From IMG/VR virus record IMGVR_UViG_3300027573_000067, positions 1 to 41,283 of that record: a DNA stretch of 41,283 nt; one strand, written 5' to 3'. Shown piece by piece: positions 1 through 41,283 of this stretch. Source of the DNA: a virus. The notes under the pieces are model-generated. The model worked only from the letters and a program-made list of their open reading frames with translations. It searched no databases and had not been told where the DNA came from. Both the position numbers and the translations under genes were made by a program. Position 1 is the first letter of the stretch; the number at the start of each line of letters is the position of its first letter.

Positions 1-136
1 GAGCGGCCGAGGTGGCGTTCTTCGCCGTCTCGGCAAGCATCCTCGACCCCAACCCGGGCTTCTCGCGGCGCTTTGCCCGCCTGGGGTTGTCGAAGAGGAT
101 CTCGCGCCGGCTCGAGCGCGCGAGCATGGGGCGCCA
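1..136. repeat. Terminal direct repeat, left copy (contig circularisation overlap)
   Basis: This stretch matches 41147-41283 base for base, except that the left copy has one G fewer near position 11 (gaggtgg against gagggtgg). It lies inside the terminase large subunit gene, which reads straight across the join. The simplest reading is an assembler overlap from a circular or circularly permuted genome. A true terminal repeat inside terL would be unusual. The missing G would shift the last few codons and is probably an end-of-contig error. Confidence 0.9.
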
Positions 137-484
137 GGCGAGCGGAGACTTGTCGTAGAAGGTCTCGTTCCGGGTGTGGATCGCCTGCGCCGACTCGAGG
201 CAGTCGGAGACGATCCGGCTCTCAACCTGGGGGAAGAGGGCGGTCGCGTGGTAGATGAGGGCGCCCGCGACCGACGTGAGCCCGACTTGACGGGGCTTCA
301 AGGCCACGATGCGGACGGGGCGCCCCGCCGCGCGCTCTTCCTGAACGAGCTCGACGAACTTCCGCTGCGCGGGGAACTCGCCCGAGCGAAAGAAGGGGAC
401 GATCGCCGAGTCCTTGTCCCGGATCTTCAGGCAGTCCTCGATGAACTGCCCGGGATCCAGGCGATAGTCGGCGAGCGTCCGCAC
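1..484 (-). CDS. terL: Terminase large subunit, N-terminal part (continues at 41146)
   Basis: This is the ATPase end of the DNA-packaging motor. Translation from GTG at 484 gives VRTLADYRLDPGQF and joins the fragment ending at 39904, for about 575 residues in total. A Walker A-like KPRQVGLTS is at residues 63-71, of the degenerate type usual in T4 gp17-like terminases. The GTG lies one codon after the in-frame TAA of the upstream gene, so the start cannot be earlier; GGAG of that upstream gene end serves as the ribosome binding site. Frame is lost only in the last four codons, at the single-base difference between the two terminal repeats. Confidence 0.9.
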   Translation of the reverse strand, partial: MRTLADYRLDPGQFIEDCLKIRDKDSAIVPFFRSGEFPAQRKFVELVQEERAAGRPVRIVALKPRQVGLTSVAGALIYHATALFPQVESRIVSDCLESAQAIHTRNETFYDKSPLAWRPMLARSSRREILFDNPRRAKRREKPGLGSRMLAETAKNATSAA

Positions 485-487
485 GGG

Positions 488-733
488 TTACTCCGCGATC
501 TTTCCCCGCTGGAACGGGTTGGGGGGTGCTGCTTCTTCCTCGGCGAAGAGCGAGAGCTCCTCCTGCCCTTCTTCGAGCTCGAGCATCACCATTCCGCCGG
601 TTGAACGACGGAGGATGTCGAGGATCGTCTGGTCGGGCTTGAGGGTGATCGTGAGCTTGACGCACACGCCGATCCCCTTGACGTACTTCATGGCGCCGCC
701 TTCGAGTACGGCCGTGAGCCTATTCGTCTTCAC
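488..733 (-). CDS. Hypothetical protein, 81 aa, between terminase subunits
   Basis: I do not recognise this small protein. The GTG start at 733 is chosen because GGAGGAG lies just upstream; it overlaps the end of the preceding gene by 14 bases. An ATG 14 codons in (MKYVKGIG) is an alternative. The N-terminal half looks beta-rich (VCVKLTITLKPDQT). The C-terminal half is acidic (ELEEGQEELSLFAEEE). Its position between the putative small and large terminase genes suggests a packaging accessory role, which is inference only. Confidence 0.7.
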   Translation of the reverse strand: MKTNRLTAVLEGGAMKYVKGIGVCVKLTITLKPDQTILDILRRSTGGMVMLELEEGQEELSLFAEEEAAPPNPFQRGKIAE

Positions 734-1268
734 TGGACTCCTCCTCGAATCCGGTCTTGCCGCCCGCGTTTCGGGCAACACGCCGGATGGGACTGGGGTT
801 CGCGAACACCATCGCTTCGAGGCCACCGCCGCCGGCGGATTGCGGTGTGCCGTCGGTCTCTTCTTCGGCGGCGCGGCTCGTGTGCTTGCGTCCTGGCTTC
901 GGGAGCCGGCGCTTGTGCTCGATATAGGCTTCGTTGGCCGCGGAGAGCTCCTTGTAGGTCTGGAGGATCTGATTCAGCTCGCCCCGGAGCTGTTTCACGA
1001 CTTCGATACCGGCGCTCGGCAGGTCGCCCACCGTCACGCGCGCGATCTTCTGAGCGATCGCGTCGGCGGCTTTCATCAGGCTTGCGAGCGTCTGGTCGGT
1101 GCGGATTGCGCGCTCGACATCGTACTCGCGGGCGAGCCAGCGCAGGAACTCGAGAACGTCGATGCCTTCCATGCCGCGCTCGAGAGCAATCTGGCGCACC
1201 GACTTGCCGCCGAGGAACTCGTCCCGGATCTCGGTATAGAAGTTGAGGGTGGAGCGGTAGTTGGTCAT
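720..1268 (-). CDS. Putative terminase small subunit
   Basis: A 182-residue protein starting at MTNYRSTLNFY. Residues about 10-60 (IRDEFLGGKSVRQIALERGMEG and following) look like a DNA-binding helix-turn-helix of the kind that opens small terminases. Residues about 65-130 form a long helical, coiled-coil-like stretch suited to oligomerisation. The tail is acidic and low in complexity. It starts inside the stop of the preceding gene (ATGA overlap) and lies one small gene before terL. The small-terminase call rests on architecture and location, since this family diverges quickly. An alternative is another DNA-binding accessory protein. Confidence 0.55.
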   Translation of the reverse strand: MTNYRSTLNFYTEIRDEFLGGKSVRQIALERGMEGIDVLEFLRWLAREYDVERAIRTDQTLASLMKAADAIAQKIARVTVGDLPSAGIEVVKQLRGELNQILQTYKELSAANEAYIEHKRRLPKPGRKHTSRAAEEETDGTPQSAGGGGLEAMVFANPSPIRRVARNAGGKTGFEEESSEDE

Positions 1269-1450
1269 TCCTCCGCCTTTACCCCGTCGGGCTCTTGCTC
1301 GGCCATCGTGATGGCCCAATGGCCGATCGCCCAGAGAATCTCCTTGAAGGGGATGGTCGCGCCACGGCGGCCCTCGGTCGAGATGTCCTCCATGACGACC
1401 TGGCCGTCTTCTAGGTGGGCGCGGAAGAGGAGCGTGTATTGGTCGGTCAT
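1265..1450 (-). CDS. Hypothetical protein, 61 aa
   Basis: Short unrecognised protein (MTDQYTLLFRAHLEDGQVV...). ATGA overlaps couple it to the genes on both sides, which supports it as a real gene. The pattern suggests a small alpha/beta fold with no membrane segment or cysteine motif. Confidence 0.65.
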   Translation of the reverse strand: MTDQYTLLFRAHLEDGQVVMEDISTEGRRGATIPFKEILWAIGHWAITMAEQEPDGVKAEE

Positions 1451-1677
1451 CGGTGTTTCCCTCTCCAGTCCTTCGCCTTGGGGCAGACGGCGTGGTGGGA
1501 GATGTAGCGCGTCCCCGCGTAGGAGGCCATCTCCTCCTGGGTCATCACCACGGCCATGTTTCCATCCAGTCGAATGTTGCCATTGGGTACGGGGTCCTGG
1601 TTCACGGGCATCTTGTTCCCGTTCTTGGTCGTGGTCCAGATCACGCGCCCGTCGCAGGAGAAGCATCGGGTGGTCAT
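1447..1677 (-). CDS. Small zinc-binding phage protein
   Basis: A 76-residue protein with CxxC near the N terminus (CFSCDG, residues 5-10), a conserved-looking MPVNQDPVPNGN turn, and a C-terminal HH...C group (YISHHAVCPKA). Together these could hold one zinc ion. Short proteins of this layout are common hypothetical proteins in phages; the function is not known. It overlaps both neighbours by four bases. Confidence 0.75.
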   Translation of the reverse strand: MTTRCFSCDGRVIWTTTKNGNKMPVNQDPVPNGNIRLDGNMAVVMTQEEMASYAGTRYISHHAVCPKAKDWRGKHR

Positions 1678-1835
1678 GGGAGTCGGAAGCCGCCGAGGGA
1701 GAGGAGCCAGACCAGGGCGATGATACAGAGAAGGGTGAGGACGACGATGCGGAGTGGCTGGAAGGGGATCCGGTTCGCGCCAAAGAGCGCGATGGTCAGG
1801 ATGATGGCCTTGAGAGCGATCGGTCCAATACCCAT
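1674..1835 (-). CDS. Small membrane protein, 53 aa
   Basis: The start at MGIGPIALK is chosen over a longer frame because AGGGAG sits eight bases upstream and the previous gene ends two bases before it. Two hydrophobic segments (residues about 5-19 and 28-46) are separated by a short polar turn (GANRIPFQPLR), so a two-pass inner-membrane protein is likely. Function unknown. Confidence 0.65.
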   Translation of the reverse strand: MGIGPIALKAIILTIALFGANRIPFQPLRIVVLTLLCIIALVWLLSLGGFRLP

Positions 1836-1836
1836 G

Positions 1837-2064
1837 TCATTCTCCCTTGAGCCCGTGGAGCGCACAGGCGAGGTTGGCTGCCATCACCGCGTCTTGAATC
1901 TTTCGGAGCGCGAGTGTCCTTTCCGGAGTCTCGGGGAGGGCAAGGAAGACGAAGAGCGCAAGATCCCCTGCTTGCTCCCTCACGGACTGGTAGAAGGCGA
2001 TCTCACCGGGGCCGCGGGGGGCGTGGTAAGTGAAGGCGTGTTCTACTTCTTCTTTGGTTCTCAT
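1837..2064 (-). CDS. Acb2/Tad1-type hairpin protein, candidate anti-CBASS/anti-Thoeris sponge
   Basis: A 75-residue protein that reads like the Acb2/Tad1 hairpin-domain family: FTYHAPRGP near residue 11, a Y..VREQA.DLA helix, and a second helix with TPERTLALRKIQDAVMAAN. Family members have the same FTYHPP, then LA, then PxSxExxxAL, then EAVMxAN order. Known Acb2 proteins form hexamers that soak up cyclic di- and trinucleotides made by bacterial CBASS systems. Here the second helix has AAN where many relatives have WAN. The gene starts within the stop of its upstream neighbour (ATGA). Identification is from remembered family pattern, not a search. Confidence 0.62.
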   Translation of the reverse strand: MRTKEEVEHAFTYHAPRGPGEIAFYQSVREQAGDLALFVFLALPETPERTLALRKIQDAVMAANLACALHGLKGE

Positions 2065-2246
2065 CGCTTGACCACCTCGATCTTGGGTTTGGGGTGGAGG
2101 GTGTCCCGGATCGACTCGAGCGCCTCGTCGATTGCGCGGTCGATCGTCGCCATCAACATCGCTTCTTGAATGTCCCGGACTCCGAGCCGGTGGGCGCGCG
2201 CGATACGATCGAGCGCGAATCCGACCGTGTACGCCTGATGTTTCAA
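2061..2246 (-). CDS. Hypothetical protein, 61 aa
   Basis: Unrecognised helical protein (HQAYTVGFALDRIARAHRLGVRDIQEAML...). The TTG at 2246 is preferred because it overlaps the previous stop (TTGA) and has GGAGG just upstream; an ATG at 2285 in the same frame is the alternative. It ends inside the start of the Acb2-like gene. Confidence 0.6.
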   Translation of the reverse strand: MKHQAYTVGFALDRIARAHRLGVRDIQEAMLMATIDRAIDEALESIRDTLHPKPKIEVVKR

Positions 2247-2563
2247 CGGTCCTCCGGCACCTTGCCCTCGACCGAGAGCCGCCATTCGTGCTCATCCGAG
2301 AGCTCGATGGGCTTCGCTCGCCGGCGGGGTTCCTCTGGGGGTGGGGCGAGGAGGTCGGCCAAGGTTTCCGACTCTTGGCGTTCGACCGGCCCCGAGCCGC
2401 CGCCCGAGGCGCGCTCGATCTCGATCCGCATGCGGATGATTTCCCCGATCGCGCGGTCGATCTTCCGCTCGGCGCGGCCGGCGAGGATGGCGAGCGCCCA
2501 GAGGGAGACGGTCGAGAGGATGAGGGCGAGGGCGATCCAGGCGTTCACACGCTCCCCTTTCAA
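2243..2563 (-). CDS. Membrane-anchored hypothetical protein, 106 aa
   Basis: An N-terminal hydrophobic segment (residues about 8-28, NAWIALALILSTVSLWALAI) is followed by a charged helical region (residues 30-52) and a proline-rich acidic tail. This suggests a single-pass membrane protein with a cytoplasmic coiled-coil tail. Its start overlaps the previous stop by four bases. Function unknown. Confidence 0.65.
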   Translation of the reverse strand: MKGERVNAWIALALILSTVSLWALAILAGRAERKIDRAIGEIIRMRIEIERASGGGSGPVERQESETLADLLAPPPEEPRRRAKPIELSDEHEWRLSVEGKVPEDR

Positions 2564-2952
2564 TGGATGGTCTTCCCGTCGGGACCGACGAGCGGCTTCG
2601 GCTTCGCCAGGAGGCCGGGCTCGATCACGCTCCCGAGATTCTGGCGGGCATAGGAGAGGGCGAGCTGGGAGAGCCGGAGGATGCCCAAGAGGATGATCGC
2701 CGGGCGGGGGTAGAGCTTCGGCTCCAGGGTGTCGAGGGCACGCAAGATCGCGCGCCGGACGGAATCCGCTTCAGCGGCGAGAGTGCCCGGGGCGAGCTCC
2801 AAGAGCTTCACCATCTGGGCCGGGTCCTCCTGGATGGCTGCGAGCCGCTCGAAGTCGCCGTGGGTGGCGAGCTCCGAGTAGAGGGAGGTCGCGAATGATT
2901 GGATCTCGTCAGGGCGGAGTGGGCGATCTTCGTCTGGTGCGCGGGTATCCAC
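2560..2952 (-). CDS. Hypothetical protein, 130 aa
   Basis: Mostly helical, with a GTG start preceded by the end of the small gene at 2956. The C-terminal half contains a mildly hydrophobic helix (AIILLGILRLSQLALSYA) that may be buried or membrane-associated. I recognise no domain. Confidence 0.6.
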   Translation of the reverse strand: MDTRAPDEDRPLRPDEIQSFATSLYSELATHGDFERLAAIQEDPAQMVKLLELAPGTLAAEADSVRRAILRALDTLEPKLYPRPAIILLGILRLSQLALSYARQNLGSVIEPGLLAKPKPLVGPDGKTIH

Positions 2953-2955
2953 GGG

Positions 2956-3129
2956 TCAGCGACCTCCGTACTTTCGCATCTGGCCGTCAGAGACCTGCTT
3001 GGCTAGGTAGCGCGTCGATTCACCGTTGTGCTTCGAGCGGGTGGCGATGGTGGTCGAGAGCGAGCGGGGGCCCCACCGAGAGCGACTCGGCCGGGAGCGT
3101 GGGAGTGTGGTAACGAGGCGTAACCCCAT
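2956..3129 (-). CDS. Small basic hypothetical protein, 57 aa
   Basis: The ATG at 3129 is one base after the RusA stop, with GGAG a few bases upstream. The product is strongly basic (RSRPSRSRWGPRSL) and ends QVSDGQMRKYGGR. It fills an otherwise empty gap in a tightly packed operon. No recognisable domain. Confidence 0.45.
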   Translation of the reverse strand: MGLRLVTTLPRSRPSRSRWGPRSLSTTIATRSKHNGESTRYLAKQVSDGQMRKYGGR

Positions 3130-3130
3130 C

Positions 3131-3643
3131 CTACGCTCCACCCGAAGCTGGAGCCGTCTCGCCCCTGGAGCTACCAGGAGTCCGCCGGTCATCCGGTTTC
3201 GGGGCGGGGCTGCGCGGGGCCTTCGGGCCCCCGCCCAAATGAGTCTCGAACACGGGCCCCCGGTATGGGGACACGTTGAAGAGGACGCCCTGGTGGGCGG
3301 ACTCGACGGGCTCCTTCTCGATCACGGCGCGGTAGACGAGGGAGTCATCCCCGAAGGCGACGTGCTTCAGGCCATCCTCGGCGCCCTTCAGCATGTTGGT
3401 CAAGTCGGCGCGCGAGGAAGTGGCGCGGAAGCGCATGAGGAGCTCGACCGGCCCCGAGATGGGCTGGCGCGCTTCCTGGTGGAAGCCGGCCCAGAGGGCC
3501 TTCTGCCACGCCTTCAAGTCGGGAGGGGCGACCCGGACGCCGGCGGGCGACTTCCCGAGCCCCCAGGTGACGGGCTTCCCCGGCACCCAGATCATGGCGG
3601 GCGGCCCAAGGTCCAGCCGGTAGCGGCAACGGGGGCAGGTCAT
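3131..3643 (-). CDS. rusA: RusA-family Holliday junction resolvase
   Basis: RusA enzymes cut four-way DNA junctions as metal-dependent homodimers; phages use them to trim branched DNA before packaging. The match is in residues about 17-125. It opens with WVPGKPVTW. A central SRADLTNMLKGAEDGL stands in for the family's DxDN..K...D pattern. FGDDSLVYRAVIEK then supplies the paired acidic residues and the following strand. The frame begins with MTCPRCRYRLD, an added CxxC leader absent from classic RusA; an internal ATG at MIWVPG may be the true start. The last 40 residues are disordered. Confidence 0.78.
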   Translation of the reverse strand: MTCPRCRYRLDLGPPAMIWVPGKPVTWGLGKSPAGVRVAPPDLKAWQKALWAGFHQEARQPISGPVELLMRFRATSSRADLTNMLKGAEDGLKHVAFGDDSLVYRAVIEKEPVESAHQGVLFNVSPYRGPVFETHLGGGPKAPRSPAPKPDDRRTPGSSRGETAPASGGA

Positions 3644-3927
3644 TCGGCCGCTTCCTTGGGGTCAAGCTCCGGGATCCCGGCGTTCGAGAGCCGCGCCTCG
3701 AACTCCTTGATCGCCTTCAAGGCCAGCCGGCCGTCCGAGCCGGCCACCAAGTCCACGGCGCGGCGCTTCTCGGCCTTCTCTATCCGCTCCTCTAGCGCCC
3801 CCACCTTCTCCGAGAGTGCCCGCACCTGGCTCGCGAGCTGGACAAGGGCTTGCTGAAGTGCCTGTGGTGACGGTCCCCCGTCCCTTTCATCCAGGAGCCG
3901 CTCGAGCTTCCGCTTCTTCCACCCCAT
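3640..3927 (-). CDS. Coiled-coil hypothetical protein, 95 aa
   Basis: Residues about 22-60 (LQQALVQLASQVRALSEKVGALEERIEKAEKRR) form a clear heptad coiled coil, flanked by a basic N terminus (MGWKKRKLERLL). It overlaps the resolvase start by four bases. Probably oligomeric; role unknown. Confidence 0.65.
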   Translation of the reverse strand: MGWKKRKLERLLDERDGGPSPQALQQALVQLASQVRALSEKVGALEERIEKAEKRRAVDLVAGSDGRLALKAIKEFEARLSNAGIPELDPKEAAE

Positions 3928-4248
3928 CTACGCCGTCTCCCTTCTCGACACCCCCCGCTCCACCCGGGTCAGCTTTGGGGCGGGCTCCGGCTTGACCTTG
4001 GGCGGGCGCCCACGGGGCCGGCCCGTCTTCCGGTGGCTCCGGGGTGCTTTGGTCGCTTTGGTCGCTTTGGTCGCGCGGGGAGCCCGGTGCGCGCGAGATT
4101 CCGCCACCAGGTCACTCCTGAGCTCCATGACCTTCACCGTCAACTCGGAGTGGAGGGTGAAGAGCGCGGTCAGGAGCTCAGCCACCTCACCGAAGCGGGT
4201 GAGCACGTCAACAGACCGCGGGCGATGTGAACCAACCCGGCGCGCCAT
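3928..4248 (-). CDS. AT-hook DNA-binding protein, 106 aa
   Basis: The start at MARRVGSH is set by GGAGGTGTGAGG directly upstream. The N-terminal half (residues 10-40) is helical. The C-terminal half is very basic, with a short repeat (ATKATKATK) and an exact AT-hook, GRPRGRPPK, at about residues 75-83. AT-hooks insert into the minor groove of A/T-rich DNA, so a DNA-architectural or regulatory role is likely. In this GC-rich genome the obvious A/T-rich target is the adjoining control region at 4820-5130, which is inference. Confidence 0.65.
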   Translation of the reverse strand: MARRVGSHRPRSVDVLTRFGEVAELLTALFTLHSELTVKVMELRSDLVAESRAHRAPRATKATKATKAPRSHRKTGRPRGRPPKVKPEPAPKLTRVERGVSRRETA

Positions 4249-4250
4249 CC

Positions 4251-4619
4251 TCACACCTCCGAGAGCGGCGAGCCGCGGAACTCCCACGGCTTCGGCTCGC
4301 CCGCGACCGGAGGACTCGACTTCGGCTCGAGCACCGTGGGCAACCCAGCGCGAATCCTACGGCAGAGCTCGTGAATCACCACCCACCGGCCCCGACTCGT
4401 CTTCCCCATGAAGCCCTCGCCCATCCTTACCAACTCCGCACACTGCACACACTTCCCACGATACCGATTCCTCTGGAACCGATCCCGCCGAACCACGCAA
4501 TCCGCACGGCGCGTGACCTCATCCATTCCCTGAAGCACCCGCAACTCGTTGTCCCACAACGCCGGCCCCCGTAAGCTCTTATTTTCCACTGTCAAGTGCT
4601 TTTTTCCCCGGCAATCCAT
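4251..4619 (-). CDS. Small zinc-finger-like protein, first gene of the leftward unit
   Basis: The conserved part is CVQCAELVRMGEGFM..... RWVVIHELC (residues about 58-87), a CxxC...HxxC arrangement seen in many phage and actinobacterial small proteins that probably bind one zinc. It is the first gene left of the divergent control region. The start is uncertain: ATG at 4619, TTG at 4559 (GGGGG upstream) or ATG at 4526. A promoter-like TTGACA preceded by an A-tract lies inside the longest version, which favours a shorter protein. Confidence 0.6.
   Translation of the reverse strand: MDCRGKKHLTVENKSLRGPALWDNELRVLQGMDEVTRRADCVVRRDRFQRNRYRGKCVQCAELVRMGEGFMGKTSRGRWVVIHELCRRIRAGLPTVLEPKSSPPVAGEPKPWEFRGSPLSEV
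4590..4595 (-). promoter_or_regulatory. Possible leftward promoter -35 box with A-tract
   Basis: A perfect TTGACA on the minus strand is preceded by AAAAAA and lies just upstream of the leftward operon's probable coding start. No good -10 hexamer stands at the ideal distance; TTACGG at 15 bp is the nearest. The A-tract could act as an UP element. Confidence 0.35.
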
Positions 4620-4635
4620 GTCTATCTTCCAACTC

Positions 4636-4650
4636 CGCGCAAATTGCGCG
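4636..4650. promoter_or_regulatory. 15-bp palindrome, candidate operator
   Basis: CGCGCAA-A-TTGCGCG is a perfect inverted repeat 17 bp upstream of the longest start of the first leftward gene. It shares the CAA/TTGCG halves seen in the dyad upstream of the XRE repressor at 14352-14370, but with a different spacing, so binding by the same protein is only possible. Confidence 0.4.
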
Positions 4651-4927
4651 TTATGACTTAACCCTCAGTCCCATCCTCGGGGGCTGGTGGCCGGGTCGAG
4701 CGGACTGCGCGGAGCGGCAGCGCAGCGGCCTTGAAGCCCCGTCAACGCTCCCTCTTCTCCCTCCCCAGAACACTCTCCTATCTACCGCATTCCACCACAC
4801 CCCACAACCCCAATTCCACGCGGATTCCTTGTTGCGAAAACGGGAAAATTATTGCGAAAGTTTCGCGAGAAGGAGTCCCAAGGGATCTCCACCCCCACCC
4901 CCTTCGCTCACGCTCCCCCCCCGTCAT

Positions 4928-4942
4928 GGGGCAGAATGCCCC
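4928..4942. repeat. Dyad GGGGCA-N3-TGCCCC, copy 1
   Basis: GGGGCA-GAA-TGCCCC. The same 6-3-6 dyad recurs at 37313-37327 with ATT as centre. In both places it is followed after 15-16 bp by GCAAG and then ACC, with GGCC and AAT between. Probably a protein-binding site. Confidence 0.5.
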
Positions 4943-4954
4943 AAGGCCAATCCA

Positions 4955-5028
4955 CCAGCAAGACCCATGCCAACCGCTAACCCCTTGCTGGCATGAGACT
5001 TGCCTACAGCCCAGCAAGACCCTTGCCA
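4955..5028. repeat. Paired 18-bp direct repeats with GCAAG/CTTGC half-sites
   Basis: CCAGCAAGACCCATGCCA (4955-4972) and CCAGCAAGACCCTTGCCA (5011-5028) differ at one base and start 56 bp apart. Between them lies CTTGCTGG (4984-4991), the exact reverse complement of CCAGCAAG, and another CTTGC at 4999. The second copy contains the 13-bp dyad GCAAG-ACC-CTTGC. This is an operator or iteron-like cluster upstream of the rightward promoter. Confidence 0.5.
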
Positions 5029-5098
5029 TCTCATGGTATGCAAGAGCTGTGCCAGTGCGATCGGGTGCTGCGAGAGTTCACATTTAATTTACAACGAA

Positions 5099-5130
5099 TT
5101 GACATGACATGGACCCTGACAGGTGATAGG
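5099..5130 (+). promoter_or_regulatory. Probable rightward promoter
   Basis: TTGACA at 5099-5104 is followed by GATAGG at 5125-5130 as the best -10 candidate, with a long (20 bp) spacer. The upstream 5075-5100 segment is unusually A/T-rich for this genome. It lies 43 bp before the first rightward gene. Confidence 0.4.
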
Positions 5131-5172
5131 CTGCATTTGCTGGGAATGGGCCCGGCGGGGAGGGAAGCGGCA

Positions 5173-5514
5173 ATGAATCGGTGCGTAGTGGATCGGGAAG
5201 AGTGGGAGCTGATGTGGCGGAAGTTGGGGGAGCGGCCTGGGGCGCATGGGGACGTGGCGGATCTGTGCCCCTGCTGTGGGGAGGTGTGGCAGTACATGGG
5301 GACGGGCTGGAGGCTTGCGCCGTTCGGCCATCCTTGTGGCGGGTGGGTCCATACGTTCCGGCATCGGCACGGGCGGACTGAGCTGGGGTCGAGGTCGAGG
5401 GCGCGGGTGAATGTCTCGGTGGCGGCGTCGTGGGAGTTCGTGGCGCGGGTTAAGCCGGCGGCCGGTGACTCGCTGTGGGTCGAGGCCGGGGCGCCGGCGG
5501 GGGTGGCGCGATGA
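5173..5514 (+). CDS. Zinc-ribbon-like hypothetical protein, first rightward gene
   Basis: A 113-residue protein starting at MNRCVVDREEWEL; the start is set by GGGGAGGGAAG just upstream. The middle carries CPCCG followed by a histidine/cysteine group (GHPCGGWVHTFRHRH), consistent with one zinc site. The C-terminal third has no recognisable motif. It opens an operon of overlapping genes. Function unknown. Confidence 0.65.
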   Translation: MNRCVVDREEWELMWRKLGERPGAHGDVADLCPCCGEVWQYMGTGWRLAPFGHPCGGWVHTFRHRHGRTELGSRSRARVNVSVAASWEFVARVKPAAGDSLWVEAGAPAGVAR

Positions 5515-5681
5515 GTGCCGAGGATGAACGGCCTGGGCTCGTGGTCGTGGCGCTGGTGGTGGCGTGGCTTGTGCTGGGCATGATGGGCACGGCCCGGGAA
5601 GCCTTCGAGGGCGACGAAGGCGCGCGGGAGTGGGGGCTCCAAGCGCCAGCGGAAGAGCGGCCCGAGTTCTGGGGACGGTGA
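5511..5681 (+). CDS. Small single-pass membrane protein, 56 aa
   Basis: It starts inside the stop of the previous gene (ATGA). One hydrophobic segment (residues about 10-27, VVVALVVAWLVLGMMG) is followed by an acidic, soluble tail. No signal cleavage motif is visible. Role unknown. Confidence 0.6.
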   Translation: MSAEDERPGLVVVALVVAWLVLGMMGTAREAFEGDEGAREWGLQAPAEERPEFWGR

Positions 5682-5701
5682 GGGACGGCGGGGCCATGCC
5701 C

Positions 5702-5752
5702 TGCCGGTAAACCGCAAGCCCGGTTCCAAGCCCGGGCGGAAAGGAAACGGCA
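5702..5752 (+). ncRNA. Folded, pseudoknotted leader element before the DUF2786 gene
   Basis: TGCCG (5702-5706) pairs with CGGCA (5748-5752). Inside, CCG (5712-5714) pairs with CGG (5737-5739), and CCCGG (5719-5723) pairs with CCGGG (5732-5736) around the loop TTCCAAGC. The loop bases TTCC (5724-5727) can pair with GGAA (5743-5746) as a pseudoknot. The hairpin and its loop resemble the CCAAGCCCGG apical part of twister ribozymes, and a U|A step follows the outer stem at 5708/5709. However, the internal AUAAA loop typical of twisters is missing. It ends three bases before the DUF2786 ATG. Confidence 0.4.
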
Positions 5753-5754
5753 CG

Positions 5755-6522
5755 ATGACTCACGAGGAAGCAATCCGGCGAGCTGCGGCACTTCTCCGAC
5801 TCGCCGACAAGGCGGGGACGGCGGAAGAGGCGGCGGCGGCGGCTGGGAAGGCTCAAGCCCTGATGACGCGCTATGAGCTGGATTCGGGGATGCTCGATAC
5901 GTCGGAAGCCTCGGCGGACCCTGGGCCCATGATCTCGACCGCGCGCGGTGGTGATCCGGTGGGTGATCTCGGGAGCGGGGCCCGCATGGAACGGTGGCGC
6001 TGGGCGCTCGCCTGGGCGCTCTGCAAGGTGAACGGGTGCGCGCCCACGATTCGGCGCTCGGGCGACCGCAAGCGGCTCGATCTGATCGGGCGCGCGGGCC
6101 ACGTCGATACCGTGCGGTATCTCTTCCCAGCGATCGCCCGTCAGGTCGAGGCGGCAGCCCGGGCCGAGTGCCGAGGCATGGGTGGAGTGTACCGGCGAAA
6201 CTTCTGCGACGGCGCCGTTGAGACGATCCGCAAGCGCTTACAGGACGCGGCGGCCGAGGCCGTGGCCGAGTTCAAGGCAGAGGCGGGGCGCGAGGGCTGG
6301 GGGCTCGTCCGAGTCAATACGGCGCTACAGCGCGTCGAGGGCGCCCACAAGGCGGCGATGGCGGCCGCTCCCGGGTTCGGCGTGCGCTACTCGTCCGGCT
6401 CTCGTTCGGCGGCTCAATTCGACCATGCGGGGCGCGAGGCTGGCCGGCGAGCGGGCGCCCGCTTCTCGCTCGGCGGTTCGGCTGGCGCACTCGCGGGCGG
6501 CCAGCGGAGGCTCCCCCTATAA
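5755..6522 (+). CDS. DUF2786-family protein
   Basis: A 255-residue protein. Residues 3-45 carry the DUF2786 signature: a helix with AAALLRLADKAGTAEEAAAAAGKAQALMTRYEL, matching the family's LLxLA....EAExAxxxAQxLM pattern. The region after residue 75 (ERWRWALAWALCKVNGCAP...) resembles the domain that usually follows DUF2786. DUF2786 proteins are common in phages, plasmids and actinobacteria; no activity is established. The gene is isolated from its neighbours by two folded RNA elements, unlike the rest of the operon, where genes overlap by one to four bases. Confidence 0.75.
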   Translation: MTHEEAIRRAAALLRLADKAGTAEEAAAAAGKAQALMTRYELDSGMLDTSEASADPGPMISTARGGDPVGDLGSGARMERWRWALAWALCKVNGCAPTIRRSGDRKRLDLIGRAGHVDTVRYLFPAIARQVEAAARAECRGMGGVYRRNFCDGAVETIRKRLQDAAAEAVAEFKAEAGREGWGLVRVNTALQRVEGAHKAAMAAAPGFGVRYSSGSRSAAQFDHAGREAGRRAGARFSLGGSAGALAGGQRRLPL

Positions 6523-6523
6523 G

Positions 6524-6595
6524 CGGCGAAACCGGGTGACAGCACCCGGTCGTGCGGCGAGCCTCGCCTAACCCGTGCCTGATGAGCCGGCGAGG
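6524..6595 (+). ncRNA. Type II hammerhead self-cleaving ribozyme
   Basis: All catalytic-core parts are present in type II order. Stem II 3' strand is CGGC (6524-6527), followed by GAAA (6528-6531). Stem III is CCGGGT (6532-6537) with ACCCGG (6544-6549) around loop GACAGC, closed by the A6531-T6550 pair. The cleavage triplet GTC ends at C6551. Stem I is GTGCGG (6552-6557) with CCGTGC (6573-6578), including two G-U pairs. The core CTGATGA is at 6579-6585, and stem II 5' strand is GCCG (6586-6589). Loop I bases 6562-6567 (CCTCGC) pair with 6590-6595 (GCGAGG), the six-pair pseudoknot typical of bacterial type II hammerheads. Cleavage is predicted between 6551 and 6552. It fills the gap from the DUF2786 stop (6522) almost to the ArdC ATG (6616). 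Confidence 0.9.
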
Positions 6596-6615
6596 AGAAG
6601 GGGAAACGGCAACCC

Positions 6616-7026
6616 ATGAAAGCGAAGCGATCCGAGGAGGAGCGAGCGGCCTGGTATGACTCCATGCGCGCGCTCGCGGCCAAGGTGTCAGCGATGGAAG
6701 ACGGCGAGCGCCAACGGCTCGCCGATGAGCTGGGAACGGTGACGGCAGAGGGCCGGCCGCTTTCAGCCTTCAATACCGTATTCCTTGCCAATCAGGCGGG
6801 GCGGGTGCTGGCGCAGGTCGGCGGGTTTCGGCAGTGGCAGAAGGCCGGGCGCATGGTCAAGAAGGGGGAACATGCGGCCGGGCGAATCTGGGTCCCGACC
6901 GGGGCCCGGGACGCGGCCGAGGGTGAGGCGGACGGAAACGGGAACGGGCGCCGGCGGTTCGTGCTCGTGCCCGTGTTCGACGTGACCCAGACCGAGCCGG
7001 CCGAGGCGCAAGGGGGTGCGGCGTGA
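6616..7026 (+). CDS. ArdC-like antirestriction protein, N-terminal domain only
   Basis: Residues about 55-90 (LSAFNTVFLANQAGRVLAQVGGFRQWQKAGRMVKKGEHA) and 110-127 (RRFVLVPVFDVTQTEP) match the ssDNA-binding N-terminal domain of ArdC. That domain has N..L....., a GF..W...GR.V.KGE turn and the VFDVxQTE strand. ArdC proteins protect incoming single-stranded plasmid or phage DNA from restriction. The usual C-terminal metallopeptidase domain is absent: the protein stops at 136 residues, so it is either a domain-only version or split. The start follows the hammerhead ribozyme by 20 bases, with GAGGAGAAGG upstream. Confidence 0.72.
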   Translation: MKAKRSEEERAAWYDSMRALAAKVSAMEDGERQRLADELGTVTAEGRPLSAFNTVFLANQAGRVLAQVGGFRQWQKAGRMVKKGEHAAGRIWVPTGARDAAEGEADGNGNGRRRFVLVPVFDVTQTEPAEAQGGAA

Positions 7027-7622
7027 GCCGCCCCCTCGCGACCACGGAAACCCGTGGTGCTGTCGAGGCGCTCGCCCTCGCTCTCGCCCGGGCACTCGGT
7101 GAAGGGTGGACAGTTGCCCCCAACACGGAATACGACCACGACCGGCGGCGCGATGTGCGCCACCCGGACGGCCGGCGCTACGTTGTCCGGGAGACCATCG
7201 AAAGCGCGCGGCACATGATCGAGGCCCACGGAATCCTCCCCGCGCGATTCTCCCGCCGGACCCACGAGCAGAAGGAAAAGCCGATCGGGGGGCGCGTGTC
7301 CTTCGATCGCTCGCCCGTGGTCGCCGCTCTCGACATCGTGCGGCGGGTCTCCCGGAACTACAACGAGGAGTGGACGCGGGCGCAAGCGTCGATCGCTGAA
7401 GCCCAAAGGATCGAGTCCGAGCGGGAAAAGCTGCTTCGGGATCTCACGGCCGGCGACGGCTGGCAGCGCGGGCGCTCGGGGGTGGCCGACTTCACGGCCT
7501 GGGGCCCCGGTCCCCTCTGGAAACTCGTGGTCGCCTATGACCGCAACGTGGAGCTGGAGCTACGCAATCTGACCCCAGAACAGGCCGCGGAAGTGATCCG
7601 CGTGCTGACCAAGGAGGACTGA
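7023..7622 (+). CDS. Hypothetical protein, 199 aa
   Basis: The GTG start overlaps the ArdC-like stop (GTGA). Residues 1-60 look alpha/beta (WTVAPNTEYDHDRRRDVRHPDGRRYVVRET). Residues 95-145 are helical and coiled-coil-like. The end has an aromatic strand pair (DFTAWGPGPLWKLVVAYD) before a final helix. I do not recognise the family. Its place right after ardC makes a DNA-protection or early host-takeover role possible, but nothing in the sequence shows it. Confidence 0.65.
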   Translation: MSRPLATTETRGAVEALALALARALGEGWTVAPNTEYDHDRRRDVRHPDGRRYVVRETIESARHMIEAHGILPARFSRRTHEQKEKPIGGRVSFDRSPVVAALDIVRRVSRNYNEEWTRAQASIAEAQRIESEREKLLRDLTAGDGWQRGRSGVADFTAWGPGPLWKLVVAYDRNVELELRNLTPEQAAEVIRVLTKED

Positions 7623-8059
7623 TGGGAGACCGTTGCGATTTCCGAATGCGCTGCCGGCCCCAAGACGCCGACGCAGTCGCCGAGGAGCTGGGCGCGAGCG
7701 TTGACGAGGACGAGGGTGGGCCCGGTGAGTGCTGGATCTACGACGACCAGGCAAACTACGGCCACGCGGACGCGCTCCAAAAGCTCGCAACCGTCCGGGG
7801 TGCCACGTTCTACGGATACCACGGCGCCGGCTGCGAGTATGGGCCGATGTTGTTCGCGGCCCACGGCGGGCGGCTCGCCTACATCGAAAGCGACTGGAAC
7901 GCAGATTACCCCGTGGTCGGCATCGAAAAGGACGGCACATCGCCGGCGCACTTCGTCCAGGCCGCCCGCGAGTATTACGAGCTGCTAGCGCTGGCGGTCG
8001 CGGTGCTCGAAGCGGCCGACCAGTTCGCCGAGGCGGAGAAGAAAGGGGTGGCGCCGTGA
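7622..8059 (+). CDS. Hypothetical protein, 145 aa
   Basis: It overlaps the previous stop by one base (TGATG). The protein is acidic, with an aromatic- and glycine-rich middle (YGHADALQKLATVRGATFYGYHGAGCEYGPMLFAAHGG). The C-terminal half ends in an alanine-rich helix. Unrecognised; soluble and cytoplasmic as far as can be seen. Confidence 0.65.
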   Translation: MGDRCDFRMRCRPQDADAVAEELGASVDEDEGGPGECWIYDDQANYGHADALQKLATVRGATFYGYHGAGCEYGPMLFAAHGGRLAYIESDWNADYPVVGIEKDGTSPAHFVQAAREYYELLALAVAVLEAADQFAEAEKKGVAP

Positions 8060-8247
8060 GGCGCCCCCCCATCTTCCGGCAGGGCCAGCGGGTGCGCGTG
8101 CCTGGCGGGACGGGGCAAATCACCTGGACGAAGCCCCCCAACGACGCGCTCAAGGGCTGCTATCTCGTGGCCTTCGATGGGCCTAACCCGGGCACGCCGC
8201 AATGGATGGGGCCCGAGCACCTGAAACCCCTCAAGGAGGAGAAATGA
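8056..8247 (+). CDS. Small SH3/KOW-like protein, 63 aa
   Basis: GTGA overlap with the gene before and ATGA overlap with the gene after. The pattern FRQGQRVRVPGGTGQITWTKPP....YLVAFDG......WMGPEHLKPL is that of a small five-stranded SH3-like barrel (a KOW-type turn followed by a W..E.L end). Its function is unknown; such folds often bind nucleic acid or protein. Confidence 0.6.
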   Translation: MRRPPIFRQGQRVRVPGGTGQITWTKPPNDALKGCYLVAFDGPNPGTPQWMGPEHLKPLKEEK

Positions 8248-8471
8248 ACCGCATGCCACCCTGGCAGATCGAGGACCTCTGCAAAGTGCTCCTCGAAGAC
8301 GGCTCGCCCATGCCGGCAACGGCGGTCTATCTCATTCGCGAGCTAGCCTCTCGCATTGTCCAGCTAGAGGACGAGCACGCCGAACTCAAAGACCGCCTCG
8401 AAGACTGGCTCGAAGGGCAACGCGCGCTCCAGCGGGCGGTCGCGGCAAATACGGAAAGGAGCGAGGGGTGA
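8244..8471 (+). CDS. Small helical protein, 75 aa
   Basis: A strong AGGAGGAGAA ribosome binding site precedes the ATG at 8244. Residues 25-60 form a coiled-coil helix (LIRELASRIVQLEDEHAELKDRLEDWLEG). Unrecognised. Confidence 0.6.
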   Translation: MNRMPPWQIEDLCKVLLEDGSPMPATAVYLIRELASRIVQLEDEHAELKDRLEDWLEGQRALQRAVAANTERSEG

Positions 8472-8695
8472 TCGACGAAATCTGCGACCTGTGCGGCGAA
8501 GCGGTGCCGCCCGATGAGCTTACGACCTGCGATGCTTGCGGAGCGATCTACTGTGAGGACTGCGCCGAGGAGCATGACGGGGAGTGTCGCGAGAAGTGGG
8601 GGGACATTGACGACAGCCTGGCTTTCTGTCCCGGGTGCCACGGCGAGCACGGGCCTCCGATCTGCCCGCTCTCGCCGGGAGATGCAGGCGAATGA
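8468..8695 (+). CDS. Cysteine-rich zinc-finger protein, 75 aa
   Basis: Three CxxC pairs (CDLC, CDAC, CEDC), then a histidine/cysteine group (EEHDGEC) and a last CPGCHGEHGPPIC, enough for two to three zinc sites in a RING/B-box-like cross-brace or treble-clef layout. The protein is acidic. GTG start in a GTGA overlap. Probably binds protein rather than DNA, which is inference. Confidence 0.65.
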   Translation: MIDEICDLCGEAVPPDELTTCDACGAIYCEDCAEEHDGECREKWGDIDDSLAFCPGCHGEHGPPICPLSPGDAGE

Positions 8696-8907
8696 GCATC
8701 TACCCCTCGGCGCCGATCAATCATGCCCTCGACCGGCTCTATCGTGTGCTCTCGAACACCACGGGGCGCCCACAAACCCGGCTCTACGTCTACGCCCCGG
8801 GCATGCGGTTCAACCTCAACGACATCCTGCGCGAGATCGACCACGCCTCAAGCCTTCTCGATGCTTGGAGCCACGGCGACCCGCTTCAGCGAAAGCGCAC
8901 CCCATGA
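8692..8907 (+). CDS. Hypothetical protein, 71 aa
   Basis: It starts within the previous stop (ATGA) and ends within the start of the next gene. The sequence (NHALDRLYRVLSNTTGRPQTRLYVYAPGMRFNLNDILREID) suggests a small alpha/beta protein. Not recognised. Confidence 0.55.
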   Translation: MSIYPSAPINHALDRLYRVLSNTTGRPQTRLYVYAPGMRFNLNDILREIDHASSLLDAWSHGDPLQRKRTP

Positions 8908-9293
8908 AGCCGAAGCGGAGCTCCCTCTACAACTATCCCCAGGCCCTCGCCTCGATGCGCTACGACCAGAAGTGGCGCATCCCCACTCCCGAGGCGTTTC
9001 GGACCTGGCTCGTCCGCGCCCGGCGCTCCTGCTCCCCACCCCTCTCGCAGCGGGAGCTCGGGGCCTTGGCCGGCCTCCATCACCAAGCGATTGCCTCGAT
9101 CGAGCGCGGGCGCCGGGAGCCATCGCTCGAGGTCGCCAACCGGCTCTGGCGCATCCTTCACGCCGCCTTCCAGGGAAAGCTCTGGATCGGGGTCCAGATC
9201 CGCCGCGACAACCGCGACTCCGTGGCCCGTGGGAAGGTTGCGCTCGACGCCACCCCCGTCAAGCTGCGGAAGCTCAATCCCGATAGTCCATAA
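8904..9293 (+). CDS. XRE-family transcriptional regulator
   Basis: A 129-residue protein with a helix-turn-helix at residues about 45-83: SQRELGALAGLHHQAIASIERGRREPSLEVANRL, the standard Cro/cI-type pattern. It is the last gene of the rightward operon, before a strong hairpin. With the XRE repressor on the other strand at 14339 it could form a two-regulator switch, although the two genes are not adjacent as cI and cro are. Its operators are most likely in the 4928-5130 repeat cluster, by inference. Confidence 0.75.
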   Translation: MKPKRSSLYNYPQALASMRYDQKWRIPTPEAFRTWLVRARRSCSPPLSQRELGALAGLHHQAIASIERGRREPSLEVANRLWRILHAAFQGKLWIGVQIRRDNRDSVARGKVALDATPVKLRKLNPDSP

Positions 9294-9297
9294 AGCA

Positions 9298-9343
9298 CGA
9301 GGGGCCGGAGTCCAGGCATGCGTTCCTGGCTCCGGCCCCCTCG
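9298..9343. terminator. Large hairpin between convergent operons
   Basis: The arms are CGAGGGGCCGGAG-T-CCAGG (9298-9316) and CCTGG-CTCCGGCCCCCTCG (9325-9343), 18 pairs with two single-base bulges around loop CATGCGTT. It lies five bases after the rightward XRE stop and about 70 bases before the end of the leftward gene at 9417. The T-tract is weak on both sides (TGCTTTA on the minus strand), so termination may be partial. The remaining bases to 9416 hold nothing recognisable. Confidence 0.7.
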
Positions 9344-9416
9344 CTTGACCAGCGGGCCCGGTCCGCTGCCTCGCCGACCCCTCGTCGAGACCGCGAAACT
9401 AATCGCCGGCCAAGGT

Positions 9417-10220
9417 CTATTCCACCACCAATCCCACCACCCTTCGATGCTCAATCGCCCGCTGGTAGGCGTAGATCGAGGCGGCGCCGAAGGTCGGCGA
9501 GTCGGAAGTGAAGGAAAGGGCGACCCCGGGGCGCGAGGTCCAGAGGTTCAAGATCCATGGGAGGTTCCACGTCTCCTCGGCCGGGATCGAGATGATGACG
9601 TTCCCCGGGTCCCTGACCCTCGACTCCGCCTCGTACCGCCGGGCGGCGGCCCGCTCGACCATCACCCATGTGGACGCGGAGGAGAAGGGGGGCTCGACTC
9701 CGTTCGTGATGAGCTGGGGGCAGTACTGGGTGAAGGCGCGAAGCCGGATGGCGAAGTGCTTGCGCTTCAGGGCCCCGAGCCCCGGCACCTCCCACCACTC
9801 GGACTTCTTGAACATCCAAGGGGCGAGGTCGGGGAAGAAGTTGTCGAGGAAGAACCCGGTCACGCCCAACGGGATCTTGAGCTGGTTCCAGAGGTCGCCA
9901 AGCGACACCCGGGGCCAGTCGATCGCGGGCCGGCTATGGGCCCATGCCTCGACCAGCGGGATCGTCGGGAGCTCGCCCATCGTTTGGTGTGGCTCCGTGT
10001 TCTGCCACTCGGGGAGCGGCGCCGTGAACACCTGGAGGTAGGCGTAGGCGAGCTTTCCCTGGTTCGTGAAGCGCCGCGCCAGATCCTCGAGCTCCTGATC
10101 CCAGCCCCAGCTCCCACCCATCACCACCATGTCCACTTCGTCCTGATCCACGAGGTCGCCGGCGAGGAATTGATCGCCCATGGCGTGCTCCAGGTGCAGC
10201 AACAGCGGGTTCGCTCTCAT
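9417..10220 (-). CDS. TIM-barrel-like (glycosyl-hydrolase-like) protein, 267 aa
   Basis: Several short stretches look like strand ends of a TIM barrel: DMVVMGGSWGW, KLAYAYLQVF, and GVTGFFLDNFFPD, the last very like the catalytic-strand motif of hypothetical glycoside hydrolases. No signal peptide is seen, so it would act inside the cell or be released at lysis. It ends the leftward repressor operon and overlaps the preceding gene by four bases. The fold call is tentative and the substrate unknown. Confidence 0.45.
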   Translation of the reverse strand: MRANPLLLHLEHAMGDQFLAGDLVDQDEVDMVVMGGSWGWDQELEDLARRFTNQGKLAYAYLQVFTAPLPEWQNTEPHQTMGELPTIPLVEAWAHSRPAIDWPRVSLGDLWNQLKIPLGVTGFFLDNFFPDLAPWMFKKSEWWEVPGLGALKRKHFAIRLRAFTQYCPQLITNGVEPPFSSASTWVMVERAAARRYEAESRVRDPGNVIISIPAEETWNLPWILNLWTSRPGVALSFTSDSPTFGAASIYAYQRAIEHRRVVGLVVE

Positions 10221-10711
10221 TCGCCACCCTCCTTTATCGCCTCAGCCCAGGGGAGCGGCGATGTGATAGTTACCTTGGCGGGCAGGCCGGGCCTTCTCAT
10301 CCGCACCACATCGACCCACTCCTTGTCCCGAGCAACCACCATCTTTTCCGCGAAGTCGGCGGCGATGCGGGCGGCATCCGCGCTCCATTCGTCGAAGGTC
10401 TTGTGCCCGTGATACCACGAATCAGCTAAGAGGTAACGCAACCGCTTCTCCGCCGCCTGCCGCGCGCTGTCGGTGGTCATGGCTTGGGCCTGTGAGTCTG
10501 CTGCCCTACCCCCCTTTAGCATGGCCATGGCCAGCAAGGCCCACATCATTCCATCGTTAAACAGACGTTCTATGATGGATTCGACCACGCGCTCGCCAAC
10601 TTCGGCATCTATCCTGTCTCCACCATGTTCGGCTAAACCGGCCATGATGGCAAAGCGGACAGTAGCCCGGGCATTTAGGTAACGCTCCATGCCCGGGGGC
10701 TCGGCGCTCAC
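10217..10711 (-). CDS. Hypothetical protein, about 164 aa
   Basis: The GTG at 10711 overlaps the previous stop (GTGA); ATG at 10690 (MERYLNARATVRF) is the alternative start but has no ribosome binding site. The product is helical (VGERVVESIIERLFNDGMMWALLAMAML), with a middle hydrophobic helix and no other motif. Function unknown. Confidence 0.6.
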   Translation of the reverse strand: MSAEPPGMERYLNARATVRFAIMAGLAEHGGDRIDAEVGERVVESIIERLFNDGMMWALLAMAMLKGGRAADSQAQAMTTDSARQAAEKRLRYLLADSWYHGHKTFDEWSADAARIAADFAEKMVVARDKEWVDVVRMRRPGLPAKVTITSPLPWAEAIKEGGE

Positions 10712-11367
10712 CGCACCACCGCCACGATCTTCCGCACGAGCTGCCCCCAGCGGGGGAAGGGCTTGCCCTCCCCTTCGAGGCGGAGAAGCTCGTCCGTGAT
10801 CGCCTTCCGCTCGGGCTCGACCTTGATCCGAGCGAACTTGGCCGGCATGTCGTCCGCCGGCTTGAAGGTTGAGCCGCAGGATTCGAGCTCCAGGTGTTCG
10901 CCCTCGTGCCGGCTGCACACCCCGAGGAGCTGAGCCTTGGCGTGGGTTCGGGTGTGGACCTTGTGGAGCCCATCCGAGAACCGTCCGCCCCGGAGCTCGA
11001 CCAGGATCGCGAGCCTCCCTCGGAGCCACTCGACCCGCCGATCTAGCGCGCGCGAGCGTTGAACGTGGCGGTCCGCCTCCTCCTGGTGCGGGCGCGCGAG
11101 GGCCTTCTGGATCTCGGCCGACTGCTCCGTGTTTCGGATCCAGAGCACGAGCTCCGCGAGATACTCGGCGCCCCGGTCGTTGTCGGGCCCGAAGATCCGG
11201 TCCAGCTCCTCGCGCACCTGCTCCTCGGAAGCCGAGTGCGCCGCCTGCTCTTCCGATTCCTCGAGCTGCTCGAGGTGGAAGGCGGCGAGCGCCATCGGCC
11301 CCTTCATCGGGAACACCTCCGCCGTGCGGAGCTCGAGCTCCCGAGCCGTTTCCAGTTTCCTCTCCAT
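10708..11367 (-). CDS. Siphovirus Gp157-like protein
   Basis: A 219-residue protein. An N-terminal helical region is followed by charged coiled-coil helices (residues about 90-125, HQEEADRHVQRSRALDRRVEWLRGRL). The C-terminal block (FARIKVEPERKAITDELLRLEGEGKPFPRWGQLVRK) resembles the PDKKAIKEALKxGxxVPGAxL ending of Siphovirus Gp157 proteins. Those usually lie next to recombination genes such as single-strand annealing proteins and nucleases. The gene two upstream (12604-14016) fits that setting. The similarity is partial, so this is a moderate call. Confidence 0.5.
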   Translation of the reverse strand: MERKLETARELELRTAEVFPMKGPMALAAFHLEQLEESEEQAAHSASEEQVREELDRIFGPDNDRGAEYLAELVLWIRNTEQSAEIQKALARPHQEEADRHVQRSRALDRRVEWLRGRLAILVELRGGRFSDGLHKVHTRTHAKAQLLGVCSRHEGEHLELESCGSTFKPADDMPAKFARIKVEPERKAITDELLRLEGEGKPFPRWGQLVRKIVAVVR

Positions 11368-11369
11368 CT

Positions 11370-12233
11370 TCAGTTGCTCCAGGTGAAGTTGCGGAACGCG
11401 ATCTGTGGGATCCCGCCGAACTGCCCGAGACCGTCCTGGTTGCCGAAGCCGACGCCGCGCGGGTTCTTGGAGTCGGGGTGAATCGTGACCGTGCGCTCGC
11501 GCGCCTGGCCGTCACAGGTGAAGCGCATCCACATCTTGTCGGCCGCCCGCCGCTCCCAGTCGAGCTTGAGCTTGATCCACTTGCCGACGCCGGCGTGCGG
11601 GATGCCCGTGTTCCAGAGATCCACCACGGCGTCGGGCTGGCCGTTACGGAGATACCAGCGGTTGGCGTTGCCGTCGAGGTTGTATGTATGGATCTTCCAT
11701 ACAGACTGCTGACTCACGATGTCGGGGCGAAACCATCCCTTCGGATGATTGGGGTCGTAGGGTCGTTCACCCGACTCGGCGGTGAAGAGGTGTCCGCCGC
11801 CCGTGTCCTGCGGGATCTGGGCGGTGCGGTAGAACACCTCAACCGCCGCCGAGCCTCTTGCCTGCCCACCCGCGGGAGACATCGGCCAGTAGGCGTTCGC
11901 GTTCGTGCCCATGACGCTGACGCCATTCGCTTCGTTGGTGAACTTGTCCGGTTCATCCACGCAAGCATCGTGTCCGAGCCACCGCTTCCCGTGGAATCCG
12001 TCGAGGCAATCGCCGGGCTCTGGCTCGGGATCAGGGGGCGCGGTGTCCTGGGTCGTAAAAACGCCCTCGAAGCACTCGCTGATCGTCGCAAGCTGATCGT
12101 TGGAGAAGTCGCCCGAGCGGTCCAGGCATTGCTGGAACTCCGAGATGGTCCCGAGATTTACGTCGTTGAAGTCGGAGCTCGCCGGGATCGCCAGGACCGC
12201 GACGAGCGAGAGAGCGAGCAGTAAGCGCTTCAT
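11370..12233 (-). CDS. Exported concanavalin/LamG-like protein, 287 aa
   Basis: A classical Sec signal peptide (MKRLLLALSLVAVLAIPASS, residues 1-20) leads a short repeated region (LGTISEFQQCLDRSGDFSNDQLATISECFEG), a proline linker (PPDPEPEPG) and a beta-rich domain to the C terminus. That domain (GKWIKLKLDWERRAADKMWMRF, IAFRNFTWSN) looks like the concanavalin A-like jelly roll of polysaccharide-binding or lyase proteins. The start overlaps the previous stop by four bases. An exported protein inside a repressor operon suggests a lysogen- or infection-time effect on the cell surface. Confidence 0.6.
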   Translation of the reverse strand: MKRLLLALSLVAVLAIPASSDFNDVNLGTISEFQQCLDRSGDFSNDQLATISECFEGVFTTQDTAPPDPEPEPGDCLDGFHGKRWLGHDACVDEPDKFTNEANGVSVMGTNANAYWPMSPAGGQARGSAAVEVFYRTAQIPQDTGGGHLFTAESGERPYDPNHPKGWFRPDIVSQQSVWKIHTYNLDGNANRWYLRNGQPDAVVDLWNTGIPHAGVGKWIKLKLDWERRAADKMWMRFTCDGQARERTVTIHPDSKNPRGVGFGNQDGLGQFGGIPQIAFRNFTWSN

Positions 12234-12604
12234 TTCACCTCCGAAGGACAGGGCTCGAGGATCCAGCAGTTGGCGGACGGATGGCCGACGATCTCATACC
12301 AGTAGGGAGCATAGGGAGGGGGCACGCAGGCGAGGCCGACCACGAAGTCTTGCCACTCCTCCCCGGGTGAGCAGTCGGTGGATTCGTCGGCGATGCCCCA
12401 TTGGTAGGCGCCCGGCTGGAGACAGATCGAGCAGCTCTGCGCGCAGGACTGGCTCTGACAGAAGCCGTAGTCAACGAAGACCTTTACGAACTCGCCGACC
12501 TCTGGTGTCGCCTGGAATGGTGGCGTGAACTGGACCGTGTACTGTGTCGCCTGGGCGTTGCCCGGGAGGGCCAGCGCCAGGAGAACGAGAAGGGCTTTCA
12601 TCAT
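12230..12604 (-). CDS. Exported cysteine-rich protein, 124 aa
   Basis: The signal peptide is MMKALLVLLALALPGNAQA, with AQA just before the likely cut. The mature part has eight cysteines (CQSQSCAQSCSICL, DCSPGE, LACVPP, ANCWILEPC), enough for four disulfides. It therefore probably folds in the periplasm or outside. The tandem ATGATG start overlaps the previous stop. I recognise no family. It is coupled to the jelly-roll protein after it, so the two are probably made together. Confidence 0.6.
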   Translation of the reverse strand: MMKALLVLLALALPGNAQATQYTVQFTPPFQATPEVGEFVKVFVDYGFCQSQSCAQSCSICLQPGAYQWGIADESTDCSPGEEWQDFVVGLACVPPPYAPYWYEIVGHPSANCWILEPCPSEVK

Positions 12605-14016
12605 CAGAACGGGACTCCTTCCTTCAGGTGTTCGGGGGTGGCTGACTCAAGAAAAATGAGCGCCTCTTCGAGATCGAAGGCCGTAACCTGCGCCGGCTTC
12701 CCGCCGTCGTACACACACACGAGCCGCACCTCGGGTGCTGGGCGTCGCCAAGCGACGGTGAACACGGCGGGCGGGAAATCCACCCAAACCTCATTACCCT
12801 CCTTCTTGAACTCGAATCCTGCCTTGTCCACGATCGCGCGCAGCCGCTTCAGTTGGCCGATCGTCGGCGGCTGCGATTCCGTCTCGCTCTTGTAGGAGGC
12901 GACGGGCGGACTGGCTCCTTGCTTCCCAAGGACCTCGCCCGTCTTCGCGTCCACCACCTCGCCCTCGACCATGATGGTTCCGGGGGCGTGGGCTCGCTCC
13001 TTCTGTTCTTGCAGGTCCGGGTAGTCGGTGCTGTCGTCGGCCGGCTCAAGGTCTTGAGTGAAGAGCATGGCGGAGCGCGTGACGGCGATCGCCGCCGCCA
13101 CCACCGCGCGCTTCACGGCCATCTTTTGGATCGTGTTCACGAGATCGTAGGGCTCGGGGTTCCGCACCTGGCCGACCACCTGGCTCGTGATCTGGGGGTC
13201 CCGCTCGCCGAAGTTGCCGCCGCAACCGCCCGTCTTCGCCCAGCAGTACCAGAACTGCCCGGGCTTCGGGTTCTTCGACTTGCGGATGTTGGCCTTCCCG
13301 CAGGCCGGGCACTTGAGCTCGCCGCCTCGCCACAGGTACTTCTTCTCGCGTGAGTTACAGCTTCCATAGGCAACGCCGACCGGGTTTCCAGTGCGCTTCG
13401 ACACGGCCGTCGCCCGCACGCGGTAGTAGAAGAAGGGATAAGCGATCCATCCGCCGCCGGTGTCCTGCTCTCCCCACTCTTCGGTTTCCTTCTCGATCTG
13501 GACCTCGGCGAAGTAACCGTAGAGCTCGAGGAGCTTCTGCGCGCCGGGCTGGAGTAGCACGAGCCGATCGCCGGCGCCCGGGATCTTTCCGAAGTCCTCG
13601 TCTTCGACCATGACCTCGGCGACGAAGCGCCGGAGCTCCTGCAAGCGCGCCCGCGCCTCGTCGAAGCTCATCACGAGCTCGGCCTTCACGTCGGGCGCCC
13701 GGAGCGCGAGCGCGGTCAACGTGACGGGCTCGGGCGCGATCTCAAGAACGGGGCGAGGAGGATCTTCTTGGGGTGGATTGTTGGCCGTGGACGAATCATT
13801 CAAAAACCCATCGGGCGCGCTCGGCGCTTCCGCGGTTTGCCGTTTTACTGCCATGTCTAGCTCCTTCAGTTTCGAGAGTGCGACCCACTTGGCTGGCCTC
13901 TGCTTGCCGTGAAGCGGCCGAACGTGCGCCCTGCCCTCTCTGTCCACCCCGAGCACGCAACAGAGGCGCCAACCGTGGTCCGTGAAGACCCCCACGGTGG
14001 AGCCCGCCTGAATCAC
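12604..14016 (-). CDS. Conserved phage protein with internal zinc ribbon, probable ssDNA/recombination role
   Basis: A 470-residue protein. The first 54 residues form a small separate unit before MAVKRQT, an alternative start. Residues about 115-225 include FGKIPGAGDRLVLLQPGAQKLLELYG and a beta region ending GSCNSREKKYLWR. CPACG...YCW...GGCGGNF at about 235-270 is a zinc ribbon. NTIQKMAVKRAVVAAAIAVTRSAMLFTQDLE at about 290-320 completes a pattern seen in many phage hypothetical proteins. The neighbouring Gp157-like gene suggests single-strand annealing or recombination. The C-terminal 100 residues look like a separate DNA-interaction domain. Confidence 0.6.
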   Translation of the reverse strand: MIQAGSTVGVFTDHGWRLCCVLGVDREGRAHVRPLHGKQRPAKWVALSKLKELDMAVKRQTAEAPSAPDGFLNDSSTANNPPQEDPPRPVLEIAPEPVTLTALALRAPDVKAELVMSFDEARARLQELRRFVAEVMVEDEDFGKIPGAGDRLVLLQPGAQKLLELYGYFAEVQIEKETEEWGEQDTGGGWIAYPFFYYRVRATAVSKRTGNPVGVAYGSCNSREKKYLWRGGELKCPACGKANIRKSKNPKPGQFWYCWAKTGGCGGNFGERDPQITSQVVGQVRNPEPYDLVNTIQKMAVKRAVVAAAIAVTRSAMLFTQDLEPADDSTDYPDLQEQKERAHAPGTIMVEGEVVDAKTGEVLGKQGASPPVASYKSETESQPPTIGQLKRLRAIVDKAGFEFKKEGNEVWVDFPPAVFTVAWRRPAPEVRLVCVYDGGKPAQVTAFDLEEALIFLESATPEHLKEGVPF

Positions 14017-14339
14017 TGATCGAGGCTGACCGACTTCGCGCGCACCTCGGCCGTGCGCTTCCTGCGCGCCACCTTCTTGAGCTCCTCGGCCTTCCGCCGG
14101 GGATAGGACGGGTCGAGCTTATGGGGCTCGAGCTTCAGGATCGCCGCGTAGCGCTCCACCGTCTCCGGCTTCGGCGCCACCGATCGCATGGAGTTGGAGA
14201 TGGTCTGTCGGGTGACGCCGGCGAGCTCGGCGAGCGTCTCCTGGGTCCACCCCAGCGAGGCGAGCACCGTTTTCAGGCGCCGGCCGAAGTCCGTCACCGG
14301 ATGCACGTCGTAGAGATCGGAGATTCGAGGGTTTCCCAT
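14013..14339 (-). CDS. XRE-family repressor-like regulator, possibly leaderless
   Basis: A 108-residue DNA-binding protein. The helix-turn-helix spans residues about 20-55 (LKTVLASLGWTQETLAELAGVTRQTISNSMRS), followed by a dimer-type helix and a basic tail (KAEELKKVARRKRTAE). No protease-like C-terminal domain is present, so it is not a LexA-type SOS repressor. The promoter upstream would start transcription at or next to the ATG, and no Shine-Dalgarno sequence is visible, as with the lambda cI transcript from PRM. It heads the leftward operon ending at 9417. Confidence 0.75.
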   Translation of the reverse strand: MGNPRISDLYDVHPVTDFGRRLKTVLASLGWTQETLAELAGVTRQTISNSMRSVAPKPETVERYAAILKLEPHKLDPSYPRRKAEELKKVARRKRTAEVRAKSVSLDQ

Positions 14340-14346
14340 GGAGAGG

Positions 14347-14376
14347 AGCGTAACGCAATGGGCTTGCGTTTGTCAA
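14347..14376 (-). promoter_or_regulatory. Repressor promoter with overlapping operator dyad
   Basis: Minus-strand TTGACA (14376-14371) stands 18 bp from a weak -10, TACGCT (14352-14347). The spacer contains the perfect inverted repeat AACGCAA-N5-TTGCGTT (14352-14370). Occupation of the dyad would block RNA polymerase, so the gene very likely represses itself. The predicted +1 is at or within a base or two of the ATG at 14339. Confidence 0.6.
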
Positions 14377-14381
14377 ACCCC

Positions 14382-14422
14382 AAAGAAAAGGCGCCCCCCC
14401 GGGGCCGCGCCGGGAGGGCGCC
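14382..14422 (-). terminator. Intrinsic terminator of the late leftward unit
   Basis: Read on the minus strand, the GC-rich stem (arms 14422-14410 and 14402-14390, one mismatch) is followed by TTTTCTTT (14389-14382). It stands between the last lysis-region gene and the repressor promoter and would insulate one from the other. Confidence 0.75.
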
Positions 14423-14425
14423 AAA

Positions 14426-14460
14426 GGGGGCGGGCGGAAACGGCAAACTGCCTGCCCCCC
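14426..14460 (-). terminator. Second hairpin of the tandem terminator
   Basis: GGGGGCGGGC (14426-14435) pairs with GCCTGCCCCC (about 14450-14459) with one mismatch. The minus-strand transcript meets this stem first, before the T-tailed hairpin. Only a TTT follows it, so it is the weaker of the two. Confidence 0.5.
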
Positions 14461-14487
14461 AAGCTCCCTATCAGGTAAGGAGTTGAC

Positions 14488-14802
14488 TTAGCGTCGGGCC
14501 GAAGGCGGCGGAGGCCCCTCGGACGTGCCGGCCACGACAGCCGCCGCCAAAGCATCCGCACTGGTCGCGAGTTGCGCCTGGAGCTCGGCGATCTTGGCCG
14601 GATCGTTCGCTGCGATCGCGTCCTTGAGCGCCTGGGCGATACCTTGAATCAGGATGATCGCGGACTGCTCCACGTCAGCGTTCTTTTGGACCTGGATGGT
14701 CAGTTCAGCAAGAGTAGCCATTTGTAGAAACCCCCTTATCAGCAAGGCGTTGAGCTTCCTGTCGATGCGGCGAAGATACCACATCAGGTGGCGGTCGTCC
14801 AT
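14488..14802 (-). CDS. Helical hypothetical protein, 104 aa, with two possible starts
   Basis: The longer form starts at MDDRHLMWYLRRIDRKLNALL, with GGGGGG upstream. A shorter form starts at MATLAELTIQVQKNAD (14721), preceded by AAGGGGG. The short form alone matches a common phage small protein: an N-terminal helix, QSAIILIQGIAQALKDAI, then ELQAQLATSADALAAAVVAGT. Both starts are plausible, so two nested products from one frame are possible. It is the last gene before the late terminator. Confidence 0.6.
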   Translation of the reverse strand: MDDRHLMWYLRRIDRKLNALLIRGFLQMATLAELTIQVQKNADVEQSAIILIQGIAQALKDAIAANDPAKIAELQAQLATSADALAAAVVAGTSEGPPPPSARR

Positions 14803-14812
14803 TACTCCCCCC

Positions 14813-15328
14813 CTAGTCCTTGTCGCGTAGTTTGCCCCAGATCCAGCCCACGAGCCGCGACACGGCCTGCGAGATCAGGAGCACCATGATTCCGTTCATG
14901 CCCGCAGGCTCTTGCTCGGCCGGCGCCGGCGTTGCCACGGCGAGCGAATCCTGCGCCCACGCAATCGTGCTCGCGGTTGCCGCCCCGGCGATCAGGAGGA
15001 AAATCCCGAGCCGCTGTGCCGCACGAATCTCTGCCCCCTTGGTCGTGTAGAGCGGAACCTTATGCTGAAAGGCCGTGACCACATGGCCGGCGCCCGTGAC
15101 TGTCGCTCGCGTGCCCGTAAGGAGGAGGAAGAGAATCCATCCCTCGGTGATGCCCGGCTGGAGCGTGAGATCCGTGGTGATGATAACGTAGGCCGTGGCG
15201 ATCGTGGCAATGACCCCGGCCAATAATTCGCGCCAGAGCGTAGGAACCCACGTTTTCAGCACATTGATGACTGGCGGCAGCGCCGCTAGCATCCACATCG
15301 GGAAGAACAGCAGCTCGTCCATTTTCAA
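14813..15328 (-). CDS. Multi-pass membrane protein, holin candidate
   Basis: A 171-residue protein with hydrophobic segments at about 8-24, 38-52, 62-72, 106-125 and 143-160, and a basic C-terminal end (WGKLRDKD). It follows the endolysin and another membrane protein, as holins do. The length and number of segments are higher than for most small holins, so a spanin-like or membrane-accessory role is also possible. Confidence 0.55.
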   Translation of the reverse strand: MKMDELLFFPMWMLAALPPVINVLKTWVPTLWRELLAGVIATIATAYVIITTDLTLQPGITEGWILFLLLTGTRATVTGAGHVVTAFQHKVPLYTTKGAEIRAAQRLGIFLLIAGAATASTIAWAQDSLAVATPAPAEQEPAGMNGIMVLLISQAVSRLVGWIWGKLRDKD

Positions 15329-15333
15329 ACTCC

Positions 15334-15681
15334 TTATGGTTTTACGAAGTATTTAAGCAAGAGTGGCAGCGCCGCCGCCAAAGCGATCGCGGCCGCCGCC
15401 ACCCGCTCGAGCGACTTGATGCGCTCGTCGATCTTCTCGAGCTGGAGTCGAAGCGTGTCGCGTGGCACGAAATCAGCCTCCTTCTCGCGGGCCTTCTCAT
15501 GCGAGTTGTTGAGCTCCTTGAGATGCGCGGCGAGCTCTGACCACCGCTCCTTGTGGCGCTCGGTCTCCATCGCCGCCGCGAGCTTCACCGCTGCGTCCAT
15601 GGCATTGAATCGCAACTTGATGATCTCCTCGAGGTGCTCCCGCAGGCTCACCCAGCTCCACTGCTCGCTCCGTGCCGTCAC
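15334..15681 (-). CDS. Coiled-coil protein with C-terminal membrane anchor, lysis-cassette member
   Basis: A 115-residue protein. Charged helices (residues 10-90, including KERWSELAAHLKELNNSHEKAREKE) end in one hydrophobic segment (residues about 94-112, VAAAAIALAAALPLLLKYFV). The GTG start overlaps the endolysin stop (GTGA). Similar helix-plus-tail-anchor proteins lie beside holins in many phages; it may be a holin, an antiholin or an i-spanin-like protein. Confidence 0.5.
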   Translation of the reverse strand: MTARSEQWSWVSLREHLEEIIKLRFNAMDAAVKLAAAMETERHKERWSELAAHLKELNNSHEKAREKEADFVPRDTLRLQLEKIDERIKSLERVAAAAIALAAALPLLLKYFVKP

Positions 15682-15971
15682 GGATACACCCTCCCAATGT
15701 CCGTGTTCGTGGGCTGAAGGTGCAGGTGCCCCTTGTCCCGCTCGTCCACCACTCGAATGTCGATCATCTCCGCCGCCTCAGTGAAGGCGTGAACGTTATC
15801 GTCCCGCATGTCGTCGAGCACCACGTCCATTGCGTAGCCCGATTGGTGGCGACTGAGCTCGTGACCGCCCTTGAGCCGGTTGCGCTTCCTGGTCCTGAGC
15901 CCCGAGGTCCAGGATCCATTGAACTTGATGCACAGGTTGAACACCCGGCTCCAGAACTGCTCGAGCGTCAA
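15678..15971 (-). CDS. Compact M15-type peptidoglycan endopeptidase (endolysin)
   Basis: A zinc peptidase that would cut peptide bonds in the cell wall at lysis. The metal-binding set is visible: H42 and D49 in SRHQSGYAMD, the standard HxxxxxxD, and HLH at 82-84 (GHLHLQ). At 97 residues it is a minimal, single-domain version with no wall-binding module, as in T5-like and Ply118-like catalytic domains. The TTG start follows the 1569-residue gene by one base, with GGAG upstream. It is the first of four late genes after the virion block. Confidence 0.72.
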   Translation of the reverse strand: MTLEQFWSRVFNLCIKFNGSWTSGLRTRKRNRLKGGHELSRHQSGYAMDVVLDDMRDDNVHAFTEAAEMIDIRVVDERDKGHLHLQPTNTDIGRVYP

Positions 15972-15972
15972 C

Positions 15973-18900
15973 CTAGAACTCCGCCGGCGGGATCGCTAGC
16001 GGCAGCGCCCGCACATAGGTCGGTACGCGTGCCTCTTCCTGCCGGATCCGCTCGGACAGGTGGCGCATCGTCGCCTGGTCGCCCGCCCGCTGGGCGCGCT
16101 TGCGAGCGATCTTCAGCTCCCGGATGAGCCGCTCCTGCTGGTTCCTGGCAATCTCCTGCTCTCGAAGCAAGTCCACCCGGTAGAGCTTCCCGATGCCCAC
16201 GCGGCTCGCCAGTACCCGGCTCCACACGTTCGGCTCGAGGTAGTGGTCCTGCCGGAAGTTGTCGCCGGGGCCGAGGATGTTGTCCACGGCGGCGAGAACT
16301 GCGACCGAGCGCAGGATTTCGATGTCGCGCCGGCGCATGTCCATCCGCAAGAAGCGCCCGTACTGGCCCCCGATCGTCTCGATCGGCCGGCGGAAATAGA
16401 AGGAATAGTTGGCCTTCCGCTCGATCGGCACGCGCAGCCAGGGGGCGAGCATCGACATCGCCGAGTGGAGCGGATCGCCGAAGAGAACTTGAAGGTCCGC
16501 CGGTGGGAGCCAGTTTCGGAGGATGAAGTAACGGAACTCCCCCCGCTTGTCGGGAGTCTCGAAGAGCCTGACCGGGAGCCCTTCGTGCATCCACTGCGGG
16601 AGCACCTCGACTGCGGGGTCGCTCGAGGCTTGAATGAGCCGGTTGATGCGCTCGATCGAGGCGAAGTGCGTCGGGTGCTGGAGGAGCATCTTCACCTGGA
16701 AGGGGATGTTGTTCCGGGTCCAATTCCAGAAGGGCGCGATATAGGAGCGGGTGAAGCGGTCGAATGGAACGGCGCTCGTCGAGTCGAAGAGCGTCTCCCG
16801 GACCATGCGGGAGGCGAGCTCCGGGGTGTCCCCGAGCATCCGGCGTTCGATGTAGAGGGCGAGCCGGGCGTTGTTCTCGACCTTCTCCGCGACCGACATC
16901 GCCGCTTGAATGAATCCCGATGGCCCGTACTTGTCGAGAGCCGCCCGCCAGCCCGTCTTCGAGCCGAAGCCCTTGCGGATCTGGTCGTCGAGGGCGGACG
17001 CGGGGCCCGCGATCCCGGTCCAGAATCCTGCCCCCACAACGCCGTGCTGCATCGCCTCGTTGCGGATCATGTTGGCGGTCATGGGCGCGCCCGCAATCGA
17101 CTGGAGCGCGAAGTCCTTGCCCGTCTGCACGAGATAGGCTTGCTCGTAGCGCAGCGGATCCGTGAGGCCGCGGAAGAGGTTGTTGAGGACGTTCCCGACC
17201 GCGTTTCGGATGTGGTAGCCCGCGAACGGGAAGAGAGTCCAGCGCACCCAGACGTTTCGGACCCCGAGAATCAGGTCTCGGATCGCCGAGAGCCCTTCGG
17301 GGCGCTGATAGAGCGCGTTCGCCCGATTGAGGAAGTCGGCGATCTCCTTCGGCATGACGATCGCCGGCACGCTCGTCGTGACGCCGATCATCGTTCGAAT
17401 GTCGCCCGGCTTGATCTCGATGAGGACCTTCCCGTCCTTCGGGACCCCGCCGTGCTGGATGAAGTCGCGGGATTCCTTCGAGATGCGCGAGTAGGGAATC
17501 GTCTTCGTGGGAAAGAACGACATCCGCCCGCGAGGGAAGTAGAGCCCCATCCGGGGGTCGAGCTGCGCGACGTTCACTCTCCGCGCGTCCACCGTGTAGG
17601 CGGCGCCGTCCTCCAGGAGCCGATTGAGGGTGCGGTTCACGAAGTCGTGGGTGGCGATGAAGCGGTTGGCTTCCTTCGCGTAGAGCGCCGAGGCCGAGAG
17701 CACGTCCGTGAGGAAGAACTCGCGATTCAGGCGGTCGTTGATCTCGTGGATACCTTCCTGGATCGTCCGGTGGCGCCCAAACCCCGGCTTCCGAATCTCG
17801 ATCGGCGTGTTCTTCGCGATCCGCGTGAACGCGGCGATCTTCTTCAGGCGGTCGATCGAATCGTAGCGCGCATGATGGATGTAGCCGGGGATGATGCCCT
17901 GGATACCGCCGCGCGGGATCAGTTGGCGGGCGTACTCGGCATAGAAGGCTTCCATTGCGACCGCGGCGCGCCGGATGTCGTCGGGCAGGTTCGAGAAGCG
18001 CGGCAGGACCTCCTGCCAGACCTTCATCTCCTCGATCTCGGCCGCTGCTTTCGGGAGCACTTCTTTCGTGAACCCTGAAGGGCCGATCGTCTTCGTCTCG
18101 ATCGCCCGATGCTCGGGGATCTCGACCGCCGCGCCCCTGGCGAGCTCGCGAGTCTGCCGGCGGCGCGCTTGCTCGGCGAGCTTGCCGCGGAGCGATCCCT
18201 TTCGCACGTCTTCCTTGAGCCCGAGCTTCACCAGGAGCCGGTCGGCGCGTTCGAGCCGCATCCACGAGGGATCCATCTCGTTCACGAGCTGATTCTTGGC
18301 CTCGAGCCACGGCGATTCCTTGGTCCAGAGGCGCGCGCGCTCGGTGAAGTCGCGAACGAAATACGCCATCATTTCCGTGGCGCTCGAAAGCCCGTCCGGC
18401 TCGATCTCGAGGCGCTCGGCGAGCTCCCCCAGAATCCGCTGGCGGAGCGCTCCAATGTCCTCGCCCGCGCGCCCGGTTCGGATCTGGTCTTCGGGCCCGA
18501 GCTGTCGCAGGATCGACTCCGCCGGCCGCCCCGCCTTCCCGGCGTACTCGAGATAGGCGGTGTCGAGTCGCTTCCATTCGTCGCCCATCAAGTCGGGGAT
18601 CTTCCCGTACTCCCGGACCGTCTGCATGAACTGCTCGAGCGCGTCGAACTCTTCCTTCCGCTCCTGCTTGACGATCCGCTCCCTGACCTTCACCGAGTCG
18701 TCGAAGCGCGCGGCGTCGCGGGCGCGCGCGGACATGAGCTTCTGGTAGCGGTTCTGGCGGCGCGCCATGCGCTTCGCCTGCTCGATCATCTGGTCGTCGA
18801 GGAAGGCAATCTGGCCCGCAACCTGGCGCTCCATCCCCGTCGTCATGGGGCCGAGGATCTCGTTGTAGACCTCCTGGAGCGTGGGCGCGTGAAGGACGTT

Positions 18901-20682
18901 CACGGTCTCCGAGGCGCCGGTCGCGGCGTTCCGGCGGATGAGCGACGCGCGCCACGGGCGATGGCGGGCCGGAGCGTCCCCGAGTGCGCGCTGGCGGGCA
19001 CCCGTAAGTCCGTCGAGGATCTTTGCCGCTTCGGCGCGCTCGGCCGTCGTCATTTTCGGGATGCGGGCGACGATCTCCCGGATCTGGGCGTCGATTGCTT
19101 CGGCGCGCCCCGAGAAGTCCAGGTCGATCAGGACCCGGTTGACACCTTCGCCGCTGAAGTGAGTCGGGACGAACGCATCGGCCTGCCCGGGCCGCGGAAA
19201 GAACTCGAGCGCGAGGAAGGAGGCGTCTTCTTGGAGCGACTCGAGATTGCGGGCGAAGAGTCCGCGCCCGGTCTCGCCGGCGCCGTACTCGAACGAGAGC
19301 GGAAACTTCGGAGTGTGGACCGCTTCCTGCCCGAGCACCTCGACCCGCGCGAGCCGCTGATTCGGTTGGAGCCCGAGCCGCTCGCGGAGCATCTGGAGCT
19401 CGAGCGCGTCGGCCTGGAGGACGGTCTTGCCGGTCGCCTCGTCGATTGCGTTCTCGGCGAAGCGGAGCGTCCCCAAGACGCGGCTCTCGATCGGCACGGA
19501 GCGGGTGATGAGCTCGAATCGCTCCTGGGTGATCGGTTCGACGGACTCGACCGCTTCGGTCATGGTCCGCATCCGATCCTTCCACCCGCCTTCGCCGACC
19601 TTCAGCTCCTTCGCGACTTGCTCCAGCCGGCGCGCGGCCCGGAAGCCCCGAACGTTCTCATCGGCCGACGCGCGCGCGAAGTTGTCGATCGTCCACGCGG
19701 GGATCCCGAAGTTGGAGAAGTACCCGAGCACCCTGTTCACCTGGGGGGCACGGTGGGTGATCAGGTTTCGGAGCGCGGTCGCGGCCTCGAACACCGGCCG
19801 GCCGCCGCCGATGCCCGGAATCTTGGCGATCAGTTGGCCCCGGAGCGGCGTGAAGGGAATCACCGGAGCCGTGACCTGGAGGAGCGCCCGGTGGCCGGCG
19901 CGGGATTGGAGTGCGACCGCATCGGCTAGCTCCGCGGGGATCTCTCCCGTGCGGGCGAAGTGCGCCTCGAGCTCGCGGGCGAGTTTCGAGCCCTCCTCGA
20001 TCACCGAGCCCTGCGGATAGACGAGCTTCCCGGCCTTGCCGACCTGGGGAAACGGCTTCTTCGCGATCGTGGCCGCCCGGCGGAGCTCGGCCAGGCGCCC
20101 GCTCTTCGTGAGGAGTCCGACCCCGACCCACGAGAGCGGATCGAGAACCATCCCCAAGGCGAAGCCCGTGACGCCGGCGGGCGTCAGGACGCCGCGGGCG
20201 ATGTGCTCTACGAAGTCCGGGACCGGGCGGAAGTTCGGGATGGTGAAGAAGGGCTCGGTCGAGAGCCCGAAGTCCTCGGCGGCGATGTCGAGGTAGCTGA
20301 TCTTCGACTTCCCGAGCAATCCCTGGGTGGCCGCCTCGGCCGCCTCTTCGGGGGTCTCGCGGAGGAGCGTTCGGAAGGCGGAGGCGGAGGCGTATTCCGA
20401 GCGGGCGATGAAGTCCAGGCCCTTCTCGAGTCCGGCGACCAGGTTCCGGCGGACCCCGCGACCCAAGGGCGACTCGGTGGGTCGAACCGCCTGGGGTGGC
20501 GACCCGAATCCTGTCCGCCGGCGGAGGATTGCCTCCTGGAGCGGGCTCGGCGGCTGTCCGGTTGCGGGCGGTCCGGCCGGCCGGCCCCCACGGATGCCCT
20601 CCTGGCGCCGCCGGATGGCCTCCTGGAGAGGGGAAAGCTCCTCCTCCGGGTCCTGAGTCGCGGTTGCGGCCTTCGGTGGCAC
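15973..20682 (-). CDS. Very large internal virion / DNA ejection protein, 1569 aa
   Basis: The largest gene here. The N terminus has two short repeats (SPLQEAIRRRQEG and SPLQEAILRRRTG). Residues about 150-190 include a hydrophobic stretch (AGVTGFALGMVLDPLSWVGVGLL). A long charged helical region fills the middle. The last 450 residues (WVRWTLFPFAGYHIRNAVGNVLNNLFRG, FWNWTRNNIPFQVKMLL) have the pattern of the large polyvalent protein-associated domains found in giant phage ejection proteins. It probably sits in the capsid and enters the cell with the DNA. Its position between other internal proteins and lysis genes fits. Confidence 0.65.
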   Translation of the reverse strand: MPPKAATATQDPEEELSPLQEAIRRRQEGIRGGRPAGPPATGQPPSPLQEAILRRRTGFGSPPQAVRPTESPLGRGVRRNLVAGLEKGLDFIARSEYASASAFRTLLRETPEEAAEAATQGLLGKSKISYLDIAAEDFGLSTEPFFTIPNFRPVPDFVEHIARGVLTPAGVTGFALGMVLDPLSWVGVGLLTKSGRLAELRRAATIAKKPFPQVGKAGKLVYPQGSVIEEGSKLARELEAHFARTGEIPAELADAVALQSRAGHRALLQVTAPVIPFTPLRGQLIAKIPGIGGGRPVFEAATALRNLITHRAPQVNRVLGYFSNFGIPAWTIDNFARASADENVRGFRAARRLEQVAKELKVGEGGWKDRMRTMTEAVESVEPITQERFELITRSVPIESRVLGTLRFAENAIDEATGKTVLQADALELQMLRERLGLQPNQRLARVEVLGQEAVHTPKFPLSFEYGAGETGRGLFARNLESLQEDASFLALEFFPRPGQADAFVPTHFSGEGVNRVLIDLDFSGRAEAIDAQIREIVARIPKMTTAERAEAAKILDGLTGARQRALGDAPARHRPWRASLIRRNAATGASETVNVLHAPTLQEVYNEILGPMTTGMERQVAGQIAFLDDQMIEQAKRMARRQNRYQKLMSARARDAARFDDSVKVRERIVKQERKEEFDALEQFMQTVREYGKIPDLMGDEWKRLDTAYLEYAGKAGRPAESILRQLGPEDQIRTGRAGEDIGALRQRILGELAERLEIEPDGLSSATEMMAYFVRDFTERARLWTKESPWLEAKNQLVNEMDPSWMRLERADRLLVKLGLKEDVRKGSLRGKLAEQARRRQTRELARGAAVEIPEHRAIETKTIGPSGFTKEVLPKAAAEIEEMKVWQEVLPRFSNLPDDIRRAAVAMEAFYAEYARQLIPRGGIQGIIPGYIHHARYDSIDRLKKIAAFTRIAKNTPIEIRKPGFGRHRTIQEGIHEINDRLNREFFLTDVLSASALYAKEANRFIATHDFVNRTLNRLLEDGAAYTVDARRVNVAQLDPRMGLYFPRGRMSFFPTKTIPYSRISKESRDFIQHGGVPKDGKVLIEIKPGDIRTMIGVTTSVPAIVMPKEIADFLNRANALYQRPEGLSAIRDLILGVRNVWVRWTLFPFAGYHIRNAVGNVLNNLFRGLTDPLRYEQAYLVQTGKDFALQSIAGAPMTANMIRNEAMQHGVVGAGFWTGIAGPASALDDQIRKGFGSKTGWRAALDKYGPSGFIQAAMSVAEKVENNARLALYIERRMLGDTPELASRMVRETLFDSTSAVPFDRFTRSYIAPFWNWTRNNIPFQVKMLLQHPTHFASIERINRLIQASSDPAVEVLPQWMHEGLPVRLFETPDKRGEFRYFILRNWLPPADLQVLFGDPLHSAMSMLAPWLRVPIERKANYSFYFRRPIETIGGQYGRFLRMDMRRRDIEILRSVAVLAAVDNILGPGDNFRQDHYLEPNVWSRVLASRVGIGKLYRVDLLREQEIARNQQERLIRELKIARKRAQRAGDQATMRHLSERIRQEEARVPTYVRALPLAIPPAEF

Positions 20683-21989
20683 TACGGGGCTCCAGCGGTT
20701 TGCTCAAGCCGGGCCGGGAGACCACCGAGGCGGGTGATCTCGATCTGGACCCGGCGGAGCTCCTGCTCGATCTCCGTGCGGATGGCGCCGCCGAGCGCCA
20801 AGTCCTGGCGGGCGCGTGAGAGGAGGGTGGCCTCCTCGGCCTTGAGGGCCGCGAGCCGCTCCTCCTGGGGGTTGATCGTCTTCACCTGGGATCGCCCCTT
20901 CTCCTTTTTCGGCTTGGCTTGAGGGCCGAAAGCCGGCTCCCGCCCGCGCGCCGCTCCGCCGGCCAGTCGATGGAGGAGCGGGGCGGCCGGCGCCGCTATC
21001 CCGAGCGCTCCCTGGACGGCTCCCACGGCACCCCCGCCGGCCCGGACGGTGGCGGCTCCGATGTTCGGGAGCCCGCCCCGGACGATCGGGATGGGTGGCG
21101 GTGGGGGCGGATTCGCGGCAGCCCGGATCTCCTTCTCGGCAATCGCCGCCTCGAAGCGCGCGAGCTCTTCGGGCGTGAAGGTCGCTCCGAGCTTCACGAG
21201 CTCGGCCTTGCCCTCCTCGAGCGCCGCTCGCGCCTTGAGCGGGTCGTCGTACAGGTCGAGCGCGTCCTGGACCCCGAGCCGGATCGTCTCGACGCCGGCC
21301 AAGTTCGTGCCCTCGGAGCCCCGAATCCGGGCGGAGAGCTCGGGCGGCACGAGCGCGAGCATCTGATCGACGACGGGCTTGGCGATCGCTGTGGCCGCCG
21401 CCATGCGCGCCTGGAGGTCGTTTCCACCCTCTGGGCGATACTGGTCGAGAACCCGGGCGCCTTCACCACCCGAAGCGATCGCGGCGTCGATCTGGTCGTA
21501 GGCGTCGGCGTAGGCTTTCTGGATGTCGCCCGCGAGCCGGAGCTGATCGGCAACCGTGAGCGTCTTCTCGATCGAGGCGACCGCCTGGGCCTGGCGGATG
21601 TTCTCGTCGGTGCGGATCTTCTCCGCGGTCTCGGTCTCCGCCTTCTGGGCAAGGAAGGCGGGCGCACCCTGGATCGACTTGGCGATGTCTGCGGGCCCCG
21701 CCGGGGTCGGGCCCTGCTCACCGGGGCCTAGCGGGGCGGCGGCTCCGGGCGTGATCCCGTAGCGTTCGAGGAAGCCGCGCGCGTGGATGCGCTCCTCCTT
21801 CTCCTTCTCCGCCTGGCGCTCCTCGGCGGTGATGTCCTGCTGGCGACCGAAGAGACGGTTCTCGGCGTCGATCTTCCGCTGTTCCTCGGCCTCGGCCTCC
21901 TTCTCTCGGAGGCGCTTCTGGAAGAGGAGCCCCGTCACATTCTGCGCGCCCCTGGCGAAACCGGCGGCGAAAGCGAGCTTCCCGGCCAT
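20682..21989 (-). CDS. Internal virion protein, 435 aa
   Basis: The N terminus (AGKLAFAAGFARGAQNVTG) leads into a highly charged coiled coil (FQKRLREKEAEAEEQRKIDAENRLFGRQQDI). Two helical regions, a proline-rich hinge (PPPPPPIPIVRGG), a glycine/alanine segment and a final coiled coil follow. This order resembles the internal core proteins of podoviruses such as T7 gp14/gp15, though no residue-level match is claimed. It overlaps the start of the 1569-residue gene by one base. Confidence 0.55.
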   Translation of the reverse strand: MAGKLAFAAGFARGAQNVTGLLFQKRLREKEAEAEEQRKIDAENRLFGRQQDITAEERQAEKEKEERIHARGFLERYGITPGAAAPLGPGEQGPTPAGPADIAKSIQGAPAFLAQKAETETAEKIRTDENIRQAQAVASIEKTLTVADQLRLAGDIQKAYADAYDQIDAAIASGGEGARVLDQYRPEGGNDLQARMAAATAIAKPVVDQMLALVPPELSARIRGSEGTNLAGVETIRLGVQDALDLYDDPLKARAALEEGKAELVKLGATFTPEELARFEAAIAEKEIRAAANPPPPPPIPIVRGGLPNIGAATVRAGGGAVGAVQGALGIAAPAAPLLHRLAGGAARGREPAFGPQAKPKKEKGRSQVKTINPQEERLAALKAEEATLLSRARQDLALGGAIRTEIEQELRRVQIEITRLGGLPARLEQTAGAP

Positions 21990-21993
21990 CGTA

Positions 21994-22686
21994 TTACCTC
22001 GCCCCGAAGATGCCGCCGGGGTTCGTTGAATAGAGAGCGATCGAGGCGATGGTCGAGACGGCTTCTCCGATCGCTCCGAAGAAGGCGTTGCCCGATTCGA
22101 GCTCGGCCAGCTCGCGCGCGTACTGAGCCTGGATCCCGATGAGTCTCACCTGGCGCAGATAGGCGAGATTCGCTTCGCCGCTCTGATAGAGCCGCTCGAT
22201 CGCCGACTGCTCGGCCTTGAAGGTCTCGCCCATTTCCTCGATCCGCACCCGGCTCTCGAGGTCCGCCTCGGCGAAGGCCGTCGTCTCCCGCTCTGCTCGC
22301 CGCACGCGCTCCCCGAGACCCGACTCGGAGAGCTGGATCGCCGAGAGCCCCGACTCCGCCTGTCCGAGTCGGATCCGCTCCTGCTCCCGGATGTTCCGCC
22401 GCCCGAGCGTGAGGATACCCTCGGCGCGATCGCGGAGCGCCGAGCTCCCGACGCGGATCCGCGAGAGCTCTTCCTCGAGAAACTGGCGCTGCAACTGCTG
22501 CGCGTTGTTCTCGGCGATCCGTCCCTGACGACGAAGAGAATCGTCCGGCGTCTGGACGACGACCCCTTCGCCGAAGAGCTCCTCCTCGTGCTGGGCTGCC
22601 GGCGTGACGAGCCCGCCTTCGTCCTCGTGTCCGGGAGGGCAAGGAATCCGGCGCCCACCGGCTCCGTAACACTTCTCAGGCATCAC
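21994..22686 (-). CDS. Internal virion protein, 230 aa
   Basis: Long charged helices (residues 45-195, QLQRQFLEEELSRIRVGSSALRDRAEG and on) end in an alanine/glycine-rich hydrophobic segment (GAIGEAVSTIASIALYSTNPGG). The layout resembles T7 gp14-type core proteins, which form the outer-membrane part of the ejection channel. The N terminus has a small CPPGH motif. It overlaps the previous gene by four bases. Confidence 0.5.
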   Translation of the reverse strand: MMPEKCYGAGGRRIPCPPGHEDEGGLVTPAAQHEEELFGEGVVVQTPDDSLRRQGRIAENNAQQLQRQFLEEELSRIRVGSSALRDRAEGILTLGRRNIREQERIRLGQAESGLSAIQLSESGLGERVRRAERETTAFAEADLESRVRIEEMGETFKAEQSAIERLYQSGEANLAYLRQVRLIGIQAQYARELAELESGNAFFGAIGEAVSTIASIALYSTNPGGIFGAR

Positions 22687-23075
22687 CCACCTCCGATCTC
22701 GACCGTCACCTTATCACCCGTCGTGGAGGCCCGGAAGTAGACCCGGGAATCGGTCCACGCGGTCGCCCCCCGGAAAACCTGCACGTTCACTCCTGGCGGG
22801 CCGTTCACGAGCACGAAGCGCCGCGGCACCCGCCCGAGAAGATGCGGCACGGGCACGTCCGTCGCGCCGTTGGTCGTGAAGACGACATACTCTGCATCGA
22901 GGGCACCCACCCGGCGATCCGGGTTGTCCTTCGCGAGACCGTGGGGAACGTACCCGAGTCCCATGACCCCGCCGCGCGCCAGGTTCTCATCCGAGAGGCT
23001 CTGGGCGCCCGCCGGTCCGGCCGGGTCGGTTGCCGGGTCTCCCGGGAGAGCGATCTTGGTTTCAGTCCTCGCCAC
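22683..23075 (-). CDS. Tail/fibre-associated protein, 130 aa
   Basis: A proline/glycine-rich start is followed by a beta-rich domain (YVVFTTNGATDVPVPHLLGRVPRRFVLVNGPPGVNVQVFRGATAWTDSRVYFRAS) of the kind found in small tail-fibre tips and collar proteins. It lies between a fibre-like gene and the internal proteins. Role inferred from location. Confidence 0.5.
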   Translation of the reverse strand: MARTETKIALPGDPATDPAGPAGAQSLSDENLARGGVMGLGYVPHGLAKDNPDRRVGALDAEYVVFTTNGATDVPVPHLLGRVPRRFVLVNGPPGVNVQVFRGATAWTDSRVYFRASTTGDKVTVEIGGG

Positions 23076-23867
23076 TTACACTCCGATGTAGGGAGAGCAG
23101 TTGATCTCCGCGTACACATTGAGCTCGGCATTGCCGTTGAGGGAGCTGTTCGACTTGCACTTCAAGGCCCCGTTGGTGTCGAGCGCGTACCACTGGAGGG
23201 CAGTGTTGGCCGTGACCACCCAGCCGGTGAAGAGCACGGGTTGCGGCGTTCCCGCATCGACTCGCCCGGCTTCCGAGTAGAACAGTCCGGTGTTGATGCC
23301 ACCGAACGCTGCGATCGTTGCGTTCCATGCGGCCGCCGCGGCCGCGTTGTCGCTGGCGCCGTTCGGGAGCACCAATCCCGAGGCCCCAGAATGGCCGAAC
23401 ACCCAGAGCGTGATGCGGATGATCCGGCGCCGCCAGTCGATCGAGTCGTCGATCACGATGGCGGTGTCCGCCGCCGTCAGCTTGAAGTAAGCCCAGACCG
23501 TCTTCCCGCCCTGCTGCTGCCGGCCGGCCACGACGTTCGTGATGGCCGCCTGGTCCGATTCGGAGAAGAGCTCGTTCCGCGGGGCGCCGATCCCGGTGGG
23601 CGGGAGGCCCGAGTCGTTCTTCAGGTGCTCGGCCTGAATCGCCTGGTCCGCCACCTTTTCCTGGCTCACCGAGTCGGCGCCGAGCACCGTGTTGGTTGCG
23701 CTCCCGGGCACGGCCTTCGACGAGAGCGTCATCCCGGCGTTCTTGTAGTTGGAATCGTCCAGGTTCGCGTTGACCTGGGCGGTGATCGCCTGGTCGTTCG
23801 CGAGCACCTCCGATCCCCGCGCCTTGGTGTTGGCGCTGAGCGGATGCGGCAGCGTGACGTTTCCCAT
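23076..23867 (-). CDS. Tail fibre-like protein, 263 aa
   Basis: The N terminus carries repeated helical/stalk pieces (AITAQVNANLDDSNYKNAG, VPGSATNTVLGADSVSQEKVADQAIQAEHLKND) usual in the shaft of phage fibres. A beta-rich C-terminal head follows (IRITLWVFGHSG... LNVYAEINCSPYIGV). Probably a receptor-binding or adhesin tip, which is inference. Confidence 0.55.
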   Translation of the reverse strand: MGNVTLPHPLSANTKARGSEVLANDQAITAQVNANLDDSNYKNAGMTLSSKAVPGSATNTVLGADSVSQEKVADQAIQAEHLKNDSGLPPTGIGAPRNELFSESDQAAITNVVAGRQQQGGKTVWAYFKLTAADTAIVIDDSIDWRRRIIRITLWVFGHSGASGLVLPNGASDNAAAAAAWNATIAAFGGINTGLFYSEAGRVDAGTPQPVLFTGWVVTANTALQWYALDTNGALKCKSNSSLNGNAELNVYAEINCSPYIGV

Positions 23868-23870
23868 GTG

Positions 23871-25877
23871 CTAACTCCCGCCCGCCGTCTTCCGCGGGCC
23901 ACTGTACTGACCGCCGAGCGTTAGACGCTCGATGTCGAAGGGGTTTTCTGCCTCGAACTGCTCCACCTCGACCGCGAGCCGCTCGGACTTCGCCGCCTGT
24001 GGGAGCGAGATAGGCTTCGTGAAGAGCCCGCCGGATGCCCAATCGAACTCGTCCCAGCGCACCTCGTCCCAATTCGCGCCGGCGGGCGTGAACTGGAAGG
24101 TCGAGACCAAAAGAGATGCCCGATCCCGGTCGAGATGAATCGTGACCTGCACTGTGGCGTCGGTCGTAGCACCCTCGAGCTCCAAAAACTGGTGTGAGCA
24201 CCAATCGCCTTCGTCTCGCCCGAACGAGAAGTCCTTGGTGCGGAAGACTCGCCGGATCGACTGGACGCCGGCGAGCGCTGCCGAGTAGTCGGTGTTCCCG
24301 GAGTCGGCCCGGAGGAGGAGCGACTTATTCTCCGCCGGCGTCAGGAGGAGCTCGTTGTCGTCCGCCTCGCCGTCCATGAAGGTGTAGCTCTGGGCCGTGT
24401 AGCCGTCGTCCGGGATGAAGGCGTTGGCCTGCACGTCGTAGATGAGTGTCAGCTCTGGGAGCCCCGTGCCGCCGCGCTTCGGGTAGGTAACGCGGTACTG
24501 GTTCGTGGTGATCGCCCCGACCGCCAAGGTCGCGATCGCCGGATCGAGCGTGCGGCGAAGGAAGCGCCGGGTGCGGTACTCGGTGATCGGTCGGAGCTGG
24601 TTGTTCGCGAGCGCCCAGATGTCTCGCTTGTTGGCGAAGTAAATAATGCCGTTCAGCTCTTGAATGACCCGCTGGCTCATGGCGCCCGGACCGTGGGCGA
24701 GCCGGATCATCCGGTAGTCCGGGATCAGGACCCGCGCGCCGCGCTCCTGGCCGGTGCCGAGAACCGCGAAGATGTTGTTCATGGTGAAGATGTAGAGGAC
24801 GCCCTGAAAGCTCTTCATGCCCGTGATCGGTTCGCCGCCGGGGTTCGGGCACCGGAGTCGGAACTCCGCCGGGAATTGGTCGGGGCGGTTCGAGTCCGAG
24901 AACTGGACATCGACGTAGAAGCGCTGGGGGCTCGCGAGATTCTCGGTCACGCGCGCGAGGAAGACCCGCTCCTGGTGCTCCTCGATCGTCGCCGACGCGA
25001 AGGGCTGGAGCCGGGTCGTGTCCACGCGACTTCCGAGACCGCCTTCCAGGAGCGCATCGTTGAAGACGCCCGGGGGCAGTGGGATTGCGTTGACCAAGAA
25101 GTATGGACCGTGAAAACCCGCGGCGTCGGGGGGCTGATTCACGAACGAGCGGTAGAGGTTCCACCCGGTCTGGTCGGCGCGCTCGAGCGCGGGGAGCGTG
25201 TGGTTGATCGAACCCGGGGCGCCGAGCACGAAAGAGAACTCCGCCGACACGGGGCTCTCTCCGAGGCCGTCCCGATAGACCCGCGTGAGAACGTAATAGT
25301 AGGTCCCGGCAGGCACGGTGCCAGCGCCGCCCGAGGGGCCCGTCGTCACGGCGGTCGGAGGCTCGCCGACGTAGTAGACGAAAGCCCCGTCGGTCCGCCG
25401 CGGCAGCGAGAGCGGGGAGGCCATGTAGACCCAATCCTTCAGCGTGATCGCCTGCCAGAGCACGTTCACGTCGGTCTGATTCAGCGTGTTGGCGAAAGCG
25501 GGATCGGTCGCTGCTCCGCCCTGCGGCGGGATGTTGACCGGGTTCACGAAGTCGGAGGTCGTGACGTAGAAGCATCGGGTGTTGGCGCACATGACGATCT
25601 TGTGCGCCTGGTCCTGGCGGTAGTAGCGGTGGAGGAGCTTGATCGGGAAGTTGATAACTCCGGCGCCCGCGACATCGTAGCCGGCGGCGTTGTTCAAGAG
25701 GGCAGTACCGAGACGGCCGCGGATCGGGCCCAAGGGATCGACGCGCACGTTCTTCGTGAGGATCTGGTCGTTCTCGTCGAGGAGCGCGAGCTCCGACTCC
25801 TTGATTGAAAAGGTCGAGGCGTCGGAGTTGGCCCCGTCGGAGAAGTCGGTGAAGGATTTGAGGAAGTCGAGTTTCAC
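23871..25877 (-). CDS. Tail nozzle / tail tubular protein B-like, 668 aa
   Basis: A long all-beta protein. The start (MKLDFLKSFTDFSDGANSDASTFSIKESELALLDENDQILTKNVRVDPLG) and a series of propeller-like blades (VLYIFTMNNIFAVLGTG, IIYFANKRDIWALANNQLRPITE) match the tail nozzle class of podoviruses. The middle (GTYYYVLTRVYRDGLGESPVSAE) resembles a fibronectin-type domain. It immediately follows the putative adaptor gene, as gp12 follows gp11 in T7. Confidence 0.62.
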   Translation of the reverse strand: MKLDFLKSFTDFSDGANSDASTFSIKESELALLDENDQILTKNVRVDPLGPIRGRLGTALLNNAAGYDVAGAGVINFPIKLLHRYYRQDQAHKIVMCANTRCFYVTTSDFVNPVNIPPQGGAATDPAFANTLNQTDVNVLWQAITLKDWVYMASPLSLPRRTDGAFVYYVGEPPTAVTTGPSGGAGTVPAGTYYYVLTRVYRDGLGESPVSAEFSFVLGAPGSINHTLPALERADQTGWNLYRSFVNQPPDAAGFHGPYFLVNAIPLPPGVFNDALLEGGLGSRVDTTRLQPFASATIEEHQERVFLARVTENLASPQRFYVDVQFSDSNRPDQFPAEFRLRCPNPGGEPITGMKSFQGVLYIFTMNNIFAVLGTGQERGARVLIPDYRMIRLAHGPGAMSQRVIQELNGIIYFANKRDIWALANNQLRPITEYRTRRFLRRTLDPAIATLAVGAITTNQYRVTYPKRGGTGLPELTLIYDVQANAFIPDDGYTAQSYTFMDGEADDNELLLTPAENKSLLLRADSGNTDYSAALAGVQSIRRVFRTKDFSFGRDEGDWCSHQFLELEGATTDATVQVTIHLDRDRASLLVSTFQFTPAGANWDEVRWDEFDWASGGLFTKPISLPQAAKSERLAVEVEQFEAENPFDIERLTLGGQYSGPRKTAGGS

Positions 25878-26557
25878 CAGGTCCTCGGGTAGCGGTTCCG
25901 ATCCCAGACCCGCGCATCGTTCATCTCGACCGGCCGGTCAATCTGATGGCTCATGTTCCGCCGGCTCTCGGCCTCGGCCACGAGGTCTTGGTACTCGTCC
26001 ATGCACGCCTTCGCATCGGGGAGTTGACGTTGCTTTCGGTGGCCTCGAGCCGTCGCCCAGAGGATGGCCGCGTAAGCCCATTCGCTCGAGAGCGGGAAGG
26101 TCGAGCCCGCGATCATGGCGTCCGGCTTCGCGACGTAGAAGAGGTGGATTGCGTCCACGATCAGCGTCGATGGCACCTTCCAGAGATGGAGGCAGAGGGG
26201 CGAGTTCTGGGCGCCGCGGATGTAGTAGTGCTCGGGCTGTGCCGCCTGCTGATCGAGGCTCGAATGATCTCCGACCGTCAAGAGCTGGTGGATGTCGAGG
26301 GGCACGAGCTCGAGGTTCTGGTAGAAGAGCTTTTCGACGAGCATGAAGTCGGATGGCAGGCCGTACTTCTTCTGGCCGACGGCCGAGTCCGTCTTCACGT
26401 CAGAGGTGAGGATCCGGGTCCGAGTCACGATGTCGAGGAGGGCGAAGTTGAGCCAGCGCGTGATTTCCTCGTCCGAGATGAATCCCTCGGAGGGCTCGTG
26501 GAGTCCGGCCCGGGTTTCGGCGATCATTTCTTCGGTCGTGAGCGCGAGCGGTGGCAT
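25874..26557 (-). CDS. Head-tail adaptor protein
   Basis: A 227-residue protein. Helices at the N terminus (TTEEMIAETRAGLHEPSEGFISDEEITRWLNFALLDIV) and C terminus (EWAYAAILWATARGHRKQRQLPDAKACMDEYQDLVAEAE) flank a beta-rich insertion (YGLPSDFMLVEKLFY). This is the layout of podovirus adaptor proteins (T7 gp11/P22 gp4 type), which bind the portal ring. The four-base overlap with the nozzle gene supports the call. Confidence 0.6.
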   Translation of the reverse strand: MPPLALTTEEMIAETRAGLHEPSEGFISDEEITRWLNFALLDIVTRTRILTSDVKTDSAVGQKKYGLPSDFMLVEKLFYQNLELVPLDIHQLLTVGDHSSLDQQAAQPEHYYIRGAQNSPLCLHLWKVPSTLIVDAIHLFYVAKPDAMIAGSTFPLSSEWAYAAILWATARGHRKQRQLPDAKACMDEYQDLVAEAESRRNMSHQIDRPVEMNDARVWDRNRYPRTW

Positions 26558-27010
26558 CTAGCTTCCCTTCTTCCAGGTGGTCGCCGGCGCCGACGCCTCA
26601 CCCCATGTCGTCGCCGGCGGCGCACTCCCGGTCCATGTCGTATCGGGCACTGCGTCCTCGTCCCATGTCGTCGCGGGCGCCGCGCCTTCGGCCCACGTCG
26701 GATCCGCGGGGCTCGCGTTCGTGCTCCAGGAGGTAGACGGCGCCGACTCCTCTGACCAAACGGGGGAAGCTCCTCCCGTCGAGTTCCAGGTGGAAACCGG
26801 CGCCGAATCTTCGGTCCAGGCCGTCTCCGGGGCCACTCCTTCCGTCCAGGGCGCATCGGGGCCGGTCGCCTCGTCCCAGCCGCCGGGGGCCGCCTGGCAG
26901 ACCGACTCCTCCCACGGCGAGAACACGGAAGCCCTGCCGCCGTATCCCTGGGTTGCGATCAAGCGCTTCCCCATCCCGTAGACCACGATGAAGCCGGTCG
27001 TGACGCTCAT
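26558..27010 (-). CDS. Tryptophan-repeat protein, 150 aa
   Basis: After a normal-looking start (MSVTTGFIVVYGMGKRLIATQGYGG), residues 40-148 consist of about ten imperfect repeats of 10-11 residues. The approximate form is TW-x-E-x-A-P-x-T-T: TAWTEDSAPVS, TSWSTNASPAD, TTWGEASAPAT and others. I recognise no known repeat family. The acidic W/AP repeats could be a stalk, a binding array for virion partners or a surface decoration. The start lies within the stop of the preceding fibre gene (ATGA), and the next gene is the adaptor. Confidence 0.6.
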   Translation of the reverse strand: MSVTTGFIVVYGMGKRLIATQGYGGRASVFSPWEESVCQAAPGGWDEATGPDAPWTEGVAPETAWTEDSAPVSTWNSTGGASPVWSEESAPSTSWSTNASPADPTWAEGAAPATTWDEDAVPDTTWTGSAPPATTWGEASAPATTWKKGS

Positions 27011-28695
27011 ACCGGCTCCCGCTCGAAGAGATCGGAGAAGGTCGGGTTCGAGTTCGCATCCTTCAGATTCCAAACGAAGAGCGGGGTCGTGCCGTCGTCG
27101 TCGAAGATCGTATAGGTGTTCGTGTTCTCGTCGATGAGGAGCCGGTTGCGAGCAATCTTGAACGTGTCGCGCACGATCAGCCCGGCCGACCCCACGTTGC
27201 CGTGGACCGAGAGGAGCTCGTCCCAGACGGCCAGCGCGATTGTCACGGGCGTGAGGGTGCCGGCGAGCTGGTCCTCGATGTTCTGGGAAAGGGGCTCGCC
27301 CGTGACCACGAGCGCCTCGATCGCATTGCCCGAGCCCTGAGCTTGGAACACGGCGCCATCGCCATCCGCGGCACCACCAACCGAGCGAAGCCCCGCACTG
27401 GCCCCGACGCCCTGGAGCTCGAGCCCGGGGGCATTGCCCGCCTGTGCGGCAAAGCGAGCTCCAGCGCCGTTCACCGCGCCGCCGCGGCCGTGGTAGCCGT
27501 GTCCGCCCGAGCCGCCGGTCGCGCGCGCACCGTCGCCACCCGAAGCGCCGCCAACGAAGTCAACGCCCGGCTCGGTCCCCTGGCCGGTGAAGATGGCGCC
27601 CGGCGCGTTCCCGCTTCCGTTCCCGCCAAGGACAACGAGCCCGGCCTTGCCGTCTCCACCGAAGATCGTCATGCCGGGCGCATCCGTCAGGCCCGTGTTG
27701 CCCTGGATGTGGACGGCGCCCTGGGTGGCGCCACCGCCCGAGATGTCGATTGCCGGCACGGAGGAGGTCGCGGTCAGGCCCAGCACCCGCCCGGTTGTCT
27801 CGCCGATCGTCAGTTGACCGCCCGATCCGTTCCCGCCGTTGAAGAGCGCCGCGTTATTGCTCGCCGCCCCCTTGACTTCGAGCGCGTAGTCGGCTGAGCC
27901 CTCGCCATCCAAGAGGAGCGCGCGCGCGCCGGCGTTGATCCCGCTCTTCAAGAAGGCCCCGTGTCCGTCACCATTGCCGGCGATGTTCATGCCGTGTCCA
28001 TTGCTCCCCGTCGATTGCGCGACGACGGCATCGCCCGCCGAGTTCACGACATTGAGCTGCTTTAGGAAGAGGGTCGCGTTGTTGCCGGCCGTCAGTTGAC
28101 CGTCGATCGAAACGAGGTCCACCGACTGCCGCCCGCTGGCGGCGATAATGACGTAGGTGTTGGTGCCCACGGCCTGGGTGGTCACGGGCGTGAAGGTGAT
28201 GGTGTCGGTGCCAGCGTTGAAGGCCGTGATGCGCCGCGCCTGGCCCTTGATCGTCCCCGACGTGAAAAGGATCACCTGGTCTTTCCAGTAGTCGGTATCG
28301 GCCTCCGTGCGCTCCGTGTCCACCACGGTCGTCGTCGATCCCGAGTCCGCGGTCCCGCGCGCGAGGATCGGGCCGTCGAAGCCAATGCGGAAGGGGGCGA
28401 TTGCCGCCGGGGTCTCGCCGTCGATCGTGCCGGTAACGCGCACGACGTACTCGGTCTCGTCGAGATAGTTTCCCCCCGACATGGTGATGGTCGCGGTGTT
28501 GTAGTAGAGGCCAAGGGCGTTCGTGCCGTCGATCGCGGTCATGGTGCCGCTGTCCACGGCCGTGCCGTCGTTCTCCTTGTAGATGCGCCAGGCGACGGAC
28601 GTGGCGGCCGCGGCCGATCCCGTCGTGTTGACGAATTGGGCATAGACCCGGAGGGTGTCTCCGAGTCGCCGCAGGTGGATCGAGACGGCACTCAT
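27007..28695 (-). CDS. Glycine-rich tail fibre / spike protein, 562 aa
   Basis: Residues 1-100 form a beta domain (VSIHLRRLGDTLRVYAQFVNTTGSA). Residues 105-190 carry the GTADSGSTTTVVDTERTEADTDYWKDQVILFTSGTIKGQ module seen in many phage tail proteins. Residues about 220-455 are glycine/alanine-rich short repeats (GGNGSGGQ, GGDGKAGLVVLGGNGSGNAPG). They could form a stacked polyglycine-type fibre. The last 80 residues are ordinary (WDELLSVHGNVGSAGLIVRDTFKIARN). It overlaps both neighbours by four bases. Confidence 0.6.
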   Translation of the reverse strand: MSAVSIHLRRLGDTLRVYAQFVNTTGSAAAATSVAWRIYKENDGTAVDSGTMTAIDGTNALGLYYNTATITMSGGNYLDETEYVVRVTGTIDGETPAAIAPFRIGFDGPILARGTADSGSTTTVVDTERTEADTDYWKDQVILFTSGTIKGQARRITAFNAGTDTITFTPVTTQAVGTNTYVIIAASGRQSVDLVSIDGQLTAGNNATLFLKQLNVVNSAGDAVVAQSTGSNGHGMNIAGNGDGHGAFLKSGINAGARALLLDGEGSADYALEVKGAASNNAALFNGGNGSGGQLTIGETTGRVLGLTATSSVPAIDISGGGATQGAVHIQGNTGLTDAPGMTIFGGDGKAGLVVLGGNGSGNAPGAIFTGQGTEPGVDFVGGASGGDGARATGGSGGHGYHGRGGAVNGAGARFAAQAGNAPGLELQGVGASAGLRSVGGAADGDGAVFQAQGSGNAIEALVVTGEPLSQNIEDQLAGTLTPVTIALAVWDELLSVHGNVGSAGLIVRDTFKIARNRLLIDENTNTYTIFDDDGTTPLFVWNLKDANSNPTFSDLFEREPV

Positions 28696-29921
28696 GCGCC
28701 CACCGTCGCCGTGTTCAAGAGGCCGTGCTTACCGCCAAGGATGGACGGGTTCACCTGCGCGGAAAAGAGCGCGGGCGAGACGCCGGTGTTGTAGTCCACC
28801 TGGGCGACCTGTTCCGTGACGCGCACGAAGGCGTTCACGTTGGCGCCGATGCGCCCGCCCACCTCGAGCGCGTCAATGTCGGCCGTGGCCCAATCGGCGG
28901 TTGTTCCGGGAGGGCTCTTGTGGACCACGGACTGGCGTGCAATGTAGGCGACGGTGAAGTTCTGCCCCGTGGTGTCCACGTCCGTGCCGGCAGTCGAGCG
29001 CACGCGCGTCTCGAAGCTCGGGGACGTGGACTCGTTCCGCGCGCGCGTCTGCACCTTGACGGCGGCGATGGTCCCGGAGATGCCAGCGGCCGCCGCCGTC
29101 TGGAAGCCCGAGCGGAAAGCGTCGTGCGAGATGTTCCCGCGGATATAGGTGGTGTCGCCATCCGGGGGAGCGGTTTCGTCGATCGACTGGTACATATTGA
29201 CGTTGCTCGCGGCTTCATTGAGGAAGCTGCCGTCGAGCACGTCGGAGTCCTGCGCCAGCCGGGCGATCTGGCCCGGACCCGGCCAGTCCACCGCGGTCGC
29301 GCTGTTGGAGGTCTCGACAATGAAGTCGTCGATGTTGAGGATGTAGCCGCCGGCAACGGCTGCCCGGCTCCCGAACATGCACGAATCAAGATCAGGGAAG
29401 GCGCCCGCGGCGGTGAGGAGCTCGGTGCCGTTCAACCGCACCTGGACCTGCGTTTGTCCCGAGAACACTTCGATGAGCGTTCCGCTCGTGGAGATTGACG
29501 TGGTGGAGGGGCCGGCCAGCACGCCGGCGCCGCTCACGAGCTGCACCTTATCGGTGGCAGTGATCTCGAGCCAGTAGCGGTCGGTCACGGCGCCCGGAGC
29601 GCCATCGCAGAGCGTGTAGAACACTCCGACCTGGGCGCCGGCCATGAAGTTGAAGACCTTGTAGGCGTAGAACCTGGGAACGCAGTAGTCGAAGTCCGAG
29701 GTGCCGTTGATCGAACCATCAACGTTGAACCGAAACGGAGCCTCGCAGAAGCTCGCGGACCCGAGGGGTGCGATCTGAAGCGCGCGTAATCCCGCGTGTA
29801 CCGGCGACGTTGAGATTGTGGCCGTGCCACCCGAAGCGAGCTCGTCGTTCTTCGTTCCCGCGAGGTCGTTCCACTCGAAGCCATCGAGGTTCGTCGGGTT
29901 GTGGCCCGCAGCGAAGCTCAT
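28692..29921 (-). CDS. Structural protein with lectin-like jelly-roll domain, 409 aa
   Basis: The start at MSFAAGHNPTNLDG overlaps the previous stop (ATGA); the longer frame runs into the neighbouring gene and is not used. Residues 20-210 look like a concanavalin/LamG-type jelly roll (GLRALQIAPLGSASFCEAPFRF, YWLEITATDKVQLVSG, GGYILNIDDFIVE). The C-terminal 190 residues are another beta region. A carbohydrate-binding role on the virion surface is plausible. Confidence 0.55.
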   Translation of the reverse strand: MSFAAGHNPTNLDGFEWNDLAGTKNDELASGGTATISTSPVHAGLRALQIAPLGSASFCEAPFRFNVDGSINGTSDFDYCVPRFYAYKVFNFMAGAQVGVFYTLCDGAPGAVTDRYWLEITATDKVQLVSGAGVLAGPSTTSISTSGTLIEVFSGQTQVQVRLNGTELLTAAGAFPDLDSCMFGSRAAVAGGYILNIDDFIVETSNSATAVDWPGPGQIARLAQDSDVLDGSFLNEAASNVNMYQSIDETAPPDGDTTYIRGNISHDAFRSGFQTAAAAGISGTIAAVKVQTRARNESTSPSFETRVRSTAGTDVDTTGQNFTVAYIARQSVVHKSPPGTTADWATADIDALEVGGRIGANVNAFVRVTEQVAQVDYNTGVSPALFSAQVNPSILGGKHGLLNTATVGA

Positions 29922-30298
29922 GGCACCGCAATTCGGAGCGGAAACGAGATGGCGCCGAGAAGCGTAAGGGGGCCCCCGGCGTCGAGCCACTCTTGCAACA
30001 CGGCGGCGCCGCGGGCACGAAGCGGCGGCGGAAGGGGAGCGGTGCGCGTGCCCGGGGGCGCAGGCGGATCGAGGAGCTTGGTCGGCCCGCCCTGGTCGAG
30101 CACCATCGTGCGGATCTGGGCGAGCGTCAGGCCATTGAACCAGTCGATGTCGTAGTTCCAGGCTTCCTCGATCAGGTGGACGGGCACGGCCGCGTCGAGC
30201 ACCTCGAAGCGCACGAGAAGCCGGAAGCCAAGGATGCGTTGGCGACCCACGATCTCCTTCGCTTCGAGAATCGACCCGCGCCACGTCGCCACCGCCAC
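29918..30298 (-). CDS. Hypothetical virion-region protein, 126 aa (paralogue pair, copy B)
   Basis: It shares a plan with the next gene upstream (30300-30611): R.L.VRFE/DxLD near the start, an aromatic helix with FNGLTLAQIRTMVL against FAGMTAIQAQTAIL, and an ending in AISFPLRIAVP against IRQLTFPIVFNP. The middle contains a proline-rich insertion. Function unknown; probably a head or connector accessory. Confidence 0.55.
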   Translation of the reverse strand: MAVATWRGSILEAKEIVGRQRILGFRLLVRFEVLDAAVPVHLIEEAWNYDIDWFNGLTLAQIRTMVLDQGGPTKLLDPPAPPGTRTAPLPPPLRARGAAVLQEWLDAGGPLTLLGAISFPLRIAVP

Positions 30299-30299
30299 C

Positions 30300-30611
30300 T
30301 CATGGGTTAAAGACGATTGGGAAGGTGAGCTGGCGGATCGCTACCGCCTGATTCCAGTCCTCGAGCAAGTCGAGCGCGATCGTTTTGAGTCCGGGGTGTC
30401 CTCCTATCCCGGTCGTAAGGATCGCCGTCTGCGCCTGGATCGCCGTCATACCCGCAAAGGCCGCGGGCGCATAGCGGATCTCCTGCCCGAGCTGGAAGAC
30501 GGGCTCGGGGTCGAGGATGTCGAAGCGCACGTCGAGAACGAGCGCCCGCCGCTCCGGAGAGACCGGCACCCAGCGCTTCCCAAGAAGCACGATCGAGGCC
30601 GTCGCCGCCAT
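30300..30611 (-). CDS. Hypothetical virion-region protein, 103 aa (paralogue pair, copy A)
   Basis: A beta start (ATASIVLLGKRWVPVSPERRALVLDVRFDILDPEP) and a helical middle, then a strand at the end. It is similar in layout to the neighbour at 29918-30298 and probably arose by tandem duplication. No family recognised. Confidence 0.55.
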   Translation of the reverse strand: MAATASIVLLGKRWVPVSPERRALVLDVRFDILDPEPVFQLGQEIRYAPAAFAGMTAIQAQTAILTTGIGGHPGLKTIALDLLEDWNQAVAIRQLTFPIVFNP

Positions 30612-31088
30612 TTAGAAGTACGCCGAAACGAAGGTTGATGCCTTGAGCAGCACGGGCGATGCCACGGCGGTCTCGAGCTGAATTCCAACCATGAGATGAG
30701 CGGCCGTGACCGTTCCGCCCGTGATCGGTGTCGCTCTTCCTGGGGCCGTAGCTTCCACCATCGCGGCGGAGCCGGCGCTGCCCGCCACGTCATAGATCAC
30801 CCCGGGGTGGATCCCTCGTCGTAGGATCTTGACCTTTTCGCCCGCTGCGGCGTCGGTGAGCGCAACCCCGCAAACGATTTGCAGCGATCCAGCTCCGACC
30901 ACGCCGAACGCCAGCGTTACGAGGCGCGGATTCGTGATGTTCTTGCACAGGACGTTGCCGGATACGACTGCCTGGGTCGTGACCGCCCAGAACTCCTCCT
31001 GTGATCCCCCGGTCTCGTCGTTGATGTCCTGTGGGATGAGAAGCTGGCCCACACGCTTTGCAACCCCGATTGCCGGTTCGGCTGACAT
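30612..31088 (-). CDS. Capsid cement/decoration-like protein, 158 aa
   Basis: Glycine-rich beta sequence with GVALTDAAAGEKVKILRRGIHPGVIYDVAGSAGSA, the pattern of phage head-decoration proteins (DUF2190-like). It shares the G..A..A..G..V.I..RG.H segment with the gene at 31584-32117, so the two are probably paralogues. It would bind the outer face of the mature capsid. Confidence 0.55.
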   Translation of the reverse strand: MSAEPAIGVAKRVGQLLIPQDINDETGGSQEEFWAVTTQAVVSGNVLCKNITNPRLVTLAFGVVGAGSLQIVCGVALTDAAAGEKVKILRRGIHPGVIYDVAGSAGSAAMVEATAPGRATPITGGTVTAAHLMVGIQLETAVASPVLLKASTFVSAYF

Positions 31089-31097
31089 TGTTATCTC

Positions 31098-31520
31098 CTA
31101 TGCCGCGCTCGGCCCAATCCAGACCGGAGCGGCGCCTCCCGCCTCGTCGGCGAGTGCCGTAGCAATGGCACGCGGAGCACCCACGCCGGGCGTGGACGAA
31201 ATAGCGCCATCCGTCGCCGTCGTGGAGAGCTGACTCCCCTTTAAGGCTCCGGGCACAACCTCGGCCGCGGCGACCCGCCCGTACATTGCAATCTTGGTTA
31301 AGCCACCGATCTGTGCTCCCTCGAGGGCGATTCCGCAAATTGCTCGGCGGAGCGGGTCGTTCGAGTTTGCCTTGAGCACCTGATTGTGGACCACGGTGCT
31401 CATAGCAACCGTCTGTCCCGGGGAAATCTCCTCGGCAGCGTAGGCGGAAAACCCCATCGCGAAGTCTTTGGTGATGTCTGCCGCATCCGATTCATCGGCT
31501 CCCATCAGCAATCTGAACAT
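31098..31520 (-). CDS. Capsid cement/decoration-like protein, 140 aa
   Basis: Beta-rich: AEEISPGQTVAMSTVVHNQVLKANSNDPLRRAICGIALEGAQIGGLTKIAMYGRVAAAEV. The GIALEGA..G....I...G segment aligns with the other two cement-like genes in this block. It resembles DUF2190-type proteins. Probably structural, although no residue proves it. Confidence 0.55.
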   Translation of the reverse strand: MFRLLMGADESDAADITKDFAMGFSAYAAEEISPGQTVAMSTVVHNQVLKANSNDPLRRAICGIALEGAQIGGLTKIAMYGRVAAAEVVPGALKGSQLSTTATDGAISSTPGVGAPRAIATALADEAGGAAPVWIGPSAA

Positions 31521-31583
31521 GGTCCCTCCTGGTCTAGCGGTGCGGCGGAGAGCTCTCGCCCCCCGCCGCTCGCCCGACCACTT

Positions 31584-32117
31584 CTATCCGAACTGGCAGC
31601 AGACCCACATCGGCGCCACGTTCGCGGCCGCAGCCCCGAGCGTGACACCGACACAGTTGGCGATATGACCGCTCGCCGCCGCGAGTGCGGTCGTCGCCAC
31701 GGGCACCGAACCGCGGCCAGCGGTGGCCGACGGGAAGACGACGTTGTTCGCCGCCCCTCCCGTTGCCACGGCAACCGCGTTGTGGAACCCGCGACGCATG
31801 ACCCTGATCGGCACCATGATGTCGCCAGCCACTGCGGTCTGCGGGATCACCACCGGAGCGTCGAGAAACGCGACTCCGACCGGAATCGCGATCGTGGCCG
31901 ACGCTGCTCTCACCGCGACTCGGCTTCGCACTGATCCCGCGAGTGAGGTCGTGTCGATCGCCATGATCTCGCCGTCGGTGACGGTGATGGCGCCGCCCGC
32001 GGACGAGGCAACGAGCCACGTCTCGGTTTCGAGCGCCAATCGCGCCGCCGCGTTGACCCCTGGAGCTCCGGCAGCGCCGGTTTGGCTCTGGGCCTCAATC
32101 ACATCTGCGTAACCCAT
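31584..32117 (-). CDS. Capsid cement/decoration-like protein, 177 aa
   Basis: It lies directly after the coat gene, where decoration proteins are usually encoded. GVAFLDAPVVIPQTAVAGDIMVPIRVMRRGFHNAVAVATGGAA corresponds to GVALTDA...KILRRGIHPGVIYDVAGSA in the 30612 gene. Rich in alanine, valine and glycine with no long helices. Probably trimeric on the shell, by analogy. Confidence 0.55.
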   Translation of the reverse strand: MGYADVIEAQSQTGAAGAPGVNAAARLALETETWLVASSAGGAITVTDGEIMAIDTTSLAGSVRSRVAVRAASATIAIPVGVAFLDAPVVIPQTAVAGDIMVPIRVMRRGFHNAVAVATGGAANNVVFPSATAGRGSVPVATTALAAASGHIANCVGVTLGAAAANVAPMWVCCQFG

Positions 32118-32147
32118 CTTCTCTTTCTCCTTTCCCTGGGCTGCCCT

Positions 32148-33158
32148 TTAGGCCGCGTAGTCCGTGATGAGACCCTGGTAGCGGCGGTTGTTGCAGACCA
32201 GGTTCCCGGTCCAGAAGACATAGCCCACCATCGCCTTCTGGTTCACCGGCTCCCGGTAGGGCGAGAAGGTGAAGTTTTCGTCCTCGTGCGACATGAGATC
32301 CAGGAAGTTCTCGTTGAGGCCGAAGATCCGGTTCCCCGTGACGTGCGAATCGACAACGATCGGCTTCCCCCGGAAGAGGAGCGTCTCGAAGCCGAGGGAC
32401 GCGAGATGGGGGTCCGTGAATTGCTGCCCGCCGGACGGCGTGACCCCCGAGTGAGAGATCGTGACCGTGCCCGCGTGGAAGCGATCGAACCCGTCCTGGG
32501 TCGTGATGTAGATGGTCGGTCCGAAGGGCGCCTCGGTGAGCCTTCCCGTGAAGACCTGGAAGATCCGAGCGGCGTTCGAGCCGTCGGTGCCGAGTGTCAC
32601 GCCCGCGATCAGCGCCGTCGCCGCCCCGCGGAAGCCCGACTGCCACCAAGTCTCGACCGAGGGGTCGATCCCGAGTGAGCCGTCGCCGGCGTTCGTGTTG
32701 GGGTAGACGGTCGTGTTCTGAGTCGCGGCATCGAGCCCTTCGATCAGCCGGGTGGTGGTCCCGTCCGACTGGAGCCCGGTGCCCATGATGTCGCGGAGAG
32801 TCATTTCCGCGGCCATCGCCTTCGCCGAGAGATGCTTCACCTTGGCCGAGACCCCGGAGTTTAGGAGCACTTCCCGCCGCGATACGACGATCGCTGCGTA
32901 GTATTCCTTGTAGCCGAAGTCCACCGCGGTGAATTGGTCGTCGGCGTCGATGTTCATGGCCTCGAAGCCGCGGATCGCTCCCGAGGCCCCGACGCGCGCG
33001 TACATGAGCGGGGTGTGGATCGCGGTCCCACCGTCGGTCTTCATCCCGCGCTTGTGCATCCGCGCCAGCAATGCGTTCGAGTTGAACACGTTGTCGGCGA
33101 TGAGCTTGATATAGAGCTTCTCGGTCAGAGCCGAGATTTCGTCGATCGTGACAGCCAT
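32148..33158 (-). CDS. Major capsid protein
   Basis: A 336-residue protein of the HK97-like coat class. Signs are the N-terminal helix (EISALTEKLYIKLIADNVFNSNALLARM), the spine-helix-like region, the loop with TPSGGQQFTDPHLASLGFETLLFRGKPIVVDSHV, and the ending (NQKAMVGYVFWTGNLVCNNRRYQGLITDYAA). That ending is typical of podovirus-type coat proteins in which the outer strand is the C terminus. The scaffold gene is immediately upstream and cement genes follow. Confidence 0.82.
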   Translation of the reverse strand: MAVTIDEISALTEKLYIKLIADNVFNSNALLARMHKRGMKTDGGTAIHTPLMYARVGASGAIRGFEAMNIDADDQFTAVDFGYKEYYAAIVVSRREVLLNSGVSAKVKHLSAKAMAAEMTLRDIMGTGLQSDGTTTRLIEGLDAATQNTTVYPNTNAGDGSLGIDPSVETWWQSGFRGAATALIAGVTLGTDGSNAARIFQVFTGRLTEAPFGPTIYITTQDGFDRFHAGTVTISHSGVTPSGGQQFTDPHLASLGFETLLFRGKPIVVDSHVTGNRIFGLNENFLDLMSHEDENFTFSPYREPVNQKAMVGYVFWTGNLVCNNRRYQGLITDYAA

Positions 33159-33170
33159 GAGGCTTTCCCC

Positions 33171-33926
33171 TTACGAGTGGCCCTGCTTCCGAAGGAAGTC
33201 CTCCGCGATCTTGTCTGCCGCTCGGTAGCCGGCCGCTCCTCCAGGGATCTCGACGATCTTCTGGGAGCGGGCGGCCGCCTGCGCGCGAGCGCGCCCGGCA
33301 AGCACGGGTTGCGGAGTCCGCCGTTGCGGAGCCACGTCTGGATCGGCGCTCGAACGGCCTCGGTTCCACTCGTCGGGCGAACCGAAGAGTTGGAAGGCGA
33401 GGTAATTCAGATCACCGTTGCCAGTCGAAACGCCGAGCTCAATGACCTGCCTCATTTCGTCCTCGGTCATGCCGCGATAACGTCCGCGCACCTTCTCCTC
33501 TTCCTGGGCGAGTAGGTACGCCTCCATGCGCTCTTCGGTCGGCGAGAGACCCTCGCCGCGCTCGGCAGCGGGCTGGGTCCTCGTGTTCCTGCGCGCCAGC
33601 ACATCGAATCGCTTGTCGATGGCCTTTCGGAGATCGTCTGCGGCTTCTCCTGCGAGACCCTTCCAGTCCACGCCGTCGTCGTCCTGACCGTTCTCGGCGG
33701 CGGCGTTGCCTCGGTGCTGGATGGTCCGCTCGACGGCCTCCAGGCGGCCCTCGAGCATATTGTTCTGACGCCGGAGCTCTGCCCGCTCCTGGTGGATCGG
33801 TGTCAACCGACTTTGCCAGCGGCGGTCGCGCTCTTGCATGAGCTCCTCGACCTGCTCGCGGGTGTAGACCTCATCGTCCTCGCCCTGGGCCTCGTTACCT
33901 CCAGGAGCGTTCGGATCTAAAGGCAT
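33171..33926 (-). CDS. Capsid scaffolding protein
   Basis: A 251-residue, strongly acidic and helical protein. DEVYTREQVEELMQERDRRWQSRLTPIHQERAELRRQNNMLEGRLEAVERTIQ forms a coiled coil, and the end is basic (YRAADKIAEDFLRKQGHS), the usual coat-binding tail of scaffolds. Its place just before the coat gene fits. It would drive procapsid assembly and leave before DNA fills the head. Confidence 0.72.
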   Translation of the reverse strand: MPLDPNAPGGNEAQGEDDEVYTREQVEELMQERDRRWQSRLTPIHQERAELRRQNNMLEGRLEAVERTIQHRGNAAAENGQDDDGVDWKGLAGEAADDLRKAIDKRFDVLARRNTRTQPAAERGEGLSPTEERMEAYLLAQEEEKVRGRYRGMTEDEMRQVIELGVSTGNGDLNYLAFQLFGSPDEWNRGRSSADPDVAPQRRTPQPVLAGRARAQAAARSQKIVEIPGGAAGYRAADKIAEDFLRKQGHS

Positions 33927-33938
33927 CGTGAAAGCCTC

Positions 33939-34298
33939 CTAGGCCGCGTTCAGCATTCGCTGATCGGGCGGTGTTGGTGCGGACGGTACAGCGGTCGGCA
34001 GGCCCGCCCCCGGTCCCGGGGGTGTCGCTGCCGGGGCGCCGCCGCCCATCTGGCCGCCGAACTTCCGCTCGGCGATCATCTGCACTCCTTGCGCCAGGTC
34101 TTCCATCGCTGCCGCGAACTCCTCGGGGGGCGCCACCTCGAGCGCCTGGAGGAGTTTCGGAACGAGAGAGACGGCGCTTCCGGCGCCACCCGCGCGCTTC
34201 GGGGCGGCTGGGGCGCCACCGCCATTCGCCGCCGGCGGAGCCGATGGGTTCTCGACCTGCACACCAGGTCGCGCGTAGGGCTGTCCACCTTCGGGCAT
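33939..34298 (-). CDS. Proline/alanine-rich hypothetical protein, 119 aa
   Basis: Disordered proline/alanine/glycine-rich ends flank one ordered helix region (SLVPKLLQALEVAPPEEFAAAMEDLAQGVQMIAERKFGG). It lies in the portal-scaffold block and may be a head-assembly accessory. Unrecognised. Confidence 0.55.
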   Translation of the reverse strand: MPEGGQPYARPGVQVENPSAPPAANGGGAPAAPKRAGGAGSAVSLVPKLLQALEVAPPEEFAAAMEDLAQGVQMIAERKFGGQMGGGAPAATPPGPGAGLPTAVPSAPTPPDQRMLNAA

Positions 34299-34300
34299 CG

Positions 34301-34486
34301 CTACCCCTTCCCGATGCGCTTTCGCATCGCTTTCATGCGACCCACCGATGCGCGGCAGACCGCGTACTTGTTCGTTCCGGGGCGATCCCCGACCTTCTCT
34401 TCACACCGCTTGAGCTTGGCCTTCTGGGCCGGGCTCCACCCTTTCGGCGCTGGCATCTTCGAGCACTCCTCGCAGCCGCAGCCCAT
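34301..34486 (-). CDS. Small basic cysteine-containing protein, 61 aa
   Basis: CGCEEC near the start and single cysteines at KRCEEK and YAVCRAS; very basic at the end (GRMKAMRKRIGKG). The pattern KGWSPAQKAKLKRCEEKVG is common in small phage head-region proteins. Possibly DNA-associated. Confidence 0.55.
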   Translation of the reverse strand: MGCGCEECSKMPAPKGWSPAQKAKLKRCEEKVGDRPGTNKYAVCRASVGRMKAMRKRIGKG

Positions 34487-34490
34487 CGAA

Positions 34491-35054
34491 TCACCGGGTC
34501 GTTCCGCGATAGGGAATGGTCCAGAGCTCGGCGTGAAGGTTGGCGCTTCCCGCGGGCAACCCCGGGTGTGTCGCGTTGATCGCGATGCGAACGCGGGACG
34601 CTAACTGCCAGCCGAAATTGCTGACGTTGTTCGTAGCCCCAAGGATCCCGGCCAGGGCGGGCGCGTCGAACGGCACCATCGTGGCGGTTGGCACGACTGA
34701 CGCGGCGTTCTGGGTCGCGAAGGCGTTGACCACGGCGGAATCCGCGGCCGTCGCGGTGCCGGGAACCCCCGCTGTCGCGATGAGCTGATACCACTCGGTC
34801 CCGATCAGGATCTCGATCACGCCGTAGGTGATGTCGCCCGCAGCCCCGCCGGGGGCGTTGGTGCTGCGAACCATGAGGTTCATGGCCGTAACGCCCTTGG
34901 GCATCTCAACACCGTCGGCGTCCGAGCCCACGACGCGCACCGTGGTCGTTGAGTCGCCCTGCACGCCAGTGAAGTCAACGTCGATCAGCTTCCCGGCGAC
35001 TCTCGCATCAACGATCGACACCTCCGTGAGATTGGCGGCGGTTCCGGTTGCCAT
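34491..35054 (-). CDS. Beta-rich structural-region protein, 187 aa
   Basis: No recognised domain. Repeated valine/threonine/alanine strands (VSIVDARVAGKLIDVDFTGVQGDSTTTVRVVG) and a glycine/asparagine-rich end. By location between portal and scaffold it is probably a head accessory or decoration protein. Confidence 0.55.
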   Translation of the reverse strand: MATGTAANLTEVSIVDARVAGKLIDVDFTGVQGDSTTTVRVVGSDADGVEMPKGVTAMNLMVRSTNAPGGAAGDITYGVIEILIGTEWYQLIATAGVPGTATAADSAVVNAFATQNAASVVPTATMVPFDAPALAGILGATNNVSNFGWQLASRVRIAINATHPGLPAGSANLHAELWTIPYRGTTR

Positions 35055-35312
35055 CTACCCTCCGAGCCGGCGCTTCATCGCACCCATGCGTCCCTTGGAC
35101 ATCGCATCCCGGACGCGGCCCTCGATCCCGATCGGGCTTCCGATGATCGAGCCCTGCTGGCCCTTCGAGCCCGGCTCCTTCCAAGGCCAGAAGCCCGAGA
35201 GCTCGTCGCCCTGGGCGCCATCAGGAGAGCCCGCGATCCGACCCTCACCCTTCCCTTCGGTGAGGCCGCCCTTGGCCCCACGATCGACAACACTCATGTC
35301 CTTCGACGACAT
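35055..35312 (-). CDS. Small glycine/lysine-rich protein, 85 aa
   Basis: Low-complexity, basic protein (KGGLTEGKGEGRIAGSPDGAQGDE, KGRMGAMKRRLGG) between portal and the next gene. It starts two bases after the portal stop. Unknown; may be a disordered head component. Confidence 0.5.
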   Translation of the reverse strand: MSSKDMSVVDRGAKGGLTEGKGEGRIAGSPDGAQGDELSGFWPWKEPGSKGQQGSIIGSPIGIEGRVRDAMSKGRMGAMKRRLGG

Positions 35313-35314
35313 CG

Positions 35315-37180
35315 TTACATCCTCCGTGCGGGAGCTCCGCCGTTCGGGCCCGCCGGCGCCGGGCCACCCTGGAGCTCTTCGATGAGCGCCTTCTTGAACG
35401 CCGGGTCGGACTTGACGAGATTGATGATCGTTTCCTTCGCGTTGTCAGTGCGCGCTACAAGCGACTTCGTTTCCGGGAAGTCGATGGCTTCGAGGGCTGC
35501 TTGCTGGTCGATCAGCCCAGCCTGGAAGAGCTGAATCGCATCGTTGTTGCTGATCTTCTGCTGGCCGCGGAGAATCTGGGAGCCGACCGTGGCCTCGAAG
35601 TCGAGTCGCTCGGGGATGCGCCCGGGGTCGATCGTAATGAACCGCGAGCCCCCCTTCTGGTCCGTGACGGAGACGACGCGCTTCCCGTTGTAGTAGTGGC
35701 GCACGAGCCCGAGCTGCATGTCGGCCCACTCCTCGAGCGCTTCCTTGATCCCGCGCTCGGTGAGTCGCACGCGCGACTGCGCCGCCTCCTTCACTTCCTG
35801 GATCGCGAGCCCCGACTGGATGCGATCGGGCACGCGCCCCTGGCTGATCTCCTGGTAGGCGCCGACGTTCTCGAAGTCGCGCTGGACGACCGTGAGGAAG
35901 GCGATCTGGCCGTCGGGTAGCGGCAGGCCCTCGAGGCGCTTCACCATTTCCATTCGGCGGGGCTCAATCACCTGGGTTGGCGAGTTGGAGAGAGTTTGGG
36001 TGTCGATCCCTGAGCCCTTCTGCACGACCCACTTCCCGTTCGTGAAGTTCGCCATGTGGTCGGAGATCCGCGCGCGCGCGAGGTTCATCTCCTGCTGAAT
36101 CGGCATCGTCTGTTCCACGTCCGATCCGCCGTAATACTCGCCGGGCCAGACGTAGTTACGGAACCGCACGAAGGGGAAGCGCGCATCCGGGTAGGGCGAC
36201 TGCTGGCTCTCCAGGTCGGGCGTCAAGAGCGTGCCGTTCGCGTAGCAGATCCGCCGGCCGCGCGGGTAGCGCTCCCGGTATCCCGAGTCGTCGTCGCCGT
36301 CCACGGTGCCATCCCGAATCCAGAGCTCGAAGACGAGCGCGCGGGGGATGTCGGAGTCGGCGAGTTGGTCGGCTTGCTGGCCGCGGCGCCCGAACAAGGG
36401 TCCGATGATCGGCAGGTTCCGGATCCACGGCTTCTCATCGACCGGGATCCGGTTGAGTGCCCGGCGGAAAGTGCGGGCGCCGCCGAAGAAGTCCATCGGG
36501 ATGTCTTCGGGCTCGACCTTGTGCCCCGTCTCCGGAAATTGGCGCTCGATCCACTCGAGCGAGCGCGGCTCGACGTGGAAGATGTACTCGCCGCCGTCGG
36601 GCCCGTTGACCGCGAGTCCGCCGGGATCGTTCCAGACGCACGAGGGATCAACGATCGAGGTGGCAGCGTCTCCCTTGCCTTGGGCGAGCGTCAGGTCCCA
36701 ATAGGGCTTGAAGTAGTAGGTGCCGAGGATCACACACCCAGAGACGGTCTCGGCGAAGGAGGCATCCATCCGCTGCGCTTCCCAGAGATACTCGAGGAGC
36801 GGATCGACCTCTTCCTTGACGATCTCCAGGTCTTTCTCGGTGCGGGGGCGGGCGCGGATGATCGGGCGGGAGTCGGTGAGGACCGCGGTGCGGGACATGA
36901 CCGCGGCGAAGATGTAGTTCGACTTGAAGTGGGAGCGCCAGGGTGGCCGGCGGGGATCCCACTGGTTCCCGCGGGCCCAATCGTAGAAGTCGCTCCAGGC
37001 TTCCTGGTAGGGGAGGCGGGCGCGGTGGGCGATGTCGAAGAGCTGGTCTGACCACTGGCAGATCGCCCGCTCGTCCTCGGGGTCGGCGAGCACCACCTGC
37101 CGAAGCGGACTCGAATCCCGAGTCTGCTTGATCTCCTTGCCCCGTTGATCGCCTACCCGGGCGTCGATCTCTAGCGCCAC
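35315..37180 (-). CDS. Portal protein
   Basis: A 621-residue protein that forms the DNA-entry ring. Podovirus-type (P22/T7-like) features include the N-terminal W..F/Y....QW repeat (WSDFYDWARGNQWDPRRPPW), the clip/wing region (FRNYVWPGEYYGGSDVEQTMPIQQEMNLARARISDHMANF), the stem-like helices (RVPDRIQSGLAIQEVKEAAQSRVRLTERGIKEALEEWADMQLGL) and an alanine/proline-rich end. The GTG start at 37180 has GGAGAG as its ribosome binding site, which lies in one arm of a long upstream RNA stem. That leader could keep portal production low; each capsid needs only one ring. Confidence 0.82.
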   Translation of the reverse strand: MALEIDARVGDQRGKEIKQTRDSSPLRQVVLADPEDERAICQWSDQLFDIAHRARLPYQEAWSDFYDWARGNQWDPRRPPWRSHFKSNYIFAAVMSRTAVLTDSRPIIRARPRTEKDLEIVKEEVDPLLEYLWEAQRMDASFAETVSGCVILGTYYFKPYWDLTLAQGKGDAATSIVDPSCVWNDPGGLAVNGPDGGEYIFHVEPRSLEWIERQFPETGHKVEPEDIPMDFFGGARTFRRALNRIPVDEKPWIRNLPIIGPLFGRRGQQADQLADSDIPRALVFELWIRDGTVDGDDDSGYRERYPRGRRICYANGTLLTPDLESQQSPYPDARFPFVRFRNYVWPGEYYGGSDVEQTMPIQQEMNLARARISDHMANFTNGKWVVQKGSGIDTQTLSNSPTQVIEPRRMEMVKRLEGLPLPDGQIAFLTVVQRDFENVGAYQEISQGRVPDRIQSGLAIQEVKEAAQSRVRLTERGIKEALEEWADMQLGLVRHYYNGKRVVSVTDQKGGSRFITIDPGRIPERLDFEATVGSQILRGQQKISNNDAIQLFQAGLIDQQAALEAIDFPETKSLVARTDNAKETIINLVKSDPAFKKALIEELQGGPAPAGPNGGAPARRM

Positions 37181-37278
37181 ATACGCTCTCCAGTGATGCC
37201 CCGGGGATCCCGGCGTTGCCCCCCATGACTACCAGGGACCCCCGGGGCATAGAACCTTGCTCGCTTTGGAGAGCGTAT
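37181..37278 (-). ncRNA. Structured mRNA leader sequestering the portal ribosome binding site
   Basis: On the minus-strand RNA, ATACGCTCTCCA (37278-37267) pairs exactly with TGGAGAGCGTAT (37192-37181), which contains the GGAGAG of the portal gene and ends at its GTG. Nested inside, 37250-37235 pairs with 37211-37196 over 16 positions. The one non-Watson-Crick position is a G-U pair on this strand but an A-C mismatch on the other, pointing to the portal message as the functional RNA. The outer internal loop is 16 by 3 nt and the apical loop about 23 nt. It fills most of the gap between the replication gene and the portal gene. Confidence 0.72.
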
Positions 37279-37306
37279 ACCCCTTGTGGCCCGATACTTG
37301 CAAGAC

Positions 37307-38251
37307 CTATTTGGGGCAATTTGCCCCGTCCGGCCTAATACCGGCAAGGACCTTGGTGATGGCGTTTCGGGCGAGCTCTGGGTTGCTCGGCCCGTGCGAT
37401 CCATTGCCGGAGACGGAGACTCCGACGGGTATGGCGAGCAGGCGGCGCTTCTCTCGCTGCCACTCGTCCTCCTCCGGGCGGAGGCTTGGCGCCGTGGAAG
37501 GTCCGGGCTCGTCCTCCCATCGGCTCTGGTTCAGCCAGGTGGCCGGGTGGGGAATGAACTGGCCCGAGTCCCTCCGCCATTGCCAGGAGTCTAGCTGACT
37601 CTCTATGGCCTCAAGGATCTTCTCGAGGAGGTCCCGGGACGGCCGGATCTTCTGCCACGCCTTCCTCGCATCCCCCTTCCCGACCTTCTTGGGGTAGGCG
37701 GCCCAGAACTCATCGAAGCCAGCCGGTGCAGAAACCTCCCGGGTTCTTGCACCCGTTTTCCCGGACCGCTCACTCCCCTCACTCGTGAGAGTGAGGAATG
37801 GTTGTAGTACCTCCTCTATCTGACTCTGATTCTGACTCTGACTCTGACTCTGACTAGCGATGATTTGCGATCCGTTTGCGATCGCATTGCGATCGCAACT
37901 CCATCGCTTCTCGTTTCCGGCTATCCCTGCAATACTTCTTAACTTACGCTTCTCTTGCTGGGCTTCCCTTTCCCTCTCCAGGCGAGGATTGGTGCCGCTG
38001 GTGGTGAAACACGGCTCCAGCACCGACCACAATCGAGCACCGTCATCGTCGGGTAGCGACAGCAGGCGGGCGATAGACCTGGGGTCGGTAGGGATACGAC
38101 CTTCACGCCAACAGAAGCAAAGCAAGCGAAGGTAGGCCCCCTGCTCCTCAAGGTTCATGGAAGCGACCTTGGAATCAGAGAGCCAGTCGGCGGGGTAGAA
38201 TGGGAACCAGGGGAGTTTGACAGTTGGCGGGGACGTGGTATTATCTTTCAC
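37307..38251 (-). CDS. DUF1376-type replication initiator (lambda O-like)
   Basis: A 314-residue protein from GTG at 38251 with GGAGG upstream. DUF1376 (residues about 12-80) shows KLPWFPFYPADWLSDSKVASMNLEEQGAYLRLLCFCWREGRIP. The C-terminal part has the FDEFWAAYPKKVGKGDARKAWQKI... FIPHPATWLNQSRWEDE block typical of phage replication proteins that load host helicase. Between them is a low-complexity linker (SQ repeats, residues about 133-144) whose DNA holds tandem hexamers and iterons, as in lambda O. It is embedded in the packaging/head block, an unusual place. The longer frame above 38251 lacks coding support. Confidence 0.75.
   Translation of the reverse strand: MKDNTTSPPTVKLPWFPFYPADWLSDSKVASMNLEEQGAYLRLLCFCWREGRIPTDPRSIARLLSLPDDDGARLWSVLEPCFTTSGTNPRLEREREAQQEKRKLRSIAGIAGNEKRWSCDRNAIANGSQIIASQSQSQSQNQSQIEEVLQPFLTLTSEGSERSGKTGARTREVSAPAGFDEFWAAYPKKVGKGDARKAWQKIRPSRDLLEKILEAIESQLDSWQWRRDSGQFIPHPATWLNQSRWEDEPGPSTAPSLRPEEDEWQREKRRLLAIPVGVSVSGNGSHGPSNPELARNAITKVLAGIRPDGANCPK
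37313..37327. repeat. Dyad GGGGCA-N3-TGCCCC, copy 2
   Basis: GGGGCA-ATT-TGCCCC, the same 6-3-6 dyad as at 4928-4942, here covering the last codons of the replication gene. It is preceded by TTGCAAGACC and followed after 16 bp by GCAAGGACC; the flank shares GGCC and AAT with the first copy. Confidence 0.5.
37819..37894. repeat. Origin-like repeat block: hexamers and 11-bp-spaced iterons
   Basis: Six tandem copies of TCTGAC (37819-37854, the second is TCTGAT) stand beside three perfect TTGCGATC copies starting at 37865, 37876 and 37887, an exact 11-bp period. The last two overlap GCGATCGC palindromes. The block lies in the linker region of the replication initiator gene, the same place as the lambda origin in gene O. 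It is probably the phage origin of replication. Confidence 0.6.
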
Positions 38252-38289
38252 GTTCAGCCTCCTCAACCGGGTTGGACGCCGATGCAGTG

Positions 38290-38311
38290 GCGCCCGGTTT
38301 CGGCCGGGCGC
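38290..38311. terminator. GC hairpin between FmdB-like and replication genes
   Basis: GCGCCCGG (38290-38297) and CCGGGCGC (38304-38311) around TTTCGG. On the plus strand it is followed by TTCTGTTTT, a good terminator for antisense transcription. For minus-strand mRNA it follows the FmdB-like stop by eight bases and would act only as a stem. Its arm can also pair, as AACCGGG, with CCCGGTT just before the GAGGAGG of the replication gene, giving two competing folds. Confidence 0.5.
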
Positions 38312-38319
38312 TTCTGTTT

Positions 38320-38757
38320 TCACTCGTCCGTGTTGTACTCCCCGGCGAGCGGCTCTCGCAAGCCCGATCTCTCCTCCCACTCCGATTTCTCGCGCCGCTC
38401 CTTGTGCGCTAGCACTTCCGACGGCTTCAACTCTGAAAGCGCCTTCTCGAACTGGTCAACGTCGGGATACTCGCGGCGTCCCTGAACCTTCACATCTTCC
38501 TTTCGCACGAGTCCGCGCCGGCGCGCGAGCTCGGCTTGCTCACGGTTCGAGCTGACATATCCGCCGAGCACCTCGTCGTAACCTGCGCGGAAGATGCCTG
38601 TGCCGTGGGTGGTCCAGGCGCCGGGCGCGTAGAACTGGCGGGCATCCCCGCCGCACGCCGGACATGGCGCAGTTTTCTGTCCTGGCTCGCAGGAAGCGAC
38701 GAGCTCGAACTCAATCCCGCAGGATTCACACTCGAAGTCGAAGGTAAGTGATCCCAC
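38320..38757 (-). CDS. FmdB-type zinc-ribbon protein, 145 aa
   Basis: The N-terminal ribbon is CESCGIEFE... CPACGGDARQF (residues about 10-44), the FmdB-type CxxC...CPxCG pattern, preceded by a FDFEC strand. The remainder is helical and charged. In phages such proteins often sit near terminase and are of unknown role, possibly regulatory. GTG start overlaps the previous stop by one base. Confidence 0.65.
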   Translation of the reverse strand: MGSLTFDFECESCGIEFELVASCEPGQKTAPCPACGGDARQFYAPGAWTTHGTGIFRAGYDEVLGGYVSSNREQAELARRRGLVRKEDVKVQGRREYPDVDQFEKALSELKPSEVLAHKERREKSEWEERSGLREPLAGEYNTDE

Positions 38758-38954
38758 TAGGCCGTCCCGCGACCACCTGGGGAGGTGTGGATCTCTTCGG
38801 TCACGTCACGCGCCTCCTCGATCCCGAGAGCTAGGAGCTCGCGGTCGATCTTGGCTAAGAGCTCCGTCAGCTTGTCGATCGCAATCTTGGATCCCGCGCG
38901 ATAGCCCTCGAGGTACGCGACGCGCTCGCGTTCGGTTCGCCTCACGAGCTCCAT
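38757..38954 (-). CDS. Small helical protein, 65 aa
   Basis: The start at MELVRRTERERVAYLEGYRAG is one base after the previous stop; a longer frame that overlaps the upstream gene is rejected. Two helices (ERERVAYLEGYRAGSKIAIDKLTELLAKIDREL). Not recognised. Confidence 0.6.
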   Translation of the reverse strand: MELVRRTERERVAYLEGYRAGSKIAIDKLTELLAKIDRELLALGIEEARDVTEEIHTSPGGRGTA

Positions 38955-38955
38955 G

Positions 38956-39894
38956 TTACCCACCGGTCTTCTCCTTGGCGACCTCGACGATCTCCTCCGC
39001 CACGTCCTTCTTCCAGCCGAGCTTCGAGCGCAGGAAGTTGACGCCGCGCTCAACAACCCCCTGCCACGAGTCGATGCCCTCCTGAAAGAGCTGGTCGAGC
39101 TTCGCCTTGGTCGTGTTCTTGTAGCGGAGAAAGTCGCGGTCGAACGGGATAAGTGGCGCCGGCAGGATCGGAGCTGCGGCGATCGCGTCCACCGTGTCCT
39201 GCGTGATGGACCGGATCTCGAACGTGGCTCCTTCCAGGCGGGAAGGAGGAGCGAAGGGCGGCGCTCCCGGCCGGGGATCCTGGCCGGCTTCCTTGAGATG
39301 GAGATTGCCGTGTTCGTCCATTCCGAACCGCGCCTTGCACTTACGGCAGGCCATGTCGGGCACGGCCTGGGACTGCGGATCGCCGGCCATCGCGAGATTG
39401 CAGTCCATCACCTTCCAGGGGCACTGCTCGAACGTCCACTTCACCTGCGGCGGCATGTCCTTGAAGGCTTGCTGGAACTCCGTGACCGTGATGCCGTACT
39501 CGCGACAGAGACCCCATGCGCCAAGGAGCCCCGTGTAGTACGTCACGGGCTGTTGGGTGGCGATCCCGGGCTCTGCGACCAGGTGCTTCTTGATAAGGAA
39601 CTTCCCCGAGTCGCGGGCCCAGCGGATCACGGCGATGCACTTGCCCTTGAAGTTGACGAGGATGTAGCGGTCGGTGGGGTCGATCCTGAGATCAATCCCC
39701 TGGAGCTTCGGGTTGGGGAGCTCGAAGCCCTTGATCGCTTCATCGGGCACGTCCGGGTTGTCCTGGTGCGTGCGGTGGTATTCGGCAACGAGCGCGTCGG
39801 CGCGCATCTTCCCGTCCATCACGGTCGGGAGCTCGATCATGGTCCCCATGTCGTCGCCGCCGAGCGGTGTGACCCGCCCCACTTCTCTCTCCAT
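38956..39894 (-). CDS. Hypothetical protein with zinc-ribbon-like core, 312 aa
   Basis: GGAGG stands just before the ATG, nine bases after the terminase stop. Residues 45-130 are alpha/beta (FELPNPKLQGIDLRIDPTDRYILVNFKGKCIAVIRW, similar to a small RNase H- or nuclease-like strand order). A cysteine group follows at about 160-192 (CPWKVMDC...CRKCKARFG). The C-terminal 100 residues are helical (FDRDFLRYKNTTKAKLDQLFQEGIDSWQGVV). I do not recognise it; next to terminase it may serve packaging. Confidence 0.6.
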   Translation of the reverse strand: MEREVGRVTPLGGDDMGTMIELPTVMDGKMRADALVAEYHRTHQDNPDVPDEAIKGFELPNPKLQGIDLRIDPTDRYILVNFKGKCIAVIRWARDSGKFLIKKHLVAEPGIATQQPVTYYTGLLGAWGLCREYGITVTEFQQAFKDMPPQVKWTFEQCPWKVMDCNLAMAGDPQSQAVPDMACRKCKARFGMDEHGNLHLKEAGQDPRPGAPPFAPPSRLEGATFEIRSITQDTVDAIAAAPILPAPLIPFDRDFLRYKNTTKAKLDQLFQEGIDSWQGVVERGVNFLRSKLGWKKDVAEEIVEVAKEKTGG

Positions 39895-39903
39895 TGGGTC
39901 CTC

Positions 39904-41283
39904 CTAATTCATCCAGTAGTGCCCGTCCGACTCCGCTTCCTCGCGGCGGCGCCGGCGAAGGCGGCGCGGAAGGGGCTCGCGGGTGTAGATCGTGTCGAAG
40001 GTGGGCGAGCGCTCGATTTGTTCGAGCGTCACCGCTTCAGAGTGGGCGACGTAGTAGGCGAGCGCCACCCCGGATACCCGGTCGTCCTTCGAGCCTTTCG
40101 GCGCGTTGTACTTCCCGAGCTTGTCGCGGCGCATCGCCTCCATCTCTTTCAGGAGCTCTTCCGAGCGGATCTTCAGTCGCCCCACGGTCGGGTTGATTCC
40201 GTTCTTCAGCTCCGAAATGATGAGGTGCTTCTTCTGCTCGTCCTGGTGCCAGCCGCGCTTGTGGCTCACCCGCTGCTTTTCCGAATCCCATTCCTCCTCG
40301 GAATAGAGCCGGGGGTACTGGCGGGCGACGAGCCTTGAGAGCACATTGATCCCTTCGCCGTTCTTCTCGACGACCAAGATCGCCATGTTGTACCAGGCAG
40401 CCATGAGATAGAGCTCGTCGGCGAAGAGTGCGGGATCCAAGAGCCCCACCCACTCGGCCGCCTGCTCGGCCGAGAGCACGTCCACGATCTCGCCCGCCTG
40501 GTTGTCTCCGTCCTCGAGTCCCTTCGAGGGATCGCCGCCCAAGACGTAGAGGTGCCCGTGGGCCGGGGGCGCGTAGACAATCAGGTTCGAGCGCTCGTCG
40601 GCCTGGGCGTGGACGACGGGGCCGGAAGCGTTCTCACCCACAAGGGTGAGCTTGATCCGCCGGCCGACGCGGACGTGCTTCTTCTTCTGGATCTGGAGGT
40701 GAGCGTAGTTGAAGGCTGGGTGGCCCGACGAGATGAACGCCTCTTCGGGAGTGGTCGGGTACTCCTGGTGGAACTTCTCGACCTGGCCGCCGCACTTGTT
40801 GGTGATCGTGTAGCGCCGCCAAGCGATCTGCTCCCGGGTCGCGCCATGAACCTCGACGAGCACCACTTCCTCTTCGTCCAGGTCCTCGGCGTTGTACTCC
40901 TCGGACTCGGGGCGGCGGTACTCGGGGTGCTCGAGCCACGAGAAGAAGAAGAAGCGCCACGCCGATCCCGGCTTCATCGCGACTTGGCACATGCCGTGGA
41001 AGTAGTCGCCGATGCCGTTGGCGGTCGATTCGACAATGACCATCGTGCCGGGGCGCTCGGGGACGGCGTTCATAATGGCGAGCGCCCGCTCGAGGCCGTC
41101 CTTCCAGAAAGCTGCTTCCGATCCCAAGAAGTTGTGGATCGTGTGGGAGCGGCCGAGGGTGGCGTTCTTCGCCGTCTCGGCAAGCATCCTCGACCCCAAC
41201 CCGGGCTTCTCGCGGCGCTTTGCCCGCCTGGGGTTGTCGAAGAGGATCTCGCGCCGGCTCGAGCGCGCGAGCATGGGGCGCCA
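39904..41283 (-). CDS. terL: Terminase large subunit, C-terminal part (begins at 484)
   Basis: Continues the fragment at 1-484; residue numbers are for the joined protein of about 575 aa. The Walker B/coupling segment is VIVESTANG with its glutamate at residue 201. The nuclease domain shows GGDPSKG.E.GDN (D367), VVEKNGEG (E422) and KDDRVSGVALAYYVA (D516, D517), the three acidic groups of the RNase H-like headful nuclease. The set is of the T4 gp17/Terminase_6C kind, which cuts concatemers and then packages by head fullness, consistent with a circularly permuted genome. Confidence 0.9.
   Translation of the reverse strand, partial: WRPMLARSSRREILFDNPRRAKRREKPGLGSRMLAETAKNATLGRSHTIHNFLGSEAAFWKDGLERALAIMNAVPERPGTMVIVESTANGIGDYFHGMCQVAMKPGSAWRFFFFSWLEHPEYRRPESEEYNAEDLDEEEVVLVEVHGATREQIAWRRYTITNKCGGQVEKFHQEYPTTPEEAFISSGHPAFNYAHLQIQKKKHVRVGRRIKLTLVGENASGPVVHAQADERSNLIVYAPPAHGHLYVLGGDPSKGLEDGDNQAGEIVDVLSAEQAAEWVGLLDPALFADELYLMAAWYNMAILVVEKNGEGINVLSRLVARQYPRLYSEEEWDSEKQRVSHKRGWHQDEQKKHLIISELKNGINPTVGRLKIRSEELLKEMEAMRRDKLGKYNAPKGSKDDRVSGVALAYYVAHSEAVTLEQIERSPTFDTIYTREPLPRRLRRRRREEAESDGHYWMN
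41147..41283. repeat. Terminal direct repeat, right copy
   Basis: Matches 1-136 with one extra G. This copy keeps the terminase frame intact and is the more reliable version. Confidence 0.9.

Follow-up and report, generated by a model that had tools for sequence, protein, structure and literature searches.

A type II hammerhead and a Twister-P5 ribozyme on either side of a DUF2786 gene: candidate message punctuation in a viral operon

The purpose of phage ribozymes has been open since 2011, and an IMG/VR virus record (IMGVR_UViG_3300027573_000067; the whole stretch of 41,283 nucleotides analysed here will be referred to as the window) raises the question of what a self-cleaving RNA might do between two genes of one operon. 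The original prediction had placed a hammerhead exactly between the stop codon of a DUF2786 gene and the start of an ArdC-like gene, and this placement was confirmed. The element (6524-6595, + strand) lies flush with the stop codon TAA (6520-6522) of the gene at 5755-6522 (+), which encodes a DUF2786/DUF7168 protein (PF10979, 4e-8; PF23771, 9e-14; PHROG 421 (phrog_421), 6e-31), and ends 20 nt before the ATG at 6616 of an ArdC-N-like antirestriction gene (6616-7026, +; PF08401, 1.6e-6; phrog_7245 anti-restriction protein, 2e-4), the first gene 3' of the predicted cut.

All core elements and stems that had been predicted could be traced by hand and were confirmed at every position. The first strand of stem II (CGGC, 6524-6527) pairs with GCCG at 6586-6589 and is followed by GAAA (6528-6531), which represents G12, A13, A14 and A15.1 and is invariant in our alignment A2. 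The stem III hairpin (6531-6550, loop ACAG, −14.0 kcal/mol) is formed by A6531-G6538 with C6543-T6550 and comprises 8 bp if the pair A15.1-U16.1 is counted. C6551 corresponds to the cleavage-site base C17 (H17), and the hammerhead consensus predicts the cut at 6551/6552. Stem I with its loop of 15 nt spans 6552-6578 and consists of six pairs between G6552-G6557 and C6573-C6578, two of them G.U wobbles. The CTGATGA core (6579-6585) leads into the last segment (6586-6595), which holds the second strands of stem II and of a pseudoknot. The consensus parts CUGANGA, GAA, A15.1-U16.1 and H17 are represented by CTGATGA, GAAA, T6550 and C6551, and the layout is that of type II, with stems I and III closed by loops and stem II open. 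The predicted 6-bp pseudoknot between loop I and the bases 3' of stem II was also recovered, CCTCGC (6562-6567) pairing with GCGAGG (6590-6595), and it extends to 7 bp under an alternative assignment in which G6589 is moved from stem II to pair with C6568. Pseudoknots between loop I and the tail are common in type II hammerheads but not universal. When the pseudoknot is left out of the calculation, the computed minimum is 3.4 kcal/mol more stable than the hammerhead fold, a gap exceeding that of most relatives (rank 144 of 179), so that misfolding of this copy is possible.

The whole window was dinucleotide-shuffled 3,471 times and searched on both strands; no strict match equal to 6524-6595 in all three stems was obtained, and a looser hammerhead rule yielded five matches. 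The original prediction had proposed a search with the Rfam type II covariance model (RF02276, score threshold 37 bits), and here the expectation failed: no match was found in 6300-6900 at E ≤ 10, and none at 6524-6595 in a scan of the whole record. This is likely due to a longer than usual stem-loop I, which measures 27 nt compared to 22-24 nt in other phage type II hammerheads (~3-5 nt longer). RF02276 serves as a detection aid and does not define the structure; it overlooks real phage hammerheads. Phage hammerheads were also considered as a set of their own, collected by strict DNA patterns (at least 119 stretches from the first pattern) and by a structure scan (301 copies, 271 distinct). 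A covariance model built from 70 of these phage hammerheads with the window excluded (R1) found 6524-6594 in the window at 41.0 bits (E = 4.8e-10), the next best match reaching 13.4 bits. This E-value is flattering, since the collection pattern and the window have the CCGG start of stem III in common; the shuffle test and the comparison with a relative described below are independent of that bias.

Of 195 phage type II hammerheads whose loop I measures at least 7 nt, 88% can form a pseudoknot of at least 4 bp between this loop and the tail that immediately follows stem II, compared to 39% when tails were swapped between copies. The 7-bp pseudoknot of the window, counted from the fourth base of stem II, was equalled by only one of 269 hammerhead tails, namely its own, and was reached by 1.2% of random 12-mers from the window. 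Pseudoknot counts from alignment A2 are partly circular, as its sequences were picked for having a pseudoknot, and we relied on the swap test and on the comparison with the relative instead.

This relative (L161, IMGVR_UViG_3300048080_000240) was found by a protein search with a DUF2786 profile. Single-sequence searches had yielded no close relative of the DUF2786 protein in phages, plasmids, viral contigs or genome contigs, and no DNA similarity of the window to phages was found. A two-sequence profile matched only L161/L189 and a further contig (L190) among viral contigs and nothing among genome contigs; no ribozyme was found at the DUF2786 gene of L190. In L161, whose DUF2786 protein is 57% identical to that of the window, the gene order is the same: DUF2786, a hammerhead (23.6 bits, E = 2e-4 to 2e-5) and an ArdC-like gene. 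The original prediction had made its case depend on conservation of the pairs in related phages, and all 25 pairs of stems I, II and III and the pseudoknot are intact in L161, seven of them changed on both sides (one of these seven in the pseudoknot) and two changed on one side. Together with the shuffle test, this covariation excludes a chance resemblance. The core of the L161 copy, by contrast, has drifted (4869-4876), with CCGATGA in place of CTGATGA and one T inserted before stem II, so that this copy may be weak or dead and its activity is uncertain. No twister was found in L161. The assignment of 6524-6595 as a type II hammerhead ribozyme is strongly supported by its core, stems and pseudoknot, by its model score and placement, and by the covariation seen with the syntenic L161.

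The placement follows a general pattern. Among 246 distinct phage hammerheads with enough flanking sequence, 170 have an identified upstream stop codon, which ends a median of 1 nt ahead of the ribozyme, and in 213 a Shine-Dalgarno-like sequence with a start codon follows within 70 nt (median 19 nt), compared to 27% at random places; the corresponding values of the window are −1 and +20. The named families among 112 proteins encoded downstream of phage hammerheads belong to early or accessory genes and include DUF932, AAA ATPases, ArdC, ArdA, GemA and DUF2201, among others.

A second ribozyme, absent from the original prediction, is located on the other side of the DUF2786 gene. Positions 5677-5735 (+) match the Twister-P5 family (RF02684) over the full model (1-58 of 58) with 56.8 bits (E = 2.4e-9; gathering cut-off 37.6). 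As the covariance model lacks pseudoknots, the match refers to the secondary structure, T1 and T2 being outside the model. From the conserved U-A site of the family, cleavage is predicted at the UA step after the closed P1 hairpin (U5708/A5709). The twister occupies the intergenic gap between a small ORF of 56 codons (5511-5681, +, read from the sequence), whose stop TGA (5679-5681) falls within the 5' edge of the ribozyme, and the DUF2786 start at 5755. The DUF2786 gene is thus bracketed on the same strand by two unrelated ribozyme classes, and the window contains a ribozyme cluster in the sense of at least two self-cleaving ribozymes per transcript at gene-sized spacing, as judged from the sequence. 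Twister and hammerhead ribozymes are known to occur near one another. The twister as a usual partner of phage type II hammerheads was rejected: the search that recovers the window's twister found Twister-P5 in none of 50 other virus records, nearly all of which bear type II hammerheads. A Twister-sister-like match at 3710-3779 (+; 20.9 bits, cut-off 34) is antisense to a likely gene and was discarded as probably due to chance.

Ribozymes recur at DUF2786 homologues of other phages. A type II hammerhead lies just upstream of the homologue in all five Streptomyces phages considered (Alvy, Issmi, Paedore, Salutena and GirlDinner), and most of these have a further one shortly downstream. The same upstream position is occupied at seven loci (L165, L166, L167, L168, L169, L170 and L171), which overlap with the Streptomyces set (L167 is Alvy and L170 is Salutena); as some loci are the same phages and the profile was partly built from ribozyme-bearing phages, these counts indicate recurrence and not frequency. 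In another locus (L098), a DUF2786 homologue (phmmer, 2e-11) is preceded by a type II hammerhead ~19 nt upstream, and another covers its stop codon. A ribozyme at every DUF2786 gene was rejected, since neither R1 nor Rfam detected a hammerhead at the homologues fetched from Mycobacterium (2), Microbacterium (5), Rhodococcus (1) and Gordonia (2) phages. The contrast between the two-class bracket in the window, hammerheads in cultured Streptomyces phages and none in these other cultured phages makes the function testable. As separate observations, the region 3603-9067 (−) of L098 carries 12 type II hammerheads in 5.5 kb, approximately one per gene junction and including the pair at the DUF2786 homologue, and the annotated start of Alvy gene 70 (L172, 1402-2232) is upstream of a hammerhead (1416-1479), so that the deposited coding sequence appears to span the ribozyme; the real start is probably ~20 nt after it.

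We consider it likely that the hammerhead and the twister cut the operon transcript and serve as message punctuation. The hammerhead would cut after C6551, and a split of the message between the DUF2786 and ArdC-like genes follows from hammerhead chemistry; the twister would cut after U5708. The two cuts would free the DUF2786 message as an RNA of its own of ~843 nt (5709-6551), with the ArdC-like gene and those that follow it carrying on as a separate message, and since DUF2786 is bracketed on both sides, the operon message is probably cut into single-gene pieces. Owing to the permutation of both ribozymes, each upstream product would end in a stable closed hairpin with a 2',3'-cyclic phosphate, only one base (C) remaining beyond hammerhead stem III and two (GU) beyond twister P1, whereas downstream products would begin with a 5'-hydroxyl. 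Such hairpin ends would resist 3' exonucleases, and a 5'-hydroxyl end would avoid monophosphate-dependent decay. Discrete, protected message ends would be created without stopping transcription, by which neighbouring genes could differ in message lifetime and ratio. Cleavage in the cell, stabilisation and altered expression ratios are what we infer from the sequence, structure, conservation and placement observed.

Alternatively, the hammerhead might be regulated and not cut constitutively. Cleavage would then be slow unless switched, with a protein, a metabolite or the translation of DUF2786 or of the gene downstream acting as the switch, and the ribozyme would in this way control ArdC expression. 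The DUF2786 stop codon lies directly against stem II, so that a ribosome terminating there would occupy the 5' strand and might hold back folding; moreover, the GAGG in the pseudoknot strand resembles a Shine-Dalgarno sequence, and the competitor to the fold without pseudoknot is strong. The flush placement, however, is general among type II phage hammerheads whatever the gene, and we found neither a ligand-binding domain nor any additional conserved element, so that we regard regulation as unlikely, though the best of the alternatives. Lower still we rank a role in which the ribozymes excise the DUF2786 RNA and its 5'-hydroxyl and 2',3'-cyclic-phosphate ends are ligated, for example by RtcB, to a circular or otherwise stable RNA. 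It is established chemistry that the ends produced by self-cleaving ribozymes on either side of an RNA are precisely those joined by such a ligase, and ribozymes flank DUF2786 on both sides not only in the window but also in L098 and several Streptomyces phages; yet phage hammerheads are in many cases solitary or form long arrays around genes of unrelated kinds, the subset of window proteins scanned contained no recognisable ligase, and Perreault and colleagues sought spliced or circular products and found none (PMC3088659). It is just as improbable that the hammerhead has decayed and is retained only as a hairpin or processing relic. The Rfam miss and the core drift in L161 might be taken that way, but in the window copy no core position departs from the consensus and every helix is intact, and Perreault and colleagues found 14 of the 18 consensus hammerheads that they tested to be active (PMC3088659). 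A terminator or promoter region that resembles a hammerhead by chance has hardly any probability left in spite of the strong G+C-rich hairpin, as no T-run follows it, a scan of 4200-9400 revealed neither a promoter nor a + strand terminator, and chance is excluded by the shuffles and the covariation.

That hammerheads are known in phages, as the original prediction stated, is borne out by the 2011 report of type II pseudoknotted hammerheads and of clusters flanking phage genes including ardA (PMC3088659). That work also showed cleavage of tandem phage hammerheads in vitro and, for those around ardA, in E. coli, and found fast cleavage to depend on the pseudoknot (PMC3088659). The claim that a location between DUF2786 and an antirestriction gene was undescribed proved too strong, given these ardA-flanking clusters (PMC3088659) and another locus (L084) in which a full-length ArdC gene is similarly bracketed by a type II hammerhead on either side. 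With the published type II family (RF02276; PMC3088659) the window element shares the permutation, the core, closed stems I and III, an open short stem II, the pseudoknot, the phage context and gene-flanking clusters. It differs in the long stem-loop I, the 7-bp pseudoknot and a 4-nt 3' linker (shared with L161), as well as in being unrecognised by the Rfam model and in having a twister as its partner across the gene. The triple hammerhead around ardA of A. tumefaciens and the hammerhead upstream of ardA in Legionella (PMC3088659) likewise involve an antirestriction gene in a phage-like operon, but these are hammerheads only, whereas here the gene is ArdC-like and DUF2786 lies between a twister and a hammerhead. 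The full-length Twister-P5 just upstream of DUF2786 showed no structural difference from its family in the features compared, but the family is rare in this setting, as judged from the 50 hammerhead-bearing records that lack it. As in the window, the DUF2786 homologue of the five Streptomyces phages is immediately preceded, and often also followed, by a ribozyme, but their upstream position is taken by a hammerhead and not by a twister. Neither a DUF2786 gene bracketed by two ribozyme classes nor the Streptomyces phage hammerhead arrays were found reported in the openly searchable literature. The kind of hammerhead itself is known; the cross-class bracketing is the most interesting feature of the locus.

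More tentatively, and with the odds rather against it, the DUF2786 junctions of actinophage and related operons may be cut by any RNA-cutting element available, as parts of a general punctuation system. In the window this role would fall to the twister, in L098 and the Streptomyces phages to type II hammerheads, and in Gordonia phages perhaps to tRNA-like elements on which host RNase P/Z would act. If so, selection would act on a cut with hairpin-protected ends at DUF2786 junctions, with no single ribozyme favoured.

The tRNA-like elements were seen in Gordonia phages, and neither ARAGORN nor Rfam called them. Gordonia phage Cafasso (L182, MZ322021) has minihelices consisting of an acceptor-like stem and a T arm only in the gaps 1078-1173 and 1948-2041 on both sides of its DUF2786 homologue, and the same type occurs in another gene gap (L187, 10829-10871, −). 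In Gordonia phage Strosahl (L179, KX557284), an element with a 7-bp acceptor and a T arm (1064-1132) is located in the gap upstream of the DUF2786 homologue. It is possible that these elements act as RNase P/Z punctuation.

A mixture of classes was also observed in a further viral contig (L155, IMGVR_UViG_3300031707_000191), in which a single phage operon (3964-5691) carries four ribozymes of three classes within 1.7 kb, between genes and on one strand. At ~3972-4040 a type I hammerhead can be recognised by eye, for which Rfam gives only type III (27.7 bits). Two HDV-like elements (4092-4169, 39.8 bits; 5610-5691, 36.8 bits) score below the cut-off of 50, although their helices pair by eye, and 4642-4697 matches Twister-P5 with 53.5 bits.
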